The notes beneath the pieces are model-generated. The model did no database searches, was not told the DNA's origin, and was given only the letters and a program-made list of their open reading frames with translations. 64,000 nt of DNA, taken from a bacterium. Its GTDB lineage: Bacteria > Cyanobacteriota > Vampirovibrionia > Obscuribacterales > Obscuribacteraceae. How positions within the stretch are numbered: the first letter of the stretch is position 1; every line of letters starts with the position of its first letter. The stretch covers positions 62,001-126,000 of the forward strand of contig JAGOSY010000001.1 of NCBI GenBank assembly GCA_018062085.1, in the 5' to 3' direction. Shown here one piece after another: positions 1 through 64,000 of this stretch. Both the position numbers and the translations under genes were made by a program.

Positions 1-51
1 GGCAGCACCACCTATGCCGCTGGTCGCGGCGTCAAGATGAACGGCAGTTGA
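1..51 (+). CDS. C-terminal tail of an upstream gene (partial)
   Basis: Frame 1 is open from the window edge to a TGA at 49-51 and encodes a 16-residue Gly/Ser-rich tail ending in VKMNGS. The TGA shares its last base with the ATG of the next gene (TGATG), a junction typical of translationally coupled genes, and this is the main reason to treat it as real. The fragment is too short to assign to any family. Confidence 0.4.
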   Translation, partial: GSTTYAAGRGVKMNGS

Positions 52-764
52 TGCAGAAGACTTATCAAAATATGCAAAAAAAACTTAGTTTGCTTGTCAT
101 TTCCTTAGTTCTGCTTGTTCCCATGGCCTCGGCCCATTCAACAGTAGAGATTGAGGCCATGCACAGCAAGGCTTCCCCGAGTCTGCCAGCGATCAGCGAA
201 GCGCTGAAATTTAGCTATTCAAAAGAATCAAAAAAAGAATTTGATCAGGCCGTGGCCCGAGGTAAGGCGGCCATAGACAAGGCCGTAGAAAACAAAGAGA
301 CAAAAAAGGCACTGTGTGTGGTCTCAGACATAGATGAGACCATACTAGACAATCGCCCGTATATAGAAAAAGAAGTAGCAAAAGACGTTAAAGAAGTTAA
401 CTGGGAAGGGTTTGCCGCCTGGGTTAACGAAGCTGCGGGTAAACCACTAAAGCCATCAATAGAACTTCTCGCCTATGCTAGAAAGAAGGGCCTAGCGGTC
501 TTTTTGATTTCAGGGCGAGTAGAGAAACTGCGCCGAGCCACAATCACTAACCTGGTCAAGTATGGTATTGCCTACGATGGCCTCTATCTCAGAGGCAATG
601 ATGATAAAAGCTCTGCCATCCCTATGAAGTCAGCATATCGCAAGCAAATTGAAGCAATGGGATATGAAATCGTCGTCAATATTGGCGACCAATTCTCAGA
701 CCTAGCCGGTGGCTACGCCGTCGACTGCGAAAAGCTACCAAACAAGATGTATTACATTCAATAA
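51..764 (+). CDS. Secreted HAD-superfamily acid phosphatase (class III/IIIB-like)
   Basis: A predicted secreted phosphomonoesterase. An N-terminal signal peptide (basic MQKK, then a Leu/Val-rich core ending in ASAHS) is followed by a HAD core whose first motif reads VSDIDETILDN, the DxDET signature of the plant-VSP/lipoprotein e(P4)/class B acid phosphatases. The first Asp is the expected nucleophile. Motif II is in FLISGR and the acidic Mg-binding motif IV in NIGDQFSD. There is no lipobox Cys, so it should be periplasmic and not a lipoprotein. Starts are possible at TTG 48, ATG 51 and ATG 72; I chose 51 because it overlaps the upstream stop, while 72 would give a more compact signal peptide. 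The substrate (nucleotide or other phosphate ester) cannot be read from sequence. Confidence 0.82.
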   Translation: MQKTYQNMQKKLSLLVISLVLLVPMASAHSTVEIEAMHSKASPSLPAISEALKFSYSKESKKEFDQAVARGKAAIDKAVENKETKKALCVVSDIDETILDNRPYIEKEVAKDVKEVNWEGFAAWVNEAAGKPLKPSIELLAYARKKGLAVFLISGRVEKLRRATITNLVKYGIAYDGLYLRGNDDKSSAIPMKSAYRKQIEAMGYEIVVNIGDQFSDLAGGYAVDCEKLPNKMYYIQ

Positions 765-781
765 AATAGCTAGCCAAGTAT

Positions 782-2842
782 TTAGCGGGCCAGCCTTCCT
801 GAGGTAATTGTGTCATAGCTAATCACACCAACATCTCTCAGTAGCTGCGCTTGCTGAATATTAAAGGCCACAATGGCTTGAGCCTTGCGCACTAGTGCTT
901 GGGTAAAATCGCGCTGGGCGTTAATTACGTCAATGTTAGTACCAACACCGTTGGCTAATCGAACCCGCGATAAGCGAAGTTCTTCAGCTGATGACAATAC
1001 CTCTTTGGTGGCAACTTCAATTTGCTTCTCGGCTGTCAAACTCGTCAAATAGCTGGTGCGCACCTGCTGCAAGACCGCAATTACCTGCTGATTGACCCTT
1101 AAGGTTGCTTGTCTAGCCACGGCCCGAGCGGCCTGTATGTTTGCCATGTCAGGAACACCCATGCCAAGGAAGTTCCAATCAACTCGCATACCAATCTGAT
1201 ATGACTTGCGCAAACTACGGTCGATAATTTGGCTAGGGTTGTAGACCGCCGCCACCGGATAAACCGTCTGCGGAGCGCTAACAACACCAGTGGTACCGCC
1301 AGTGGTGATTGTTTGAGCAGTAAATCCAGCCCCTTGAATCGGCACAATTGAGTAGCTGGGAACACTCCGACCATATTGGTTAGTTAAAGTTTGACCATTG
1401 CCGCTATAGCCGCCGAAGAACTGAAACTGAGGATACAGCGGAGCGGCCTGCACTTGAATATTGCGCTTAGCGGCCATGCGTAGCTGTTCGTACTGTTTTA
1501 ATTCAGGCCGATTGAGAATAGCTAAATTGATCAATTGATTGACATCAATTGAAGGGTCGACCAAACGCACTTTGCGCACTTCAGACTCAACTGATAGCAA
1601 GTTAACGGCACTATTTAAATTGAGTGCAGTAGCCAAATCGATAGCAGTTCGCCGCAAATCAACTTCTTGGGTAAGAAGTGCTTGTTCGTCGCGTGCAAGC
1701 TGTGTTTCTGATTGCAATACCTGAAAGCGAGTACCAGTTCCGGCCCGCTCTAACTGCTGGTTGAGTAATACTTGGGCCTTTGAAACTTCTACCGCTCTAG
1801 TTTGAATCTGCAGCAGTGCTTGATTTTGCACCAGATTGTAATATAGCCTAGTGACATTAAGAAGGGTATCGTTTATTGAAGCCCTTAAGCCTTGCTTGGC
1901 GGCACTGTAGTTATGCATGTTAGCTAAAGAGCCAAACATAACGCTGCCACCACGAAAACCATAGTATCTAAAGCCAGCAGTGGCGGTGGCGAAAGGGTTA
2001 CCAAACGAGACCGGGATGATACCACCGATCAATGATGTACCAGCTTGGTACTGCGAGTTATAGCTCATCAGTGCATCTGGTAAAAATTTACCTAAAGAGT
2101 TGCCCAAAATCCATTTGTTCTGAGTGACAACTTCGCGCTGAATACGAATATCAAGAGTATTATCCAGCGAATACTGCACCACTTCGCGCAAAGAAATTGG
2201 CTGGGTATAGCTAGCCTCTAGGCGTATCGGTGGCAGCTTGGCGCCAAGTGACATAAGCTGATCGCCCATGGGCAATCGCAGTTCAATAGCTTCACCTTGC
2301 AAAAAGCGTTTGCGAAACTCATCGGCCTGAGTATTAACCACATCATAGTCACCCTGCCTCTCTTTGGCTGTTAAACCTGACGCATCGAGTGGCAATGAAA
2401 GAGCAGCGCTCGGCAAGCCAGTAGTGTTATTAGTTGATGAATTGCTTGGGGCGGTCAAATAACCATTATCGAGCACTGAGTCTTGCGACTTCAAGCTATT
2501 GTCTAAAGTGGGCAGTGGAGGCCGCAGCACTGGAGGCGAACTACTGCCTGGAATGTTTATAGAGTTATTGGCAGGCGCTGTCACTGGCCTGATCAAGGGA
2601 GTTGCATTTGGGGAACTAGGAGCTGCGCTTGATTGGTTGCCAGCGACGCTAGTACTTGAACCAGTAGAATTTCCAGATCCAGTGGATGTATACCCGGGAG
2701 TATAAGCATCCTGTGCCCAGGCCGAACTATTAAACAGTGAGCCAATATTGGAAGCTAGGCAAAGACCTGGCGCCAAAGCAAAAGCAATGCCAAAATCTGA
2801 GACACGACGCTTGTTTTTCGTAACTATTAGGGACACCTTCAT
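782..2842 (-). CDS. TolC-family outer membrane efflux protein
   Basis: Likely outer-membrane channel subunit of a tripartite exporter. The N-terminus has a basic stretch (KNKRR) and a hydrophobic signal segment ending near SSAWAQ. About 140 residues of Ser/Asn/Pro-rich low-complexity linker follow, then two long helical halves typical of OEP domains: the first with SLREVVQYSLDNTLDIRI, the second with INLAILNRPELKQYEQ and a closing QVRTSYLTSLTAEKQIEVA coiled segment. Leu/Ala heptads of the periplasmic alpha-barrel are evident. The long disordered linker is larger than in E. coli TolC. The frame opens at a TTG 33 bases earlier; the ATG at 2842 is preferred because it has a GAGTGAG-like ribosome site and places the basic n-region at the start. 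No inner-membrane pump or adaptor lies next to it. Confidence 0.85.
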   Translation of the reverse strand: MKVSLIVTKNKRRVSDFGIAFALAPGLCLASNIGSLFNSSAWAQDAYTPGYTSTGSGNSTGSSTSVAGNQSSAAPSSPNATPLIRPVTAPANNSINIPGSSSPPVLRPPLPTLDNSLKSQDSVLDNGYLTAPSNSSTNNTTGLPSAALSLPLDASGLTAKERQGDYDVVNTQADEFRKRFLQGEAIELRLPMGDQLMSLGAKLPPIRLEASYTQPISLREVVQYSLDNTLDIRIQREVVTQNKWILGNSLGKFLPDALMSYNSQYQAGTSLIGGIIPVSFGNPFATATAGFRYYGFRGGSVMFGSLANMHNYSAAKQGLRASINDTLLNVTRLYYNLVQNQALLQIQTRAVEVSKAQVLLNQQLERAGTGTRFQVLQSETQLARDEQALLTQEVDLRRTAIDLATALNLNSAVNLLSVESEVRKVRLVDPSIDVNQLINLAILNRPELKQYEQLRMAAKRNIQVQAAPLYPQFQFFGGYSGNGQTLTNQYGRSVPSYSIVPIQGAGFTAQTITTGGTTGVVSAPQTVYPVAAVYNPSQIIDRSLRKSYQIGMRVDWNFLGMGVPDMANIQAARAVARQATLRVNQQVIAVLQQVRTSYLTSLTAEKQIEVATKEVLSSAEELRLSRVRLANGVGTNIDVINAQRDFTQALVRKAQAIVAFNIQQAQLLRDVGVISYDTITSGRLAR

Positions 2843-2894
2843 ATAACTCACTCTGAACCTTTGAATTATATCCAACTAATTGACCAGTCAATTA

Positions 2895-3461
2895 TTATTT
2901 GACCAATTTTTGCACAGCTTTAAATCTTTCAGTCCCAGATTCCACCAGCATTTCAAATAAGCAACACTCGACTGATGTCGGCAAAGCTCCAGCAGCATAC
3001 ATTTTGGCCAATCCTACTAATTTATTCTCGCTTGAGCGGCTGCCTAAGGCATCGGTAACTAAATGCACTTGATAGCCCAAACGCATAAGATCATGCACTG
3101 TCTGATTGACACAAACATGAGTTTCAATGCCACAGACGATTACTTGATTGCGACCCAGCGTAGCCAAATGACTAACTACTTCGGGGCAACCAGTGGCACT
3201 AAAGCAATTCTTCTCAAAGTTGCAAACATCAGGCTCTAGCTTCTTTCTAATATGGGCAACGGTCTCACCTAGACCTTTGCGATATTGTTCGGTAACAACA
3301 ACCGGCAAGGAGAGCAGAGCAGCCGCGTCAACCAGAATGCCAATATTGGCAACCATTGGTTCAAAATCAACAATATGACTAGCAAAGCGTTCCTGAACAT
3401 CAATAATCAGAAGTACGGCTTGCTCAGCATCAAGTAAGTTCTTATGCCTTTCCACTGCCAC
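2895..3461 (-). CDS. Isochorismatase-family cysteine hydrolase
   Basis: A 188-residue alpha/beta hydrolase of the isochorismatase/nicotinamidase (YcaC-like) fold. Visible motifs are LLIIDVQERF near residue 17 with the catalytic Asp, the FEKNCFSA region carrying a Lys of the triad, and VCGIETHVCV around residue 111 with the expected catalytic Cys, followed by the family's LVTDALGSRS loop. Members hydrolyse C-N or ether bonds in small amides; the substrate is not predictable. It lies 53 bases from the TolC gene on the same strand, so co-transcription is possible. The start is GTG, with a second GTG two codons later. Confidence 0.85.
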   Translation of the reverse strand: MAVERHKNLLDAEQAVLLIIDVQERFASHIVDFEPMVANIGILVDAAALLSLPVVVTEQYRKGLGETVAHIRKKLEPDVCNFEKNCFSATGCPEVVSHLATLGRNQVIVCGIETHVCVNQTVHDLMRLGYQVHLVTDALGSRSSENKLVGLAKMYAAGALPTSVECCLFEMLVESGTERFKAVQKLVK

Positions 3462-3557
3462 CCTTTACCTTCTATCTATAACTAATTGCTTAGAGTGATC
3501 TATTTTAGTGCGATTCACCACCGAGCGACCGACATGCCAGTAATCTTAGCACTTAGG

Positions 3558-3573
3558 TGAATGAATTCATTCA
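3558..3573. promoter_or_regulatory. Perfect 16-bp palindrome TGAATGAATTCATTCA
   Basis: A perfect inverted repeat lies about 97 bases upstream of the isochorismatase-like gene (minus) and about 83 bases upstream of tRNA-Ala (plus). Its size and symmetry fit a dimeric repressor site, but no cognate regulator is adjacent and the A/T content makes chance occurrence plausible. Confidence 0.25.
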
Positions 3574-3655
3574 TTTATGTGCCAGAGTCTTAACGAGCCG
3601 TTATTGTTAGCTTTTCCCCAGCCTAAAATATGTGATATAACTGCCTTTACGCTCA

Positions 3656-3731
3656 GGGGCGTTAGCGCAGTTGGTAGCGCGCTTCAATGGCATTGAAGAG
3701 GTCACCGGTTCGAATCCGGTACGCTCCACCA
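3656..3731 (+). tRNA. tRNA-Ala (anticodon GGC)
   Basis: A 76-base cloverleaf can be drawn by eye. The acceptor stem GGGGCGT pairs with ACGCTCC (one G-U), the D stem is GCGC/GCGC, the anticodon stem CTTCA/TGAAG has loop ATGGCAT giving anticodon GGC, and the T stem ACCGG/CCGGT has loop TTCGAAT. The discriminator is A and the 3' CCA is encoded. It decodes GCC (and GCU) alanine codons. An intrinsic terminator follows within a few bases, so it is probably transcribed alone. Confidence 0.97.
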
Positions 3732-3736
3732 ATTTT

Positions 3737-3770
3737 AAAAGGCTTTCAGGTCTACCTGAGGGCCTTTTTT
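3737..3770 (+). terminator. Rho-independent terminator of tRNA-Ala
   Basis: An imperfect hairpin built on CAGGT/ACCTG with flanking AAGGC/GCCTT pairing is followed by a run of T residues, starting six bases after the tRNA CCA end. Confidence 0.8.
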
Positions 3771-3873
3771 CTTAGGCTCAAGAAGCAATCGCAGAAAAAA
3801 ATAGCTAAAATGCTTAAATGTCTATACTAAATCAACACAGACCGAACTAGGCCAAACTAGGCTAAGTTAAGCA

Positions 3874-4734
3874 ATGCCTTTGTCAATCAAAAAGAAACAA
3901 AACAAAGAAAATAGCTTGGTGGCAATGGTTATCTCCATGGCCGTGGTTTTCTTCGGGCTAAGTATGTCATTGATGCAAGACATACTTAGAGCACCAGTTT
4001 ACATCCAGGCCAGCCTGACACAGCTAAAGAAGCCTGATAGGCCAGACTTTAGCCAATACAATCAATTGCTCAAAACTTTTGCCAAAGATGGCCGCGTAGA
4101 CTACAAAAATCTAAAAACCAGCCCTTTGTTACCAGCTGCTATGGCTGAGATGGCGACAACCAGCCCCGACAATTTTAAAAAGCTAGACGACGTTGTTTGC
4201 TACTGGTTCAACGCCCACAATCTGATTGCCATAAAGACAGTCTGCGACGAATATCCCGTTATAACACCGCTGAAACTAAAGCGCGAATTCATTTCTCGCC
4301 GTTACGTTGTCGGCGGTAAAGCCCACTCGGCAGAAACAATATGGGTTGATTGTATTCATCCGAAATTAGTGGAGAAACGGAAGGAAAAAGCGGTGCAAGC
4401 CGACAGTATTTTTCTTCTCTGCCGCGCTTACCTTGGCTACCCAGAAATAACAGATCACGCAATAACAGCAGAAACAATGCGGGCAGACATAACCAACAAT
4501 CTCGAAAAATTTATACACAACCCGGCCAATCTCATCTACAAACCAGATCGGCATATTTTTTCAATTTCACGCTTCTTTCAATTTTACCGAGACGTCTTCG
4601 GCCAAAGCTTCGAAGACCCTTGGGCATTTGCTATCTACTACTATGATAAAGCAGACCAAGTGCCGTTCGAGCCAAGATTAGCCAAAACATTTATACAGAA
4701 TTTTAATTGGGGTATAAATGACATTAATCACTAG
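3874..4734 (+). CDS. DUF547-family protein with N-terminal membrane anchor
   Basis: A 286-residue protein with one hydrophobic segment near residues 15-35 (signal anchor) and a body resembling DUF547. The family hallmark appears as CYWFNAHNLIAIKTV (usually YWINxYN), followed by the HPKL segment and a C-terminal FQFYRDVFG helix region. The usual NCAS.SCP motif is replaced by a divergent VQADSIFLLCRAYLGYP stretch, so it is an atypical member. DUF547 proteins have no established biochemical role. Its last 17 bases overlap the start of the amidase gene, which suggests translational coupling and perhaps an envelope role. Confidence 0.65.
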   Translation: MPLSIKKKQNKENSLVAMVISMAVVFFGLSMSLMQDILRAPVYIQASLTQLKKPDRPDFSQYNQLLKTFAKDGRVDYKNLKTSPLLPAAMAEMATTSPDNFKKLDDVVCYWFNAHNLIAIKTVCDEYPVITPLKLKREFISRRYVVGGKAHSAETIWVDCIHPKLVEKRKEKAVQADSIFLLCRAYLGYPEITDHAITAETMRADITNNLEKFIHNPANLIYKPDRHIFSISRFFQFYRDVFGQSFEDPWAFAIYYYDKADQVPFEPRLAKTFIQNFNWGINDINH

Positions 4735-6682
4735 AGTCGCCGTCCCAACTATGGTGACGCTAGCGGCAATGACAGTTAGCTCTTGTGCCAACGCCCAAGT
4801 ATCTGATAGTTTATCTGACTCGTTCAAAAGCACCACAAGCAGTACCACCCCAGTAGTAAAAAAATATAAGAGACCCGTGCTTGAACCCAGTAAGCCGCTC
4901 TTAATTGTTTATCCCAACACTGAGGGAACAGCAACAATTGCCGCAAGTAGCTCATTTCTAATTGGCTCAACCTACCCAGGTTTTTCACTAATGGTCAATG
5001 ACCAGAAAGTGGTGACCAACAAGCAGGGCTTTTTTGCCCATGTTGTGCCTTTAGACAAGGGCAAAAACAAATTTGAAGTCAAGGTCTTCGCTACAGATGG
5101 CAACCTAACCTATACACAAACAGTTGAAGTAGCAAGAGAACACTCACGGCAGAGCTTATCGGCCTCAAACTTTGAGTTCGCTCCAAAAAGCTTTGAGCCG
5201 AAAGAAGAGCGGGGCCTCAATGTTGGTGAAATAGTTGAATTTTCGGTGCGAGCAACACCTGGCAGCCAAGTGCATGTCTTGCTAGGTAAAAAACAGATTG
5301 CCTTAGCCTCAATAGCTAGCCTAAAAACGAGAAAAGCAAGCACTAATACTGGAAGCGGCATCAATCGCGGCCTAGAAGCAGCCTATGGCCAAGTCTTTCA
5401 AAGACACCCAGCAGCCCAGCCTGACTTGTATGTCGGTCTCTATCGCATCGAAGCCAACGACCAGTTTTACCAGGAACATCCGCGTTATGTCATGCAAAAA
5501 GCAACTAAAAGTTTAACCGTTGTGAGCCCTGCGACCATTACTATTTTGCGACAGCCCCAAATTGCCCACACTATTCACAAAGACACAATCACCCGAGTGG
5601 CCCCAGATTTAGCCCGCTTAACACCACTCCCCGAAGGAGTGCGCCTGATTGTCGATGGATACCAGGGTGAAAATATTCGCTGCCGCTATGCCCCGAACAA
5701 GCATGTTTGGATAAAAAAAGAAGATCTCAGCCTCGGTGATAGTACCGGACCCACACCAGACTCAGTGGCGCGGACCATACAAGTGAAAGACGATAGTTAT
5801 GGCGAAACCGTCGTAATACCGCTAAACCAGCGTCTGCCATTTCTAGTTGAACAAAATCTCAAAACTAATCATCTCAACATCAAAATTTATGGCGTATTAG
5901 CTGATACCGACTGGGTTTACCAAGCACCAGACGGCGGCAATTCAAAACTCATCGACAACCTCAGCTGGAAACAACCAGAAGACAGTGTTTATCAAGTTGA
6001 CATTGACTTAGCCGGAACGCGTCAATGGGGCTATTTCGCCGATTTTGACGACAACAATCTCAATTTGCATATAAAGCGACCACCATCATTGAAGCCAATT
6101 ACCGAAGATGCAATCTCACCACGTCTGCAAGGACTAAGCATTTGTCTTGACCCCGGTCACGGTGGCAAGGAAACCGGTGCCATAGGTCCATCAGCCGTGC
6201 GCGAAGCTGAAATTAATCTGGCCATTGCTCTCAAGTTTCGAGATCTGCTTGTGGCTGAGGGAGCCACTGTATTCATGACTAGAGTTGATGATATCGATGT
6301 CTCTCTCAATGACCGTGTTGAATTTGCCAAAGCAAAGAGTGTCGATTTGCTAATTTCAATTCACAACAATGCCCTGCCAGATGGCCGCGACCCCAATAAA
6401 GAACACGGTACATCTAGCTACTGGTATCACCCACAGTCTCAAGAACTAGCGGCCTGCATCAAAAATGCCGAGGCCAAAGAGCTTCTATTTCCTGATATCG
6501 GCGCCCGCTATCAAAACTTGGCCCTCTGCCGCCCAACCAATATGCCAGCTGTTCTAGTAGAAGTTGGTTTCGTTTGCAATCCCGATGAATATGCCAGACT
6601 TATTAGTCCAGCTAGCCAACAAACGGCAGCCCAAGGCATGCTTAAGGGGCTAATCAACTACTTTTACTCTGCGAAAAAATAG
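4718..6682 (+). CDS. N-acetylmuramoyl-L-alanine amidase (Amidase_3, AmiC type)
   Basis: A 654-residue secreted cell-wall amidase that should cut the lactyl-amide bond between MurNAc and the stem peptide. A signal sequence (VTLAAMTVSSCANAQ) precedes about 440 residues of beta-rich, putative wall-binding domains. The catalytic domain starts near residue 470 with CLDPGHGGKETGA. The zinc ligands are visible: His in DPGHGG, Glu in VREAEINL and His in SIHNN, with the catalytic Glu in VEVGFVCN. A Cys near the signal end could be a lipobox variant (SSCA), but the preceding residues fit poorly. The gene overlaps the DUF547 gene upstream and ends 8 bases before coaX. Confidence 0.92.
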   Translation: MTLITRVAVPTMVTLAAMTVSSCANAQVSDSLSDSFKSTTSSTTPVVKKYKRPVLEPSKPLLIVYPNTEGTATIAASSSFLIGSTYPGFSLMVNDQKVVTNKQGFFAHVVPLDKGKNKFEVKVFATDGNLTYTQTVEVAREHSRQSLSASNFEFAPKSFEPKEERGLNVGEIVEFSVRATPGSQVHVLLGKKQIALASIASLKTRKASTNTGSGINRGLEAAYGQVFQRHPAAQPDLYVGLYRIEANDQFYQEHPRYVMQKATKSLTVVSPATITILRQPQIAHTIHKDTITRVAPDLARLTPLPEGVRLIVDGYQGENIRCRYAPNKHVWIKKEDLSLGDSTGPTPDSVARTIQVKDDSYGETVVIPLNQRLPFLVEQNLKTNHLNIKIYGVLADTDWVYQAPDGGNSKLIDNLSWKQPEDSVYQVDIDLAGTRQWGYFADFDDNNLNLHIKRPPSLKPITEDAISPRLQGLSICLDPGHGGKETGAIGPSAVREAEINLAIALKFRDLLVAEGATVFMTRVDDIDVSLNDRVEFAKAKSVDLLISIHNNALPDGRDPNKEHGTSSYWYHPQSQELAACIKNAEAKELLFPDIGARYQNLALCRPTNMPAVLVEVGFVCNPDEYARLISPASQQTAAQGMLKGLINYFYSAKK

Positions 6683-6690
6683 AGATAAAC

Positions 6691-7476
6691 ATGGCAGAAG
6701 CTGAAAGAGCACTGGCAATTGACATTGGCAATTCTAGAATCTGCTGTGGACTTTTTGTCGACGGTCAACTGAACGAAACCTGGAACTACAGCACGGCCGA
6801 CCCAGCTACAGCCTCATCGCACCTAAATAGTTTGCACAACAAATATGGCCGTGGGCTAATTGCAGTATCGTCGGTGGTGCCGGGAGTTTTACCTAGCATA
6901 ATCGAGCAATGGCCCAACGCTAAAGACAAAATATTTGAAGTTTCAGCTAGCAGTCAAACTCTAATTACCGGTCTCTACGACTCCATGGGCTCAGACCGTG
7001 TCGCCAATGTAGCAGCGGCCTTTAAACTTCATACCAACGATGCTGAAGCAGCCATTGTCATTGACTTTGGCACTGCCACCACACTAACTGCAGTCAACAA
7101 CAAAGGCAATTTTCTCGGTGGCATGATATCTCTTGGGCTGACAAAAACATTTCAAGCTCTGCACTATTCAACAGCACAACTACCAGAACTCTCAGTGCAA
7201 GAACTAGAGAACCTCTCGCTATCTTCACCCTTAGCCTTTGACACGCAGACAGCCATCGAAAGAGGCTGCGTTATCGGACACATTGGCATGGTTAGGTATT
7301 GGCTTGAACGCGCTCTCAAGAGCCTGCCCGATAAAACTACAGTGGTAGCAACAGGAGGGCTGGCACGCTTAATTGCACCAGCCATCAAATTGTTCGATCA
7401 TGTAGATATCAATCTGACCCTAAAAGGAATCAAGATTATTGGCGAGGCGGCAGCGGACCAAGCGGGTCAAGCTTGA
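6691..7476 (+). CDS. coaX: Type III pantothenate kinase
   Basis: Catalyses the first step of coenzyme A synthesis, phosphorylating pantothenate with ATP. At 261 residues it has the usual length. ASKHA-fold motifs are in order: AIDIGNSRICCGLF (phosphate 1, catalytic Asp), GSDRVANVAAAF, IVIDFGTATTLT (phosphate 2) and FLGGMISLGL. It is read in tandem with the amidase, with an 8-base gap. The last 41 bases are overlapped by a possible small gene on the opposite strand. Confidence 0.93.
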   Translation: MAEAERALAIDIGNSRICCGLFVDGQLNETWNYSTADPATASSHLNSLHNKYGRGLIAVSSVVPGVLPSIIEQWPNAKDKIFEVSASSQTLITGLYDSMGSDRVANVAAAFKLHTNDAEAAIVIDFGTATTLTAVNNKGNFLGGMISLGLTKTFQALHYSTAQLPELSVQELENLSLSSPLAFDTQTAIERGCVIGHIGMVRYWLERALKSLPDKTTVVATGGLARLIAPAIKLFDHVDINLTLKGIKIIGEAAADQAGQA

Positions 7477-7618
7477 GACTCTGCTCAAGTTGATCGCGGT
7501 ACGCCATATTGGTCAGAGCTTCTACTGAATACATTTCATCGTGCCAGTAACTTGCTTCACGCTCTTTCAATTCTTCTAAACGCTGGAGCAAATTGGCTGG
7601 TATGAGCTCGTCTTGCAT
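7436..7618 (-). CDS. Putative 60-residue acidic protein, convergent with coaX
   Basis: A short frame starting ATG at 7618 with a good ribosome site (GAGGA, about 5 bases ahead). The product is helical and rich in Glu, Leu and Arg (LLQRLEELKEREASYW), ending in a Pro-rich PLGPLPPRQ tail. Its 3' end overlaps the end of coaX by 41 bases on the opposite strand. The ribosome site and a protein-like composition argue that it is more than a shadow. I recognise no family. Confidence 0.5.
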   Translation of the reverse strand: MQDELIPANLLQRLEELKEREASYWHDEMYSVEALTNMAYRDQLEQSLKLDPLGPLPPRQ

Positions 7619-7870
7619 TAAGTCCTCAGTTCTAGTTTCGAATAAATTTCAGTACTATCAATTGCACTTCTTCAGTTTAGTTCGCTTTATCGAAACCGCA
7701 ATTCTTGACTTCCGGGCATATACAATAGAAACCGGCGCCAAATCAGCTTCTTCAAAGTGCCACATAAAATCGAAATCTTAGTGTTTTCGAATATATACCT
7801 GTGCCCCATCTCAAGGTGGATTACTAAGATCCACTTCGATACACCGGTTTTTTATCAGACCTTTGCTAAG

Positions 7871-8254
7871 ATGGAACTAAGCTATTCAAACAAAGTCCAA
7901 CAAGTAACTACGCAAGCAACTACGAAAGTATCTCCAGAGCTAGTAATGATGAATCTAAAACTTCGACTTGAAAGACTATGCGACACCCGCTCTTGGGTGC
8001 GTCTGCACTTCATGGACGGCACCAGCCTGATTGGCCGGGTACTGCGCATAGGCCAAGACTATGTCGAGATAGAGTCGTTTGGAGAGGCCGACAGACATGG
8101 CACCCCAGACTATTCCAAACATCTAATTCCGCTTGGTCTGATCAAGTTTTTGACTATTGAATCAGCGCGATTTGCTGAAGCTGAAAGACGCAGACTTGAC
8201 TATCTGTCTCAGCTTGAATCCAACCCCGATGCTATTTCAGAATTAGAGCGTTAG
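7871..8254 (+). CDS. Small protein with an Sm/SH3-like beta-barrel region
   Basis: A 127-residue soluble protein from the ATG at 7871. The middle (WVRLHFMDGTSLIGRVLRIG, then DYVEIES and IPLGLIKFLTIES) has the alternating pattern of an Sm-like small beta-barrel: strand, turn DGT, strand with Gly, and a late I.L..I.FL strand. A charged helical tail follows. Sm-like folds bind RNA in Hfq and relatives, but this is not a recognisable Hfq, so RNA binding is speculation. The frame is open further upstream to 7757, but those 38 residues look non-coding. No strong ribosome site is seen, so the start is uncertain; a later ATG pair near residue 18 is an alternative. Confidence 0.6.
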   Translation: MELSYSNKVQQVTTQATTKVSPELVMMNLKLRLERLCDTRSWVRLHFMDGTSLIGRVLRIGQDYVEIESFGEADRHGTPDYSKHLIPLGLIKFLTIESARFAEAERRRLDYLSQLESNPDAISELER

Positions 8255-8288
8255 CTCTTTGATAGGCCGCTAGCTCTTAATTGGGCCG

Positions 8289-9701
8289 CTAGCTTTTTGC
8301 CAGGGCGCCAGCTTTGCGCTTAGCGCTCCAACCTTCAACATTGGCTTGCTTGGCCCGAGCCACTGCCAGAGCACCATCTGGCACCGCCTTGGTGATTACA
8401 CTACCGGCCCCAACCACAGCCTCAACACCAAGCTCTAACGGGGCAACCAAAACTGAATTACTACCAGTTGAAGCCCCATCATTGATAATTGTGCGGGCCT
8501 TTTTCTTGGTCAGATGGTCATAATTGGCTGTAATAGTGCCAGCGCCGATGTTGACGTGATTACCCAAAAGCGCGTCACCAACATAACTTAAGTGTGAAAC
8601 ATTGGTATGGTGACCAATTTCGGCCTTTTTCAATTCGACGAAATTACCCACTTTAGAAGAATCACCAATGACATTGCCTTCGCGTACATGGGCAAATGGG
8701 CCTATTTTGACGCCGTCACCAATCACTGAATTGTTAACTTGCGAATTATTGATAGTGGTGTTGTTGCCAATTTTGACCACACCCTTAATCACAGTAAACG
8801 GCCCAATCTGACAATTGGAGCCAATTTCAATATCGCCGACTAAATAACAACCAGGCAAGACGAGGGTTTCTTCGCCAATGCTTACCTCGGGGGCAATCCA
8901 GGTAGCACTGGGGTCAACAATAGTAACGCCCGACTCTAGAGCCAATTTCGAAGCAGTAATGTCGCGCAAATGCACTGTTGCTTCGGCCAACTCCACTCGT
9001 GAATTGATGCCACAAACTTCTCTAAAGTCAGTCAATATCATAGTTTCAGCAATGTGCTTGCCGTGATAAGCCCACGCCACCAAATCAGTCAGATAATATT
9101 CTTTCTGCTTGTTGTCACAAGAAAGCGAATTGAGACCGGCAGCAGCAGCGGGCCACTCGATGCAATAGATGCCAGTGTTTACTTCATTTATTAGCTTCTC
9201 ACCAGGGGAAGCATCCTTATCTTCGACAATGCCACGCACCTTACCATCTTGATCACGGACCATCCGTCCATAATTTTTCGGGTCTGGCACAACAGTGCTC
9301 AAGGCCGTTATCACAGCCTTCTTCTCGCGGTGGGTAGCCAGAAGTTCAGCCAGGGTATTTGCTTGCAAAACCGGGGCATCACCCACCGTAACAATGAGAG
9401 TGCCTTCAAAACCTTCTAGAGCAGGCATAACCTGCATCACTGCATGGCCGGTGCCCAGCTGAGGCGACTGCAAATGCGTTGAGAATGGGCAAGCAGGCGG
9501 ATTACTCCTGACAAAGTCACTGACGATATCAGCAGAATGTCCCACTACCAGATGCAAATGCTCCAGCCCCAGAGCACCAACAGCATCCATGACTCGACTT
9601 AAAATAGCGCGACCAAGAACTTCGTGAAGCACTTTGGGCTTATTAGACTTCATCCGCTTGCCTTGACCGGCAGCCAGCACAATCGCTCTAACAGGTCGCA
9701 T
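8289..9701 (-). CDS. glmU: Bifunctional UDP-GlcNAc pyrophosphorylase / GlcN-1-P acetyltransferase
   Basis: Makes UDP-GlcNAc from glucosamine-1-phosphate for peptidoglycan and LPS. The N-terminal uridyltransferase begins with the signature VLAAGQGKRMKSNKPKVLHE; the C-terminal half is a left-handed beta-helix with many hexapeptide repeats (IGSNCQIGPFTVI, IGDGVKIGPFAHV) and the acetyltransferase site GNFVELKKAEIG and NYDHLTKKK. The frame extends to 9728, but the ATG at 9701 is chosen because GGAGTGATT lies just upstream and MRPVRAIVLAAGQ is the standard N-terminus. A candidate structured RNA with terminator lies directly upstream. It converges with the Sm-like gene; near-identical GGCCGCTAGCT repeats fill the 34-base gap. 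Confidence 0.95.
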   Translation of the reverse strand: MRPVRAIVLAAGQGKRMKSNKPKVLHEVLGRAILSRVMDAVGALGLEHLHLVVGHSADIVSDFVRSNPPACPFSTHLQSPQLGTGHAVMQVMPALEGFEGTLIVTVGDAPVLQANTLAELLATHREKKAVITALSTVVPDPKNYGRMVRDQDGKVRGIVEDKDASPGEKLINEVNTGIYCIEWPAAAAGLNSLSCDNKQKEYYLTDLVAWAYHGKHIAETMILTDFREVCGINSRVELAEATVHLRDITASKLALESGVTIVDPSATWIAPEVSIGEETLVLPGCYLVGDIEIGSNCQIGPFTVIKGVVKIGNNTTINNSQVNNSVIGDGVKIGPFAHVREGNVIGDSSKVGNFVELKKAEIGHHTNVSHLSYVGDALLGNHVNIGAGTITANYDHLTKKKARTIINDGASTGSNSVLVAPLELGVEAVVGAGSVITKAVPDGALAVARAKQANVEGWSAKRKAGALAKS

Positions 9702-9748
9702 AATCACTCCATAAGGTGTAGCAAGCAATGATTATAAGCCGTAAAAGC

Positions 9749-9777
9749 AAAAAGCCTCACCAGAAGTGAGGCTCTTT
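9749..9777 (-). terminator. Intrinsic terminator upstream of glmU
   Basis: A perfect 8-bp stem AGCCTCAC/GTGAGGCT with a 5-base loop. On the minus strand it is followed by TTTTT, so it would stop transcription coming towards glmU. The plus strand has a weaker CTTTT run, so it may work both ways. Confidence 0.75.
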
Positions 9778-9906
9778 TGAAATGTCCGCAGTGTTGGTGC
9801 CGCCCCAACAGACTCAATCCCTTGTGTCTCTCGTACTGGAGTTCCTGCGATGAACAAGGCTAATCGTATCCATTCCTCCACACTATTGGCCACCTTTTAA
9901 CCTTTC
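9749..9906 (-). ncRNA. Candidate structured small RNA or glmU leader
   Basis: On the minus strand, a -10-like CATAAT (9911-9916) precedes about 130 bases rich in self-complementarity and then a clear intrinsic terminator (9749-9777). Visible helices include GTGTGGAG with CTCCAGTAC (one bulged A), CGAT with ATCG enclosing an 11-base loop, GACACAA/TTGAGTC closed by a GGGA tetraloop, and TGTTGG/CCAACA with a 7-base loop. The segment AGTACGAGAG matches the sarcin-ricin-type loop sequence of rRNA, and the helix with the bulged A recalls 5S rRNA helix II. I cannot place it in a known family; 5S-like RNA, 6S-like RNA or a cis leader of glmU are all possible. No good -35 was found. Confidence 0.4.
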
Positions 9907-10054
9907 GTTTATTATGCCCGTAACAAGCGTAATATCTTGTGGCATATAGATAGTGAGCCCAAATCACAACAATTAGTATCAGATGGTATCAGCAGGCGAC
10001 TATAGAGAAATAGACGGAAGAGCACTAAAATTGTTTCCCCACGTAACAAAAGTA

Positions 10055-10888
10055 ATGTTGCATAAAAGAAAAAAGCACAATCTAGGCAGTCTGATAATGT
10101 CGCCATTGGCCATTAGCATGCTCTTGGCCAGCCAAGGGAGTGTTGCTTTAGCCCAATATCGCAAAGCACCAGCCAAGCCTGCCCAATCGGGCGTCTATCC
10201 TGAATATCGCAGCCGCTTCGGCACAATTCGCTGGGTGCGCGACCAAATGCCTCTAAAAGTCTACATATCGCCAGGCCTGACCCTTGATAGTATGACCGAC
10301 CCCAATCTGGGAGTCCCAATAGCCAACACTGACAACCTGCCAGCCTGGCCCAATTTGGTAGCAAATGTATTGAGCAACCCGGAACAGTTTCAAGCCCTAA
10401 AGAGAGCAGATGGTTATGTCGACGGCCACTATCAAGCAGCCCTAGAAGGTGTTTTGTCATGGAAACAATTCGAGCGTGAAGGGCTGTTCTCATATGAGAT
10501 AACCCAAGACCCAGGAGATGCGGACATCTATGTCTTTTTCACCAATCACTTCGTGGGAAAAAGCGGCATGGCCCTTTTTGCTCAAGATATTCGTGGATAC
10601 ACTTCAAAAACGAACTTTCCTTATAAAGCAATTCTCGCCGGTGGCCAAGCCGACTTCAAACCAGCCGTCATTGTGCTCAGGACAACAGACGGCCAGGGCC
10701 AACCGATGTCGCTGGGAAAACTGAAAGCGGCGGCCACCCACGAATTTGGCCATGCGCTAGGTATTGAAGGACACAGTACCAATCCAGTAGATTTGATGAG
10801 TGCCTATTATGGCCGAGGAGTGATTTCGCCTAACGACGCAGCGACAATTAGGCATCTCTATCGCTTGACACCAGACTTAATACCATAA
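10055..10888 (+). CDS. Secreted matrixin-like zinc metalloprotease
   Basis: A 277-residue predicted secreted peptidase. A signal peptide with basic n-region (MLHKRKKHN) runs to GSVALA. The catalytic motif THEFGHALGIEGH near residue 224 is the extended HExxHxxGxxH zinc site of metzincins, and DLMSAYYG after it is the Met-turn, as in matrixins (family M10). The preceding part (RWVRDQMPLKVYIS, DADIYVFFTNH) matches the N-terminal sheet of these enzymes. No pro-domain cysteine switch is seen. The frame opens at 9983, but 10055 places the signal peptide at the start. It is followed 13 bases later by a membrane protein of unknown role that may be co-transcribed. Confidence 0.85.
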   Translation: MLHKRKKHNLGSLIMSPLAISMLLASQGSVALAQYRKAPAKPAQSGVYPEYRSRFGTIRWVRDQMPLKVYISPGLTLDSMTDPNLGVPIANTDNLPAWPNLVANVLSNPEQFQALKRADGYVDGHYQAALEGVLSWKQFEREGLFSYEITQDPGDADIYVFFTNHFVGKSGMALFAQDIRGYTSKTNFPYKAILAGGQADFKPAVIVLRTTDGQGQPMSLGKLKAAATHEFGHALGIEGHSTNPVDLMSAYYGRGVISPNDAATIRHLYRLTPDLIP

Positions 10889-10901
10889 GATAAAAACAAA
10901 A

Positions 10902-11810
10902 ATGAAAGGCTCTGACGACTACTCAAACAGAAGACCGCGGCCTCGCCCATCGGCGCCGCCACCTGGCGCGAGTAACGATCTAAGTCGCGGTTCTGCAAGA
11001 AATTTTAGTAAATACAGCGATGGCAGTCGAGAACTAGTTAATCAAGATCAAGATGATCAAGACCTAGATGATGAAGACCTAAATAATGACAATTTTACGG
11101 CGCCAAATAGCCGCTACGCAAATACAACTCGCCGGCCAAGGCCGCAAACTAATGGCACACCTAGCAAAACTAAAAGCAAAGGCAAAAGTAGGGCTGAAAA
11201 AGCGGCAGAAAAGAAAGAAAGAACAAAGAGACTGCGCTCTTTGCTGGGCAATCAAGCAATTTGCTTAGCTATTATATTTGCACTAGTGGCTGGCTTTAAC
11301 TGGATGGCGGCTGACTATAGCGGCGAATACATAAGCCAAGATCGCGCCCTAGGCTTGGTCAAACTCTCGCTCGTTCGCGAAGCTACTTACGTCGATGGCG
11401 AACTTTCATATAACGGCACTACTAACTTAGAGATGCAGCAAGGTGCTCAACCGAAAGAACAAAAGGTAGATTTGACTTTTATTTCGGCCAATAACGCCAA
11501 CGCCGCCCATACCAAATTCAGCAGACCCGGACTAATAACAAGAGCACGGTACATTGGCACCATTGACGGGTCGATAGCCGAAGGGGCAATCGTCGATGCC
11601 AAAGGCAGTCACAATGTAAAATTGACCAAGAACATTGTCGCTTCACTCTTCAAGCAATTGCAGCATCACACCCCATCTGTGCAGCTACCAAGGCCACCAA
11701 AACTCTTCCAGGTGCCAGATGCCGCACCACGGGTGCCACTACCAAACGAAACCGATTCAACCAAACCCTTTACTTATGGCGGCAGTTCAAAATCGCCTGA
11801 TTCACATTAG
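10902..11810 (+). CDS. Single-pass membrane protein with disordered N-terminus, unknown
   Basis: A 302-residue protein that I do not recognise. Residues 1-115 are disordered: a Pro/Arg-rich start (RPRPRPSAPPPG), an acidic Asp-rich patch (QDDQDLDDEDL) and a Lys/Arg cluster (KTKSKGKSRAEKAAEKKERTK, shortened here). One transmembrane helix follows (AICLAIIFALVAGFNW, about residues 122-138), then about 165 residues likely outside the cytoplasm with mixed beta pattern and a Pro-rich C-terminus. With the basic patch before the helix, an N-in topology is expected. It lies 13 bases after the metalloprotease gene, so a shared transcript is likely. Confidence 0.7.
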   Translation: MKGSDDYSNRRPRPRPSAPPPGASNDLSRGSARNFSKYSDGSRELVNQDQDDQDLDDEDLNNDNFTAPNSRYANTTRRPRPQTNGTPSKTKSKGKSRAEKAAEKKERTKRLRSLLGNQAICLAIIFALVAGFNWMAADYSGEYISQDRALGLVKLSLVREATYVDGELSYNGTTNLEMQQGAQPKEQKVDLTFISANNANAAHTKFSRPGLITRARYIGTIDGSIAEGAIVDAKGSHNVKLTKNIVASLFKQLQHHTPSVQLPRPPKLFQVPDAAPRVPLPNETDSTKPFTYGGSSKSPDSH

Positions 11811-11892
11811 ATATTACAAATAGCAGCCTAAATTCAATTGCCCCTCGGTTATGCCATTCAGCATTCGCAGGACCGCAATTGCAGGTGAATCT

Positions 11893-12960
11893 ATGTATAA
11901 AGTTCTTTCTCTCACGAGCGCCATCACTGCTTCGGTGATAGCAGCTTCTCTTTTCGTATGCCCGCCAGGGTATGCCACAGAAGTCGAAGCCGAGGTCGCC
12001 CACTGGGGCTTTATTGATGTATCAGGAAAGCTAGCGATCAAACCGCAGTTTCTCAGCGTTGGTAGCTTTCATGAAGGTCTAGCAGCAGTGCAGATCAATG
12101 TCAAAGATGGAGAAAGCACAACCGAGAAATGGGGATTTATCGATAAAACTGGAAAAATGGTGATCGCAGCTCAATTTGAGGACGTGCAAGAGTTTTCGGA
12201 GGGCCTAGCAGCAGCCAGGCAAGACAAATGGGGTTTCATTGACAAGAGTGGAAAATTTGTCATTGAGCCACAATTCGAGAGCGCAGGCCACTTTAGCGAG
12301 GGCTTGGCGAGCGCAGCGGCAGACCATCTAAGTTGGGGCTTCATTGATAAAACTGGCGCCTTTAAAATAGAGCCGCAATTCGCTTCAGTCAACGACTTTG
12401 CCAACAACCGAGCAGCAGTACTTATCAGCGATGGCTTTGGCTCTTACACTTTTAAAAGCGGTTTTGACACTTACGAAGTGCGTGGCGGGCAGTGGAGCTA
12501 TATCGACAAAAGCGGACAAATTGTCATAGACAGCCTCTTTGAGGGCGCCGGACTATTTTGCCAAGAACTTGCCCCAGCCGCTGTTGGTATCAAGCAAGGG
12601 CTGAACAAACCAGACAAATGGGGCTTCATCAACACCAGTGGAAAGCTAACAATAAAACCGCAATTTAACGCTGTTCATGCGCCTTCCGAAGGCTGTGCGG
12701 CAGTGCAGTTTGGTACATGGAAGAGCATAGGCCAAGGGCAGCGCTCGTGGATACCGGGAAAATGGGGCTATATCAATCTCTCTGGCAAGAAGCTTATAGC
12801 CCCACAATACGACGGCGCCGACAGATTTTCAGAAGGTCTGGCCAGTGTTCTTATCAACGAGAAGTGGGGCTACATCAATAAAGATGGCAAGATGGTGATT
12901 AGCCCAAACTACAGTGGAACGGGCGAATTTCACGAGCAACTTGCCCCAGTTCTTCCCTAA
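11893..12960 (+). CDS. Secreted WG-repeat protein
   Basis: A 355-residue exported protein made almost wholly of WG repeats. After a signal peptide (MYKVLSLTSAITASV to PPGYA), about eight repeats of the form WGFIDKTGKMVI..QFE.V..FSEGLA follow, each some 40 residues; one copy is expanded by an insert (GFGSYTFKSGFDTYEV). WG repeats are thought to form beta-rich interaction or ligand-binding surfaces, and no enzyme activity is known. The ATG at 11893 is chosen over the in-frame 11851 because AGGTGA lies 6 bases ahead of it. Two further WG-type genes lie at 52737 and 61080. Confidence 0.88.
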   Translation: MYKVLSLTSAITASVIAASLFVCPPGYATEVEAEVAHWGFIDVSGKLAIKPQFLSVGSFHEGLAAVQINVKDGESTTEKWGFIDKTGKMVIAAQFEDVQEFSEGLAAARQDKWGFIDKSGKFVIEPQFESAGHFSEGLASAAADHLSWGFIDKTGAFKIEPQFASVNDFANNRAAVLISDGFGSYTFKSGFDTYEVRGGQWSYIDKSGQIVIDSLFEGAGLFCQELAPAAVGIKQGLNKPDKWGFINTSGKLTIKPQFNAVHAPSEGCAAVQFGTWKSIGQGQRSWIPGKWGYINLSGKKLIAPQYDGADRFSEGLASVLINEKWGYINKDGKMVISPNYSGTGEFHEQLAPVLP

Positions 12961-12977
12961 AACCATAGTTAGGCTCG

Positions 12978-13946
12978 TTAGCCCTGCCCTTTGACAGAAG
13001 CAAAACTCTGCACCGCATCGCTGCCCAAGACTCCTGCGCGCTCATGACTGAGTTCGATAACAGTGGCAGCAGGCGGACAAAATAGCCTGATGTTACTGCG
13101 CGGATCAGCCCCTAGACCACGTGATATGTGAATCTTGGTACGCCCCACCTGCAGCATGCCCGAGGCATTTTCACGTGGCAATTCAGAATCGGTAATGATT
13201 GCCCCAAGACCAGGCAAGCGCACCTGACCACCATGGGTATGACCACCAAATGCTAAATGCAAACCAGCTCGTGAAAGCATTTCTAGCTGCCTGGGTAAAT
13301 GGAATAGACCAAGCTTTAAAGCGCCGGCTGGAGCGCCTTGCATTAGCGTCTCTAGCGCAGCTTCTTTGATGCCAGGATAATCAATGCCGGCAATAAATAG
13401 GTTTTCGCTAGCAATATAGTGAGACTGGTTAACTAAAACCTTAAAGCCACCTGCCTCAAGAGCAATGCGGTGAGGCTCGACATTGTTGCGCACAGGCGGA
13501 TGACGATGCTGGCGGAATATCCGGCCAAGAGTCTTATTGTAAATCGAGTAATCGTAATAGTCATGATTGCCGAAAACTGCATAGGCACCAAGCCTGGGTT
13601 GGCGAGCAAGAAGTTTGGGGCCATATTTCAAGCCATCCAAAAATTCGAAGACATCGCCGGTGAGAAGCACCAAGTCGTAATCTTGATCGGTAATAGAGCG
13701 AATGAAATCTACTTTCTCATCATCACTTCCTGACAAATGCAAATCAGAAATGTGCAAAATCTTCAAAGATTGATGACTGACTATAGCACTACCCGTAGTA
13801 TCAGACTTGGTTTGCACGGCAAGGCGCTCTAGGCGATAACGCCTAGTCTCGACCCTAGTGCCATAGTAAAAAAGCCCCAGGCCCAAAGCAGCCAGAGAGA
13901 GGCCTGCCAGCCCCAAATAAAGCTTGTAATTCTGCTGCTTAGACAA
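12978..13946 (-). CDS. Membrane-anchored metallophosphoesterase (YaeI/YkuE type)
   Basis: A 322-residue calcineurin-like phosphoesterase. A hydrophobic N-terminal segment (LYLGLAGLSLAALGLGLFYYG) anchors or exports it. The dinuclear metal motifs are in order: ISDLHL, TGDVFE, FGNHDYY and FGGHTHGGQV. The YkuE/YaeI-like group includes lipid-linked substrates such as UDP-2,3-diacylglucosamine, but the substrate here is open. It begins at a TTG inside the end of the BioY-like gene (8-base overlap), so both are translated from one message that probably starts at secA or tsaB. Confidence 0.87.
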   Translation of the reverse strand: MSKQQNYKLYLGLAGLSLAALGLGLFYYGTRVETRRYRLERLAVQTKSDTTGSAIVSHQSLKILHISDLHLSGSDDEKVDFIRSITDQDYDLVLLTGDVFEFLDGLKYGPKLLARQPRLGAYAVFGNHDYYDYSIYNKTLGRIFRQHRHPPVRNNVEPHRIALEAGGFKVLVNQSHYIASENLFIAGIDYPGIKEAALETLMQGAPAGALKLGLFHLPRQLEMLSRAGLHLAFGGHTHGGQVRLPGLGAIITDSELPRENASGMLQVGRTKIHISRGLGADPRSNIRLFCPPAATVIELSHERAGVLGSDAVQSFASVKGQG

Positions 13947-14775
13947 ATTCTTCTACCACATGATAGCGCTCAGACGGCTTGTTACCTGGTACAGCAGTGG
14001 GCCGCGGGGCAGAATCAGGGGCAGTTAAAGTATTGGCCAACCAACGGCAAGGGAAAGCAATTCCAACCATAACTAGACTGCTCAAGAAATCATAAATAAG
14101 TGGATACCAACTCATATTGCGAGCATGTTGAAAAACCCATGGTTGCCAGGCAAGAGAAGCACGATTACCATCAAGCAAATAAGAAACGAGACAACTACCT
14201 AACAAATAAAAGACACCTGATAGATGCACCACAATTAGACCGGCAACAACTGACATGAGCTGGCTGACACTGGTGCGCTTTCCCCGGGTAATCATGCCGA
14301 CCACTGCTGCGGCTGGAATTAGGGCCAACAGGTAACCAAAACCAGGCTCAAGATAGTAGCCAACACCGCCGCCCGAGGCAAAGGCGTGGATACCAAGAAG
14401 TGGTCCAACAACACCAAGCACAATGAAAGTAGCGCAAGCTATGGCCCCTAGCAGTGGCCCAAGAACATAACCGACAAAAACTGCAGCAGCAGCTAATGGC
14501 ATATAAAAAGTCTTACGCACAGTATTAGTGGGCGCCTTAAGCAGTGGCAAATAGGCCTCTACTTTGCTTTGATAACGCTCCGGAACAATGTTGAAAGCGT
14601 AGCGAATTTGATTTTCAGCAAAACTAGTTAAATTACGCTTTGTAGCAATGGGCACTTCAAAGGATGTAAACGAAGCCAGGAACAGCAAAAGAACACCAAG
14701 CAGGGTGAGAACAATCTGGCCCAAAAGTGACCTACGTCTGGTGCGCGGCGATATATCCTGGGCAACTAAACGCAA
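13939..14775 (-). CDS. BioY-like ECF transporter substrate-binding component
   Basis: A 278-residue protein with about six membrane segments. The core, FYMPLAAAAVFVGYVLGP then LLGIHAFASGGGVGYYLEPGFGYLLA, follows the BioY pattern (LxxLLLGPxxG, FAGGGG, GPTGGYL). BioY is the biotin-binding S component of energy-coupling-factor importers and can need the shared EcfA/A'/T module; none of those genes is in this window. The loop between segments 1 and 2 (RNLTSFAENQIRYAFNIVPERY) is longer than in typical BioY. The substrate is inferred only from family resemblance. It overlaps the phosphoesterase gene by 8 bases. Confidence 0.7.
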   Translation of the reverse strand: MRLVAQDISPRTRRRSLLGQIVLTLLGVLLLFLASFTSFEVPIATKRNLTSFAENQIRYAFNIVPERYQSKVEAYLPLLKAPTNTVRKTFYMPLAAAAVFVGYVLGPLLGAIACATFIVLGVVGPLLGIHAFASGGGVGYYLEPGFGYLLALIPAAAVVGMITRGKRTSVSQLMSVVAGLIVVHLSGVFYLLGSCLVSYLLDGNRASLAWQPWVFQHARNMSWYPLIYDFLSSLVMVGIAFPCRWLANTLTAPDSAPRPTAVPGNKPSERYHVVEEFV

Positions 14776-14888
14776 TTTTCCACCTCATTTGAACAGCTCT
14801 ATTTTCGTTTGCCGCCTTATGACAAGTCAAGCCCCGCTATATCCAGAACATGCATAGAAGTCATGTCTTTTTCGCAATACTTTGACGA

Positions 14889-15506
14889 TTAAGCTAAATT
14901 CGTATCCGTTACAGTCAAAGCAGGCGGAACAAAGAGTTCATCAAGAGACTCAGGACTGAAACTAAAGCCCGGTATTAGCGAGCTTACATCTCTCTCTTTC
15001 ACTCTTTTCTTAAATAAAGTAAGGAAATCTGGCGACGACAACCTATCGGTCCAGAGCACAAGAGCGTCTTCGTCGTTGTCTTGGTAATAGTTGCGGCGCA
15101 CACCTAAACTGCGAAAACTATACTTGCCATACAAACGTTGGGCAGAATCGTTAGAAACTCGTACTTCAAGTGTGATCCACTCAGCCCCCACTTTACGGGC
15201 TTGAATGATGTCACTAACCAACAATCGCTCCCCCACATGCATGCGGCGAAAGTCAGGATGCACCGCCAGAGTGGTAATGTGAGCCTCTTCACCAATCAGC
15301 CAGAAACCTGAATAACCCAAGAGCCGCTTATCTTCAGAATCGCGGGCGGCAAAATAATGACCGGTAGGATTGGTCAGCTCGTTGGTAAAAGATTGGCGCG
15401 ACCAATGATGAGAGCCGAAAGCCACGGGTTCAATTTCCATGACTTGCTCAAGATCGCTCAGAGTTAGAGCACTTATCTCAACTAGATTCGACTTTTTCGA
15501 TGGCAT
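14889..15506 (-). CDS. rimI: Ribosomal-protein-alanine N-acetyltransferase (GNAT)
   Basis: A 205-residue GNAT enzyme. RimI acetylates the N-terminal alanine of ribosomal protein S18. Motifs include WSRQSFTNEL near the start, the acetyl-CoA pyrophosphate loop (HPDFRRMHVGERLL, a variant of RxxGxG/A) and LEVRVSNDSAQRLYGKYSF with the expected catalytic Tyr region NYYQDNDEDALVL. About 45 extra C-terminal residues lie beyond the usual end. The first 29 bases overlap the end of tsaB, and the tsaB-rimI pairing is widespread in bacteria, which supports the assignment. Confidence 0.85.
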   Translation of the reverse strand: MPSKKSNLVEISALTLSDLEQVMEIEPVAFGSHHWSRQSFTNELTNPTGHYFAARDSEDKRLLGYSGFWLIGEEAHITTLAVHPDFRRMHVGERLLVSDIIQARKVGAEWITLEVRVSNDSAQRLYGKYSFRSLGVRRNYYQDNDEDALVLWTDRLSSPDFLTLFKKRVKERDVSSLIPGFSFSPESLDELFVPPALTVTDTNLA

Positions 15507-16326
15507 CGCCGTTTTTCAGAGTCACCGATGCACCCCGCAAATAAAGCGGCTCGGTCAGCCGATAATGAAATGCAGAAGCGCCCACCCCCTTCAAAGATAC
15601 CCGAAGCCAGGCCATTTTGGCTTGTAATGAAGCAATATTATTAACGACAGGGCTCAATTGCGCCTTCCAAATAGGTTCGATTGCAGGCTCAATAGCATCT
15701 TCAGTAGCCTTCAATCTAGCCATAACCGCAGGGTCCACGTGCCAAAGTGGGCAGAGCCCTAATTTCTCTGACAGACTCTCGTAAGTTAAGTAAACGGGTT
15801 CTTGCACAGCAACTAAATCATAAAAATCTTGAACAGGCTCAGGGCGGTAGACAGCGAGATAGCAATGACTGCGTGAGGCGGCCTTAATCACACCAAATAT
15901 TTGCTGGGCGACTTCTGCCGCAGTCAAACCGGGTAGTGCTCGCTCAAGCAAATCGAAGCAGGCCACTTCTAGTGAGTTCAGTCCGACTAGAGGCAACTTA
16001 AGGGCCTGAGCCAGGGTACGCGCCGTGGTTATGGCCACACGTATGCCAGTAAAACCACCAGGGCCAATACCCACAGCAATGGCACCAATGTCAAATTTAC
16101 TCAACTGATTTTCAGTAATTAGCCTATCTATGGTTGGAATCAAGAGACTAACTGACTCTTGGCGATTGGCCTTTTTGGCCCCTACCATATTGCCACTAAG
16201 AGGCAAGCGCGGATCGTCTACAGCCAGTTCGGCAAAATCAATACGCTGACAATCTAAGATTTTGCCGCCTTCAAATAGAGCGACTGTCAATTCACGCCCA
16301 CTCGTATCAAAGGAGAGAAAGAGCAT
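15478..16326 (-). CDS. tsaB: tRNA threonylcarbamoyladenosine biosynthesis protein TsaB
   Basis: TsaB is the partner of TsaD/TsaE in making the t6A37 modification of ANN-decoding tRNAs. The N-terminus LFLSFDTSGRELTVALFEG and the segment GIGPGGFTGIRVAITTARTLAQ are the diagnostic ASKHA motifs. At 282 residues it is somewhat longer than the usual 230, with the extra length in the C-terminal half. Its start shares one base with the secA stop (TAATG), a strong sign of translational coupling, and its end overlaps rimI. Confidence 0.93.
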   Translation of the reverse strand: MLFLSFDTSGRELTVALFEGGKILDCQRIDFAELAVDDPRLPLSGNMVGAKKANRQESVSLLIPTIDRLITENQLSKFDIGAIAVGIGPGGFTGIRVAITTARTLAQALKLPLVGLNSLEVACFDLLERALPGLTAAEVAQQIFGVIKAASRSHCYLAVYRPEPVQDFYDLVAVQEPVYLTYESLSEKLGLCPLWHVDPAVMARLKATEDAIEPAIEPIWKAQLSPVVNNIASLQAKMAWLRVSLKGVGASAFHYRLTEPLYLRGASVTLKNGDAIEKVESS

Positions 16327-19300
16327 TACTTTTCTTTCTTCTGCTCGTCGTCTTCTAACTCAGATACAGCTTCTGGCTCGATTGCGGCTTCGGAACTGGC
16401 CTCAGTAGACCCGGCACCATTAGAATTTTCGTCTAGTTGTGCGTCTACTTCTTCACCACTAAGCAAGTCATTGACACCTTGAGCGCCCAGCAAAACTTCT
16501 AGGTCTTCAATACTGATGAAGCCATTTTCGCCATCAGGATTAATACCTTGAGCTTCTTGCACTTGCTTGATGATATTGATCAAATCTTCTGGAGTCATAC
16601 CTTCAGGTAGATTCTCAAAGGTAAGGTTATCAAGATCGTCCACATCTACCGATTGTGGTTGAGCACGGAAGATCTGTTGAATAGACTCGGCTTGAATACT
16701 GCGTAGAAGCTGATTGAACATATTGAAGGCTTCACGTTTGTACTCTTGCAATGGATCTTTTTGACCATAAGCCCGGAGCTGAATGCCTTCGCGCAGCAAA
16801 TCAATGTTGTGCAAATAATCAACCCACTTACTATCGATATTGTGCAGCAATACCTGACGCTCAAATTCGCGCATATCTTCAGTACCAATGTGCTCTTCGC
16901 GTACTTTGTACGCGAGTTCAACATCTTCCCAAAGTCTCTGCCTTAGATCTTCGTAGGCAAGACCCTTAAGTTCTTCTGGTTTCACTTCTGCCAACATTGG
17001 AATATCAACTGCCAGGTTGCGCAGAACTTCAGGAAGTTGCTCGTCATCCCAAAGGTCACTTGATGAATCAGGATCGATTTGAGCTTCGAGAATCAAGTCT
17101 AAGTGCTCGCGTAACATGTCGTGCATGCCCATCTTGAGGTCGGCTTTCTCTAAGATGCGGCGGCGCTCTCTGTAAATAACTTCACGCTGAGTATTGAGCA
17201 CATCGTCGTACTGCAATACGTGCTTTCTGGTATCGAAGTGATGGGCTTCAACTTTCTTCTGGGCATTCTCGATAGACTTGCTGACCATGCCCGATTCAAT
17301 CGGCATATCTTCATCAGCCTTGATCATATCCATCAAGCGCGATATGGCAGCACCGCCAAAAATACGCATTAGTTGATCTTCAAGAGACAAGAAGAAGCGG
17401 GTAGTACCAGGGTCGCCCTGACGGCCAGCCCTGCCTCTCAACTGGTTATCGATTCTTCGCGCTTCATGCCTTTCAGTACCGATAATATGCAAGCCACCAA
17501 CAGCAACAACTTCGTCGTGCTCTTTGTCTGTTTGCTCTTTCATTTTCGGGGTCAATTCTTTGACCTTCTCTTCATAAAGAGCCAGCCTTTCTGGGTCGTT
17601 ATGCAACTCTTCAGTATCAGGAAACTCTTTCAATAGCTTTTCTTTAGCTAGATACTCAGCGTTACCACCAAGCAAAATATCGGTACCACGGCCAGCCATG
17701 TTGGTAGCTACAACAACTGCACCTTTACGGCCAGCTTGAGCAACAATCATCGCTTCTTTAGCGTGCTGCTTAGCGTTCAAGACATGGTGATCAATGCCTT
17801 TGCGAATGGCTGCTACTACTTTAGCGGTGCGCATCATAGAAAAGAGCCGCTCAGCTAGTTCTTCTTCTTTAGGTAACTCAGACTCGGCCTTTTTTACTAG
17901 CTCTTGCAATTTATCTATATCTATTTGGCCGGGGCGCTCAAAGATTTTGCGCAAGCCATCAATAGTCTCTCCACTTAAGTTGCGAGCTTTCATGTGGGTG
18001 TCGATATTTTTGATTTTCCAGATCAAATATTCATTCATTTTCTGGGGCTTACTTAAAAGCTCATCGATTAGTTCTGACTTTTCAATCGAAACTGTACCGA
18101 CTAGAACCGGGCGGCCTAATTGGTGCATATCAACAATTTCTTCTACAACTGCGATGTACTTCATGCGCTCGTTTTTGTAGATGATGTCTGGATAGTCAAT
18201 ACGTTGGTTGCCGCGGTTGGTGGGAATAGCCACCACATCAAGGTTGTAGATCTTGGAGAATTCAGCCGCTTCGGTCATGGCAGTACCAGTCATACCGGCC
18301 AACTTAGGATAGAGCCTGAATAAATTTTGGTAGGTGATAGAAGCGTAAGTCATGGTCTCTTCTTGAATCGGCACACGCTCTTTCGCTTCAATCGCTTGGT
18401 GCAGACCATCGCTCCAGCGGCGGCCTTGCATCATACGTCCAGTGAATTCATCGACGATACAAATTTCGGGTTTGCCTTCTTCGTCTGGATGAATGACATA
18501 CTCAGTGTCGATGCGATAAAGCTCTTTGGCACGCAAAGCTTGCACTAAGTGGTGCGAATAGTTGTGGTGCATATCGAAAAGGTCACCGACATCAAGCATT
18601 TTCTCAGCATTGATGATGCCTTGCTCGGTAAGCAATACGTTGCGTTGCTTCTCATCAACCCAGTAATCGCACTCTTCATCGTCTTTATCTTTGCCACGCT
18701 CAAGCAGCGGGGCCAGTTGCGACATGCGCACATAAAGATCGGTATGAGAATCGCGGGGGAAGCCCGAAATAATTAAGGGCGTTCTAGCTTCGTCAATGAG
18801 GATGTTATCGACTTCGTCGACAATGGCGAAGTAATAAGGACGTTGCACGAGTTCATCGAGTGATTTGCGCATATTGTCGCGCAGATAGTCGAAGCCAAAT
18901 TCGTGGTTAGTACCATAGGTGATATCAGCACGGTAGGCTTGATATTTTTCATGGTCAGGCTGGTGCGAATACACCAAACCCGTACTGAGGCCAAGGAAAT
19001 TGTAGAGGCGGCCCATCCACTCAGAATCTCGGCGAGCCAGGTAATCGTTGACAGTAACAACGTGAACCCCTCGGCCAGCTAGAGCATTGAGATAAGTGGG
19101 CAAGGTAGCAACCAGGGTTTTACCTTCACCGGTGCGCATTTCAGCAATTTTGTTAAAGTGCAGAGCAGCACCACCCATAAACTGCACATCGAAGTGCCGC
19201 ATACCAAGCACACGCTTGCCAGCTTCGCGACAAACGGCAAAAGCTTCAGGCATGATTTCTTCTAGAACACGGGCCAGCACAATGTCTTTCTTTGTGCGCA

Positions 19301-19553
19301 TCTGCCCGGGCATCTTTGGCGTTTCGTCAGGTATTAACTTAACGTCTTCAACGTCTTTAAGAGCGTTGGCGATTTTGTCCTTAAACTCAGCGGTTTTGCC
19401 TTGCAGTTCTTCATCAGTCAGCTTCTGCATCGCTTCGTCAAACGAATTGGCCTTATCGACATAAGGCTGGAGATGCTGTACACGCTTTTCGTTGGTATCT
19501 CCGAACAATTGCTTGAGAAAACCTTTTGCCTTCTCTTCCAGAACGTCCAACAT
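16326..19553 (-). CDS. secA: Preprotein translocase ATPase SecA, with insert and acidic tail
   Basis: The motor of Sec protein export. All core elements are present: Walker A in MRTGEGKTLVAT (about 139-150), DEVDNILIDEARTPLIISG near 246, the cross-linking domain, GTVSIEKSEL near 487, NMAGRGTDI and RRIDNQLRGRAGRQGDPG. At 1075 residues it is about 170-235 longer than B. subtilis or E. coli SecA. Two causes are visible. One is an insert of about 85 residues (roughly 501-585) between SIEKSELIDELL and GIDHHVLNAKQH in the second nucleotide-binding domain. The other is a long acidic C-terminal tail ending EDDEQKKEK, without the usual zinc-binding CxCx8CH/C motif. It leads the run secA-tsaB-rimI. Confidence 0.97.
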   Translation of the reverse strand: MLDVLEEKAKGFLKQLFGDTNEKRVQHLQPYVDKANSFDEAMQKLTDEELQGKTAEFKDKIANALKDVEDVKLIPDETPKMPGQMRTKKDIVLARVLEEIMPEAFAVCREAGKRVLGMRHFDVQFMGGAALHFNKIAEMRTGEGKTLVATLPTYLNALAGRGVHVVTVNDYLARRDSEWMGRLYNFLGLSTGLVYSHQPDHEKYQAYRADITYGTNHEFGFDYLRDNMRKSLDELVQRPYYFAIVDEVDNILIDEARTPLIISGFPRDSHTDLYVRMSQLAPLLERGKDKDDEECDYWVDEKQRNVLLTEQGIINAEKMLDVGDLFDMHHNYSHHLVQALRAKELYRIDTEYVIHPDEEGKPEICIVDEFTGRMMQGRRWSDGLHQAIEAKERVPIQEETMTYASITYQNLFRLYPKLAGMTGTAMTEAAEFSKIYNLDVVAIPTNRGNQRIDYPDIIYKNERMKYIAVVEEIVDMHQLGRPVLVGTVSIEKSELIDELLSKPQKMNEYLIWKIKNIDTHMKARNLSGETIDGLRKIFERPGQIDIDKLQELVKKAESELPKEEELAERLFSMMRTAKVVAAIRKGIDHHVLNAKQHAKEAMIVAQAGRKGAVVVATNMAGRGTDILLGGNAEYLAKEKLLKEFPDTEELHNDPERLALYEEKVKELTPKMKEQTDKEHDEVVAVGGLHIIGTERHEARRIDNQLRGRAGRQGDPGTTRFFLSLEDQLMRIFGGAAISRLMDMIKADEDMPIESGMVSKSIENAQKKVEAHHFDTRKHVLQYDDVLNTQREVIYRERRRILEKADLKMGMHDMLREHLDLILEAQIDPDSSSDLWDDEQLPEVLRNLAVDIPMLAEVKPEELKGLAYEDLRQRLWEDVELAYKVREEHIGTEDMREFERQVLLHNIDSKWVDYLHNIDLLREGIQLRAYGQKDPLQEYKREAFNMFNQLLRSIQAESIQQIFRAQPQSVDVDDLDNLTFENLPEGMTPEDLINIIKQVQEAQGINPDGENGFISIEDLEVLLGAQGVNDLLSGEEVDAQLDENSNGAGSTEASSEAAIEPEAVSELEDDEQKKEK

Positions 19554-19763
19554 CAGCTAAATCTCCCACCAATAGAATGCATCACGGCGTATCTTACCGC
19601 GCAAACAGTTGCGGCGCCGTCAGTACCACGGCTATTTTAACATCTTGCAGTATCCCTATTGGGATGCTCAGAGACCGCCACGCCTGCTATCATTGGCTCG
19701 TCAAGGGCGCCAAGCGGCACCGAGGCTAGATATGAACAAAACTGAATATCATGGACAACAACA

Positions 19764-20855
19764 ATGAACGAGCCGAAGCCAAGCACAGATACAAAAGAGC
19801 AAGACCCGAGCCTACAAAAGAAAGCGCTCTCAGGCCTTTCTCTAGATGAATTGACTACATTTGTCAAAGAGCAGGGGCTGCCAGCCTTCAGAGCTAAACA
19901 AATTCACACCTGGATTTATGTCAAATATGCAAACTCTTTTGAAGAGATGACAGATCTCTCAGTTGAGTTGCGAGAAAAGCTTAATCAAGTGGCCCAAGTG
20001 CCCCTGCTTAAAATTGCCCACCTCGAAGTAAGTAGAGACGGCACCCGCAAATATCTCTTTGAGCTACCAGATGGCAAATTAGTCGAATCAGTACTAATGA
20101 CTTTTCAAGACCGCCCCAGCCTATCAGCCTGTGTCTCGTCACAAGTTGGTTGTGCTGTCGGTTGTACTTTCTGCGCCACTGGCTATTTGGGCTTCAAGCG
20201 CAATTTGACCAGCCAAGAAATTGTTGACCAGGCCATGTCAATTCAGCGTGAATCAGGCCAACGCATAGCTAACATCGTGTACATGGGCCAAGGCGAGCCC
20301 CTACTCAACACTGAAGAAGTAATTGCATCTATACATGTTGTGAATCAATCAGTAGGCATTGGTGCTCGCCACATCACTGTTTCTACTTCTGGTGTGGTGC
20401 CCGGGATCAAACGCCTAGCAGAAGAGAATCTGCCCGTGACACTGGCACTCTCACTGCATGCACCTGATGCTTACACCCGCGAAGAAATTGTACCGATCAC
20501 GAAGAAATGGCCTATCAACGAAGTGATGGCCGCAGTGCGCGACTACTACAAAACAACAAAACGACGCGTGACCATCGAGTATGTATTGCTTGAAGGAGTG
20601 AACGACTCACTGGAACAGGCCATTCAGCTAGCCGAACTAGTGAAAGATCTGCACTGCAATATCAATTTAATTCCCTTCAACCCCACCAAAAACAACGAAG
20701 GCGAAATCATGTACGGTCGCCCCGAACTGCAGGTACAGCACCGCTTTGCTAACGCCGCAGGGCGCACCGGTAAAACTGTCACTATTCGCCTTGAGCGCGG
20801 TACAGACATTGACGCGGCCTGCGGACAGCTGGCTAACAAGTTTGTGCAAAGCTGA
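19764..20855 (+). CDS. rlmN: 23S rRNA/tRNA adenine-C2 methyltransferase, radical SAM
   Basis: RlmN methylates A2503 of 23S rRNA and A37 of some tRNAs. The 363-residue protein has the radical-SAM cluster motif CAVGCTFCATG (CxxxCxxC, about 130-137), the preceding SACVSSQVGC, the SAM-binding MGQGEPLLN and STSGVVPGI segments, and the conserved C-terminal Cys in IDAACGQLA that forms the methyl-carrying thiyl intermediate. It starts at an ATG 211 bases from the divergent secA. A stem-loop (AGTATCCC/GGGATGCT, 19649-19668) lies in the shared upstream region. Confidence 0.96.
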   Translation: MNEPKPSTDTKEQDPSLQKKALSGLSLDELTTFVKEQGLPAFRAKQIHTWIYVKYANSFEEMTDLSVELREKLNQVAQVPLLKIAHLEVSRDGTRKYLFELPDGKLVESVLMTFQDRPSLSACVSSQVGCAVGCTFCATGYLGFKRNLTSQEIVDQAMSIQRESGQRIANIVYMGQGEPLLNTEEVIASIHVVNQSVGIGARHITVSTSGVVPGIKRLAEENLPVTLALSLHAPDAYTREEIVPITKKWPINEVMAAVRDYYKTTKRRVTIEYVLLEGVNDSLEQAIQLAELVKDLHCNINLIPFNPTKNNEGEIMYGRPELQVQHRFANAAGRTGKTVTIRLERGTDIDAACGQLANKFVQS

Positions 20856-20865
20856 CCAGGCCAAG

Positions 20866-20903
20866 TTCATAGTCACTAAGTCCATAGTCACTAAGTTCAT
20901 AGA
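20866..20903 (+). repeat. 15-bp tandem repeat, about 2.5 copies
   Basis: Two adjacent copies differing at one base, TTCATAGTCACTAAG and TCCATAGTCACTAAG, are followed by a partial third copy. They lie just after the rlmN stop. No function is apparent, and slippage during replication would explain them. Confidence 0.7.
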
Positions 20904-20934
20904 CACCCACCTCAGTGCCCAATGAAGCGGTTAA

Positions 20935-20976
20935 GAGAAAAAATATTCCACGGCGCCAAAGAGCATCGTGGAATAT
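20935..20976 (-). terminator. Rho-independent terminator of the 53-residue gene
   Basis: A perfect 10-bp inverted repeat, ATATTCCACG (20943-20952) and CGTGGAATAT (20967-20976), with a 14-base loop. On the minus strand it runs directly into TTTTTTCTC. It lies about 45 bases after the stop of the small minus-strand gene. Confidence 0.75.
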
Positions 20977-21020
20977 AAAGTAACCTGCTTTACTGTCGTT
21001 CTAGAAGCTATCTATTAGAA

Positions 21021-21182
21021 CTATCTATTAGACGACGCGCTAATAATAGCATTTTGCGTAACAATCTCTTCTGGTTGCGGGCCTTTAGGGCCACCAGCAT
21101 TGGCTGCATTAGCAAGGCCAACTATTGTTATAAACAAAGCCAAAGCCACTAAGCTTAACAACTGTCTCTTCTTTTCGCTCAT
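21021..21182 (-). CDS. Small secreted protein, 53 residues
   Basis: A short frame below usual gene-calling cut-offs. ATG at 21182 has GGGGAGAAAA directly upstream as ribosome site. The product starts MSEKKRQLLSLVALALFITI, a textbook basic n-region and hydrophobic core, with a likely signal-peptidase site after GLANA or NAANA. The mature part is only about 28 residues (GGPKGPQPEEIVTQNAII...). An intrinsic terminator follows about 45 bases after the stop. Ribosome site, signal peptide and terminator together make it convincing; no family is recognised. Confidence 0.72.
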   Translation of the reverse strand: MSEKKRQLLSLVALALFITIVGLANAANAGGPKGPQPEEIVTQNAIISASSNR

Positions 21183-21314
21183 TTTTCTCCCCGCCAAACT
21201 AACAAAATACTAGCAGAGAAGATCTCAGATCTGAGCCACTGACAACGCCAGAACAAATTTGCTTTCTTCAATTTTTACAAACATGCTCAATAACCTCTGC
21301 AGAAGCAGAATAAC

Positions 21315-22460
21315 TTAAGCTCTTCTTAGCAAGATAGCCGAAAGAGAACCCAAAACAGTGAGCATCATTAACGGCAGATAAGCAGCGAGGGTTCCATCTA
21401 TACGGCCGTTGACTGCCAAGGCCATAGTTATCTCTTGCAAAAGAAAGAAAGTGACAATCAAGAAACCGCCATAGATTAAGGAGAAATCTGCCCCTTTACG
21501 CTTGCGGAAGAACACCATAGGAGCAGCTGCAATAACCAAGAAAAAGCAGCTCAGCGGATAGGCAAAACGGCGATGATATTGCAGAGCAAGAAATGGTGGC
21601 ACTGCTACCGATGCTCGTTGCAAAAGCTTTATGTTCCCGAGCAATTCGCCACTGGTCTTATCCAAAGTGGTTTTAAAATTCAATCCAATAGTTTTATCTG
21701 ATTGCACCACAAAGGGCAATTGCATTGACTGAAACTGCATTTGAACCCCACTTCCAGAAGAAAGCGAGAGAGGCTGAGTGCTATCAAACAGCTCAAAAAT
21801 CTTACCGTCATGAAGCGTCCATGAACAGTCAAGCCACTGGGCAGAGCCGGCATAAACAAGCTTAACACCGTTCTTGTTGGTCAAGTCAAAACAAACCAAG
21901 GTAGAGACTTTCTTACCTTGATCATCGGCCACAACTTGCTCTTTACCCAGTTCAATAATCTTAGAAGTATTAATCACTCTGCCGTCATCAGACTTTTCTT
22001 CCAGCCTCAACTCCGAACGCTCAGGAAAGGGCCGTTGGGCTTTATTGGCAGCAATGATAAACAAGCGGCGAGCAAGGTCTCGACACTGCGGTGCTGCATA
22101 TTCAGAAATGAGAAAAGCTGCTGAAGAGCTAAGAAAACCCATAACAAGAAAAGGAGCAAGCACCCGCGGAAGAGGAACGCCTAGCAATTGCAAAGCCATT
22201 ACTTCGCAATCACGACTGGAGCGAATCAAAACAAGCATCACAGCCATGACGACGCCGGATGGTAGGCAATAGACCAAACCAGTAGGCAACTGCAAAACCA
22301 TAATTGTCAAAACCGTCTGCAGTGACAAACCAGATGCTGTCGTCATATCAAGCACATTTTTAAACTCAGTAGTGCCGTAAAAAATACCAATAATGGCAAA
22401 AGTACCAACCGCTAGCACCTGCAGAGTCTCGAGCATGATATAACGATCGTAGAGCTTCAT
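21315..22460 (-). CDS. LptF/LptG-family permease
   Basis: A 381-residue membrane protein of the YjgP/YjgQ family, the inner-membrane part of the LptBFG lipopolysaccharide exporter. Three hydrophobic helices at the N-terminus (LQVLAVGTFAIIGIF onward, with the conserved LPSGVVMAVMLVL and amphipathic SSRDCEVMALQLLG) are followed by a periplasmic beta-jellyroll region of about 150 residues and three C-terminal helices (YPLSCFFLVIAAAPM onward). Only one such gene is visible; a second, or a homodimer, would be needed with LptB. It follows lnt by 12 bases, so the pair forms an outer-membrane lipid and lipoprotein unit. Confidence 0.88.
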   Translation of the reverse strand: MKLYDRYIMLETLQVLAVGTFAIIGIFYGTTEFKNVLDMTTASGLSLQTVLTIMVLQLPTGLVYCLPSGVVMAVMLVLIRSSRDCEVMALQLLGVPLPRVLAPFLVMGFLSSSAAFLISEYAAPQCRDLARRLFIIAANKAQRPFPERSELRLEEKSDDGRVINTSKIIELGKEQVVADDQGKKVSTLVCFDLTNKNGVKLVYAGSAQWLDCSWTLHDGKIFELFDSTQPLSLSSGSGVQMQFQSMQLPFVVQSDKTIGLNFKTTLDKTSGELLGNIKLLQRASVAVPPFLALQYHRRFAYPLSCFFLVIAAAPMVFFRKRKGADFSLIYGGFLIVTFFLLQEITMALAVNGRIDGTLAAYLPLMMLTVLGSLSAILLRRA

Positions 22461-22472
22461 TTTGGTTTGGCC

Positions 22473-24119
22473 TCAAAAGCACCAGCGTGTATACATCGTT
22501 ATATCTTGCTCGATGGGCAGCTCAGCGCTGATAACAGCAGGTTCTTCTCTACCAGCCTGGCTGAGAATATGACCGCTTGAATCGATAATTGTGGACGGCC
22601 CCAAAGCGGTAGCAAAGACAAAAGAGCGGTGATTCTCCGCCGCTCGCATAACGCAAAATGACACCATCTGATCACTCAATATTGAGAGGCGAAACCAACT
22701 ATTGTCGCTTGAATCGGTTAAGACTTCACCGCCAGCTCTAACACCAGCAGAACAAATCTGTGGAGAGAGATTCTCAAAACAAATAACAGGAGTTACCCTT
22801 ACCTTACCAAGATCAAAAACGACTGGTGTCTCCCCTGAACTGACATCGTTGTACTCTTTACTTAAGCCGTAGAGCAAACTCCCAAGTGGCGTCCTTCGAA
22901 TCCAATCAGGCGTATACTCACCCACCGGCACAAGATAACGCTTGTGATAAATCTCAGGTAAAACTTTGCCGTCCTGGGTAAAGGCACAAACAGAATTGAA
23001 AAGTCGCGCCTGTACGTCTTTATCAAAGATTCCCACCACCCAAGCTTGCTTGTTCCTGGCAGCAATTTGCGAAACCATGTTTAGGCAAGCAGCATTGGTT
23101 CTGAAATTTAGAGCTATAGACCATTCGGGCCAAACACAAACAGAATTAGCTGGACTCTTTGCACACAACTCAAAATATTTTTTGAGCAAATCAGCCACTC
23201 CGACCTGATGCGATTTAACAGAACGTCCCGCCTGCACAGCTGAAAATATGAGTTTTTTCTTCTCAGTAATTCTCTCGCGTTCTAAGCGAGAGTATCCAAA
23301 CCACAAAAGCATCAACGAAACTAAAACAGTCAAAGACGTATGGGCAAAAACCTTTCGTCGATTGGCAAAAGCAATTGCAGCAAACCGCTCTCGGCCCCAG
23401 GCATTAGAGGCCAGCAGTGCAGCAATATTAGCGTTTACCAACACAATCCAAGCACTAATGCCAACTCCACCGATAAGAGAAGCACTCTGCAGCACGACCA
23501 ATTGCTTGTATTGACTATAGTGCAATGACGACCAGGGAAAACCCAGTAATTGAGTGGTGTTGCACATACGATCTATGAGAACCCAAGCCAGCGGAAGCAC
23601 CACAAATGTGGGCCAATGCCATTTTTTCTCAAGCCTAACTGGCAACCAGCCACTAACAAGAGGTAGGGCTTTGATGATACAAGGAAAAATCGAGACATAC
23701 GCGCCCTGCCAGGCCGCCAGCATAAGCCAGATGGCAACAGCAACAAACTGCGGACAGAAGTCAAACGTGCCTTCGCAATAGACAGAACGAAGTGTAAGGA
23801 GCCAACTCAAATAAACCAGGTTATAACCCAGACCGAAGCAAAAGCCACGAACACCGGCCAGCCAGGGGCTACGGGCAGCAAAAGAGAGCAGTAGAAGACT
23901 CGTCGGCAAAAACCAAGGCAAATACCACTGCTCTATACCAGGAGCAGCTAAACCAAGCACAGCTCCACAAATGGCCGCAAGAAGGCGAAAGTACCATTCA
24001 GAGCGACCCGAGTACGGCACAGTGGAAAGAGGAGAAGCCTCATCTCGTTTATGAACAGAGATTAAACCAGACACTAAACTTCGCAAAAGCAAGGAATTCA
24101 ACAACACATTAGCGCACAT
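22473..24119 (-). CDS. lnt: Apolipoprotein N-acyltransferase
   Basis: Lnt adds the third acyl chain to the N-terminal Cys of lipoproteins in the inner membrane. The N-terminal half has several transmembrane helices, and the C-terminal half is a nitrilase-fold domain facing the periplasm. The catalytic triad can be placed: Glu in VWPEWSIAL, Lys in YHKRYLVPVGEY and Cys in VICFENLSPQIC. It is 548 residues, slightly longer than E. coli Lnt (512), with extra residues at the N-terminus, so a start further in is possible. Its presence implies a double-membrane envelope with triacylated lipoproteins. Confidence 0.93.
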   Translation of the reverse strand: MCANVLLNSLLLRSLVSGLISVHKRDEASPLSTVPYSGRSEWYFRLLAAICGAVLGLAAPGIEQWYLPWFLPTSLLLLSFAARSPWLAGVRGFCFGLGYNLVYLSWLLTLRSVYCEGTFDFCPQFVAVAIWLMLAAWQGAYVSIFPCIIKALPLVSGWLPVRLEKKWHWPTFVVLPLAWVLIDRMCNTTQLLGFPWSSLHYSQYKQLVVLQSASLIGGVGISAWIVLVNANIAALLASNAWGRERFAAIAFANRRKVFAHTSLTVLVSLMLLWFGYSRLERERITEKKKLIFSAVQAGRSVKSHQVGVADLLKKYFELCAKSPANSVCVWPEWSIALNFRTNAACLNMVSQIAARNKQAWVVGIFDKDVQARLFNSVCAFTQDGKVLPEIYHKRYLVPVGEYTPDWIRRTPLGSLLYGLSKEYNDVSSGETPVVFDLGKVRVTPVICFENLSPQICSAGVRAGGEVLTDSSDNSWFRLSILSDQMVSFCVMRAAENHRSFVFATALGPSTIIDSSGHILSQAGREEPAVISAELPIEQDITMYTRWCF

Positions 24120-24298
24120 AGAGTGCTAAATACCAGTAGTCAGGAGTCATTGAAGCATCAAAGATTTTCATATTGGCCAGAACGCTAAAAATGTACACAT
24201 GACAATTGTGGCTTCAATCGATAGACTGACCCAATAATAAAGAAGCGGCTTAACGTCAATTCAGGTAGCCTTTCTAAACAAATAGCCCAAGTGAAAGA

Positions 24299-25603
24299 AT
24301 GAACCCAGAAGTCAAATTTCTTACAGATGCTATGGCCGTGATCTGTTTTTTGATCACGCTCTCTTACTATCTTTTGCTCTTGTATAAGCCAAAGAGACGC
24401 AAGGCCGACCGTTCATTTACTAGCCTCACAGTGATTGTTCCAGCCCACAACGAACAGCGCTACATAGAAGCCTGCCTGCAATCTGTAATTAAGGCTGAAT
24501 TTAAAGGCGAAAAAGAAATCATAGTTGTCGACGACGGCAGCACTGACGCCACCGCCGAAATTGTCTCGCGCATAAAGGCAGTAACCCTTATCAGGCAACC
24601 GCACCGGGGCAAAGCAGCCACCATGAATATGGCCATTGCTAGAGCCAAGGGCGAGCTTGTTGCCATTATTGATGGTGACACCGAAATAGATGCTAATACT
24701 TTAGAAGAAATGCGCAAGGACCTAGAACAAGAAAAAACAGCAGGCACCACCTGCCCTGTGGGAGTGAAAAACCGCAACGCCGGCCTGCTCATGTGGCTGC
24801 ACGTAGAAGCGCTCTATGCCTCACTTCTGCGCTCAATTATGACTAAAGTAAATGCTAACATTGTCAACTCAGGTCAATGCGGAATGTTCCGCAAAGAAGA
24901 GCTGGTCAAGTGCGGTGGCTTTTCCACACTGGGTCTTTCCGAAGATATGGACATAGCAATTCGCCTTGTCAGAGCAGGTTATCACCTTGCACTCAGCGAA
25001 GGCACAATGGCTCACACCAACATGCCTGACAATTTCGCCTGGTTCTGGCAGCAGAGGCTTCGCTGGTTTCGCGGCAACATAAACATTGTTATGCGTCATA
25101 CCCGCCTGAACACTGGAATCATAGATCTCTACAGCATGCCCCTTGTAATATATGGGTACATTCAGTCTTTAGTTATGGGTGGCTTTACGCTCTACAAAAT
25201 CATTGACGGATATTGTGCTCAAGTGCAAGCCTCCGGTCAGTTTTTGAACTGGCCCATTGTCGCCTTTCTTATCGATTGGGTATCAGCAGTTGGTATAGTC
25301 AAATGGACCTTTAGACTTATGACCGGAGCAGCTCCATTTACCCCTGTCGACTTTATTGGTGCCATCGGCTCACTTTTGACCTATCCGCTCATTGTCATAG
25401 CCATTATCAAATTTGATAAGAAATTCGACATTAACCACATCATCCCCATACTGTTCATGGCCCCGCTCTGGTGGCTATGCATGATCGTTCAAGTAATTTG
25501 CATACCGGAGTTATTTAACAAGAAGCAATATAACATCTGGACAAAACCATCAGTTAACCAACCTCTTCCGGCTCCCAGCAAGGCGGCTGTAGGAGTTGAA
25601 TGA
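24299..25603 (+). CDS. Processive family-2 membrane glycosyltransferase
   Basis: A 434-residue glycosyltransferase like NodC, PgaC/IcaA or cellulose synthase catalytic subunits. One N-terminal helix (AVICFLITLSYYLLLLY) precedes the GT-A domain with VPAHNE, VVDDGSTD, IDGDTEI (DxD), GLSEDMDIAIRL (catalytic Asp) and QQRLRWFRG (QxxRW), followed by three or more C-terminal helices. The QxxRW motif marks chain-extending enzymes that also export the polymer. There is no PilZ domain, so c-di-GMP control is not seen. It overlaps the next gene by 4 bases (ATGA). The polymer could be poly-GlcNAc-like, but the sequence does not decide this. Confidence 0.88.
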   Translation: MNPEVKFLTDAMAVICFLITLSYYLLLLYKPKRRKADRSFTSLTVIVPAHNEQRYIEACLQSVIKAEFKGEKEIIVVDDGSTDATAEIVSRIKAVTLIRQPHRGKAATMNMAIARAKGELVAIIDGDTEIDANTLEEMRKDLEQEKTAGTTCPVGVKNRNAGLLMWLHVEALYASLLRSIMTKVNANIVNSGQCGMFRKEELVKCGGFSTLGLSEDMDIAIRLVRAGYHLALSEGTMAHTNMPDNFAWFWQQRLRWFRGNINIVMRHTRLNTGIIDLYSMPLVIYGYIQSLVMGGFTLYKIIDGYCAQVQASGQFLNWPIVAFLIDWVSAVGIVKWTFRLMTGAAPFTPVDFIGAIGSLLTYPLIVIAIIKFDKKFDINHIIPILFMAPLWWLCMIVQVICIPELFNKKQYNIWTKPSVNQPLPAPSKAAVGVE

Positions 25604-27111
25604 GTACGACCACTTCAACCAAACTGAAACCACTTTACGTAGCACAAGCGGCTGCTCTGCTGCTTATCAGCGGCATGATTGCTATGATTTACACTACATG
25701 CTGGGGCTTGGCCATCAGGAATCCTTATGCCATTGAATACGAAGGCCATGTTTTATGGGCCTGCTTGCAGCTTGCAAAAGGCAGCAACATCTACGATTTA
25801 ACAGCTCTGACTCAAGACCCATGGAGCGTCGTTATATACAACCCTCTATATTTTGCTATTGGCGCTCTTCTGCTAAAACTTTTCGACATGGGCTTTTTAC
25901 CTCTGCGCATGCTGACTATGACAGCAGCGCTGGTTTGCTTTTTCAGCTTTGGGGCACTCCTGAAACGCTGTCGAGTGAGCGATTTTCATATGATCATTGC
26001 CCTAGTCATGTTCACCGGCTGCTTACCTGTCCTGCACTGGTCTTCAGTAGCCAGGGTAGACCTTCTGGGCCTAGCCTTATCTGTTATTGCCCTAGAAAGA
26101 TTTGTCAAAAATTGGTGCGATACCAGCGGCGGTGAGCAGCCCAAATTATCAATCGCTACAGTAATACTTTCAACCTTGGCCTTCTACAGCAAACAGCAAT
26201 ATGTGGTCTTTATGGTAGCCACAGTTGTCTTTGCCTTATACAAGGGGCAAAAGCGCGTGGCTCTGCAGTATCTGGCCGCCTACACTCTAATGTGTTTAGC
26301 TATTGCCGCTGCGCTGCAAGCCTTAACAGGCGGCTACTGGGCCCACCTATCTTACGCTGCCGGCCTACCCTGGGAATGGGGCACAATCAAACTATTTCTC
26401 ATCCCTTTTCTTTTAGACCCCAAAACCCTAGCCACTGTCATAATTATAATTACGGCAACCTTCTGGCATAAACACAAAGTAAGCAACAACTTGCCAAGTA
26501 AAGCACAAAGTATTGAGGCCCTGCCAGCCATACTGCTGCTTTGCTCCATACTGCCTGCACTCTATACCATGGGCCTGCGTGGCGCCTTTCACAATCACCT
26601 GCTGTGCGGTGAATTCGCTCTCTTTTGGCTAGGAGCACTTAAGCTAGAAAAGCTCCCTCAGAATTTCGCCACAGCAGCTATTTTTGCCAGCGCTGCAAGC
26701 TTGGCACCACTTCTAGACTTTACCAGCGCTATGGCTTTCTGCCACGGCCTGCGGGCTGATACAAAGGAAACCATAACCATGCTAAGCCAGAGCTGCACAG
26801 ACAAACCCCTACTACTTACCGAAGACCCTTCACTCGCCATATTTGCCGGAGTCAAACCAGCAATGGTTGATGCCACCACAATTTTAAATATTGGCGCACT
26901 GCACCCAGGTCAACTCGACCTTTTGCTGCAAAGGCTCGATCAGAAAGCTTACGGGGCTGTCATCATCAATGCTCACGATGCTAACGAGCATAAAGAGCAG
27001 ATCTGGAGAGCCCCCGTAGTAGAAGCTATCCTGAAAAATTACAGCCCGGCAGGAAAATCTGGCGGCAATGGTATGAAGCAAGTGGTATTTCTGCCAAATA
27101 AGCAACTTTAA
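25600..27111 (+). CDS. Polytopic GT-C glycosyltransferase-like membrane protein
   Basis: A 503-residue protein with about 10-12 hydrophobic helices. The first extracytoplasmic loop has acidic residues right after helix 1 (NPYAIEYEGHVLW), where GT-C (family 39/87-like) enzymes keep their catalytic acid, followed by the AKGSNIYD and YNPLYFAIGALL pattern and HWSSVARVDLLGLALS, which recur in bacterial family-39-like proteins. A lipid-linked sugar donor would be expected; the acceptor is unknown. It is coupled to the GT2 gene by an ATGA overlap, so both probably work on one surface glycan. Confidence 0.7.
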   Translation: MSTTTSTKLKPLYVAQAAALLLISGMIAMIYTTCWGLAIRNPYAIEYEGHVLWACLQLAKGSNIYDLTALTQDPWSVVIYNPLYFAIGALLLKLFDMGFLPLRMLTMTAALVCFFSFGALLKRCRVSDFHMIIALVMFTGCLPVLHWSSVARVDLLGLALSVIALERFVKNWCDTSGGEQPKLSIATVILSTLAFYSKQQYVVFMVATVVFALYKGQKRVALQYLAAYTLMCLAIAAALQALTGGYWAHLSYAAGLPWEWGTIKLFLIPFLLDPKTLATVIIIITATFWHKHKVSNNLPSKAQSIEALPAILLLCSILPALYTMGLRGAFHNHLLCGEFALFWLGALKLEKLPQNFATAAIFASAASLAPLLDFTSAMAFCHGLRADTKETITMLSQSCTDKPLLLTEDPSLAIFAGVKPAMVDATTILNIGALHPGQLDLLLQRLDQKAYGAVIINAHDANEHKEQIWRAPVVEAILKNYSPAGKSGGNGMKQVVFLPNKQL

Positions 27112-27255
27112 GCAGCTGGCAACAGGAATTAGAATTAAGTAAGCATGGACAATCTTGAAAAACAGCACTCGAATCAGGCTATCCTGACTAGCCTAACTAG
27201 CTGACAAGTAGATAAGCAGATAAGCAAGGATAATTTCACCACCGAGATTTTAGAA

Positions 27256-27840
27256 GTGACTGTGCAAACACTGTTAGTACCATCAAAGCAAGCAGTTCTT
27301 GAAGCCAAGGACGCTGACGAATTTGCCTCTGCACAGATAGAGCAGCGAGCACCGTTCTTACGTCGCCTTGCTGCTGTCACTTTGTATGACTATGTCGCCT
27401 GCCTTTGGCTCGTCACTATCGCTGTTGTCGCCTGTCGCATTGTGCTTGGTGCAGATGGCGCTAGATTAACAGCCCACGCACCGATTCAACCTCTCACCCT
27501 GCTGGTCTTCTTATTTAGAGATAGTTTTTTCAATGGCCGCGGCCTGGGCAAAGGCTTACTTGGTCTAGCCTTGGTAGACCAACAAACAAGAGGGCCAGCC
27601 ACTATAGTTCAAGTGCTCAGGAGAAACTTAGTCTTCTTCGCTCCCTATTTTGTCTATCAACTAGCAGCACCAATATGTGGGCAAAACCTGCTAAATAGCC
27701 TGCAAATTTTTGCAGTTGCCTACACATTCTTGGTACTTCTAGTCGAAACCATCTTAATGCTTAGCGGTAGTGGAATGCGGCTAGCAGACAAACTTTCTGG
27801 AACAATAGTGGTGCAACTCAAGACCCCAGATCTGTGCTAA
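27256..27840 (+). CDS. RDD-family membrane protein
   Basis: A 194-residue protein with a soluble N-terminal stretch and about four hydrophobic segments. RAPFLRRLAAVTLYDYVACLW resembles the RRLxAxxxD start of RDD domains, and GRGLGKGLLGLALVDQQTRGPAT matches the conserved GKxLxGLxVVdxxGxxP block before RRNLV. RDD proteins have no general assigned function, though some act in Na+/H+ exchange. It starts at GTG and overlaps the next gene by 7 bases. Confidence 0.72.
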   Translation: MTVQTLLVPSKQAVLEAKDADEFASAQIEQRAPFLRRLAAVTLYDYVACLWLVTIAVVACRIVLGADGARLTAHAPIQPLTLLVFLFRDSFFNGRGLGKGLLGLALVDQQTRGPATIVQVLRRNLVFFAPYFVYQLAAPICGQNLLNSLQIFAVAYTFLVLLVETILMLSGSGMRLADKLSGTIVVQLKTPDLC

Positions 27841-29516
27841 ACACTAAGTTCGAAAACCTGCTTACAAATAGTTTTGCCTTTCTCCTCTTCCTATTCTGCC
27901 TGAGCAAGTTCGGCGCAAATATTGATCACACTTTGCAATGCGGCGATACCGCCTGGTTAATAAAGACCGGTCAATACATAATTGCCCACGGTATTCCCGC
28001 GACAGACCCCTTTAGTTTTACTTGCCCAGAACGCCCCATAGTAATTTACCAATGGTTGTTTGCCACGGCTCTAGGTGTACTCTTTCAGCATGGCGGTCTC
28101 TGGCTAGTGGGGCTGGCCGCTGGCATCGTGACGGCCTTTATTTTTCTATGCTATCTGCCAGTCTCAATGATAAGACAGGGGGTCAAGCCTATCTATGTCT
28201 TCGGCCTACTCAGCCTGGTCTGTAGCCCCATATTTTTCTGGGCTCGCCCCCAGTTAATTTCGTTTGTCTTAGTTGCAGTATTCACAATTATTCTTGAACG
28301 TTTTCGCAGTCACGGCTACAGCAAATCCCTCTGGCTACTGCCACCGCTAATGGTGCTATGGGCAAACACACATTCTTTTTGGTTCATTGGTTTAGCAATG
28401 GTAGCGACCTATCTTCTGATAGAGCTAGCGCAAAAACAGTGCCAAAATCGCCAGAGACTGCTCATTCTTCTTTTTGCCTGCATCGGGGCGATACTGCTAA
28501 ACCCTTACGGTTGGGGCTTAAGTGCCTACAACCTTTCATTCACCACTGAACCCGACTTTGGTTCAATAAGAGAGCTACAACCAGTTCTGCTCACCCATCC
28601 GCGATTTTTTATTAATCACCTACTATACCTAAGCCTGGCCTGGCTAGTCATTCTTAAGGGGCGCAGTGCAGTGCCCCTGGCAGGGTTGATTTTAGCAGCA
28701 GTAGCTAGCGTTGCCGCCCTGATGTTCTACCGCTTCGTACCGATGGCAATACTGCTTACCTGGCCCTACATGGGTTTGGCCCTAAGTAGAATGTCAATTT
28801 TCAATAGCAACCAGACCAAAGTTTCAAATTTAGCAACCTGGGGCTTTGCCGCTATAGCAATTATTTCTGCTGTGTTTTCTTTCCTCCATCGCTTTCCATC
28901 AGGCCAACCAGTATGGTTTACCAACTCAGATACTAATCTTGAAACCACAACTTTTCTCAAACGACACCCAGCTCTCACCAAGAACATGTTCTGCGACCCG
29001 GCCATAGGCAACAGTCTAATTTTCGAGAATCTCAGCCCAGTCTTCATTGATACACGCTTTGATTTCTATGGTCGTAAATTTTGCACTGAATACAACAACT
29101 GCTTCAATGCAGAAGAGGGCTGGCAAAGCTACCTGGCGAAGTGGCAGCCTAGCTCATTGTGCGTCGACGACTCTTATCAAATTTATCAAGCCCTATTATC
29201 TTCACCAGACTGGCTGCTGGTTTTTGACGACCAACATTTCTCGGTTTGGCTACCGAATAACGAAGTCGGCGAGAAGAAGCGGCGAGAACTAGTCACCAGC
29301 ATGGGCGGTCGAGAACTTAGCAATTTAGCTCTGCAGCGCCGTCAAGAAATGCCAGAGCAGCTTTGTCGCAAACATGCACTTACGGCAATCTCTTATTTAT
29401 CAAAAGGCCAAAAACAACTGGCTTTGAAAGAAATTGAAAGTGGTCTGAGCTGGTCGAAACAGAGCAAGCTAACTGCTTTTCTCGAACGGCTCAAAAAACA
29501 CATCGAAAAGAATTAG
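27834..29516 (+). CDS. Polytopic membrane protein, GT-C-like (GDTxW..DPFSFT family)
   Basis: A 560-residue protein with about 10 hydrophobic helices. The first large loop reads CGDTAWLIKTGQYI and GIPATDPFSFT, a pattern common in uncharacterised bacterial membrane proteins thought to be GT-C transferases, with an Asp in the position of the catalytic acid. The C-terminal 190 residues are soluble: EDEN-poor, with VFIDTRFDFYGRKF, and a helical tail resembling a TPR-like unit. It starts at GTG inside the end of the RDD gene. Probable partner of the two glycosyltransferases upstream; the reaction is unknown. Confidence 0.62.
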   Translation: MLNTKFENLLTNSFAFLLFLFCLSKFGANIDHTLQCGDTAWLIKTGQYIIAHGIPATDPFSFTCPERPIVIYQWLFATALGVLFQHGGLWLVGLAAGIVTAFIFLCYLPVSMIRQGVKPIYVFGLLSLVCSPIFFWARPQLISFVLVAVFTIILERFRSHGYSKSLWLLPPLMVLWANTHSFWFIGLAMVATYLLIELAQKQCQNRQRLLILLFACIGAILLNPYGWGLSAYNLSFTTEPDFGSIRELQPVLLTHPRFFINHLLYLSLAWLVILKGRSAVPLAGLILAAVASVAALMFYRFVPMAILLTWPYMGLALSRMSIFNSNQTKVSNLATWGFAAIAIISAVFSFLHRFPSGQPVWFTNSDTNLETTTFLKRHPALTKNMFCDPAIGNSLIFENLSPVFIDTRFDFYGRKFCTEYNNCFNAEEGWQSYLAKWQPSSLCVDDSYQIYQALLSSPDWLLVFDDQHFSVWLPNNEVGEKKRRELVTSMGGRELSNLALQRRQEMPEQLCRKHALTAISYLSKGQKQLALKEIESGLSWSKQSKLTAFLERLKKHIEKN

Positions 29517-29525
29517 AGCCCGTTA

Positions 29526-30410
29526 CTAGCCGATGTTAGCCAACCGACCATTGCCAGATGCAAAAGTGAGTGAGTCTTCGCTCAATGCCGTAAAGACAAA
29601 CTTGCCACTCTCTACTTTTACTCTGCCCCAAGGGATACCAGGCTCGTGATCAAAGACCACAAGCCAATTTTGCTCAGCTGCTCGAGCCAACCAATCAGAC
29701 TTGATGTCACAACTAACAAGGGGATAGTGGTCATAGCCCATCACCCAAGGCGGGGTGATATGACTTTTAGTGGGAAGAATATCAGCGAAATAAACTCCTC
29801 TTTCTCCTTCTGATTCAAAATGAACTATTTGATGATGACTGGTGTGACCACCAGTGATCTTCACCCAAACACCAGGCACCACTTCGTGATCACCGTCAAC
29901 AAACAAAACTTGATTATGCTCTTTCAGTGGCACAAAATCATCCGGTCTATAGCTGGCCTTAGCTCTAGCATTGGCCTTGAATGCAAAATCCCATTCGCCT
30001 TGCTGCACGACATACACAGCATTAGGAAATACAGGGACTAGCTTGCCGTCTTTAAGCATGGTGGCACCACCAGCATGGTCAAAATGCAGATGCGAAATGA
30101 CAACAAAGTCAATGTCTTCAGGCTTGAGGTTGACTTGATCTAGAACAGTCGCCGAACTGACCAGCGACTTAAGGCCATAGCGCTCCCTTTCTTTATCACT
30201 CCAACGGTCGCCCATGCCGGTTTCAATCAGCACTTTCTTATCACCAGTGTCAATCAAAAGCAAATTGCAAGCAAGCACGACACGGTTATCTTCATCGACC
30301 GAACAGGTCTTACTCCACATTGCCTTTGGCACCACGCCAAACATGGCACCACCATCAAGCTTGAATACACATTCACGAATGATAGAAAGATCGAATTTAC
30401 CGAATCGCAA
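29526..30410 (-). CDS. Metallo-beta-lactamase-fold hydrolase, lactonase-like
   Basis: A 294-residue cytoplasmic protein (no signal peptide). The zinc motif SHLHFDHAGG (HxHxDH) lies near residue 110, followed by GGHTSHHQIV and FADILPTKSH, and a C-terminal FDHEPGIPWG His. This order fits the quorum-quenching lactonase/MBL hydrolase branch (AiiA-like and related), but acyl-homoserine lactone activity cannot be claimed. It converges with the membrane-protein gene, 9 bases between stops. Confidence 0.85.
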   Translation of the reverse strand: MRFGKFDLSIIRECVFKLDGGAMFGVVPKAMWSKTCSVDEDNRVVLACNLLLIDTGDKKVLIETGMGDRWSDKERERYGLKSLVSSATVLDQVNLKPEDIDFVVISHLHFDHAGGATMLKDGKLVPVFPNAVYVVQQGEWDFAFKANARAKASYRPDDFVPLKEHNQVLFVDGDHEVVPGVWVKITGGHTSHHQIVHFESEGERGVYFADILPTKSHITPPWVMGYDHYPLVSCDIKSDWLARAAEQNWLVVFDHEPGIPWGRVKVESGKFVFTALSEDSLTFASGNGRLANIG

Positions 30411-30606
30411 TAGGCCCCCTAAAAGCTAGAACCGCAACTGTCTAATCTTTGATGACGTCATCCATTTTAGCAGCTTCTTTACTGCGGAGGTCGCGTCCTT
30501 TCTTACCCTGGCCTTGCTCTAGCCTCAATTAGTGAGAGCGACTTCATCATTAAGCAACCGAGTGGCCCCCTGAAGCGCTAAGATAGAATTATTACAGTTC
30601 TAGCCA

Positions 30607-31437
30607 GTGGTAATTCTCTTGCTCAAAGTCAACCGCTTACTCAAACTAAAGACTAGTCACAGATTGTCGGCAACGAGCAGCACAGCCGCCTTTGCCCCAA
30701 TCGTTGCCACTCTGCTTTTCACCGGCCTGAGTATGCTAATCGCAACACCATGCCAAGCCAGCAAACCACTAACCAAGACAGTCGATAAGTTCGAATTTAA
30801 GGTCGAATTCAACGGCACTAGCACTCTTCTAATTGCAGATGACGGAGCTATTTGGCGAGTTCCTAGCACTGGCATCACCTATTACTGCATGGCCCCAAGT
30901 TGGAAAATTATCGTCTTCAACAATGCCACAAATCGAGGTCGCATATTTCCATATGAACACTGGCACAATAGAGAAGAAGGAAAAGATCCAATTAGGATCA
31001 AATCGAGATTAGTGGTGCCAGCTTTTTTCCAAGGCAAGGCGGCGACATTACTGCGCGCTGAAATAGAACCTATGGAATCACTAAAAAACCAAGGTGAGTT
31101 TTTCTATCGAAGCAGTTCAAGAAAAACTAACGAATATTCACGCATAGAAGTACTAGAGCTAAAAGACAAAAAATTGACCAAACAAGCACTTGAGTTTGTG
31201 CGCTGGAGATTCTCCATGCCATTTCTCAGCGGGCCACTGCTAAAGTTTACGAATATTTATCCGAACGGCAAGCGCGAGACGATAGCCAGTGTCACTTCTA
31301 TGTTACACACAACAATTCCTATTAGCGAATGGCGGGCTCCGAAGAACTTCAAAGAAGTAGATAGCACAAGCAAAGTTAACGACGAGAAAGCTAGCTACAA
31401 GAAAGCTGCCGAAATGTTTGATTCTTTAATGCCATAG
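30607..31437 (+). CDS. Exported protein of unknown function
   Basis: A 276-residue protein with a long basic N-terminus and a hydrophobic segment (FAPIVATLLFTGLSMLIA) ending TPCQA, likely a signal peptide. The mature part is beta-rich with no motif that I recognise (KTVDKFEFKVEFNGTSTLL, then PLLKFTNIYPNGKRETIA). The start is unclear: GTG 30607 has no good ribosome site and the signal region would fit a later TTG. No close neighbour on the same strand. Confidence 0.6.
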   Translation: MVILLLKVNRLLKLKTSHRLSATSSTAAFAPIVATLLFTGLSMLIATPCQASKPLTKTVDKFEFKVEFNGTSTLLIADDGAIWRVPSTGITYYCMAPSWKIIVFNNATNRGRIFPYEHWHNREEGKDPIRIKSRLVVPAFFQGKAATLLRAEIEPMESLKNQGEFFYRSSSRKTNEYSRIEVLELKDKKLTKQALEFVRWRFSMPFLSGPLLKFTNIYPNGKRETIASVTSMLHTTIPISEWRAPKNFKEVDSTSKVNDEKASYKKAAEMFDSLMP

Positions 31438-31639
31438 CGATTTGATGCCTTGATACCAAATTGATCAAGTATTCGCGAACCATCACGGCACCACCACCGG
31501 TGCACAACTTTAGCCTAAGAATCAAATATAAACACTTTTGCCTCTTGGCGGCTAGAAGCAAGGTTATTGCGGTTATGCTATTGCTCGATTGCTTGAATAA
31601 ATTGGATTGTATTGGACTTGGATTAGAGAGGACTGTTTC

Positions 31640-32605
31640 ATGGCGACTTTATTAGAACAATTGCGGCAAATGACCAAAGTAGTGGCCGATACAGGTGAAT
31701 TTGAGTCAATTGTCAAGTACAAACCCCAAGACAGCACAACCAACCCATCATTAATCATGGCCGCAGCCAAGATGCCAGCCTACGGCGCCTTAATAGACAG
31801 CGTTATTGCTGATGCTAAAGCTGCACTGGGCAAAGACGCAGACAAGAAGAAAATCGTCGAAATGGCCTTTAGCCACTTGGCAGTTGCCTTTGGCAAAAAA
31901 ATCTTAGAAATCGTTCCTGGCAGAGTCTCTACTGAAATCGACGCCCGCTTGTCATATGATACTGAAGCCACAATCAAACAAGCCCGCGAAATTATTGCTC
32001 TTTATGAAAAAGATGGCTTCAGCCGCGAGCGCATCTTAATCAAAATTGCCTCAACTTGGGAAGGCATTCAAGCAGCCGAAACCTTAGAGAAAGAAGGCAT
32101 TCACTGCAACATGACGCTACTGTTTGGCATGCACCAAGCAGTAGCGTGCGCTGAAGCAAAAGTCACCTTGATTTCACCCTTTGTTGGTCGCATTTTAGAC
32201 TGGTACAAAAAAGACACCGGCAAAGACTACAAAGGGGCTGAAGACCCAGGTGTTAAATCGGTTACAGCCATTTACAACTACTACAAGAAATTCGACTACG
32301 AAACAGTAGTAATGGGTGCTAGCTTCCGCAATATGGGCGAAATTACAGAATTAGCTGGTTGTGACTTGCTGACAATTTCACCAAAGCTACTCGAAGAGCT
32401 AGATTCCACTGAAGGCGACCTGCCCCGCAAATTAGATGCGGCCGTGGCCAAAGCTTCGACCATTGACCGCATCGAAATGAACAAAGAAATTTTCGCCAAG
32501 ATGCACGTTGAAGATCGCATGGCCAATGAAAAGCTCAAAGAAGGTATTGACGGCTTTAGCGCTGCCTTGGTCGATCTAGAAAAACTTCTAGCTGAAAAGG
32601 TCTAA
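31640..32605 (+). CDS. tal: Transaldolase
   Basis: Transfers dihydroxyacetone units between sugar phosphates in the non-oxidative pentose phosphate pathway. At 321 residues it is the TalB-type length. The N-terminal [10 protein letters not shown] and [14 protein letters not shown] are diagnostic, and the Schiff-base lysine is in [11 protein letters not shown]. The ATG at 31640 has GAGAGGA about 8 bases upstream and gives the standard [11 protein letters not shown] start; the frame opens 33 bases earlier. The gene is followed 31 bases later by remnants of a Crp/Fnr gene. Confidence 0.96.
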
Positions 32606-32636
32606 AAACCAGCACGCTCTGTTCAGATCTGCCATA

Positions 32637-33291
32637 GTGAGCGCTTCAGAATTTGTGCACTATGATTTGCGCGACAAAATCATAGAACCAAACGTACCGA
32701 TTAAATTCATTCACTATTGAAACTGGAGTGATGTCACTGTTAAAAGTGATGGAAGATGATTCACGAGTTGAATTGGCCACAATAGGCAACGAGGGAATGC
32801 TTGGAGTTCCGGTGGCGGTAGGTATTAACAGTGTTGCTGCCTTGGTAATGTGCCAAGTAGAATCATCGGCCTGGCGCATCCCGGTCGCCACCTTCGACAC
32901 TCTAACAAAACACTATCCTTCCTTGGCACAGTTAAGCCTGCGCTACGCCATGGCACTGTTTGAACAAATTGCCCAAACCACCGGCTGCAATCAGACCCAT
33001 TCGGTTGACAAACGCTGTGCCAAGTGGATTTTGCTCACCCATGACCGCAGCCGAAGTGACACATTTCCTATGACCCAAGAGTTTTTAGCAAATATGCTGG
33101 GAATATCGAGAACACTGGTAAATGCAACAGCCGTAAGCTTGTCAGAGCGAAAGATCATTTCATATGTGAGAGGAAGAATTACAATTCTGGATCGCAAAGC
33201 ACTCGAAAACCAGTCATGCGAATGCTACTTGGCCCTCGGCCAGCTCTACAAGAAATCAATGCACCCAGCAGCACCCCTGATTGGTGTCTGA
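32637..33291 (+). pseudogene. Crp/Fnr-family regulator broken by a frameshift near the N-terminus
   Basis: The intact part (from 32728) encodes a cyclic-nucleotide-like sensor half (MSLLKVMEDDSRVELATIGNEGMLG, typical of Crp-like regulators) and a winged helix with MTQEFLANMLGISRTLVNATA. A sensor domain should extend about 40-60 residues further. That missing piece is present in another frame: GTG 32637 to TGA 32720 encodes FVHYDLRDKIIEPNVPIKFIHY, which matches the usual 'yepGxpixhvYF' segment. The two frames join at TATT near 32715 if two bases (probably AT) are missing. So this is either a decayed gene, an assembly or sequencing error, or a gene restarted at GTG 32728 giving a 187-residue truncated protein. 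No ribosome site is seen at either start. Confidence 0.7.
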
Positions 33292-33528
33292 TTTCAACCA
33301 CACGTTGCAGTAAAGATCTGTGCCCCTGGATAGAGCTTAAAGCCAGCAGGAGTGTCAAAGTTCAATTCATTCGCAGTGAAAAATTTTCCGGACGCGGCAG
33401 TGTGGAACAACGAAATGCCCGAATATTGCCACGGTTTCCGCTTATGCTAGAGCTTGGGGCTTCTCGCTGGCTTCAAAAATGCCAAATTTGGGTACGAAAC
33501 TATACCTCTTACTAGTTAGTAATTAACA

Positions 33529-35343
33529 ATGACGTCCACCAAGCATCCCGAGCTGCAAGAGAAAAAGGTTGAGCAAGCGGCTGGCCATAGCGATAGCGTG
33601 ATTGGAGGTCAAGCCATCACCAAGCCTGAAGACAATCGCATCTTTCTGCTAGACAAATCATCCTCAGTCGGCGTGAAGTCTCTCGACTTGGGCAAAGTAG
33701 ACATTTACCAGGCTCATTCCAAAAGTAACAATGAAAAATCTGACAAAGCAGTTGTAGACGAATATATAGTCAAACCTGGTGACAGCTTTTCCCGAATCGC
33801 CAAACAGTTAGCTGGTAAAGACGGCACCCCCCAAGACACCGAGAGATTAATCAAAGAAATCGTCCAACTCAATGGCTGGAAAGATGCAAGTCATCCGCTC
33901 CATCCAGGCGATCGGGTAAAAGTGCCCGGAGACAAAGCAGCCGATGCCAAACCAGAAGATCAAAAGCTCCAAGAAGCCAAAGAGAAACTGACTAAGCAAG
34001 CCGAAGAAAAATTCAAAGACGACCCAACCAAACTGGGGCAATTTAAAGAGAACATGCGCTCATTTGAAGAGCGTGCTGGACGAGATAATCTCAGCCCCAC
34101 TGAAATTGCCAAAACCTATAAAGAGATTGATCGTCTGCTTGAAGCAAAAGGCGACACCCCACTAAAACCAGAACAGCGAAAAAATCTGGCAGAACAGATA
34201 ATTAGACAGGCAGCTGACCCCAGCACCATAGACCAAGGCGCTCATAGTACCTGCAGCATGGCCACAGTGGAAACCCGCATGTACACCCGCAATCCTTCAG
34301 ATGCCGCTCGCCTAGTAGCTGACGTTGCCTTGACTGGTCAGTACGTCGCCACCGATGGCCGGAGAGTGCGAATCAACCCTGGCGCCCACAATGAATCGCG
34401 CAATAGCACCACTAATGATGGCGAACGCAGTCACGCTAGTGAAATTTTCCAAGTAACCGGCGTCAACCTACACATTGATCAGGAAAACCGCAAAACCAAC
34501 CCGCGGGGGCAATTGCGCTATGAACAGCACACCATCCAGCCTGGCTCTGCAGGCACAGGCGAGCGCATCATTGACTACAGCAGCAAACCGCCCAGAGTAG
34601 TGGAAAATGACCCGCAAATTAACCGGGAAAACCTGGGCAACTTGCGTGATGTCTATTCAGCTATCACTGGCAAAAAAGAAGAGGGCATAGCGATTGCCCA
34701 TGACTCAGAGACGGTAGACAAGTCAGACGGAGTAACGAGAATCACTTCAGAGCAACATTTAAATGATGCCTTGGCTCAAGCAAAAAAAGACGGCAAAATG
34801 CCTCTGATAGTAGCTGTCGACGCAACTGTAGAACCATTCTGGACTGATTCGGGTTCAGGAACAGCCGGGGGCTCTGGTGGCGGCCACGTAGTGACGATTA
34901 CCGACTATATCGCTGGAACACCGGCGAAAGTCACTATCGACAACCAATGGGGAAAGCGCGCCGACCATGACGCCGCTAGACCTCTACCAGTGCACGACCT
35001 CTATCAGTCTATAAAGGGCAAAAGCCACGTTATTACTGAACTAGAAAAAGACGTGACGGCGGCCAAAGAAGCTGGCTGTCCAGACCAATACAAAGAGCTA
35101 GATCTAGCCCGACTGAAATTCCAAGATGGACAAACTACCTTAGACGACTTCGAGAAAGAAGTCATTCGTCTAGCAAAAGAAGTGGAGGAAATGCCAGACG
35201 ACGACAATAGGAAACGCTCAACAGAACGGCTGCGCAGCACAATGGATACCATACAGCTAGCTGTAATTCTGAAAGTATTAAGACAGGAGAAAAAAGCTAG
35301 CACGCGCAAAGGCTCAAGCCCATTGGACGATTGGCACCTCTAG
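33529..35343 (+). CDS. LysM protein with a papain-like cysteine peptidase domain
   Basis: A 604-residue protein without a signal peptide. A LysM module (DEYIVKPGDSFSRIAKQL to HPGDRVKVPG, about 76-125) suggests binding to peptidoglycan or another GlcNAc polymer. A helical stretch (130-220) follows. The C-terminal part shows a possible cysteine-peptidase triad: Cys 242 in IDQGAHSTCSMATVE, His 453 in GGGHVVTITDYI and Asn 472 in IDNQWG, in the right order for a papain-like or C39-like fold. The last 100 residues are helical and charged. Lack of a signal peptide means release by lysis or by a dedicated secretion system, or an N-terminus not recognised here. The triad is inferred from motif look, not from alignment. 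Confidence 0.68.
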   Translation: MTSTKHPELQEKKVEQAAGHSDSVIGGQAITKPEDNRIFLLDKSSSVGVKSLDLGKVDIYQAHSKSNNEKSDKAVVDEYIVKPGDSFSRIAKQLAGKDGTPQDTERLIKEIVQLNGWKDASHPLHPGDRVKVPGDKAADAKPEDQKLQEAKEKLTKQAEEKFKDDPTKLGQFKENMRSFEERAGRDNLSPTEIAKTYKEIDRLLEAKGDTPLKPEQRKNLAEQIIRQAADPSTIDQGAHSTCSMATVETRMYTRNPSDAARLVADVALTGQYVATDGRRVRINPGAHNESRNSTTNDGERSHASEIFQVTGVNLHIDQENRKTNPRGQLRYEQHTIQPGSAGTGERIIDYSSKPPRVVENDPQINRENLGNLRDVYSAITGKKEEGIAIAHDSETVDKSDGVTRITSEQHLNDALAQAKKDGKMPLIVAVDATVEPFWTDSGSGTAGGSGGGHVVTITDYIAGTPAKVTIDNQWGKRADHDAARPLPVHDLYQSIKGKSHVITELEKDVTAAKEAGCPDQYKELDLARLKFQDGQTTLDDFEKEVIRLAKEVEEMPDDDNRKRSTERLRSTMDTIQLAVILKVLRQEKKASTRKGSSPLDDWHL

Positions 35344-35366
35344 GCAAGTCAATCTTCGACCAATGA

Positions 35367-36302
35367 CTAGAGATTGAATGGTGAATAATCGAGAAATTCT
35401 ACTTCAACGCCAGGAAGGCTAAAGCGTTGCCAGCGCTCAATATCTAAGGTCCAAAATCTATTTGTGCCACCAGTTTGGTTTTCGCTATCTTCTTGGTCAA
35501 AGAGAACTTCAGCAACACCAGTAACTTGCAGAGCTTGCTGCTTGGCAAAATCAATAAATATGACGCCGGCTCTATTGTTCAATTGAAAATTTCCAAAAGT
35601 GTTGAACATACCATTGCCCGCATAGTCAGGCACTCGAATACGCTTAGGACTCACCACTTTAGCAAAACCAGGATTGCCACCACGGTGAGAAACATCGATG
35701 TTGGCAGCATGATTGGCATCAGAAATATCGGCGTAGCTGCTGGCCACAAATAAAGTATCGCAGTTAGCAATCAATTCTACTTCAGGCAAAGCCAATTCAA
35801 AACCGGAACTAAGACTCTGCTCCGAGCTAGTGTCAGCGCCACTGGTCACCCGCACCTTTCTTCTTTGAATATATTTAGGACAAAGAGGAAAAGACTTTTC
35901 AACCGATAGCACTAAGTCGTTCGCCGCCAAAGCTGCTCGGCCATTAATTTTGAGCCGCCGCCTTGTTTCTAACTCAATCATCAAAGTGCCTATGCGGTCA
36001 TCGTACAGAAGATTCTCAAGTACAGGATCGCCCTTCGCTACTGCCGCTTGCTTTAGATCAATATGAACAGTAAGGGTGCCTTCAGCCCGCATAAAACCAA
36101 TGGCACCAAAAATCACCGAAGCCCAAAGAGAACCATCGCTAGCTTCAGTACCAACTGCCACCAGAGGCTGCCGAGCAATGAAGCTCAAGGCACCCTCTAG
36201 TATTTCAGCCTTAACCACAGCGCCATTGGCCCTAGCGCGGGCAGTATCACCTGCCCGCTTTTGAACCTCTAATTCACCTTGATGAAATGGACCTTGTTTC
36301 AT
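35367..36302 (-). CDS. FMN-binding split-barrel (pyridoxamine 5'-phosphate oxidase-like) protein
   Basis: A 311-residue soluble flavin-binding-type protein. The segment FIARQPLVAVGTEASDGSLWASVIFG and later FVASSYADISDANHAANIDVSHRGGNPGF and FNTFGNFQLNNRAGVIFIDF are typical of a subfamily of PNPOx-like proteins with two barrel halves. A Cys-containing FPLCPKYIQRR motif also belongs to this subfamily. Such enzymes bind FMN or F420; the natural substrate is unknown. It follows the DsrE-like gene by 12 bases and lies downstream of a TetR operator (36746), so both appear to be derepressed together. Confidence 0.8.
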   Translation of the reverse strand: MKQGPFHQGELEVQKRAGDTARARANGAVVKAEILEGALSFIARQPLVAVGTEASDGSLWASVIFGAIGFMRAEGTLTVHIDLKQAAVAKGDPVLENLLYDDRIGTLMIELETRRRLKINGRAALAANDLVLSVEKSFPLCPKYIQRRKVRVTSGADTSSEQSLSSGFELALPEVELIANCDTLFVASSYADISDANHAANIDVSHRGGNPGFAKVVSPKRIRVPDYAGNGMFNTFGNFQLNNRAGVIFIDFAKQQALQVTGVAEVLFDQEDSENQTGGTNRFWTLDIERWQRFSLPGVEVEFLDYSPFNL

Positions 36303-36314
36303 GATTTCACACTT

Positions 36315-36689
36315 CTAGAAATTCAAAATAATATAGCCATCACTGACAAGTTTACGCACGCTCGGTAAACCAGTTGTACCCGGCACAGGATTGTCTTTGA
36401 TCAAATCTAGACCCTGTTTCTCGACCTCGGCTGTAGCGCCAAATACATCAGCACAGCCGCAAGAGACGCCAGCAACTTTATCAAGCACTGATTGATAGAG
36501 TGCGTGGGCAGGATGAGCTTGCTTACTCAATTCGCCAACCCACCGGGTGCCTGCACCTTGGAACAGAAGAGTGACTTCGTCGCCCTGTTGCTTAAAGTCA
36601 TAGGTAGCAGCAAGGGCATTAAATACTCTGCCGAGCGACTCTTCACTACCGTTCTTAGGGTCTGAATAAACTATTACAGCTGCCTTCAT
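36315..36689 (-). CDS. DsrE-family protein
   Basis: A 124-residue protein of the DsrE/DsrF-like fold (KAAVIVYSDPKNGSEESLGRVFNAL start, FQGAGTRWV loop, then a CGCADVFGA cysteine pair near residue 79 and a SDGYIILNF end). Related proteins carry sulfur on a conserved Cys; which of the two Cys would act here is not known. First gene of a two-gene unit with the PNPOx-like gene and sits about 57 bases behind a TetR-type palindrome. Its presence with a flavin protein hints at a response to an oxidant or electrophile. Confidence 0.82.
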   Translation of the reverse strand: MKAAVIVYSDPKNGSEESLGRVFNALAATYDFKQQGDEVTLLFQGAGTRWVGELSKQAHPAHALYQSVLDKVAGVSCGCADVFGATAEVEKQGLDLIKDNPVPGTTGLPSVRKLVSDGYIILNF

Positions 36690-36745
36690 GATGAAACTCC
36701 TTATTACTCTTATGCTTTTACTGAATGCCTACAGTTAAATTTCTA

Positions 36746-36761
36746 TACCGAACGTTCGGTA
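36746..36761. promoter_or_regulatory. TetR-type operator TACCGAACGTTCGGTA upstream of dsrE-like gene
   Basis: A perfect 16-bp palindrome between the TetR-family gene and the DsrE/PNPOx pair. A weaker related copy (CCAGAACGATCGGTA) lies 28 bases away at about 36775-36789, and a 15/16 copy stands before the TetR gene itself. The TACCGAACGNTCGGTA pattern resembles operators of AcrR/TetR-type repressors. Confidence 0.75.
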
Positions 36762-36848
36762 CAATTTCAACATACCAGAACGATCGGTACACTGTCAAGC
36801 TAATGCACCCAATAGTAAAAAGAAAAATAGTCAGATCCTAGAAATGCC

Positions 36849-37397
36849 TCAACTGCCAAGCAGCATAGAGGGTATTTCGCGAATGACACGCCTGAAGAGG
36901 GCACGATTGCCCAAAGCGCGCGAAACCACCAACGCCCCTTGAATAGCAATCAGAATGTTTTCCGCACGCTCCCTAGCGATTCTCTTTGACAGTCCAGCTT
37001 CAATACCCACTTCAGCAATTGCCTGAATCCAGCCCTCAATAGATGCACCAATCAACTCCTGAAAGAGCTCACTAGCGTCACCAAGTGTCAGACCTTCTAT
37101 CAGACAACCCTTGTTGCCACAGTCATAGAAATCTTCTACGACCTTGGCCATATTGGTAAGCTTCTGCTTAGGACTACCGTTGGCTTTCAGTGGCGCGATA
37201 AAGTGTTCCTCAACCGCTTGATCAACAAGCATGAGCACTTCTCGAGCCATCTGCTCTTTGCCTTGAGGAAAATGATGATATAGGCTAGCCTTCCCTAGGC
37301 CGGTGGCCTCAGAAATGCGAGCAATAGTTACACCGTCGTAGCCAAACTTGCGAAAAAGTTCAAGCAACTCTGGCAAAATTGTTTGTCGCGACGCCAC
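36849..37397 (-). CDS. TetR-family transcriptional regulator
   Basis: A 182-residue repressor. The N-terminal helix-turn-helix is clear (RKFGYDGVTIARISEATGLGKASLYHHFP), with a C-terminal ligand-binding part including DCGNKGCLIEGL (two Cys), as in the group whose members control neighbouring flavoenzymes or efflux genes. Its own promoter region has a TACCGAACGTTCGCTA site (37435) and the next gene downstream has the perfect version (36746), so it very likely represses itself and the DsrE/PNPOx pair. The inducer is unknown. The two Cys in a loop could sense thiol-reactive compounds; this is a guess. Confidence 0.92.
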   Translation of the reverse strand: MASRQTILPELLELFRKFGYDGVTIARISEATGLGKASLYHHFPQGKEQMAREVLMLVDQAVEEHFIAPLKANGSPKQKLTNMAKVVEDFYDCGNKGCLIEGLTLGDASELFQELIGASIEGWIQAIAEVGIEAGLSKRIARERAENILIAIQGALVVSRALGNRALFRRVIREIPSMLLGS

Positions 37398-37434
37398 AAA
37401 GAACTCCTACAAAGAGTAACCACTCACTGCATCT

Positions 37435-37450
37435 TACCGAACGTTCGCTA
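37435..37450. promoter_or_regulatory. TetR autoregulatory operator TACCGAACGTTCGCTA
   Basis: A 15/16 copy of the palindrome at 36746, lying 37 bases upstream of the TetR gene start. It is placed where a repressor would block its own promoter. Confidence 0.65.
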
Positions 37451-37502
37451 CGCAGTCAAATGCTTATCCCTACGCAGAGACGCTGGTGGCTTTTTAAGAC
37501 TC

Positions 37503-37877
37503 TTAGTGCTTCACCAATTGTTTAAGTTCAAGCTCTGCTGCCAACCAATGCTCTACGTCATTGCCGTGAACATGAGCTGCACTCTGCCACATTTCATAGG
37601 CTCTTTGAGCAACCTGCTGAGGAGTAACAACGGCAACGGTAGTAACAGCAGGGGCAGTGGCCAGAGTGGTCACAACCGCAGTAACAACAGCAGGAGTAGT
37701 AACAACTGGGGTAGTTACCGCTAAAGCAGTTGTTGCAGGAGCAGCAGCTTCTGGCGTAATAGTAACATTAGAGACAACGTGCTCAACGGTTGGTGAGGAT
37801 GGCTCAGTTACTGCCGCTTTAGCAGCAGTGGCTTTAACTGTTTTGGCCTTTGTAGTTTTTGCTTTAGAAACTGTCAT
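37503..37877 (-). CDS. DUF2934 protein with Ala/Thr/Val low-complexity N-terminus
   Basis: A 124-residue protein from ATG 37877, which has GAGGATAAG upstream; the frame itself opens at 37925. The N-terminal KAKTTKAKTVKATAAKAA is Lys/Ala-rich (histone H1-like), followed by about 60 residues of Val/Thr/Ala/Pro repeats (TTPVVTTPAVVTAVV). The end, RAYEMWQSAAHVHGNDVEHWLAAE, matches the short DUF2934 domain (RAyelWe..g.p.g.d.eHWl.AE), of unknown function. The basic N-terminus could bind nucleic acid. No same-strand neighbour is close, so it is probably transcribed alone. Confidence 0.75.
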   Translation of the reverse strand: MTVSKAKTTKAKTVKATAAKAAVTEPSSPTVEHVVSNVTITPEAAAPATTALAVTTPVVTTPAVVTAVVTTLATAPAVTTVAVVTPQQVAQRAYEMWQSAAHVHGNDVEHWLAAELELKQLVKH

Positions 37878-38137
37878 CTCAATCTTATCCTCACCGTGGT
37901 GCACTAAACGCTTTACCTGAAACACGACATATACGAAGTACGTGCATTCGAAAACGTTCTTTTATCAATGCAATACTAGCAGTGCTGAAATCGCAAGAAT
38001 TGGCAGAAAGCCCTACGGTATCTTGATTTAGCGTATTTCTAAAAATTCAGCAACAGAGTAATCTCTCTACACAAATAACAAAATCAGAAGTGAAACGAGC
38101 CATCACAGGAAGTGCCCATTTATCCAAAGAAATGAGC

Positions 38138-38440
38138 TTACGACTGTTTTTGTCTCTTCTTTTCTGGATACAGAAACTTAAGCAAGTGAGTGATTCTCTC
38201 AAGCAGCTGAGCTTGAACCGCCGGGTCTTGCGAGCACGAAGTAAGCTCATACCGACTAAAAAGTCTGGATACCCGTTTACCATCTTTCGACACTATCGAC
38301 AACGCAACAAAGAGATCGTTACTCTCAGGTAACCAACTAGCAGTGATGCTTGGAAGCTTGTCTTCTCGGCAAATGCGTTGAATAGCAGTTTCAACCCAGG
38401 CTGCGCCGGCTCTATCAATATTATTCACACTGTTACTCAC
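38138..38440 (-). CDS. Hypothetical protein coupled to the LRV-repeat gene
   Basis: A 100-residue soluble protein that begins within the stop of the preceding LRV gene (ATGA overlap at 38437-38440), good evidence that it is translated. The sequence (WVETAIQRICREDKLPSI, then LFVALSIVSKDGKRVSRLFSRYELT) is amphipathic with a very basic end. No family is recognised. Confidence 0.68.
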   Translation of the reverse strand: MSNSVNNIDRAGAAWVETAIQRICREDKLPSITASWLPESNDLFVALSIVSKDGKRVSRLFSRYELTSCSQDPAVQAQLLERITHLLKFLYPEKKRQKQS

Positions 38441-39114
38441 GCTTTCACCAATTCCTTAATGGCCTCATCAATGCCAATCTGTTCTTCCCGAATAAGAGTT
38501 TGTAGGCGCAAGGCCTTTAGAAGGACCTCGGCTGTGACAACATCAGTTTGCAATAATGCCCGCCCCAGCGGTAGTGCATACAGGCGACTGTCGACCAGGG
38601 CCTCAGCGATGGCTGCTTCTTCGACCAACTTTGACTGCACTAGTAGTTCACCAAGCTTGTAACTATCACCAGGCACACAACCCTGACAACTCTCTTCCAG
38701 GGCAGCCTCAAACTCACGCCCAATCCAAGTAAGCTCAGCTTGCTTTCTAATATAAGGATTGCGATTCTGCATGAGCGCCACCAGAATATCGACAGAAACG
38801 TCTAGCTCTTTTAATCGAAAAGCTACGGGCAGTTCGTCATCTAAAGCTAGCTTCTCTAAGATGGCCGTTGGTGTAGAAAGATTAGTAGCCACAGCGAGGC
38901 GCACAAGGCGATCAGGATCAGTGGCCAGTGCATCCAATATGCTTGCCGGAGTATTACTATTTGCAGCTACAGCTGCGCGAATTGCCACAGGCGGAAGGCC
39001 ATGTTTTTGTAGTTGCTTTTCATCAAGGAGCTTAAAATAATAGGAGCCGACTGCATCAGCCGTCGTTGAAGAATCAGTCGCTTTGCCAATTTCACCCATA
39101 AAGACAACACCCAA
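38437..39114 (-). CDS. LRV/HEAT-like repeat protein with a GspE N-terminal-like segment
   Basis: A 225-residue protein. Two to three units of the pattern 'vA.NpsTP..iL..La.D.d..VR..vA.N' (AVAANSNTPASILDALATDP, RLAVATNLSTPTAILEKLAL) are typical of leucine-rich-repeat-variant proteins; the classic LRV proteins carry a 4Fe-4S domain, which is not visible. The C-terminal 80 residues (KLGELLVQSKLVEEAAIAEAL, PLGRALLQTDVVTAEVLLKALRLQ) resemble the type II secretion GspE N-terminal (MshEN) c-di-GMP-binding repeat, so signalling is possible. The start is TTG 39114; an ATG at 39099 is an alternative. Confidence 0.72.
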   Translation of the reverse strand: MGVVFMGEIGKATDSSTTADAVGSYYFKLLDEKQLQKHGLPPVAIRAAVAANSNTPASILDALATDPDRLVRLAVATNLSTPTAILEKLALDDELPVAFRLKELDVSVDILVALMQNRNPYIRKQAELTWIGREFEAALEESCQGCVPGDSYKLGELLVQSKLVEEAAIAEALVDSRLYALPLGRALLQTDVVTAEVLLKALRLQTLIREEQIGIDEAIKELVKA

Positions 39115-39258
39115 TAAACAAAGCCTAGAAAATCATACCTAAATGCGCAACTGCACACTTGCGCAACTACGCAATTATATTATATGACAAACTGCCGAGC
39201 ATTGGCAAGCCTCTTGCCCTAAGCAACAGCGGTCAGAGTCAGACTTTACTGCTATCGC

Positions 39259-39597
39259 CTAAAGACGCCTAAGGGTCTTTTGAATGTCGCTGAGATGAGC
39301 ATTGAAGATTTCTTTGGCAACATCTAATAGTTTAAAAACCTTAGGATCGCTGCACGAATAAAATATGTTTATGCCTTGCTTACGAGACGAGACAAGGTTC
39401 TTCGCTTTAAGAACTGCTAGCTGTTGCGATACATTTGGCAACTCGACGTTTAATCGATCTCTTATCTCAGAAACCGTCAACTCTTCGTTACGCAGCTCGT
39501 CAATAATGCGAATGCGAAGAGGGTTACTCAATGCCTTAAAAAAATCTGCCTTGAACTCAGCTAGTTTTACATTCTGATTTTTTTGACTCTGCGGCAC
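39259..39597 (-). CDS. ArsR-family transcriptional regulator
   Basis: A 112-residue winged-helix repressor. FFKALSNPLRIRIIDELRNEELTVSEIRDRLNVELPNVSQQLAVLKAKNLVSSRKQG follows the ArsR/SmtB layout, with the recognition helix at LPNVSQQLAVLKAK. The usual ELCVCD metal-binding cysteines are absent (EELTVSEI), and the only Cys is in IFYSCSD, so it probably does not sense arsenic in the classic way. It starts at GTG. No obvious target gene lies in its operon; the gene is 145 bases before the LRV gene on the same strand. Confidence 0.88.
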   Translation of the reverse strand: MPQSQKNQNVKLAEFKADFFKALSNPLRIRIIDELRNEELTVSEIRDRLNVELPNVSQQLAVLKAKNLVSSRKQGINIFYSCSDPKVFKLLDVAKEIFNAHLSDIQKTLRRL

Positions 39598-39894
39598 TGT
39601 AATACTTCTCTACAATTCATCTAAAAAAAGCAAGCCCTGCCAACCTAACGAGAGCAGCTAAGCCCAGTAATATCGGCACACTTGCAACACTCTGCAATTA
39701 TTGCACAAAGAGCTGAGACCGTCTATGAAAGCTACTCTCACTCAGTGGAGGTTGACAGGGGGGGCGGCCGTTGCTATATTCGAATTATGTAGCAATTGCG
39801 CAAGTTTGCAAGTTACAAAAGCGACAATTAAGTAGCAAGAAAAGCAATTAAGTAGCAAAAAGTTAGCAGGAAATTAGCAGGCAGGAAACTAAGC

Positions 39895-40194
39895 ATGTCT
39901 CCACAACTTTTGGTAGGCAACGTACCAGTCGAAGCAACAGAAGAAGCCCTCAAAGAATATTTCAATAGCTTTGGTGCTGTCCGGTCTGTAACAATCGCCA
40001 AAAACGAAAGAGGGAAAGGCAAGGGTTTTGCCTTTGTCGAAATGACTTCACGCAAAGAAGCGGTTCAGGCACATGCGGCCCTGGCCAGCTGCGAGTTTCT
40101 TGGTCGCAGGCTCTCAATTTCGCTAAAAGATGCTGTCGTCCCTGATTCTGGCGGACTATTCTCTTGGTTCAAGCTTTTCAAGCCAAAAGCTTAA
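39895..40194 (+). CDS. Small RRM RNA-binding protein
   Basis: A 99-residue protein made of one RNA recognition motif: RNP2 as LLVGNV near residue 4 and RNP1 as KGFAFVEM near 43, plus a short Ser/Pro/Lys-rich tail. Proteins of this shape (Rbp) are common in cyanobacteria and are cold-induced; they bind single-stranded RNA. Their presence here supports a cyanobacteria-related host. The upstream 100 bases hold repeats of the kind AATTAAGTAGCAA and GTTAGCAGGAAATTAGCAGG, likely leader RNA. The tail FSWFKLFKPKA is not the usual glycine-rich one. Confidence 0.92.
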   Translation: MSPQLLVGNVPVEATEEALKEYFNSFGAVRSVTIAKNERGKGKGFAFVEMTSRKEAVQAHAALASCEFLGRRLSISLKDAVVPDSGGLFSWFKLFKPKA

Positions 40195-40253
40195 ACGATC
40201 AAGCCAAGAGATGGTAAAGTGCTCCTTCCCGGCCCTATACAGGAAGGCTAGTC

Positions 40254-41987
40254 ATTCTCAAGGTCAACCGTCCCTTCAGTTTTTTGCTAAATCTAGTTGC
40301 TTTAACAGCTCTAGTAGCTCAGACATGCCCTGCTAGCGCTTTATCTCAATTGCCGCCCAAAAGCAACTTACCACCACCAGCGCCTGGCTCGGTGCCCATG
40401 GAACCCTGGCCTGAACAATTGGCACCATATATACCAACGGGCTTAGCCGACCCCCGCCTGCGACAGCAACTGATTGCGGCCCCAGGCACAAAGTCTTTTA
40501 ACTCAGCGCTAAGCGAAATGTATAGCGCTGAGCTATATCGCTACGGCGAGAAGCTAGTGAACGAAAAGAAGTATCGAGAAGCAATTGCCATTCTAGACCG
40601 CTCACTCAATGCCAGCCGCAGTGCCAATTCGGTTTTAGCACTAGGCAAGCGAGCAGAAAGCTATCTTGTCCTGGCAACCAGAACGAAGCCGCCTGAGCAA
40701 ACACGCTATTACCAGCTAGCCTTAGCTGATGCCAACAGTCTGCTAAAAGCGCAAGACCTAGATGTATATACAATTCCAAAACTTAAAGCCTTGATTGGCC
40801 TGGGCCGTAGACAAGAAGCGATTGACTGCTGCAACGCCGCCTACGCCTATGCTCAAATTTTTGGCCAAGATACAGCGAAATTGTCAGGCTATCTCCTAAA
40901 ACTAACGGGTAAGAGCAAACCCGACAACATTCTGGCAGTAAAAAGCCGAGATCTGGCAAAAGTTAGGGACACCGTTCTGCGCATGGTAAAAAATGATGTC
41001 ACACCAAAACTTGATTATGGACGACGCGACCAAAGTGCGGTATTTAGCGAGATCTTCCGCTTCAATACGGCCGGTTATGGCGAGCCTAATGCCATCGGAT
41101 TTATGATCAATCCAGCCACGGCTGCAATCACTCCAACCACGGTGCGAGAGTGGCTAGGGGCTGATGCAAAAAGCCAATGCCAAATCGCAGAAAACGAAAG
41201 CAAGACTAGACTAACGGCCAAGTATCCTTGGGGCGAATTAACTGCCGAATTCAACCACCCAAGCACATTAGCCTCCTGCTTTTCATTCAAGAAAGAAACA
41301 GCTGTAGCTGCTACTGGTGACGAAATATTTAGAAATCCTTCAGAGCAAGAGCAAGCTATTCAGGCAGCAAAGAATCAGACAGCTATTGTCGAGACAAATA
41401 ACGGTCCACCAACTTTTGCCGAAAATCTAAGTAAGATTGACAAACTGCTTGACACGGGGCACTACAACGACGTAATTACTCAAGTCGATGCCACACTTAG
41501 CTGGGCAGGCAATCCTTCAACCAAAGCCACTAAAGAAGCTATCCGCCCTCGATTAGTGCGATTGGCAGAAGCACAAAATAAAAGCAGAATAGCCGCTTAC
41601 TTGAAAGAAGCACCATTCTCACAAATTGCTTTGCTGATAAGCGCAATCAAGCTGGAAGAGCGCACTGAATTCTTTACCCCTGAAGAGTATGCCTCAAAAA
41701 AATATTACTTAAAAGGCAATATGAAACAAGACGGCACCGGCAGCTGTGAAATCTGGGGTGGGCGAAATTTTGAGCCTGTCTGTATTCAGGAAAAAGCTGA
41801 GGCCGCAAGCAAACTGTTTGCTGCTCTCCAAATAAAATTGCCATTTGACTATGGTTACGAAGCACAGCAAATTGCACCACCACCGGGGCTTTTAATTGAT
41901 GCAGTTCTAGACGAACAACAAGAAAGGGCCACAAAAATTTGGCAACAAACACAGAAAGAAAGAGAGGAGAATAATCTTGTTCATTAA
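40254..41987 (+). CDS. Exported TPR-like protein, probable ATT start
   Basis: About 577 residues. The first region is an export signal: LKVNRPFSFLLNLVALTALVAQ, then ASALS. The standard start (TTG 40284) would cut off the basic n-region, whereas an ATT at 40254 has a strong AGGAAGG site six bases ahead and gives a complete signal peptide. Residues 80-210 hold TPR-like helices (YRYGEKLVNEKKYREAIAILDRSLNA, then LALGKRAESYLVL). The C-terminal half is unknown and contains a second repeat-like part (LLDTGHYNDVITQVDATLSW). Its end overlaps the next gene by 11 bases. Role unknown; TPRs imply protein binding in the periplasm. Confidence 0.68.
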   Translation: MLKVNRPFSFLLNLVALTALVAQTCPASALSQLPPKSNLPPPAPGSVPMEPWPEQLAPYIPTGLADPRLRQQLIAAPGTKSFNSALSEMYSAELYRYGEKLVNEKKYREAIAILDRSLNASRSANSVLALGKRAESYLVLATRTKPPEQTRYYQLALADANSLLKAQDLDVYTIPKLKALIGLGRRQEAIDCCNAAYAYAQIFGQDTAKLSGYLLKLTGKSKPDNILAVKSRDLAKVRDTVLRMVKNDVTPKLDYGRRDQSAVFSEIFRFNTAGYGEPNAIGFMINPATAAITPTTVREWLGADAKSQCQIAENESKTRLTAKYPWGELTAEFNHPSTLASCFSFKKETAVAATGDEIFRNPSEQEQAIQAAKNQTAIVETNNGPPTFAENLSKIDKLLDTGHYNDVITQVDATLSWAGNPSTKATKEAIRPRLVRLAEAQNKSRIAAYLKEAPFSQIALLISAIKLEERTEFFTPEEYASKKYYLKGNMKQDGTGSCEIWGGRNFEPVCIQEKAEAASKLFAALQIKLPFDYGYEAQQIAPPPGLLIDAVLDEQQERATKIWQQTQKEREENNLVH

Positions 41988-42330
41988 GAAAACTATTACA
42001 GCAGTAGCAGTAGATTCAGCTCGCGACTATTTAAAAGAACGCCTGGCAGAGTTGAAGCAACTTGATTTAGACAAAGACGGCCAAAAAGATGTAGATCAAG
42101 TAATTGAAGTGCTCACTCATTTAGGCGAAAAAGTAAAGGAATCAATTGAGTCTACTGATTTTCCTAAACTTGCCACTGGCCTAGAGCAAGTCTTCAACGG
42201 CATAGGCTTAGTTGGTGATTCAATCGATCGAAAAAAGCTAGCTGATACCTGCGATGAATTAGCCAAAGGTATTGGCCAAATCGGCACGCTTCTGCGCCTA
42301 GGCATTGCCGAAGTGAAAAATCAACAATAA
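41977..42330 (+). CDS. Small helical protein with EF-hand-like loop
   Basis: A 117-residue protein starting at TTG 41977, inside the end of the TPR-like gene, with GAGGAG about 7 bases upstream. Helices dominate (ARDYLKERLAELKQL, VIEVLTHLGEKVKESIES). The loop DLDKDGQKDVD around residues 28-38 has the DxDxDG spacing of an EF-hand or dockerin-type calcium site, but it is a single copy. Coupled translation suggests a link to the TPR protein. No family is recognised. Confidence 0.6.
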   Translation: MFIKKTITAVAVDSARDYLKERLAELKQLDLDKDGQKDVDQVIEVLTHLGEKVKESIESTDFPKLATGLEQVFNGIGLVGDSIDRKKLADTCDELAKGIGQIGTLLRLGIAEVKNQQ

Positions 42331-42335
42331 CGAGT

Positions 42336-42638
42336 TTAGGCAACAGTTCTATGGCCAAATTGGTCTTCGCGTTCGCGCTCAATATCGCGTTCAAGTTGGC
42401 GCATGGGCCATAAACCAAGATTGCTTAACTGCACTTCTGAAAATGTGCCGCTGAGCCTGACAAAACACTCTTGCATTGGCCAGTGCTGACTAGCCGAGAT
42501 AGCGCCAAGCTCAATCAATATTGCTCTTATCTCTTCTACCGTGCACTCAGCCGAGCGAAGATAGTTAAAGCCTGTCTCGTGCGAATGAAAACTGCAATAG
42601 GGCGGATCGAGGTTGACAGTTAAAATGCCTTCAATCAT
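42336..42638 (-). CDS. Hypothetical protein, about 100 residues
   Basis: A soluble protein that I do not recognise (EGILTVNLDPPYCSFHSHETGFNYL, then CFVRLSGTFSEVQLSNLGL). A ribosome site GGTGAAG stands 7 bases ahead of the ATG. It is the last gene of the minus-strand stress cluster, 59 bases after a universal-stress-protein gene, and meets the plus-strand gene 41977 tail to tail with five bases between stops. Confidence 0.6.
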   Translation of the reverse strand: MIEGILTVNLDPPYCSFHSHETGFNYLRSAECTVEEIRAILIELGAISASQHWPMQECFVRLSGTFSEVQLSNLGLWPMRQLERDIEREREDQFGHRTVA

Positions 42639-42697
42639 TTGGCTTCACCAATGTTCGCTAAGAACCCTCTTTACCTTGCTTCCAATTTATTCTGATT

Positions 42698-43669
42698 TCA
42701 GTTCAGATTCGTTGCCTCCTCTTTCTGTGGAGCCTTAGGAGTATCTGCATTTACCAAATGCTCTTCTGGCAATAGCAGAATTGACGATAGGGCCAAATAG
42801 CGAACAAATAGAGAAGGAGAACCTCCCAGAATCGTCACTCGACTTTGACCAAGCAGGCGAGTTGGCATCACCGGCAGAGTAGAGCCCATATTGCTGGCAT
42901 CAGCACGCAGCGCACAGTGTCCTGGTATTTGCTCGCCATTCAAAGTAGAAACATCAGCTAATGAAATGACTTCAATGGGAGTGTCTTTGATGTTTGCATT
43001 TACCTCTCTCAGATCTTTAACAAGTTGCCTCGGTGACTCTTCGTGCCCACCGGTAACCAAGCAGAGTATGTTGGGCTTTTGACCGAGCATCTTAGCCAGA
43101 GCAAGGCAAGTATCTATATAGCGCTCATTGAGATGTTCTAGCGAAAGCAAAATAGTCATCTCTGGCATCAATGGCGCGTCGTCTTGAACAACTAGCAGCG
43201 GAGTGGGGCACTGATGAGCCAAAGCTTCTGCCACTGACATATTAGTGAAATGGGGCGAGATCTGGCGGCGGTGAGCACTACCAGCTTTGCTTTTGAAAGG
43301 TCTGTGCCCAACCACAACAAGATCGTGGCAGAGCGCTCTTTCGCTGATGGCCAATGCCGGATCACCATGATCTACAACAAACTCAGTTTTGATACCATGC
43401 TTAGCGGCTTCAGTAACATAGGCATGCTTAAGCTTAGTAGCCAACTCATGCTGTTCTTTTCTCAGCACTTCATAGGCAGCAAAATATTGATCTTGCGAAA
43501 TAAACCCAGCAGGCTCATGCACGATAAAATCATGGGTACTAGCATCATCAATTACATGCTGAGCTGTCACACTAGCACCAGTGGCATTAGCTATATGCCA
43601 GCAGAGACTGGCAGCATAGCGCGAATAGATTGAACCATCTAGTGACAAAAGTATTGATTGTTGAGACAT
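42698..43669 (-). CDS. Tandem universal stress protein (two UspA domains)
   Basis: A 323-residue protein of two UspA-like domains. The first starts ILLSLDGSIYSRYAASLCWHIAN, with HDLVVVGHRPF near the end; the second starts near 165 (PEMTILLSLEHLNERYIDTCLAL). Neither domain shows the full ATP site G-x2-G-x9-G(S/T), so it is likely a non-ATP-binding type. A strong ribosome site GGAGGGGCG precedes the ATG. Belongs to a cluster with two other Usp genes and a cation ATPase. Confidence 0.88.
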   Translation of the reverse strand: MSQQSILLSLDGSIYSRYAASLCWHIANATGASVTAQHVIDDASTHDFIVHEPAGFISQDQYFAAYEVLRKEQHELATKLKHAYVTEAAKHGIKTEFVVDHGDPALAISERALCHDLVVVGHRPFKSKAGSAHRRQISPHFTNMSVAEALAHQCPTPLLVVQDDAPLMPEMTILLSLEHLNERYIDTCLALAKMLGQKPNILCLVTGGHEESPRQLVKDLREVNANIKDTPIEVISLADVSTLNGEQIPGHCALRADASNMGSTLPVMPTRLLGQSRVTILGGSPSLFVRYLALSSILLLPEEHLVNADTPKAPQKEEATNLN

Positions 43670-43773
43670 TTCGCCCCTCCTAACCTACTCAGCTACCTGT
43701 GGTTTCTGCGTTTCTTAGTATGGCTGAAGCCAGAGGGTTAGGCATCAATCTTTGGGCGTAAAAATCTTACTAA

Positions 43774-45090
43774 CTACAAAGTCAAAAGCGCTTGGTCGCA
43801 AACACTCTCGAGACCATCAATATTCTTCAATAGGTCTACCCTCAATATATCAAGGGCCGGCCCGCTGGGCTCCTTAACAATTTCAGCTAATAATGATGCC
43901 ACCGTTTGTCGTGATACAGCTACAGCTTGACCCAATTTTGTTAACTGAATAGACTCTTGCTCGCTTTTACCCGCGGCTTTACCCAATGGCTCAAGAGCCC
44001 AAAGCAAAAGCTCCATTTGTGTGGCAGCAAAAAGAACTTTGCCTTTGCCTCCCTCATCGACCGTTGAGTTAACGAGCTGTGCTTCTTGCTTCAGACTGAC
44101 AGCAGCTCTTTTGGCAATCAAGAACTTTGCTACAGTTGGAGCTAAGCCAGTACTCTTACTCAGTTCATCAGCCAGAGCCTCACAGTTTGTGGCACGCTCT
44201 TTGCTCGGAGCGATTCGCGAACGATATTCTGCTCCCGAGACCTCGGCAGACCGCTCTTGTGCAACTAGAACCAAAGAGTCATCATCGACTGGCGACTTCT
44301 TTGCATCAAGACTAAAGAGTTCATCAGGTAGACTAGCCAATTCTTTTAAATTTGCGAACTGCACTTTGGAAAATAAACTATTGCCCTTATAAATCAGCCA
44401 CTCTTCAGGAAGATTATGGGCGGAATCAACAGTGATACGCGCAGTCACCGAACCATCGCTGCCGACAATCTCTATTATCTGGGAAGATACACCAGGTACT
44501 CGGCCCACCAAACAAGTTTTATTCGGCCCCAATTGCTCAGCGGCATCGGCCAGAAGACTACCAAGATCAGACTCCAAAATGCTGTAATTGTTTGCACTTT
44601 TGAGCATCTTAGAATCAGGGGAAAGGCTAACTTTGATACCACTTAGAGCACCACCCATTTTTCCCCGAACCTTACCATCTGGCTGACGCACAACCACAGA
44701 GCCACTGCGCTTACCAGCTTTCAGTACTTCAAAACGAAGTAAATTGGGTTTCTTAAAATAGAGCTTTCCTGTCTCTACAATCTCTTTGCCATCTCTGTAT
44801 GTATAAAGAACACTGTTAAAACTATAAGCCTTCATTTGTTTGCTGCGAGCAAGCATAGACTTGACTAAGGCAGTGCCATCTTTACCAGTTTTTAGCAACA
44901 AACTCTCAGGAGCAGCTTGAATGGGCGCTGGCAAACTAGCAGCAGAACAAGGAGCCAGTGCAGTGAGCAATGGTAAAGACAAAACGATGCCAGAAGCGAC
45001 AAGTGTTAACACTAGAGAAGAAGCTAGCATCATAGTTTTGAATCCTTCACTGATAATAGCCAACGGCTTGGGACGTTCACCAGTCGTCAT
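43774..45090 (-). CDS. LolA-like periplasmic lipid-binding protein, extended
   Basis: A 438-residue protein with an N-terminal signal anchor (FKTMMLASSLVLTLVASGIVLSL). Residues 55-270 have the half-barrel pattern of LolA/DUF2092-like proteins: LARSKQMKAYSFNSVLYTYRDGKEIVETGKLYFKKPNLLRFEVLK is the typical 'y.a.f......g....G.v...rP...r.e' block. The helical C-terminal 170 residues are extra. It would bind lipid or lipoprotein, or serve as a sensor; lipid binding is inferred from family resemblance only. The ATG at 45090 follows a TTG/ATG opening at 45132 and overlaps the resolvase-like gene by 14 bases. Confidence 0.6.
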   Translation of the reverse strand: MTTGERPKPLAIISEGFKTMMLASSLVLTLVASGIVLSLPLLTALAPCSAASLPAPIQAAPESLLLKTGKDGTALVKSMLARSKQMKAYSFNSVLYTYRDGKEIVETGKLYFKKPNLLRFEVLKAGKRSGSVVVRQPDGKVRGKMGGALSGIKVSLSPDSKMLKSANNYSILESDLGSLLADAAEQLGPNKTCLVGRVPGVSSQIIEIVGSDGSVTARITVDSAHNLPEEWLIYKGNSLFSKVQFANLKELASLPDELFSLDAKKSPVDDDSLVLVAQERSAEVSGAEYRSRIAPSKERATNCEALADELSKSTGLAPTVAKFLIAKRAAVSLKQEAQLVNSTVDEGGKGKVLFAATQMELLLWALEPLGKAAGKSEQESIQLTKLGQAVAVSRQTVASLLAEIVKEPSGPALDILRVDLLKNIDGLESVCDQALLTL

Positions 45091-45583
45091 TGTCAGGCCC
45101 TTTGTAGGGTGGCGTAGTTTTTCTCTCAACAATTGTGGTCATCAGCTGTTTGTGACCTTCCGCGAGCCTATAGAGCAGTTCTATGACTGCCTCTTGACCA
45201 GCAGCGGTGAGAGTTTCGACACCCTCCACCAAAGTAATGAGAACTTTGCCTTCGTGGAGAAGTCTCTCTAAAATTGCTCGCAACTCAACCACACGATCAT
45301 CTCGGTAATGCACAAAGCGATTGAGATCGAAAGCAATAATGCCATCATATGTATGAAGAGATGTCAGAGCTTCTTGCAATCCCAGACCAGGATCACCCTC
45401 ATCGACATGAGAGAACCCTGCAAGGTTATGGCCGTGTTCACGGCAATATTGCTCAATCAAGCGACGTTGTTCATCGTTGTCAACGCTACAACCGGCGCTA
45501 CGAACATAGCCAATTAAACGAAGTTTTCTGTGTAGCAAGGCTCTATCCTCGACTGGTACTCTTTTCCTTCTCTGCTTGCTCAC
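45077..45583 (-). CDS. Resolvase-like domain protein lacking the catalytic serine
   Basis: A 168-residue protein with a serine-recombinase N-terminal fold: LIGYVRSAGCSVDNDEQRRLIEQYCREHGHNLAGF, then DGIIAFDLNRFVHYRDD and LLHEGKVLITLVEGVETLT. In active recombinases the first strand reads YxRVSTxxQ with the nucleophile Ser; here the aligned position is Ala (YVRSAG), and no DNA-binding tail follows, so it should not cut DNA. It overlaps both neighbours (41 and 14 bases), in a stress cluster, not near any mobile element. Probably a repurposed domain. Confidence 0.72.
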   Translation of the reverse strand: MSKQRRKRVPVEDRALLHRKLRLIGYVRSAGCSVDNDEQRRLIEQYCREHGHNLAGFSHVDEGDPGLGLQEALTSLHTYDGIIAFDLNRFVHYRDDRVVELRAILERLLHEGKVLITLVEGVETLTAAGQEAVIELLYRLAEGHKQLMTTIVERKTTPPYKGPDNDDW

Positions 45584-46061
45584 TAGATGGCTGCGCTGCC
45601 GCTACATTGCTGTCTCTCGGCAAACGCACCACTGTGACAGTACATTGAGCATGCGATACCACTGCCAGCGAAACACTGCCTAGAACAAAACGAGTAAATC
45701 CTTGTCTACCATGAGAACCAAGCACAATCATGTCGCTGTGCCATTCTTCGGCAATATCTAAAATAACGTGATGGGGGTGACCCTTAATCACATTCACTTC
45801 AACAGGAAAAGCCGTGCCAAACTTAGCTTGCAGCTGCTCTCTCATCTGATTCAACATCAGCGAGCCATCATTTAAGCGCTCTTGTACAATCTCATTCTCA
45901 ACTCCGTTACCATACACTGCTGTGACCTGATCACCCACCACCGATGGTTCGACCACGTGCACGATGCGGAACATCGTTCCGGCCTGCCATTGATGGGCAA
46001 CAAGAAAATCGACAATGGCTTTGCCGAAGCGCTTATCTTCAATTGCAACAAGAACACGCAT
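45543..46061 (-). CDS. Universal stress protein, ATP-binding type
   Basis: A 172-residue single-domain UspA protein starting MRVLVAIEDKRFGKAIV. The nucleotide site GSHGRQGFTRFVLGS gives G-x2-G-x9-G-S, which marks ATP-binding members. A Pro/Ser/Glu-rich tail follows. The start at 46061 has GAGGTG about 7 bases ahead; the frame opens earlier at 46121, overlapping the ATPase gene. The end overlaps the resolvase-like gene by 41 bases. Confidence 0.9.
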   Translation of the reverse strand: MRVLVAIEDKRFGKAIVDFLVAHQWQAGTMFRIVHVVEPSVVGDQVTAVYGNGVENEIVQERLNDGSLMLNQMREQLQAKFGTAFPVEVNVIKGHPHHVILDIAEEWHSDMIVLGSHGRQGFTRFVLGSVSLAVVSHAQCTVTVVRLPRDSNVAAAQPSSEQAEKEKSTSRG

Positions 46062-46117
46062 AGAGAGCACCTCAAATCTGTTATTAACTAGATTGTCATA
46101 ATAGCGACCAAAAGCCA

Positions 46118-48949
46118 TCAATCAAGGGGATGATCACCTAGCAAATGAGTTTTACACATACGTAAGTATAGTTTTCGCAATTCATCCAAAATTATGATTA
46201 CCGGTGCCCAAAGCAGGGCAAAACACCACTCACGAACGCCCACCGCTGCAGTATTGAAAATATCTTGCACGAACGGCACATAAATCAAGACAAGCAGCAA
46301 TAGCAACTCTGTGGCAATACCAATAAGAACCAGTTTGTTGCTGAATAATCCAGCACTAAACAGAGAGCGTCTGTCACTGCGGCAGCAGAGAACAGCACCG
46401 GCCTGCGCAGCAACAATACCCATTAAAGTCATGGTCGTAGCCATCTTATAAATATCGCTGCCGGCTTCAGCCAAAGGAACACTAGGCCAACCGTGCAAAT
46501 AATTGACATAGAAATAGCAGGACATTCCTGCCGTTGCTTCTATTAATCCATACCAAAGTAGGGCCCGAGCAAGCAGAGGTAAATCAAGCAGTGGCTTACT
46601 CAAATCGCGCGGAGGGCAATTCATCAAACCAAGCTCGGCGGCCTCTGTGCCTAAACCTAAGGCTGGCACCATATCGGTACCAAGATCGACTGAGAGCACC
46701 TGCATCACTGTCAATGGTAGAGGAATAGCACCCAAGCTAAATAAAGTGACAACGAAAGGCACGGCTTCAGCCATGTTGCTATTAAAGACATAAATAGCAA
46801 ACTTTCTAATATTGGCATAGACAGCCCGGCCAAGCTCAACAGCACTAACAATAGAAGCGAAATTGTCGTCGGTTAAAATCATATCGGCCGACTCGCGAGC
46901 AACATCACTGCCTGAAATTCCCATAGCAATACCAATATCGCCCTTGCGCAAAGCCGGGGCATCGTTTACACCATCACCAGTGACAGCAACAATCAAACCA
47001 AGAGACTGAAAAGCAGTGACGATACGCAACTTATGCTCAGGTGTCACTCGAGCAAAAATGACATTATCGTGAAGATGCTGACGCAAGACACCCTCATCAA
47101 GAGTATCTAACTCACGACCAGTAATGACACGACAGTGGTCTCTTACTATGCCGACCTTGCGGGCAATACTCTCAGCAGTAAGACCGTAATCACCAGTGAT
47201 CATAACAATCTTAATACCAGCGCTGTGGCATTTTTGCACAGCTTCAGCCACACCTTCATGGGGTGGGTCCCACATGGCCACAAGCCCAGAGAACGAAAGC
47301 TCAACTTCAAGTGATTCAGGAGCTAAATCACAGCCAATTGGCAACACTCTTTGAGCCATGGCCAAGACCCGCAACCCTTCTCTGGCATAGCGATCATTAG
47401 CGGCCATAATGGTCTGACGATCGCTCTCTTGCATCGGTCGAGGCCCGTCTGAACTCTCGAAAATCGTGCAACGAGTAAGCACCTCTGCTGGTGCCCCTTT
47501 TAAATAGAGGACGCGTGAACCCTTATGATCATAAACAGTGCTCATGCGCTTGCGAACAGAATCGAAGGGAATCTCGCAAATTCTTGGCACATCAAAAAAC
47601 TGATGCTCTTGGCCAATGCCACCCTTACGTGCAGCCACAAGGAGAGCAGCTTCAGTAGGGTCTCCTAATATCTGCCACGCGCCAACCTCAGCATCTGACT
47701 TTGGTGGCGTCAACCTAGCGTTGCTACAACACAAACTAGCAGTCAATACTTTCTCAAGAATTTCTCTCTCTATAAGAGTTTTGCCACCGTCTGTTGTCGG
47801 CTCCTTAAGTGTCGAGTCATTTAGTCTTGTTTCATCTAGTTTTTTGATCTCACCCAAGGGTGAATAACCGAGACCACTCAGTTTATATTCAGCACCTTCG
47901 GTCCAAATATGCTGCACAGTCATTTTGTTTTGAGTAATCGTACCGGTTTTGTCTGAGCAAATAACATTGGTGCAACCGAGTGTTTCCACCGCCGATAACT
48001 TTTTGATTAAAGCATTGCGCTTGGCCATTTGCTGCACACCCAAAGCCAGCGACAAACTGATAGTCGGCAACATACCCTCTGGTACAAAGGCCACGACCAT
48101 TCCTATGGCGAAGATAAATCCTTCGCGTGGATGAACATGAGCAAACAGCACAGCCAATAAGAAAAAGAAGGTACCAACAGCAGTGGCAAGAATACTTACC
48201 ACCTTTGTCACCCGAGCCATTTCGTTTTGCAGCGGGCTAGACTGCTCACTAACAGATTGCGTCAAGCGGGCAATCTTGCCAAAGCGTGAGTTCATACCGG
48301 TCTTGCAAACCACGGCTCGACAGGTACCAGCAATAACACTAGTACCAGCAAACAATAAATTACCTGCAGAAGAGTCATTGACCGCCAGAGCTTCTGCCAA
48401 CTTTCGCACAGGCCGAGCCTCACCAGAAAGAGTCGACTCATCAACTGCCAACCTTGATGCGCTGACGATTCGACAGTCAGCAGAAATAGCATCACCTTCA
48501 GCTAGCACGATAATATCGCCAGGCACCAACTGCTGAGCTGGTATGAGAAGCTCTTGGCCAGACCTAATTACATGAGCATTAAGTGGCAACAGACTAAGTA
48601 GTGCTTCAGTAGCTTTGCCAGCCTGAAACTCTTGCCAGAAGCTAAAGCAGCCGTTAATTATATTGACCATCCAGACAGCAATACCAAGCTGAGGCATCCC
48701 CGCCACAAAGGCTAGGGCTCCGGCAACCCAAAGCAACCAAGCCATTAGATGTACGAAATTAGCAAAGAATACTTTTACCAGCGACTTCTTAGTCAGCGCC
48801 TTAATTGTATTCAAACCATAGAGCTTCAGGCGTTCATCGACTTGGGCTGAACTGAGCCCATCGGCAGTAGTATCAAGAACCTCAATTGCTGCAGACGGGT
48901 CAAGGTTTTCTATGCAAGCCAGATCTTTAAGCTGCGAGGCGATGGCCAT
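46118..48949 (-). CDS. P-type (P2) cation-transporting ATPase
   Basis: A 943-residue ion pump. The phosphorylation motif CSDKTGTITQNKM lies near residue 320 with PEGMLPTISLSLALG before it, KGAPAEVL in the nucleotide domain, and TGDGVNDAPALRKGDIGIAMG in the hinge. About ten transmembrane helices with an N-terminal actuator and a C-terminal pair block fit the P2A/P2C group (Ca2+ or Na+/K+-like). The specific ion is not decided by the motifs that I can read. The start is ATG 48949; a TTG lies nine bases before. Lies between Usp genes, with gaps of 32 to 56 bases, so likely in their operon. Confidence 0.92.
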   Translation of the reverse strand: MAIASQLKDLACIENLDPSAAIEVLDTTADGLSSAQVDERLKLYGLNTIKALTKKSLVKVFFANFVHLMAWLLWVAGALAFVAGMPQLGIAVWMVNIINGCFSFWQEFQAGKATEALLSLLPLNAHVIRSGQELLIPAQQLVPGDIIVLAEGDAISADCRIVSASRLAVDESTLSGEARPVRKLAEALAVNDSSAGNLLFAGTSVIAGTCRAVVCKTGMNSRFGKIARLTQSVSEQSSPLQNEMARVTKVVSILATAVGTFFFLLAVLFAHVHPREGFIFAIGMVVAFVPEGMLPTISLSLALGVQQMAKRNALIKKLSAVETLGCTNVICSDKTGTITQNKMTVQHIWTEGAEYKLSGLGYSPLGEIKKLDETRLNDSTLKEPTTDGGKTLIEREILEKVLTASLCCSNARLTPPKSDAEVGAWQILGDPTEAALLVAARKGGIGQEHQFFDVPRICEIPFDSVRKRMSTVYDHKGSRVLYLKGAPAEVLTRCTIFESSDGPRPMQESDRQTIMAANDRYAREGLRVLAMAQRVLPIGCDLAPESLEVELSFSGLVAMWDPPHEGVAEAVQKCHSAGIKIVMITGDYGLTAESIARKVGIVRDHCRVITGRELDTLDEGVLRQHLHDNVIFARVTPEHKLRIVTAFQSLGLIVAVTGDGVNDAPALRKGDIGIAMGISGSDVARESADMILTDDNFASIVSAVELGRAVYANIRKFAIYVFNSNMAEAVPFVVTLFSLGAIPLPLTVMQVLSVDLGTDMVPALGLGTEAAELGLMNCPPRDLSKPLLDLPLLARALLWYGLIEATAGMSCYFYVNYLHGWPSVPLAEAGSDIYKMATTMTLMGIVAAQAGAVLCCRSDRRSLFSAGLFSNKLVLIGIATELLLLLVLIYVPFVQDIFNTAAVGVREWCFALLWAPVIIILDELRKLYLRMCKTHLLGDHPLD

Positions 48950-48981
48950 ACCTATCAATTATATTAGTCATGATCCTTAAA

Positions 48982-49911
48982 TCAGTCGTACCAGCCAGCC
49001 TTGAGTAGCACTGTTTCGCCTTTAAACAGCGGCCTGATAAACTCTTCAGGCCATAGCAGGATAGACTCAAATGCCACCCGCCGCAGCAGGGCCGTGGGGC
49101 ACTCACCAGTAGAAGTAATGCGGTGCTCACCTGAGTCGATAGTCGGCAATACAATAACGCGACCGTGATCGACTGCATTTTTCATTTGACTGAAATTCAA
49201 GAGGCCTCCGTCGTCAGCCAAAGGCACTATCTTTATACATTCTTCTTCTATTTCATCATCAGCTGCAACTAAGTCGCGCACAAACGCAGCGGCTGGCTCT
49301 TCATGCACTCCCGACGCCAAAATTGTCACACTATAATTGGCACCAACAGCAAGGGCAGAGTGCATGCAATTTTTTAGCCAATTAATGTTCATATGATCCA
49401 TCGAAACAAAAATAGCAAACTCAGTAATTGCTTGAATTGGCTTCTGCACAAACAAAATTGGAATCGGTGACAAGTGAGCCAAGCGTTCTGCGCGTGAGAG
49501 CTTTATGCCTTGGCAAGCCGGATAATCAACAGCTGCGCGTTTGCGATAACCGACCACCAATAGATCGTGGGCAGAAGCTAACTTACAGACCTCTTCGACG
49601 GGGTCACCTTCAGAACAAATAAATGTAGAATCGACATGATGAGCGGCAGCCCGAGCTGTATATGAATCTTCCAGCTTACTAGCAATAGCTCGCAGCGACT
49701 GACAAATGCTCTCGTACGCTGCGACATAAGGCCCAGAACCAATTAAGCCAGCCTTTTCTTGCCCCAAAAACTGCAGTGTGCCAAAAAGATCAATTGTATG
49801 TTGCGCCGTTACTTTCGACTGATTCCTACTGGCCAAAGACCAAACAAATTCCGAAGCAAAAAGCGACTCAGGCGAACCATTGATTGGCAGCAGAAAAGAA
49901 CCAGGTTTCAT
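48982..49911 (-). CDS. Tandem universal stress protein
   Basis: A 309-residue protein of two UspA domains, paralogous to the one at 42698 (SFLLPINGSPESLFASEFVWSLAS at the start, LLVVGYRKRAA near 125, and EFAIFVSMDHMNINWLKNCM opening the second domain). As there, the ATP-loop glycine pattern is not complete. The ATG is preceded by GGAG with a spacing of six. First gene of the stress cluster running to 42336. Confidence 0.85.
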   Translation of the reverse strand: MKPGSFLLPINGSPESLFASEFVWSLASRNQSKVTAQHTIDLFGTLQFLGQEKAGLIGSGPYVAAYESICQSLRAIASKLEDSYTARAAAHHVDSTFICSEGDPVEEVCKLASAHDLLVVGYRKRAAVDYPACQGIKLSRAERLAHLSPIPILFVQKPIQAITEFAIFVSMDHMNINWLKNCMHSALAVGANYSVTILASGVHEEPAAAFVRDLVAADDEIEEECIKIVPLADDGGLLNFSQMKNAVDHGRVIVLPTIDSGEHRITSTGECPTALLRRVAFESILLWPEEFIRPLFKGETVLLKAGWYD

Positions 49912-50040
49912 TGCAGCTCCTTAAACTAGAACATTTTCACTCACCATTATGGTTGATACCCAAGAGTAAAACATCCCTACCAGGCGGTATAAATTGGCAT
50001 GAGCCATCATCCCTTTGGTTAAATGCCAAGAGCGCAAAAG

Positions 50041-50415
50041 CTACTGAAACATCCTCGATGGATTCATAATGTCCATAAGTATGCAGCGCCCGCACTCAAG
50101 AAAACACAAAGCCACAAGCATAAACAAACCGGCTAAGGCAAAGCGAGCACGGCCAGGAAAGAGAAATAAGGCCCCGACTACCGGCAAAAGTGGCAGGGAA
50201 AACAAGAAAACATAGTAGCTGCTGGGCAATCTAGATGCGACAGCCGGGTGACAAAAAACGAAAGTCAAGGCAAAAATAATTGCTCGCAAAAGCGTTGCTG
50301 AAACAATTAGTTTGCCAGGATGCAATTTGGCGGTCAAATGTATAAAGAAAAGCGCACAGATGGCCAAATAGATATTGCAGCACATAGAGTTAGCAAAAAA
50401 ATCTAGTGCGTGCAT
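50041..50415 (-). CDS. Small four-helix membrane protein
   Basis: A 124-residue protein with four hydrophobic helices: CCNIYLAICALFFIHL, SATLLRAIIFALTFVFC, YYVFLFSLPLLPVVGALFLF and FALAGLFMLVALCFL. The ATG at 50415 has GGGGTGG six bases before it; a GTG at 50424 is also possible. It lies 23 to 32 bases behind the AhpD-like gene, so it is likely part of that transcript. No family is recognised. Confidence 0.65.
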   Translation of the reverse strand: MHALDFFANSMCCNIYLAICALFFIHLTAKLHPGKLIVSATLLRAIIFALTFVFCHPAVASRLPSSYYVFLFSLPLLPVVGALFLFPGRARFALAGLFMLVALCFLECGRCILMDIMNPSRMFQ

Positions 50416-50447
50416 AGATTCCACCCCGGCTGTCTAACAGCAGCAAA

Positions 50448-51026
50448 CTACTCACGGCCTACTCCCAAACCATCGGCCACACGATTAATATAATTGAACC
50501 ACGAAGCTATAAGATTAATCTGCAATATCGCCGTATCATCAAAGCCTGCCGCCCGCAAAGCATCAATGTCAGCGCGACAAACTTGGGCCGGCGTTAACGT
50601 CAATTTCGCTGCATAATCAAGCATAACTAGCTCTTCTGCGGTGATTGGAGCAGTACGGTAGTCTTTCTTAATAGCCTCTTTTAGCGACTCATCCAGAGTG
50701 ACGCGACGGAGAAACTCCGTATGAGACTCCAGTCAGTAAAAGCACTTATTTAGCGTCGACACTGTGCCAGCAATAAGCTCATGCTGACGGCGAGAAAGTG
50801 GCAGTTGCGGATCCATCAACTTGGCAAAGGTAGAGAAGGCATGGCGTAGAGCCTCAGGTATGAGACTATGGGCCATGACAATGCCCGCACCCTCATCTTT
50901 ACTGTCAGCATCACCCAGAGCCTCTACAGGTATTCTGTATTCAGCTGGATACTGGCTCATGGACTCGGCCAAAATCTCTTGTAGCAAAGTTGATTCTGAT
51001 ACTGGGCATGTCTTGATCCAGGTCAT
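50448..51026 (-). CDS. AhpD-like peroxidase with in-frame TGA: probable selenoprotein
   Basis: Read through one TGA (50733-50735), the frame gives a 192-residue alkylhydroperoxidase-like protein (peroxidase-related group). Both halves fit the family without a gap: upstream LRHAFSTFAKLM...LSRRQHELIAGTVSTLNKCFY, downstream LESHTEFLRRVTLDE..., APITAEELVMLDYAAKLT, then ALRAAGFDDTAI and WFNYINRVADGLGVG. The TGA stands exactly where the family has the second Cys of CxxC (CFYC.xSH), making CxxU. A hairpin follows 12 bases after the TGA. The rest of the frame has no other stop up to TAG 50448. Without recoding only 97 residues would be made, lacking half the domain. Start ATG 51026 with GGGAG ahead; a TTG precedes it. 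Alternatives are a nonsense mutation or a base error. Confidence 0.78.
50695..50730 (-). promoter_or_regulatory. Candidate bacterial SECIS hairpin after the TGA
   Basis: On the minus strand, ACGGAG (50720-50715) pairs with CTCCGT (50711-50706) around a UUU loop, and an outer helix GGAGT/ACTCT closes it. The apex lies about 20 bases after the TGA, inside the coding sequence, as bacterial SECIS elements do. Opened by two pairs, the loop becomes AGUUUCU with a G at position two, which SelB binding favours. Only a model: no covariation can be checked here. Confidence 0.45.
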
Positions 51027-51106
51027 CAATTATTCTCCCAAAGTAACAAGCTGATTGGCACGCTAAAATCATGCAATTGTATTGCATTTAGAACCAAGGA
51101 GAGACA

Positions 51107-51607
51107 ATGCAGATACGAGCAGCGACCATGGACGACGTACCGGCCGTAATGTCACTAGTGACAAGGGTTGTGCCCTTAATGCGTGCCAGTGGCAATCTGC
51201 AATGGGATGCCAAATACCCCAACCCTGCGGTATTTGAGCGCGACGTTGCTTTGGGGCAACTCTGGCTGGCCGAAAGCAATGGCAAACTGGCCGGGGTGGC
51301 CGCCATAACCACCACTCAAGAGCCCGAGTATGCACAAGTTTGGGACACCAGCGAAACAGCCATAGTAGTGCACCGCCTCGCTGTCGACCCTGACTTTCAG
51401 GGCCAAGGGGTAGCAGCAGAATTAATGAAGCAAGCCGAACGTCTGGCACATGAGCGCGAAATCGCCACCCTGCGAGTCGATACCAACACCAACAACCTGG
51501 CAACGCAAAAGCTCTTCCCTAAACTTGGCTATGTATTGTGTGGCGAAATCAGCCTAGCCTTCCGCGAAGGCCTGCGCTTTCTTTGCTTCGAAAAGCGCTT
51601 GAAGTAA
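51107..51607 (+). CDS. GNAT-family N-acetyltransferase
   Basis: A 166-residue acetyltransferase. The acetyl-CoA site reads VDPDFQGQGVAAELMKQAERLA (Q/RxxGxG/A variant), preceded by AIVVHRLAV and followed by LRVDTNTNNLATQKLFPKLGYV. The N-terminal MQIRAATMDDVPAVMSLV is standard. The substrate is unknown. AAGGAGAGACA immediately precedes the ATG. It is divergent from the AhpD-like gene. Confidence 0.88.
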   Translation: MQIRAATMDDVPAVMSLVTRVVPLMRASGNLQWDAKYPNPAVFERDVALGQLWLAESNGKLAGVAAITTTQEPEYAQVWDTSETAIVVHRLAVDPDFQGQGVAAELMKQAERLAHEREIATLRVDTNTNNLATQKLFPKLGYVLCGEISLAFREGLRFLCFEKRLK

Positions 51608-51725
51608 AAGCGATGTCAGAGGCCGCGAACATTTTCTACCAATTGGCAATTATTAGAAAGTCAAGGATGCTAAAATTCGCAACCAATATTCCCCCCAGAC
51701 TCCAGGCGAGATTGAAACAGGCTTT

Positions 51726-52079
51726 ATGAAAAAAACTATTTTTGTTCTCGCTGCCATGGCAGTGGTGTCGCTCAACAGTTTAGTTGCAGCGGAAGTTTCA
51801 GCTAAAGACAAAGCTAGCTGGGGTAATTTTGTAGCCGGAAAAACCACCGCCGAGCGCTGGACAAACATCGCTAAAATCGCTCCGAATTTGCTCGGCATGA
51901 CTAGAGCCGATGTCGAGAAAGACCTCGGCAAGGGCACCTACAGCGAAAAGCAAGATGAGCTTATGTATTTAATTACAGACGATGGTTCTAAATACAAAGT
52001 CTTCGACAATATCATCATTTCCTTTGGCAAAGACAGCAAGGTCAAAAGCTTTGTCATTATCACCAAGGCGAATGATTAA
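51726..52079 (+). CDS. Small secreted protein with BamE/SmpA-like look
   Basis: A 117-residue exported protein: signal peptide MKKTIFVLAAMAVVSLNSLVAA, then about 90 residues. The segment LLGMTRADVEKDLGKGTYSEKQDELMYLITDDG..YKVFDNIIISFGKDSKVKSF (shortened) resembles the small alpha-beta fold seen in SmpA/BamE-like domains, where a short helix and a 'GxxxxdVexxLG.P' turn precede a sheet. There is no lipobox Cys, so it is not BamE itself. It could bind another protein. Confidence 0.65.
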   Translation: MKKTIFVLAAMAVVSLNSLVAAEVSAKDKASWGNFVAGKTTAERWTNIAKIAPNLLGMTRADVEKDLGKGTYSEKQDELMYLITDDGSKYKVFDNIIISFGKDSKVKSFVIITKAND

Positions 52080-52093
52080 ACTAGGTCTGTTCA

Positions 52094-52663
52094 ATGCCAA
52101 ACTTTGGATTCTTCGCTAGTGACCTAGACATTCCTCTAGTCACTGACTATCTACTGGCCTCTGGCTGCAAAATCTACGATACAAAATCTGAAATAAACGA
52201 ACTACCTGTAGAGTTTCATTCAACGGCAGAAATACTCGAGCACCATCGAAACAGCATCTACCACAGTCTGTCTATTGCGATCTGGTACCCACCAGGCAAT
52301 GGGAAAGTGCTATTCACGCGAATCGATTTGAGCCCAAATTCTCAATATAAAATCGACGACTTCCATCATTGCACAGAGGGCTGGGCTCTGATCTTCCTAA
52401 GCTTCGGCGGTACTGATTTGAAAAGAAGAACACTCAGTGCCTCAAATTTTGGAGTTAACTCTGAGAAGCGCGCTCTAAATTGGGAACAAACCATCACTAG
52501 ATTTGGAGCAGTATCCGACTGGGACTGGCGAGCAATTGAAAAATACTCAAGAGCATTTAGCTATGACGTAGCCAAAAAACTAGCAGTGGAGAAAATTGGG
52601 GCGAATCCGGTGTTACCGGGTGCTTCTCAGCTTCGAAAAGACGGCTATGAGCTTAGACCCTAG
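52094..52663 (+). CDS. Hypothetical protein, 189 residues
   Basis: A soluble protein with an open frame and normal composition, 14 bases after the secreted-protein gene. It starts MPNFGFFASDLDIPLVTDYL and holds SIAIWYPPGNGKVLFTRIDL and WALIFLSFGG; the end is basic. No motif is recognised. Start ATG with weak ribosome site. Confidence 0.62.
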   Translation: MPNFGFFASDLDIPLVTDYLLASGCKIYDTKSEINELPVEFHSTAEILEHHRNSIYHSLSIAIWYPPGNGKVLFTRIDLSPNSQYKIDDFHHCTEGWALIFLSFGGTDLKRRTLSASNFGVNSEKRALNWEQTITRFGAVSDWDWRAIEKYSRAFSYDVAKKLAVEKIGANPVLPGASQLRKDGYELRP

Positions 52664-52736
52664 CGTCTACTTTGTAGTCTCAACCTAACCAAGGTAGAGC
52701 CGTGATAGGCTAGAAATATCGACAGAGGTCGTTTCT

Positions 52737-53885
52737 ATGACCACGGCCCGATTTCAAATTGTTTCTGTACTTCTGCTAGCTCTGCTCGCAGGCTATTTCA
52801 TTGTAGACAGATACTTTTTCGCCCATCAGCGCGAAGTAGAAGGGTATGTTCTGCGACACAGTGATCCCAAAATTGGAGTGATTGACTCAACAGGTAAGGT
52901 ATTAGCAGCGCCTCGCTTCGGATCGATTTCAGCCTTCAAGGGAGGAACAGCCATAGCAAGTGAGTGGTATTCATGCTGCGACGCCTGCAGAATGAGTGGC
53001 CGGTTCAAAAGCATGAAGATACGCAAGGACAGCTCAGTCGTAGAATGGTTTGGCCCCAGCCGCATAAACGGCATCCTCTACAAAGATGGGGAGTACCCAT
53101 ACTCAGCCATAGATACTCAGGCCGGGTGCTACATAACCAACGCCAATCACGAACGTATCGCTGGCCCATTCACAGACTGCCTGGCAATGAGCGCAGACTT
53201 GATTATAGTGCGCAATCAAGGCGCTCTCTTTCTGTTTATACCTGGGAAAATCTACAAGAAACTCGACCAATGTATAGCTGCAAAAACAGGCATCAGCAGT
53301 AGTGTCATAGCAGTAGAGACCAAAAGTGGCTGGGGGCTAATTAACCGCAAGGGCGAATTTGTTGTAACTCCGCACTACGGAGAAGATGATATTGGAATCG
53401 ATGGCTCCGTAAGTGACAGGCCCGACCTACCAATTCATGTATCAAAACGTGTCACCAAGGTCCAGCAATCGAAGAAAGATAGCGACTCTAAAGGAAAGGG
53501 TAGAGTTGATATTGGCGGTGGTCTATTTGCATTTAAAGTGTCAGATTGCGCAGAGCAAAAATACGGTCTGGTGAAATCTGACGGAACAATAGTCAAAGAA
53601 CCAACCTTCTCCGAGGTAACCGCTATTGATCCGCAAGCAAACAAGCCCGCCTACTGGCCTGCTAGCATTTTGCTGGACGGCGAAGCTCAATGGGGCTGGA
53701 TAGACAAAGGCGGCAACTGGGCAATTCAACCTCAGTACGCCAGTGCCGGGGTCTTCTCAGAAGGACTCGCCAGCTTCGGAGACAAGCCACGCGCCAGCCA
53801 GCCAGCCAGAGCCTTAAAGCAGAGGAGCAAGCTGGAAAGAAAAATGATTAAAAATACTTGTCAGGTTTCGAGTTTTTTGTTATAA
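52737..53885 (+). CDS. WG-repeat membrane-anchored protein
   Basis: A 382-residue protein with an N-terminal anchor (VSVLLLALLAGYFIVD). The rest shows partial WG repeats (WGLINRKGEFVVTPHYG, KYGLVKSDGTIVKEP, WGWIDKGGNWAIQPQY..AGVFSEGLA), diverged in the first half, where a CCDACRM cysteine cluster occurs. After FSEGLASFGDK the frame ends in a basic tail (RALKQRSKLERKMIKNTC) unlike any WG unit, so a 3' end change is possible. A ligand or partner is unknown. Confidence 0.78.
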   Translation: MTTARFQIVSVLLLALLAGYFIVDRYFFAHQREVEGYVLRHSDPKIGVIDSTGKVLAAPRFGSISAFKGGTAIASEWYSCCDACRMSGRFKSMKIRKDSSVVEWFGPSRINGILYKDGEYPYSAIDTQAGCYITNANHERIAGPFTDCLAMSADLIIVRNQGALFLFIPGKIYKKLDQCIAAKTGISSSVIAVETKSGWGLINRKGEFVVTPHYGEDDIGIDGSVSDRPDLPIHVSKRVTKVQQSKKDSDSKGKGRVDIGGGLFAFKVSDCAEQKYGLVKSDGTIVKEPTFSEVTAIDPQANKPAYWPASILLDGEAQWGWIDKGGNWAIQPQYASAGVFSEGLASFGDKPRASQPARALKQRSKLERKMIKNTCQVSSFLL

Positions 53886-54048
53886 AAAAAATTGGAGTCT
53901 GAAATGAAAATTTTCAGGGTCCCTCGCATAAACACTATTCATCAGATTTAAAGGAGATGGTCTTTACTTCAGTTGAATTAATCGCGTATTCAAAATCCCT
54001 AATTACACATCAGAAAAATCATCCCATTAAGGAGCGGAGGTGGTTTAA

Positions 54049-54489
54049 ATGAACACTGTTTACAAAATCGAAAAATATCTCAAGGCTAGCAATCCAGCTA
54101 CAGAACCACGAGATTTAGCAAAGCTAGCACGAAGCACGAATATCAGAATAAGAGTGCGAGTGGCCGAAAACCCAAGTACACCCAAAGAAGTATTGGAGTT
54201 ACTCGCCCGTGACGACAATGCGGAGGTCAGACTGGCAGCAGCAACAAACCCATCGACACCAGTCGATATAACATACTTGCTCGCCTATGACCCAGACCCA
54301 ACTGTTCGCCATGGTATCGCCGAAGATGCCACTGTTCCTATCGGAGTGCTCAAAATTCTAAACCACGATGATAACCCTTATGTGGCTTGTCGAGCACGAA
54401 AGACACTAGAACAAGTCTTCGCGGGTCAACGAGAACACTCTAGTCAAAGCCAATGGCTAGACAGTGGTCAAAAAGACAGCTGCGCCTGA
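54049..54489 (+). CDS. LRV/HEAT-like repeat protein
   Basis: A 146-residue protein of four repeats of about 24 residues: RVRVAENPSTPKEVLELLARDDNAEVRLAAATNPSTPVDITYLLAYDPDP and RHGIAEDATVPIGVLKIL (shortened). These are the 'VR..vA.NpsTP..vL..La.D' units also found at 38437. The start has GGAGCGGAGG ahead. Without a 4Fe-4S domain its role is likely protein interaction. It is followed by a strong terminator. Confidence 0.82.
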   Translation: MNTVYKIEKYLKASNPATEPRDLAKLARSTNIRIRVRVAENPSTPKEVLELLARDDNAEVRLAAATNPSTPVDITYLLAYDPDPTVRHGIAEDATVPIGVLKILNHDDNPYVACRARKTLEQVFAGQREHSSQSQWLDSGQKDSCA

Positions 54490-54512
54490 GTAAAACGTAG
54501 ATCACAACGAGC

Positions 54513-54546
54513 AAAAGAGAAGTTCAGTTTGCTGGACTTCTCTTTT
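54513..54546. terminator. Bidirectional Rho-independent terminator
   Basis: A near-perfect 15-bp stem, AAAAGAGAAGTTCAG/CTGGACTTCTCTTTT, with a 4-base loop lies between the LRV gene (plus) and the esterase gene (minus). T-rich on both strands, so it can stop both. Confidence 0.88.
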
Positions 54547-54552
54547 GTTTAG

Positions 54553-55524
54553 TTACTGATGATGCACTTTGAAAAAATTCCAAATGGCCTCATTGCAATT
54601 AAAATCACGACAAACAATACCAACCATAGCCTTGGGCAAATACTGTAGCCCCTGAGGCCAAGTATGGCCACCACCAACAATTTTATAGACAAGAACCTCA
54701 GCTGAATTGCCTTCATTTCCGTAACGCCTGACTTCAACCTGGCAATGGTCTGAAGAGGCTATATTTGGAAGCCTCTGGTCAACTGTTAGCTTGGTAGCAC
54801 CATTTACCTTACACCAAAAGTTAATCGAGTCTGCGAAGGGAAGAACGGCTCCGCGATCAGCTTTTAATAGCTTTCCACCTATACGACCGCCGTTGAACGG
54901 AACGAGAGGGTCCTTAGTACCCAGCACAAACATGGTCGGCTCGCAGGAAACCTCACTAGCGGCCATACTTTCGCTAACTGAAGCCGCGATACTTGCCACA
55001 GCCGCGATCTTACCCTTTAGTTGCTGAGCAAGATACTGACTGAAGAAACCGCCATTGCTAATGCCACAGGCATATATTCGCGCAGGGTCAGCCTGTTGGC
55101 CCGCAACCAGACCGTCGATAACCGCTCTAATAAAAGCCACATCGTCTTCCTCACCTTGACCTTCAATTTTGCGACCGTCATTCCAATGCTTGTCAACTCC
55201 AGCTGGATTGACGACAATAAAGCCTTCCTCGTCGGCAAGCTTAGCAATGCCACCGACGCTGTAGTCGACACTTTCAGCCTTGCCGCCACCGCCATGGAAG
55301 ACAAAGACAGTAGGAGCGGGAAGCCTTGCGGTCTCGGGAATATAAATATAGAAAGAGCGCTTGACACCAGCGACACTAATTTCTTGACGTGTCGGTGGCT
55401 TTGCTCCAGACCAGAACCTTGGAGAGGCGGCCTTTGAGGCAGAAAGCATACTTGAAAAGATGAAACACAACAGAACAGAATTAAAGACAGGCCACCCTAA
55501 TCTACGCATGTTAGTAATCCCCAA
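54553..55524 (-). CDS. Secreted LpqC-type esterase / polyhydroxybutyrate-depolymerase-like
   Basis: A 323-residue alpha/beta hydrolase with signal peptide (LCFIFSSMLSASKA). The oxyanion segment VFVFHGGGGKAES is followed by the nucleophile elbow ACGISNGGFFSQYL (Ser of GxSxG), the acid in VLGTKDPLVPFNGG and the His in VGGGHTWPQGLQ. Members include feruloyl esterases and depolymerases; the natural ester is unknown. It is exported, so it degrades an outside substrate. Confidence 0.85.
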   Translation of the reverse strand: MGITNMRRLGWPVFNSVLLCFIFSSMLSASKAASPRFWSGAKPPTRQEISVAGVKRSFYIYIPETARLPAPTVFVFHGGGGKAESVDYSVGGIAKLADEEGFIVVNPAGVDKHWNDGRKIEGQGEEDDVAFIRAVIDGLVAGQQADPARIYACGISNGGFFSQYLAQQLKGKIAAVASIAASVSESMAASEVSCEPTMFVLGTKDPLVPFNGGRIGGKLLKADRGAVLPFADSINFWCKVNGATKLTVDQRLPNIASSDHCQVEVRRYGNEGNSAEVLVYKIVGGGHTWPQGLQYLPKAMVGIVCRDFNCNEAIWNFFKVHHQ

Positions 55525-55671
55525 AATGCCCTGACAAACTTCAGATACGAAAATATAGGTGAAAAGTTTCAGCCACGAATATTAGATTCGCGTCTATATT
55601 TTGGCCGAGAGCCTTGGGACCGGAGCAACCATGTGGGATACTCAGGCTAGCATTATCAAAGGTACTAAGTC

Positions 55672-58458
55672 TTGGCCCCCAACCGCATAGATGAATTTAT
55701 TGCGGCCCTTCAAGATGAAATCGAGGCGGTCAAAAAAACCAAGGCCGGCGCCACACGAATTTTCGATGGCAAACTAACCAGCCAAATTGGCGACAATTAC
55801 ATCTACACTTTCAACGCTAGCCGTTTATTCTTTGGCGACGACGACGCACCAGCCCTGATAGAAGCAGGTGGAGTGACCCTAGACTGCTCACTGGTTGCCA
55901 CAGACGGCTTACAAGTACAGATTGCAGTGTCACTAGCTGTCGCCAACTCACTCGGCCCAGTAGTTCACTCCGCCCTGCTCGCGAGCAACCGCGCAACCAT
56001 TCTTCTGCGCCTAGTCAATAAATTTAAAGAAGCAAAATCTAAAAATCCCGATCAATTTAAATTTGCCGAAGAAGTCTTCTCTGGCAATGCCAAAAACATA
56101 GTAAAAGTTGGCACCGTGCCGACCTACAATTTACAACCAAACAACCCGCCAAACGCCTCACAAGCCTCAGCCATATACAAGTCATTTAGTTCTTCTCTAG
56201 CGGTAATTTGGGGTCCACCAGGCACTGGCAAAACACGCACCATAGCGAGAGCTGTAGAAGCCCATCTAAATGCTGGCAGACGCGTGCTATTAGTTTCTCA
56301 CGCCAACACAGCTGTAGATGCCGCTCTTGAAGCCATCGCCGAACAGTTGGCTGATACATTCTATTCCCAAGGAAAAATCATTCGTCTTGGGTTGCCTAAA
56401 AACCCAAACTTACCCAAGCAATATCCGCTCGTCATTCTAGATAAAGTGGTGGCAGCCAGCAATGCTCATTTGCTCAGCGAACGAGATCACATAGACTCTC
56501 AGCTCAAGCCACTAGAAGAAGCGATGAAGCACTGGCTAGCACTACAAAAGGCAGCCGATACAGCTAGACTATTAGAAAAAGAGATACAGCGCCCCGAACA
56601 AGTAGAAAATCATCAGCTGCGCCTTCAGCAAACACTAGCCGACATTGCCCACGCTCAAGCACAACTACAACAAGCGCACCACAACTTGAGCATAGCTCAA
56701 CGCAGCCTTGATGTCGCTACCCAAGAAACGCACATAAAAGATCTCAATATTTTCCTATCAACCAGGCAACGCTTCGTCGCCGACATAGAAAGCAGACTAA
56801 AAGCAGCACTAGATCTCGCCGCTGCCAACGAGGCGAAACTAGAGCAAGCTCATTTAGACTTAGATCAGTTGATGGAGTATACAGGTCTAACGCCAAACGA
56901 TGTGGGCAAGTACATTGAGGCCAATCAGCCCAAAATCAATGCCTGTCTTGCTCGCATCAACGAAATCGAAGCAATCATCAACAACGGTGCAGCAAAAGTA
57001 ATTTCTGAAGCTCAAGTAATCGGCACCACTCTCAGTAAACTATATCTGAGCACCCAATTGGCCGAGCAAATGTTCGACATTCTCATCGTCGACGAAGCGA
57101 GCTCCGTGCCAATGCCACACTTATACTGGGCCTTGGGCAAAACCACCACTGCTGTCACTTTAGTTGGCGACTTCAAACAGCTGCCACCCATCGTCACTGC
57201 CGATACCAAGACCGCAAAAAAATGGTTGGGCGAAAGCATCTTCGACCAGCTTGATATAGCCACAGTAGAAAAAGCGCACGATAGCGAATTAGTGTCGATG
57301 CTCGACACACAGTATCGTATGGCCCCAGAAATTGCAGCGCTCTCAAGTAAGCTATTTTATGGTGGCACAATTAGAAGTGCCGAGAGTACAAAGCAGCTGG
57401 GCATACATGACTCTGTATTTGGTGACAGTAGAATTGTCATAGTTGACACATCAGCAGTCGACCAGTGGTGCATCAGCCCGCCAGGGGGCAGCAGACTAAA
57501 CTTATATTCGGCCGGTCTCGCCATCAATTTATCTAAGCGCATGCTACAAGAACATCCAGAAATAACAGTAGGAGTGGCCACACCTTATAGACCACAGGCA
57601 GAATTAGTGGCTAAGGCTATCAAAGAAGCTGGCTTCGTTGAGCGGGCATTGGTCAACACGATACACAGTTTTCAAGGCGGTGAATCTTCTGCAATTATTT
57701 TTGATTGTGTCGACGGCAAGGGCAGCGCAAAATCTATGCTCGATGATTTCGTCAGCGCTGAAATGAGCAGCATTGGCGCAAAATCACAAGCCGGAGTTTT
57801 GCTAAACGTCGCCTTAACCAGAGCAAGGGCTGTTTTCGTGCTACTCGTCAACAGACAATATTTTGTCGACAACCACCGCGGCGGTATTCTTTGTCAATTC
57901 ATTGATCAGATAGCGCTCAACGGCTTGGCTCTCAACGCTCGGCAAATCGATGATTGTTTCACAGCAAGAGCACTAGACGACTCAGGTGTTCCCCTGCCAG
58001 CAGTAAGGCGACCGACCTTAGTCAGTGGCTCAACCTGGGCAGTGTTTAACGAAAAAGACTTCTGGAGCGCTTTTCACAGCGACCTCAACGCCACCAAAGA
58101 ACATGCTTTGATCGTCAGTCCGTTTCTTACCGTTAAACGCTGCGCTCACTTTTTAGATCAGTTCACCAAACTAGTGGAACGGGGCGTCAAGCTAACGGTC
58201 TACACTAAACCCATAGACGAACATAGCCAAAGGCACACGGTGCAAGAGGCAGAGGCGGTGGTTAGCCAACTGCAAAGCATTGGTGTCACTGTCATTCAGC
58301 GCTCAAAGACACAGCAAAAGATTGTCATCATTGACGACCGCATTTGCTGGGAAGGCAGCCTAAATCTGCTCAGCCACAGCGATACACCGGAACATATGCG
58401 CCGCCTCGAAGGCTCGGCCATTGCCCACGAAGTGCGTAAGAATTTGCGGTTGGATTGA
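55672..58458 (+). CDS. Superfamily 1 helicase (Upf1/DNA2-like) with degenerate PLD domain
   Basis: A 928-residue protein. Motifs in order: WGPPGTGKTRT (Walker A, residues 181-188), VSHANTAVDAAL (Ia), LIVDEASSVPMP (motif II, near 473), GDFKQLPPIV (III), DTQYRMAPEI (IV), ATPYRPQ, VNTIHSFQGGES (V) and NVALTRAR (VI). A coiled-coil insert (about 265-430) separates Ia from II. The last 150 residues form a phospholipase-D-like domain whose core reads QQKIVIIDDRICWEGSLN; the catalytic His of HxKxxxxD is replaced by Gln, so nuclease activity is doubtful. The first codon is TTG. It stands before three toxin-antitoxin pairs, so a defence role is likely. Confidence 0.82.
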   Translation: MAPNRIDEFIAALQDEIEAVKKTKAGATRIFDGKLTSQIGDNYIYTFNASRLFFGDDDAPALIEAGGVTLDCSLVATDGLQVQIAVSLAVANSLGPVVHSALLASNRATILLRLVNKFKEAKSKNPDQFKFAEEVFSGNAKNIVKVGTVPTYNLQPNNPPNASQASAIYKSFSSSLAVIWGPPGTGKTRTIARAVEAHLNAGRRVLLVSHANTAVDAALEAIAEQLADTFYSQGKIIRLGLPKNPNLPKQYPLVILDKVVAASNAHLLSERDHIDSQLKPLEEAMKHWLALQKAADTARLLEKEIQRPEQVENHQLRLQQTLADIAHAQAQLQQAHHNLSIAQRSLDVATQETHIKDLNIFLSTRQRFVADIESRLKAALDLAAANEAKLEQAHLDLDQLMEYTGLTPNDVGKYIEANQPKINACLARINEIEAIINNGAAKVISEAQVIGTTLSKLYLSTQLAEQMFDILIVDEASSVPMPHLYWALGKTTTAVTLVGDFKQLPPIVTADTKTAKKWLGESIFDQLDIATVEKAHDSELVSMLDTQYRMAPEIAALSSKLFYGGTIRSAESTKQLGIHDSVFGDSRIVIVDTSAVDQWCISPPGGSRLNLYSAGLAINLSKRMLQEHPEITVGVATPYRPQAELVAKAIKEAGFVERALVNTIHSFQGGESSAIIFDCVDGKGSAKSMLDDFVSAEMSSIGAKSQAGVLLNVALTRARAVFVLLVNRQYFVDNHRGGILCQFIDQIALNGLALNARQIDDCFTARALDDSGVPLPAVRRPTLVSGSTWAVFNEKDFWSAFHSDLNATKEHALIVSPFLTVKRCAHFLDQFTKLVERGVKLTVYTKPIDEHSQRHTVQEAEAVVSQLQSIGVTVIQRSKTQQKIVIIDDRICWEGSLNLLSHSDTPEHMRRLEGSAIAHEVRKNLRLD

Positions 58459-58482
58459 GAGAACCGACCAGCTTGACTTCCC

Positions 58483-58512
58483 TTGCGATTTGTTATACAT
58501 TTCGTTATACAT
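58483..58512 (+). promoter_or_regulatory. Promoter and operator-like repeat of the BrnT-like pair
   Basis: TTGCGA (58483-58488) and TATACA (58506-58511) are spaced 17 bases apart. Two direct copies of GTTATACAT (58492-58500 and 58504-58512) overlap the -10 box, a likely binding site for the RHH antitoxin. The GTG start follows 15 bases later. Confidence 0.5.
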
Positions 58513-58526
58513 CGCGGGTTAGGTTA

Positions 58527-58802
58527 GTGACTGATGACTATCGAATTCTTGAAAGCGCACTGAAACACGGGATTTCCGAGTTAGAAATAGCCTACGTACT
58601 GGATTTCAGAAATCCAACACGTAGATACTATGCAATACACGATGACGAGGAAGGCAACGGACAAGATATGGTAATTGCGCATACGGGTACCAGACCTTGG
58701 GCCATAGAGGTCGGCCTCTGCTATAGGGCTAACGAGAACGTAGTATTTCATGCATCAAAAGTAACACCAAAATTTCAAACCATGTACGAGGCAGAGCCGT
58801 GA
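58527..58802 (+). CDS. Putative BrnT-like/type II toxin
   Basis: About 91 residues from GTG 58527. The sequence ALKHGISELEIAYVLDF, then the middle strands (DMVIAHTGTRPWAIEVGL) and the end NVVFHASKVTPKFQTMYE follow the layout of small RNase-like toxins of the BrnT type (KHGVS..., HA(R)...P). The frame opens at 58455, overlapping the helicase stop, but the GTG at 58527 fits the promoter and gives a compact domain. It overlaps the next gene (GTGA). RNase activity is inferred. Confidence 0.62.
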   Translation: MTDDYRILESALKHGISELEIAYVLDFRNPTRRYYAIHDDEEGNGQDMVIAHTGTRPWAIEVGLCYRANENVVFHASKVTPKFQTMYEAEP

Positions 58803-59410
58803 GCAAGGAAGAAAACAAAACTAAGATGTCGGCAGTAGAACGTGAGAAAAGACGATCTGCGGTTGGAAGAGCTGCCTCCGAAAAGGTAGCGAAATCCGAG
58901 CAGATCAATTTTCGTATTGAAGAGCAATTCATTGCTGAGCTTCAAAATATGGCATACAAAAATGGCATTCCCGTCGGTACCATGATCAGAGAGTGGGTAC
59001 TAGAAAGGCTAACAGAAGAAAAAATTGGAACAAACAAAAATACGAGCAAAGCACTCTACCTATTGAATGATATGAGAGGTAAGCTCAACAGCCTGTTTAA
59101 TAACCTGCCACAAGAGACAGCAGATAGCCTGCTAGAACAAGATAAGACATCACAGACCTGGCCCACACAAACTCTCCTCTGCTTGGCCTTACCAACACCA
59201 AGCAATTCTTTCGCCACGCATCGAGTCGGAGAGTCAGCAACAACAACGTATTGTAGCGCTGCACCTAACAGCAAGCAAAACCGCGATCTATCGAGCGGCG
59301 CCAACTCAAAAGAGTTAGAACACCTGAGAGCAATAGAACACCTACTGTGCGACCAGCTCATGGCAATAAAAGACCAACTAAAAACGGCGGAAGTAGACAA
59401 GAGCACATGA
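58799..59410 (+). CDS. Putative RHH antitoxin of the BrnT-like pair, with long tail
   Basis: A 203-residue protein. Residues 38-75 (QINFRIEEQFIAELQNMAYKNGIPVGTMIREWVLERL) form a ribbon-helix-helix DNA-binding unit like BrnA/CopG partners. The rest, about 130 residues, is a Ser/Thr-rich linker and a coiled helix end (EHLRAIEHLLCDQLMAIKDQL), more than usual for an antitoxin. Starts at GTG, 4-base overlap with the toxin gene. Confidence 0.68.
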   Translation: MSKEENKTKMSAVEREKRRSAVGRAASEKVAKSEQINFRIEEQFIAELQNMAYKNGIPVGTMIREWVLERLTEEKIGTNKNTSKALYLLNDMRGKLNSLFNNLPQETADSLLEQDKTSQTWPTQTLLCLALPTPSNSFATHRVGESATTTYCSAAPNSKQNRDLSSGANSKELEHLRAIEHLLCDQLMAIKDQLKTAEVDKST

Positions 59411-59416
59411 ACGCTG

Positions 59417-59436
59417 GTATGCTATTAAAAGCATAC
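59417..59436. promoter_or_regulatory. Palindrome GTATGCT-N6-AGCATAC, likely HipB operator
   Basis: A perfect 7+7 inverted repeat with a six-base spacer, 29 bases upstream of the HipB-like gene. Its place and size suit binding by the XRE antitoxin dimer for autorepression. Confidence 0.6.
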
Positions 59437-59465
59437 TAACTAATTTAATCTGCGCTTAAGAGCAT

Positions 59466-59807
59466 ATGACCGGAACCAACAAGCTACAACAGGCACCGCC
59501 ATACCCAGTCGAACAGTCACTCAAGCGCCTAGGCAAGAACCTGCGCACGGCCAGAATTCGCCGCAATCTAACAATCGCCGATGCCGCAGAACGCATTGGC
59601 ACCGGCCCACGCGCGGTTATGGATGCTGAAAAAGGCAAGCCATCAACCGGCATAGCAGTCTATGCAGCGCTACTTTGGCTCTACGATCTTCTCTACGAGC
59701 TTGACGAGCTGGCAGAACCGGCGAACGACAGAGAAGGCCGCACACTAGACTCAACAAGACAGCGTACCCGGGCACGCAAGAGCAAAGGCTTAGACAATGA
59801 CTTCTAA
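59466..59807 (+). CDS. hipB: HipB-like XRE antitoxin
   Basis: A 113-residue DNA-binding protein. LGKNLRTARIRRNLTIADAAERIGTGPRAVMDAEKGKPSTGIAVYAALLW is an XRE helix-turn-helix, followed by a basic unstructured tail (TRARKSKGLDNDF). It overlaps hipA by 11 bases and has a palindrome ahead of it. By family, it neutralises HipA and represses the operon. Confidence 0.86.
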   Translation: MTGTNKLQQAPPYPVEQSLKRLGKNLRTARIRRNLTIADAAERIGTGPRAVMDAEKGKPSTGIAVYAALLWLYDLLYELDELAEPANDREGRTLDSTRQRTRARKSKGLDNDF

Positions 59808-61089
59808 GGAAGCAACCGAATGCTATGTCTACATAACCTTGCCCGGAGAGACGGAGAGCGTCACAGCAGGTCGATTTGTGCTAACACAAGATCGGTTAGG
59901 AAATCAGCTCGGCCGCTTTGTCTACGGCGCAAGCTACCTATCTAGAAATAACGCAGTCGAAATAGATCCGATCGAACTCAAGCTCTCCGGAGATACGTAC
60001 AAAACAGCTCGACTTGGTGGCCTATTTGGTGCCCTGCGAGACTCCGGCCCGGACTTTTGGGGGCGCCGCTTAATAGAAAGGCACGCTGGTAAATCACAGC
60101 TTGGAGAACTAGACTACCTCCTGAACTCACCCGACGACCGGGCTGGCGCGCTCGGATTTGGACTAGGCAAACAGCCACCAGCACCACTAAGAAAATTCAA
60201 TCAAGCGATTGCACTAGAAACGCTGCAACTACTTGCCAACAAACTAATTCAAGACGAACAAGGTGAACTCAGTGAACTAGAAAAATTAGGTGCACTTAGT
60301 CACGAAAAAATACAAACGCAAGAGTTACTTTTGCTAGGCACCTCAATGGGCGGTGCCCGGCCCAAAGCTGTAGTCGAAGACGACAACGGCTTATGGGTAG
60401 CAAAATTCAACAGGCCAGACGACCGTTGGAACAATCCAAAAATCGAGCAGGCAATGCTTGAGCTAGCAAGAAATTGTGGCATCAATGCAGCCCAAAGTCG
60501 CGTCGAAACAATCGGCGGCAAAGATGTGCTTTTAGTTCAGCGATTTGATCGAGAGAAAACTACTGAAGGCGACTTAAGAGCACGAATGATCAGTGCATTG
60601 ACCTTGCTTAAAGCAGAAGACTCAGCGCAGCAAAGAGAGCGCTGGTCATACGTGTTGCTATCAGAAGAACTGCGCCGAGTCGTAGCAGAACCAAAGAAAG
60701 ACGCGTCCGAACTCTATCGCCGCATGTGTTTCAATGCTTTAATTTCCAACCTCGACGATCACCCTCGCAACCATGCACTGATTGCCATGGAGCACAAATG
60801 GAAACTGTCGCCAGCATATGACCTCACACCAACTCCTGCTGCATCAATAGAGCGCAGAGATCTGGCAATGAGCTGCGGAGACCTTGGGCGCTTCGCTAAC
60901 AAGAAAAATCTTTTATCGCAATGCAATCGCTTCTTAATCGATCAAGATGAAGCTCTCACGATCATAACAAAGATGGAAGAGCAGATTCGTTCAAGCTGGC
61001 ACCGCGTTGTGCGGGCAACAGGTGCGAGTGAGCGCGACGCCGAATCAATCAAATCGGCATTTGTCTATGAAGGCTTCAATTATAGGTAA
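59797..61089 (+). CDS. hipA: HipA-like serine/threonine kinase toxin
   Basis: A 430-residue kinase toxin. HipA N1 and core domains: FGALRDSGPDFWGRRL, DRAGALGFG, the P-loop-like GTSMGGARPKAVV (near 185), AKFNRPDDRW, QRFDRE, and the catalytic ISNLDDHPRNHAL with LSPAYDLTP. In HipA the last two give the catalytic Asp and metal-binding Asp. Family members phosphorylate aminoacyl-tRNA synthetases such as GltX and cause growth arrest. The end meets a WG-like gene on the opposite strand, with a 10-base overlap. Confidence 0.92.
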   Translation: MTSKEATECYVYITLPGETESVTAGRFVLTQDRLGNQLGRFVYGASYLSRNNAVEIDPIELKLSGDTYKTARLGGLFGALRDSGPDFWGRRLIERHAGKSQLGELDYLLNSPDDRAGALGFGLGKQPPAPLRKFNQAIALETLQLLANKLIQDEQGELSELEKLGALSHEKIQTQELLLLGTSMGGARPKAVVEDDNGLWVAKFNRPDDRWNNPKIEQAMLELARNCGINAAQSRVETIGGKDVLLVQRFDREKTTEGDLRARMISALTLLKAEDSAQQRERWSYVLLSEELRRVVAEPKKDASELYRRMCFNALISNLDDHPRNHALIAMEHKWKLSPAYDLTPTPAASIERRDLAMSCGDLGRFANKKNLLSQCNRFLIDQDEALTIITKMEEQIRSSWHRVVRATGASERDAESIKSAFVYEGFNYR

Positions 61090-62084
61090 TAACCAGTCAA
61101 AGTGCCAATATACTCACAGTGCTCCTTCTCAATTTCTTCAGTGGTTCTTTGCTTTCGATGAGCAATCAATCGATCTTTGTTGCAACAGAGCAAACCATTA
61201 TAAGTCGGCTGAATAAGCCAGTTTCCATAGAGATCAACTAAACCGATTTTACCAGCAAATACCTTAACCGCACAGTCATCGAAAGCAAGTTGGCTACGAA
61301 GAGCTACAGAGGCATCCCAAGCTGGCGAACACACGTTGACCGCAAGACGAATGGACTCTCCGCGATAGTCAACGTATGCGCATTGGTCCTGACCACGGCA
61401 CTCCATCCAGCCATTGGCAGAATGGTATCCGAATCTAATAGTTTCATCCAAAGTTAGTAATTTCCGACCCTTATGGTCAAGTACGACTATAGGCATCTGT
61501 CGATCGCTCAGGTCTTTCTTGGTTTCAGCGGCCAGCCAAATGCCATGACCGACATCACAAATAAATGAATAATGGCACCCTGTAATTGGCCTGCCGTCAG
61601 GTTCACAGTAGCCATACTCCCAATTCTTTCTCACAACGAGCAAATCAGGATGAATACTAGCACCAAAATCAGTCATTGCAGCACAGACCGGTTCAGCCAA
61701 GTATGGAAGGTGTGAAACTAATTCAACACCGTTGCGGTCTAACAATTTCCAGGCGGTATTTCGACCAACCCAATGCAGAGTATCTGGCATCCACAGGCTA
61801 GGAACATCAGACTCTCTCACCTTTACCCAAAAGGTGTCAGTCTTGCGCATATAAATTACTTGAAGATAGCGAGGTGGGATAATCCATTCGCCTTTGCCGT
61901 TTATCACTCCAACAAAAGCATTCTTGGGTGGCACACTACCACTACTCTGGCACAGGCGAAAGCTAGGAGCGTAGACAAAAAACGAATAGGTCAGCACCGT
62001 TGCAACAAAAAACAACAGCAAATCTCGAAGATGGAGATTGGCAAACACTGGCTTATTCAACAATGTGAGCAGTCGCTGATTCAT
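61080..62084 (-). CDS. Membrane-anchored WG-repeat-like protein
   Basis: A 334-residue protein with an anchor (LLLFFVATVLTYSFFVY) near the N-terminus and diverged WG-type units (AFVGVINGKGEWIIPPRYLQV, AWKLLDRNGVELVSHL, KIGLVDLYGNWLIQPTYNGL). Its layout is like the one at 52737 and it has several Cys. The start at ATG 62084 is preferred over GTG 62102. It interrupts two toxin-antitoxin units and is not obviously linked to them. Confidence 0.7.
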   Translation of the reverse strand: MNQRLLTLLNKPVFANLHLRDLLLFFVATVLTYSFFVYAPSFRLCQSSGSVPPKNAFVGVINGKGEWIIPPRYLQVIYMRKTDTFWVKVRESDVPSLWMPDTLHWVGRNTAWKLLDRNGVELVSHLPYLAEPVCAAMTDFGASIHPDLLVVRKNWEYGYCEPDGRPITGCHYSFICDVGHGIWLAAETKKDLSDRQMPIVVLDHKGRKLLTLDETIRFGYHSANGWMECRGQDQCAYVDYRGESIRLAVNVCSPAWDASVALRSQLAFDDCAVKVFAGKIGLVDLYGNWLIQPTYNGLLCCNKDRLIAHRKQRTTEEIEKEHCEYIGTLTGYYL

Positions 62085-62196
62085 GGGTTGCCTGATTGAC
62101 ACAAGCTGGAAAGATCCAAGAATCTCTCAGAGTAAACCAATTGCTAGGCTAGGCATAGCCGGTTTTACCCACTTAGTTCTCAACGTTCGCTTCAAC

Positions 62197-62535
62197 TCAT
62201 GCTGACGCTAGCTCTCTGGCCTCGTGCAAGATCTTCTCACTTTCACCACTGTAGTCGAGCATAGCCACTTCATAGTTAGATTGCAGATTGAGCCAAAAAC
62301 CTGGCGACATTTTGAAAACGCGAGCAAGTCTCAGGGCGGTGTCAGCTGTTATCTTCCTCTTCTCGTCACCAACGATAGCAGTAACCCTGGTAGCTGGCAC
62401 TCCCATATAACTGGCTAATTTCGTGGCACTCAAATTGAGCGGTTCAAGAAACTCAGCACGCAGAATCTCGCCTGGCGAAATCGGCTGCAATTTTTCACCT
62501 TGTTTTTTCTTAGTGGTAGTCTGTGATTTCGACAT
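62197..62535 (-). CDS. higA: HigA-like XRE antitoxin
   Basis: A 112-residue antitoxin. ISPGEILRAEFLEPLNLSATKLASYMGVPATRVTAIVGDEKRKITADTALRLARVFKMSPGFWLNLQSNYE is the VapI/HigA helix-turn-helix signature (shortened). It overlaps the toxin gene by 26 bases (38 if GTG/ATG 62547 is used). By family it binds HigB and represses the promoter. Confidence 0.9.
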   Translation of the reverse strand: MSKSQTTTKKKQGEKLQPISPGEILRAEFLEPLNLSATKLASYMGVPATRVTAIVGDEKRKITADTALRLARVFKMSPGFWLNLQSNYEVAMLDYSGESEKILHEARELASA

Positions 62536-62788
62536 CGTTAAAGTCATCCCCTTCAGGCACGAAACAAATTCTGTACTGGTCGTTGATCCGTATACTGTAT
62601 TGACCTTCTCTATCGCCGTGCAATGCTTCGAGCCTATTACCGGGTACAGCAGCCAAATCAGGCAACCCTCTTGCGACCTTCAAAATGTCTAACTTTCTTC
62701 TAGCGCTTAGCTGGATGCTATCAAACTGTTTAACATATCGGTTGTTGGCTAAGGATTCAGTATCTCTGTCTCGAAAACCTTTTATCAT
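62510..62788 (-). CDS. higB: HigB-like RelE-family toxin
   Basis: A 92-residue toxin: MIKGFRDRDTESLANN, then ARRKLDILKVARGLPDLAAVPGNRLEALHGDREGQYSIRINDQYRICFVPEGDDFNDVEITDYH, with the RelE/HigB ending 'DYH'. Cuts mRNA at the ribosome in known members. Toxin-first order, as in HigBA. Confidence 0.92.
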   Translation of the reverse strand: MIKGFRDRDTESLANNRYVKQFDSIQLSARRKLDILKVARGLPDLAAVPGNRLEALHGDREGQYSIRINDQYRICFVPEGDDFNDVEITDYH

Positions 62789-62809
62789 TCAAACATCATG
62801 ACACGCCTC

Positions 62810-62834
62810 GCGTAATACGTCAAACGGTTTACGC
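62810..62834. promoter_or_regulatory. Inverted repeat GCGTAA...TTACGC upstream of higB
   Basis: Two 6-base arms with a 13-base gap overlap a TTGACG -35-like box on the minus strand, 22 bases before the HigB start. A likely HigA site. Confidence 0.4.
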
Positions 62835-62896
62835 AAGCAGGTGGAAAATCAGCCAAAAGTCTTTTCACGGCAAACTCAAGCTATGCTCGAAACAGC

Positions 62897-63136
62897 CTAG
62901 TTCAACACCCAAGGGGTAGCACCAATCTTCACGGTTGCGTGTGCATGCCCAGAAGTAGCGCCTTGGTAGTTCGTTGCCTCCTCAACGTTGTGAATCATGT
63001 GGCCGCTGATGTGACCTAAAGAGCCAAGGGCAACCACGCACAGAGCGGCAACACAGCCAATGCCAAGGGCATATTCAACCATGCTCTGGGCCTTACACGA
63101 GCGCCTCTTGGCGGCCAACCGTCTCTGCATTATCAT
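62897..63136 (-). CDS. Flp/TadE-like pilin subunit, solitary
   Basis: A 79-residue protein with class III prepilin look: basic start (RRLAAKRRSCKA), then QSMVEYALGIGCVAALCVVALGSLG, where Glu five after the cleavage residue is the pilin hallmark, and a short C-terminal part. The frame is small and starts ATG. No tad/cpa assembly gene is in this window, so its secretion machine must be elsewhere. Confidence 0.72.
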   Translation of the reverse strand: MIMQRRLAAKRRSCKAQSMVEYALGIGCVAALCVVALGSLGHISGHMIHNVEEATNYQGATSGHAHATVKIGATPWVLN

Positions 63137-63216
63137 TCCTCAAAAAGGGGCAGAGCCAAACATAGCGCGAATTGGAAATAAGCGTAAGCTATCCCCCAGC
63201 TGAGGATAAAACGAAC

Positions 63217-63996
63217 CTACTTAGTAGCTGGAGACGCCGAAGTGCCCTTAGTCGCAGCGTCTTTTTTATACTCTTCAATCAAAATCAATGCGGCGCGGTA
63301 ACGCACTTTTTCCAACTCTTCGGCCCTTTGAAACATATCTAGAGCGGCTTTGGCAATGACCGAATTTGAGTCGGCACTTTCCTCTTCGTCGCCTACAGGC
63401 ATTGAACCGTGTACTTGATCTAGTGACTTATTGATAGCAATAACTTGATCGCGCCAGGTCATCCAAAGGGGGTTGATGCGCTCTTCAATCACTTTAGTGA
63501 CATTCCGACCGTTTGTATCAACATCATTAATATCTTCGCTGAGCAAATGCACAATTGGTTCAAGAGTGTTGACATAGAGCACAAGCCACTCTTTACGCGG
63601 CGCAAGATATTTGACCTTGTTGTCAAACAAAGGCAAAGAAATTGCAGTTGGACTTTGCTCTATGGGAGCATCATTAACAGTCATACGAGTACGCGTTGCT
63701 TCTAGAAAGAGATTGACAGCTTGCTGCTTGAGCTGATTGAGTGTCAGTCTTGTATCGCGCAAATCGCTAAGCATAGACTGAGGATTCATTTGCTCCGCAT
63801 CGTTGGCGGTGCGCTTCTTCAACGTCGCACCTGAGACTGGCGCCGCTGCTGTAGCCTTACTGACAGTCGTAGCAGTATCAGCACCAGCGGCTAGGGCTGG
63901 CGTAGTAGCAACTGTAATAACAGTGGTAGCCGTGCACAGCAACTGTAGCGACACTGCCAGACTGAAAGCGCCTGCTTGATCACCAAATGACTTCAC
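63217..63996 (-). CDS. Exported helical protein, unknown, start uncertain at window edge
   Basis: A 259-residue protein starting GTG four bases from the edge, so an upstream start cannot be excluded. Signal peptide AFSLAVSLQLLCTATTVITVA ends near TPALA. The mature part is Ala/Thr-rich, then helical (QMNPQSMLSDLRDTRLTLNQLKQQAVNLFLEA) with a charged end. No family is recognised. It lies 80 bases before the pilin gene on the same strand, so a shared transcript is possible. Confidence 0.6.
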   Translation of the reverse strand: MKSFGDQAGAFSLAVSLQLLCTATTVITVATTPALAAGADTATTVSKATAAAPVSGATLKKRTANDAEQMNPQSMLSDLRDTRLTLNQLKQQAVNLFLEATRTRMTVNDAPIEQSPTAISLPLFDNKVKYLAPRKEWLVLYVNTLEPIVHLLSEDINDVDTNGRNVTKVIEERINPLWMTWRDQVIAINKSLDQVHGSMPVGDEEESADSNSVIAKAALDMFQRAEELEKVRYRAALILIEEYKKDAATKGTSASPATK

Positions 63997-64000
63997 TGAA

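Follow-up and report, generated by a model that had tools for sequence, protein, structure and literature searches.

AhpD-like selenoproteins with a CxxU motif (COG2128/TIGR01926) were described from the Sargasso Sea in 2005, with 27 sequences (PMC1088965), and 'AhpD-like 1' selenoproteins from GOS in 2008, with 299 sequences (PMC2398784); AhpD-like selenoproteins also appear in Table 1 of a 2026 review (PMC13188914). The AhpD relay comprises Glu36/Cys48/Tyr50/Cys51/His55 in PA0269 and Glu118/Cys130/His132/Cys133/His137 in Mycobacterium tuberculosis AhpD (PMC3141380). For the RNA signal, the bacterial SECIS model requires a spacing of 16-37 nt, an apical loop of 3-9 nt, a stem of 4-16 bp, a G within the first two loop positions and an MFE of -7.5 kcal/mol or lower (PMC13188914). 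Cyanobacteria have been described as being without selenocysteine (Sec) (PMC9312934). The initial annotation of the locus reported here held that Sec-containing AhpD-like proteins were known and that a case in this lineage would be new; in the open-licence literature searched, Sec use in Obscuribacterales was nowhere described, but a single Sec protein recorded under Melainabacteria has already been mentioned in passing (PMC9529120).

The gene lies in the window, the whole stretch of 64,000 nucleotides that was analysed, which is part of an assembly of 5.83 Mb in 80 contigs (88% complete). The host is an uncultured, non-photosynthetic relative of cyanobacteria, and its named relatives are Candidatus Obscuribacterales MAGs, including Ca. 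Obscuribacter phosphatis, within the Melainabacteria, the sister group to Cyanobacteria. Reading through the TGA gives a frame of 192 residues on the minus strand (51026 to 50448), which contains this single TGA, is open on either side of it and translates around it as NKCFYULESH (Table 1). The initial annotation had the coordinates 50448-51026 and the frame open around a single TGA at 50733-50735 right, and the strand is added here. It had also foreseen what standard gene calling makes of the locus, namely a mere 98-codon ORF, begun at an in-frame TTG slightly upstream; standard annotation would thus give the AhpD-like selenoprotein gene as a fragment.

Table 1. Features of the Sec-containing AhpD-like gene and its RNA element (positions in the window; + numbers count from the TGA).
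Feature	Position	Strand	Remarks
Sec-containing AhpD-like (TIGR01926) gene	50448..51026	minus	192 aa with TGA = Sec (predicted); TIGR01926 4e-34
Shine-Dalgarno-like GGGAG	51035..51039	minus	8 nt 5' of ATG, read directly from the sequence
Start ATG	51026-51024	minus	open frame
In-frame TGA, predicted Sec98, second Cys of CxxC (C95-F-Y-U98)	50733..50735	minus	
Hairpin 1, ACGGAG-UUU-CUCCGU	50706..50720	minus	+13 to +27 after TGA, apex +19 to +21; pair probability 0.97
Hairpin 2, inner stem ACUC/GAGU, loop UGGAU (+38 to +42)	50684..50704	minus	pair probability 0.93
Nucleotide-frozen block ACTCTGGATGAGTC	50686..50699	minus	codons 110-113 and first two bases of 114
Stop TAG	50450-50448	minus	open frame

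Neither a sigma-70-like promoter nor a terminator was found around the gene. Beyond close relatives it has no recurring neighbour, and membership of an operon was rejected on this ground. Two universal stress proteins around a cation P-type ATPase lie downstream (window 45543-49911, minus strand), a neighbourhood common, within the flanks compared, only to the closest relative.

The product matches the peroxidase-related, AhpD-like family model TIGR01926 over residues 51-190 at 117.9 bits, above the curated cut-off of 81.8; all 15 aligned members match this model, and the full product also matches PF02627. Gapless alignments to 2pfx, 3c1l and 6k40 span the TGA and place it on the second Cys of CxxC, in agreement with the earlier proposals that both halves match one AhpD-like domain without a gap and that the TGA occupies this position. 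These three structures are also the top PDB matches (6k40, 3c1l, 2pfx) of an AlphaFold2 model with a pLDDT of 84.8. AhpD sensu stricto (TIGR00777) scored 22.9 bits, far under its cut-off of 191.95. The profile NF041238, AhpD_rel_CFYUT (seleno)protein, holds in its family name the CFYU motif that the Obscuribacterales product also has. Membership of that family was rejected at 67.5 bits, below the cut-off of 175; residues 46-190 were covered, and the match begins only at position 175 of the 357 in the profile.

The residues E83, C95, Y97, U98 and H102 have a spacing identical to that of the AhpD relay. E83, Y97, position 98 and H102 are invariant in alignment A1, and C95 is present in all except one Cys form. 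The product is best read as an AhpD-like (TIGR01926/COG2128) enzyme, predicted to be a peroxidase or thiol-disulfide oxidoreductase, whose active site would be Cys95-Phe-Tyr-Sec98. By analogy with AhpD, Sec98, which falls where M. tuberculosis AhpD has Cys133, would attack peroxide or a disulfide; Cys95 would then form a selenenylsulfide and so resolve the selenium intermediate, and the enzyme would be re-reduced by a dithiol donor. The attacking and resolving roles are ones that we presume from AhpD chemistry. Glu83, Tyr97 and His102 would correspond to the proton relay of AhpD.

A lone in-frame stop of this kind is also what a dead peroxidase would present, in which TGC or TGT had mutated to, or been misread as, TGA, and standard annotation would call the gene broken. 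However, the TGA form was found in 14 of the 53 Obscuribacterales genomes, always at the same codon and at 60-96% identity (the copy in G009, which is split across two contig ends, is counted among them), and the same TGA is present outside the order in Armatimonadota-labelled MAGs (L060, L062) at 57-65% identity. A TGA common to 14 genomes is no sequencing error. Purifying selection is similar in the two halves of the gene, with pN 0.27 and pS 0.79 5' of the TGA and pN 0.22 and pS 0.88 beyond codon 116, which indicates that the 3' half is translated. Close homologues, had they all stopped here, would have spoken for a broken gene; they continue instead. Synonymous sites, moreover, are frozen solely behind the TGA. 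With the TGA and the 3' half both conserved, a pseudogene or base error was rejected and appears exceedingly improbable.

The initial annotation had proposed searching the host genome for selA, selB, selC and selD, and all four were found in the host's own assembly. The tRNA-Sec scored 69 bits, its TCA anticodon being confirmed by ARAGORN, SelA scored 526 bits and SelD 350 bits. SelB, of 844 aa, exceeds the TIGR00475 cut-off and contains SelB wing_2 and wing_3 (winged-helix) domains; its gene and the window share one contig. This SelB (L096) is unusually long, with acidic and Ala/Ser-rich stretches separating its domains. Directly 3' of selD (L013, G000:C4) lies yedF (TIGR03527), the two forming a selenium-metabolism gene pair.

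Across the order selA was detected in 38 of the 53 genomes and tRNA-Sec in 42. All 14 TGA-form genomes carry selA (hypergeometric p = 0.004) and 13 of them carry tRNA-Sec, the one without a detected tRNA-Sec being G050, an assembly in about 470 contigs. Enrichment of tRNA-Sec among the TGA-form genomes was not significant over the 53 genomes (p = 0.14), a comparison that is uninformative because tRNA-Sec is common across the order. The only Cys-form genome among the 53, G026, has two homologues with TGC at the TGA codon and lacks both selA and tRNA-Sec; the comparison with Cys homologues suggested in the initial annotation thus falls in favour of Sec. The two G026 paralogues, L030 and L042, are both Cys forms, and L030 is a TxxC form (THYC) that has lost the first Cys too. 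A tree of the Sec and Cys forms was unresolved and gives no direction for Sec/Cys exchange.

A frame that is open and conserved across its TGA would also be expected if the codon were translated as something other than Sec, by plain readthrough or by reassignment of TGA to Cys, Trp or Gly. Against this, the only TGA of the frame falls at the catalytic Cys position, selA accompanies the TGA form and Cys stands in its place in the genome without selA and tRNA-Sec, and an RNA element is frozen 3' of the TGA; such decoding is therefore very improbable. Sequence shows the Sec machinery, the conservation of the TGA and of the active-site residues, and the tandem hairpins described below, and the gene almost certainly encodes a selenoprotein with Sec98 at the UGA. 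The UGA would be read by tRNA-Sec brought by SelB and guided by the RNA signal immediately downstream.

The gene belongs to a distinct subfamily, which in a pattern-based scan across 84,980 species turned up only in Obscuribacterales and in a few MAGs that are labelled Armatimonadota or have no label; the genomes of L060 and L062 carry tRNA-Sec with the anticodon TCA. A phylum-wide sample of 386 genomes gave only two further matches, L070 (TGA form) and L071 (Cys form). L070 is 44% identical and is located on a 70%-GC contig, which is probably mis-binned foreign DNA. Two other labels are at odds with their sequences: L057 is labelled Chthonomonas, yet has the Obscuribacterales-type frozen block, with no tRNA-Sec above the cut-off in its genome, and L052 is labelled Chloroflexi, yet matches L024 (G050, Obscuribacterales) exactly in the part downstream of the TGA. 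Both contigs are probably mis-binned or mislabelled. The gene is absent from three congeners (G008, G010, G011) and from many other Sec-decoding Obscuribacterales; it is therefore dispensable and does not explain retention of the pathway there, and other selenoproteins must exist in the order.

A second candidate selenoprotein of Obscuribacterales was observed, a TlpA/ResA-like protein with a UxxC motif (SMT-U-HYC / SMT-U-HSC) in L097 (G028:C182) and L098 (G006:C517). Each has a single TGA in a frame of about 310-340 aa, and the two have in common a hairpin, CCCCU-CGUGA-AGGGG, whose loop follows the UGA by about 26 nt.

Two hairpins follow the TGA of the AhpD-like gene. A hairpin with its apex about 20 bases after the TGA had been noted in the initial annotation as lying where a bacterial SECIS is expected; it is present, but it is one half of the RNA element. 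The second and far more conserved hairpin had gone unseen, and SelB may not read the one first noted. Folding covered the region +11 to +60 after the UGA, the mRNA taken to be outside the ribosome while the UGA sits in the A site.

The 11 divergent Sec forms compared share codons 110-113 (ACT CTG GAT GAG) without a single difference, in contrast to none of the 60 invariant-residue codons outside 99-116 being identical in all of these sequences. With a star phylogeny assumed and codon usage taken from the genes themselves, the frozen codons have a probability of the order of 1e-17, a figure made too small by the relatedness of the sequences; the contrast of four frozen codons with 0/60 is independent of it. 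Codons 110-113 differ in the Cys forms.

In most relatives the frozen codons form a hairpin 2 with a 5-bp GACUC/GAGUC or longer stem (GACUC-UGGAU-GAGUC), its loop at a spacing of 37 nt from the UGA and the second loop base a G. The window's own copy has a C-C mismatch (+33/+47), which leaves a 4-bp inner stem. The +11 to +60 fold shows both hairpins in nearly every Obscuribacterales Sec form; the pair probability of hairpin 2 is at least 0.93 in all 13 block-carrying sequences, and hairpin 1 is in the MFE structure of all 13. The sequence and register of hairpin 1 differ between relatives; its loop is GUU in many of them, and several registers occur, with the loop G missing in some species. 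In L057 it has a stem of only 4 bp and a loop of 10 nt, and in L026 and L050 its stem is interrupted. The Cys forms have no hairpin 2, and in place of hairpin 1 they form weaker stems that close 8-nt loops.

Most Sec forms fold more stably than their synonymous recodings (z to -3.7), the window's own sequence giving z -1.8 (p = 0.045), against z about 0 for the Cys forms. The fold was only weakly better than the recodings in L021, L023 and L050, and no better in L028, L060 and L062. When the fold is started at the UGA itself, z is only -0.85 for the window, since the stems then face competition from the first ~10 nt; the +11 start is cleaner. Pair covariation (RNAalifold consensus, pair counts) is modest overall, in part since hairpin 2 hardly varies and the register of hairpin 1 changes. 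L070 has both hairpins in the same places with different bases (CUCGGAG-UUU-CUCCGAG and GUGUCC-CGGGA-GGACGC) at pair probabilities of at least 0.93, which supports a conserved tandem layout.

The Rfam search gave no match to the element. The exact 13-mer ACTCTGGATGAGT occurs once in the host's own genome and 24 times across the order, with 13 of these occurrences 33 nt after the in-frame TGA of an AhpD-like gene; a reversed control pattern occurred once. The idea that the frozen block marks SECIS elements genome-wide was rejected, given the single occurrence in the host genome and the lack of a TGA at +33 in the other 11.

Compared with the bacterial SECIS model, hairpin 2 of the window fits the geometry with its loop UGGAU, 4 bp and a spacing of 37, and hairpin 1 fits it only as a loop GUUUC with 5 bp and a spacing of 17. 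The MFE is -14.0 for the whole of +11 to +60 in the window, where the contiguous single stems give -6.5 and -2.6; hairpin 2 of L017 has an MFE of -9.4. We infer that the SECIS is a tandem of the two hairpins, in which the frozen hairpin 2 is about as likely as hairpin 1 to be the part contacted by SelB. SelB may read the distal frozen hairpin 2 (37 nt), hairpin 1 acting as a structural spacer that sets the distance, a reading that we advance tentatively and at a little under even confidence.

It is a realistic possibility, if not a probable one, that the selenoprotein has hairpin 1 alone as its SECIS and that the frozen block is kept for some other reason, such as a TLDES motif in the protein or a site in DNA or RNA that serves something else. 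Hairpin 1 stands at the classical distance with a GUU loop in many relatives, and the Armatimonadota-labelled L060 and L062, which are without hairpin 2, can form a hairpin 1 of 7-8 bp. A TLDES motif, however, does not explain frozen synonymous sites, and hairpin 1 is itself the part whose register drifts and whose loop G is not universal. L070 retains the position of hairpin 2 and a loop xGG on new stem bases, and the second candidate selenoprotein has a lone 5-bp hairpin with a 5-nt loop and a G at loop position 2, resembling hairpin 2.

The all-helical CMD/AhpD fold of the product is that of M. tuberculosis AhpD (1gu9, 1knc) and Pseudomonas aeruginosa PA0269 (2ijc, 2o4d), to which it is 11-14% and about 25% identical, respectively. 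Both have the same Glu-Cys-x-Tyr/His-Cys-x3-His relay spacing but have Cys where the Obscuribacterales product would have Sec. The nearest solved structures, the Deinococcus radiodurans AhpD-like protein (6k40), Mesorhizobium loti Mlr4105 (3c1l) and a Silicibacter protein (2pfx), are closer, at 30-37% identity and a TM-score of about 0.7; they too are Cys forms of the peroxidase-related family, unlike the predicted Sec product.

The protein type is thus already known, and the newer parts seem to be the use of Sec in this lineage and the tandem-hairpin element. The AhpD-like gene provides one clear client, as predicted here, of the Sec pathway in Obscuribacterales, an order of the sister group to Cyanobacteria, and its conserved tandem hairpin is a testable case of how far a bacterial SECIS may depart from a single stem-loop. 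As in the SECIS consensus (PMC13188914), a hairpin stands directly 3' of the UGA, and the spacing of each of the two falls inside the 16-37 nt range or on its limit; unlike it, the hairpins here are in tandem, the conserved one at the far end of the range, 37 nt. With the marine AhpD-like CxxU selenoproteins the gene shares a score above the cut-off of the same family model, the CxxU motif with Sec predicted at the second Cys, and bacterial Sec machinery. It is set apart by its host, Candidatus Obscuribacterales, by its distinct subfamily and by its tandem of hairpins, the second of them frozen; the comparison with the marine members covers the protein.
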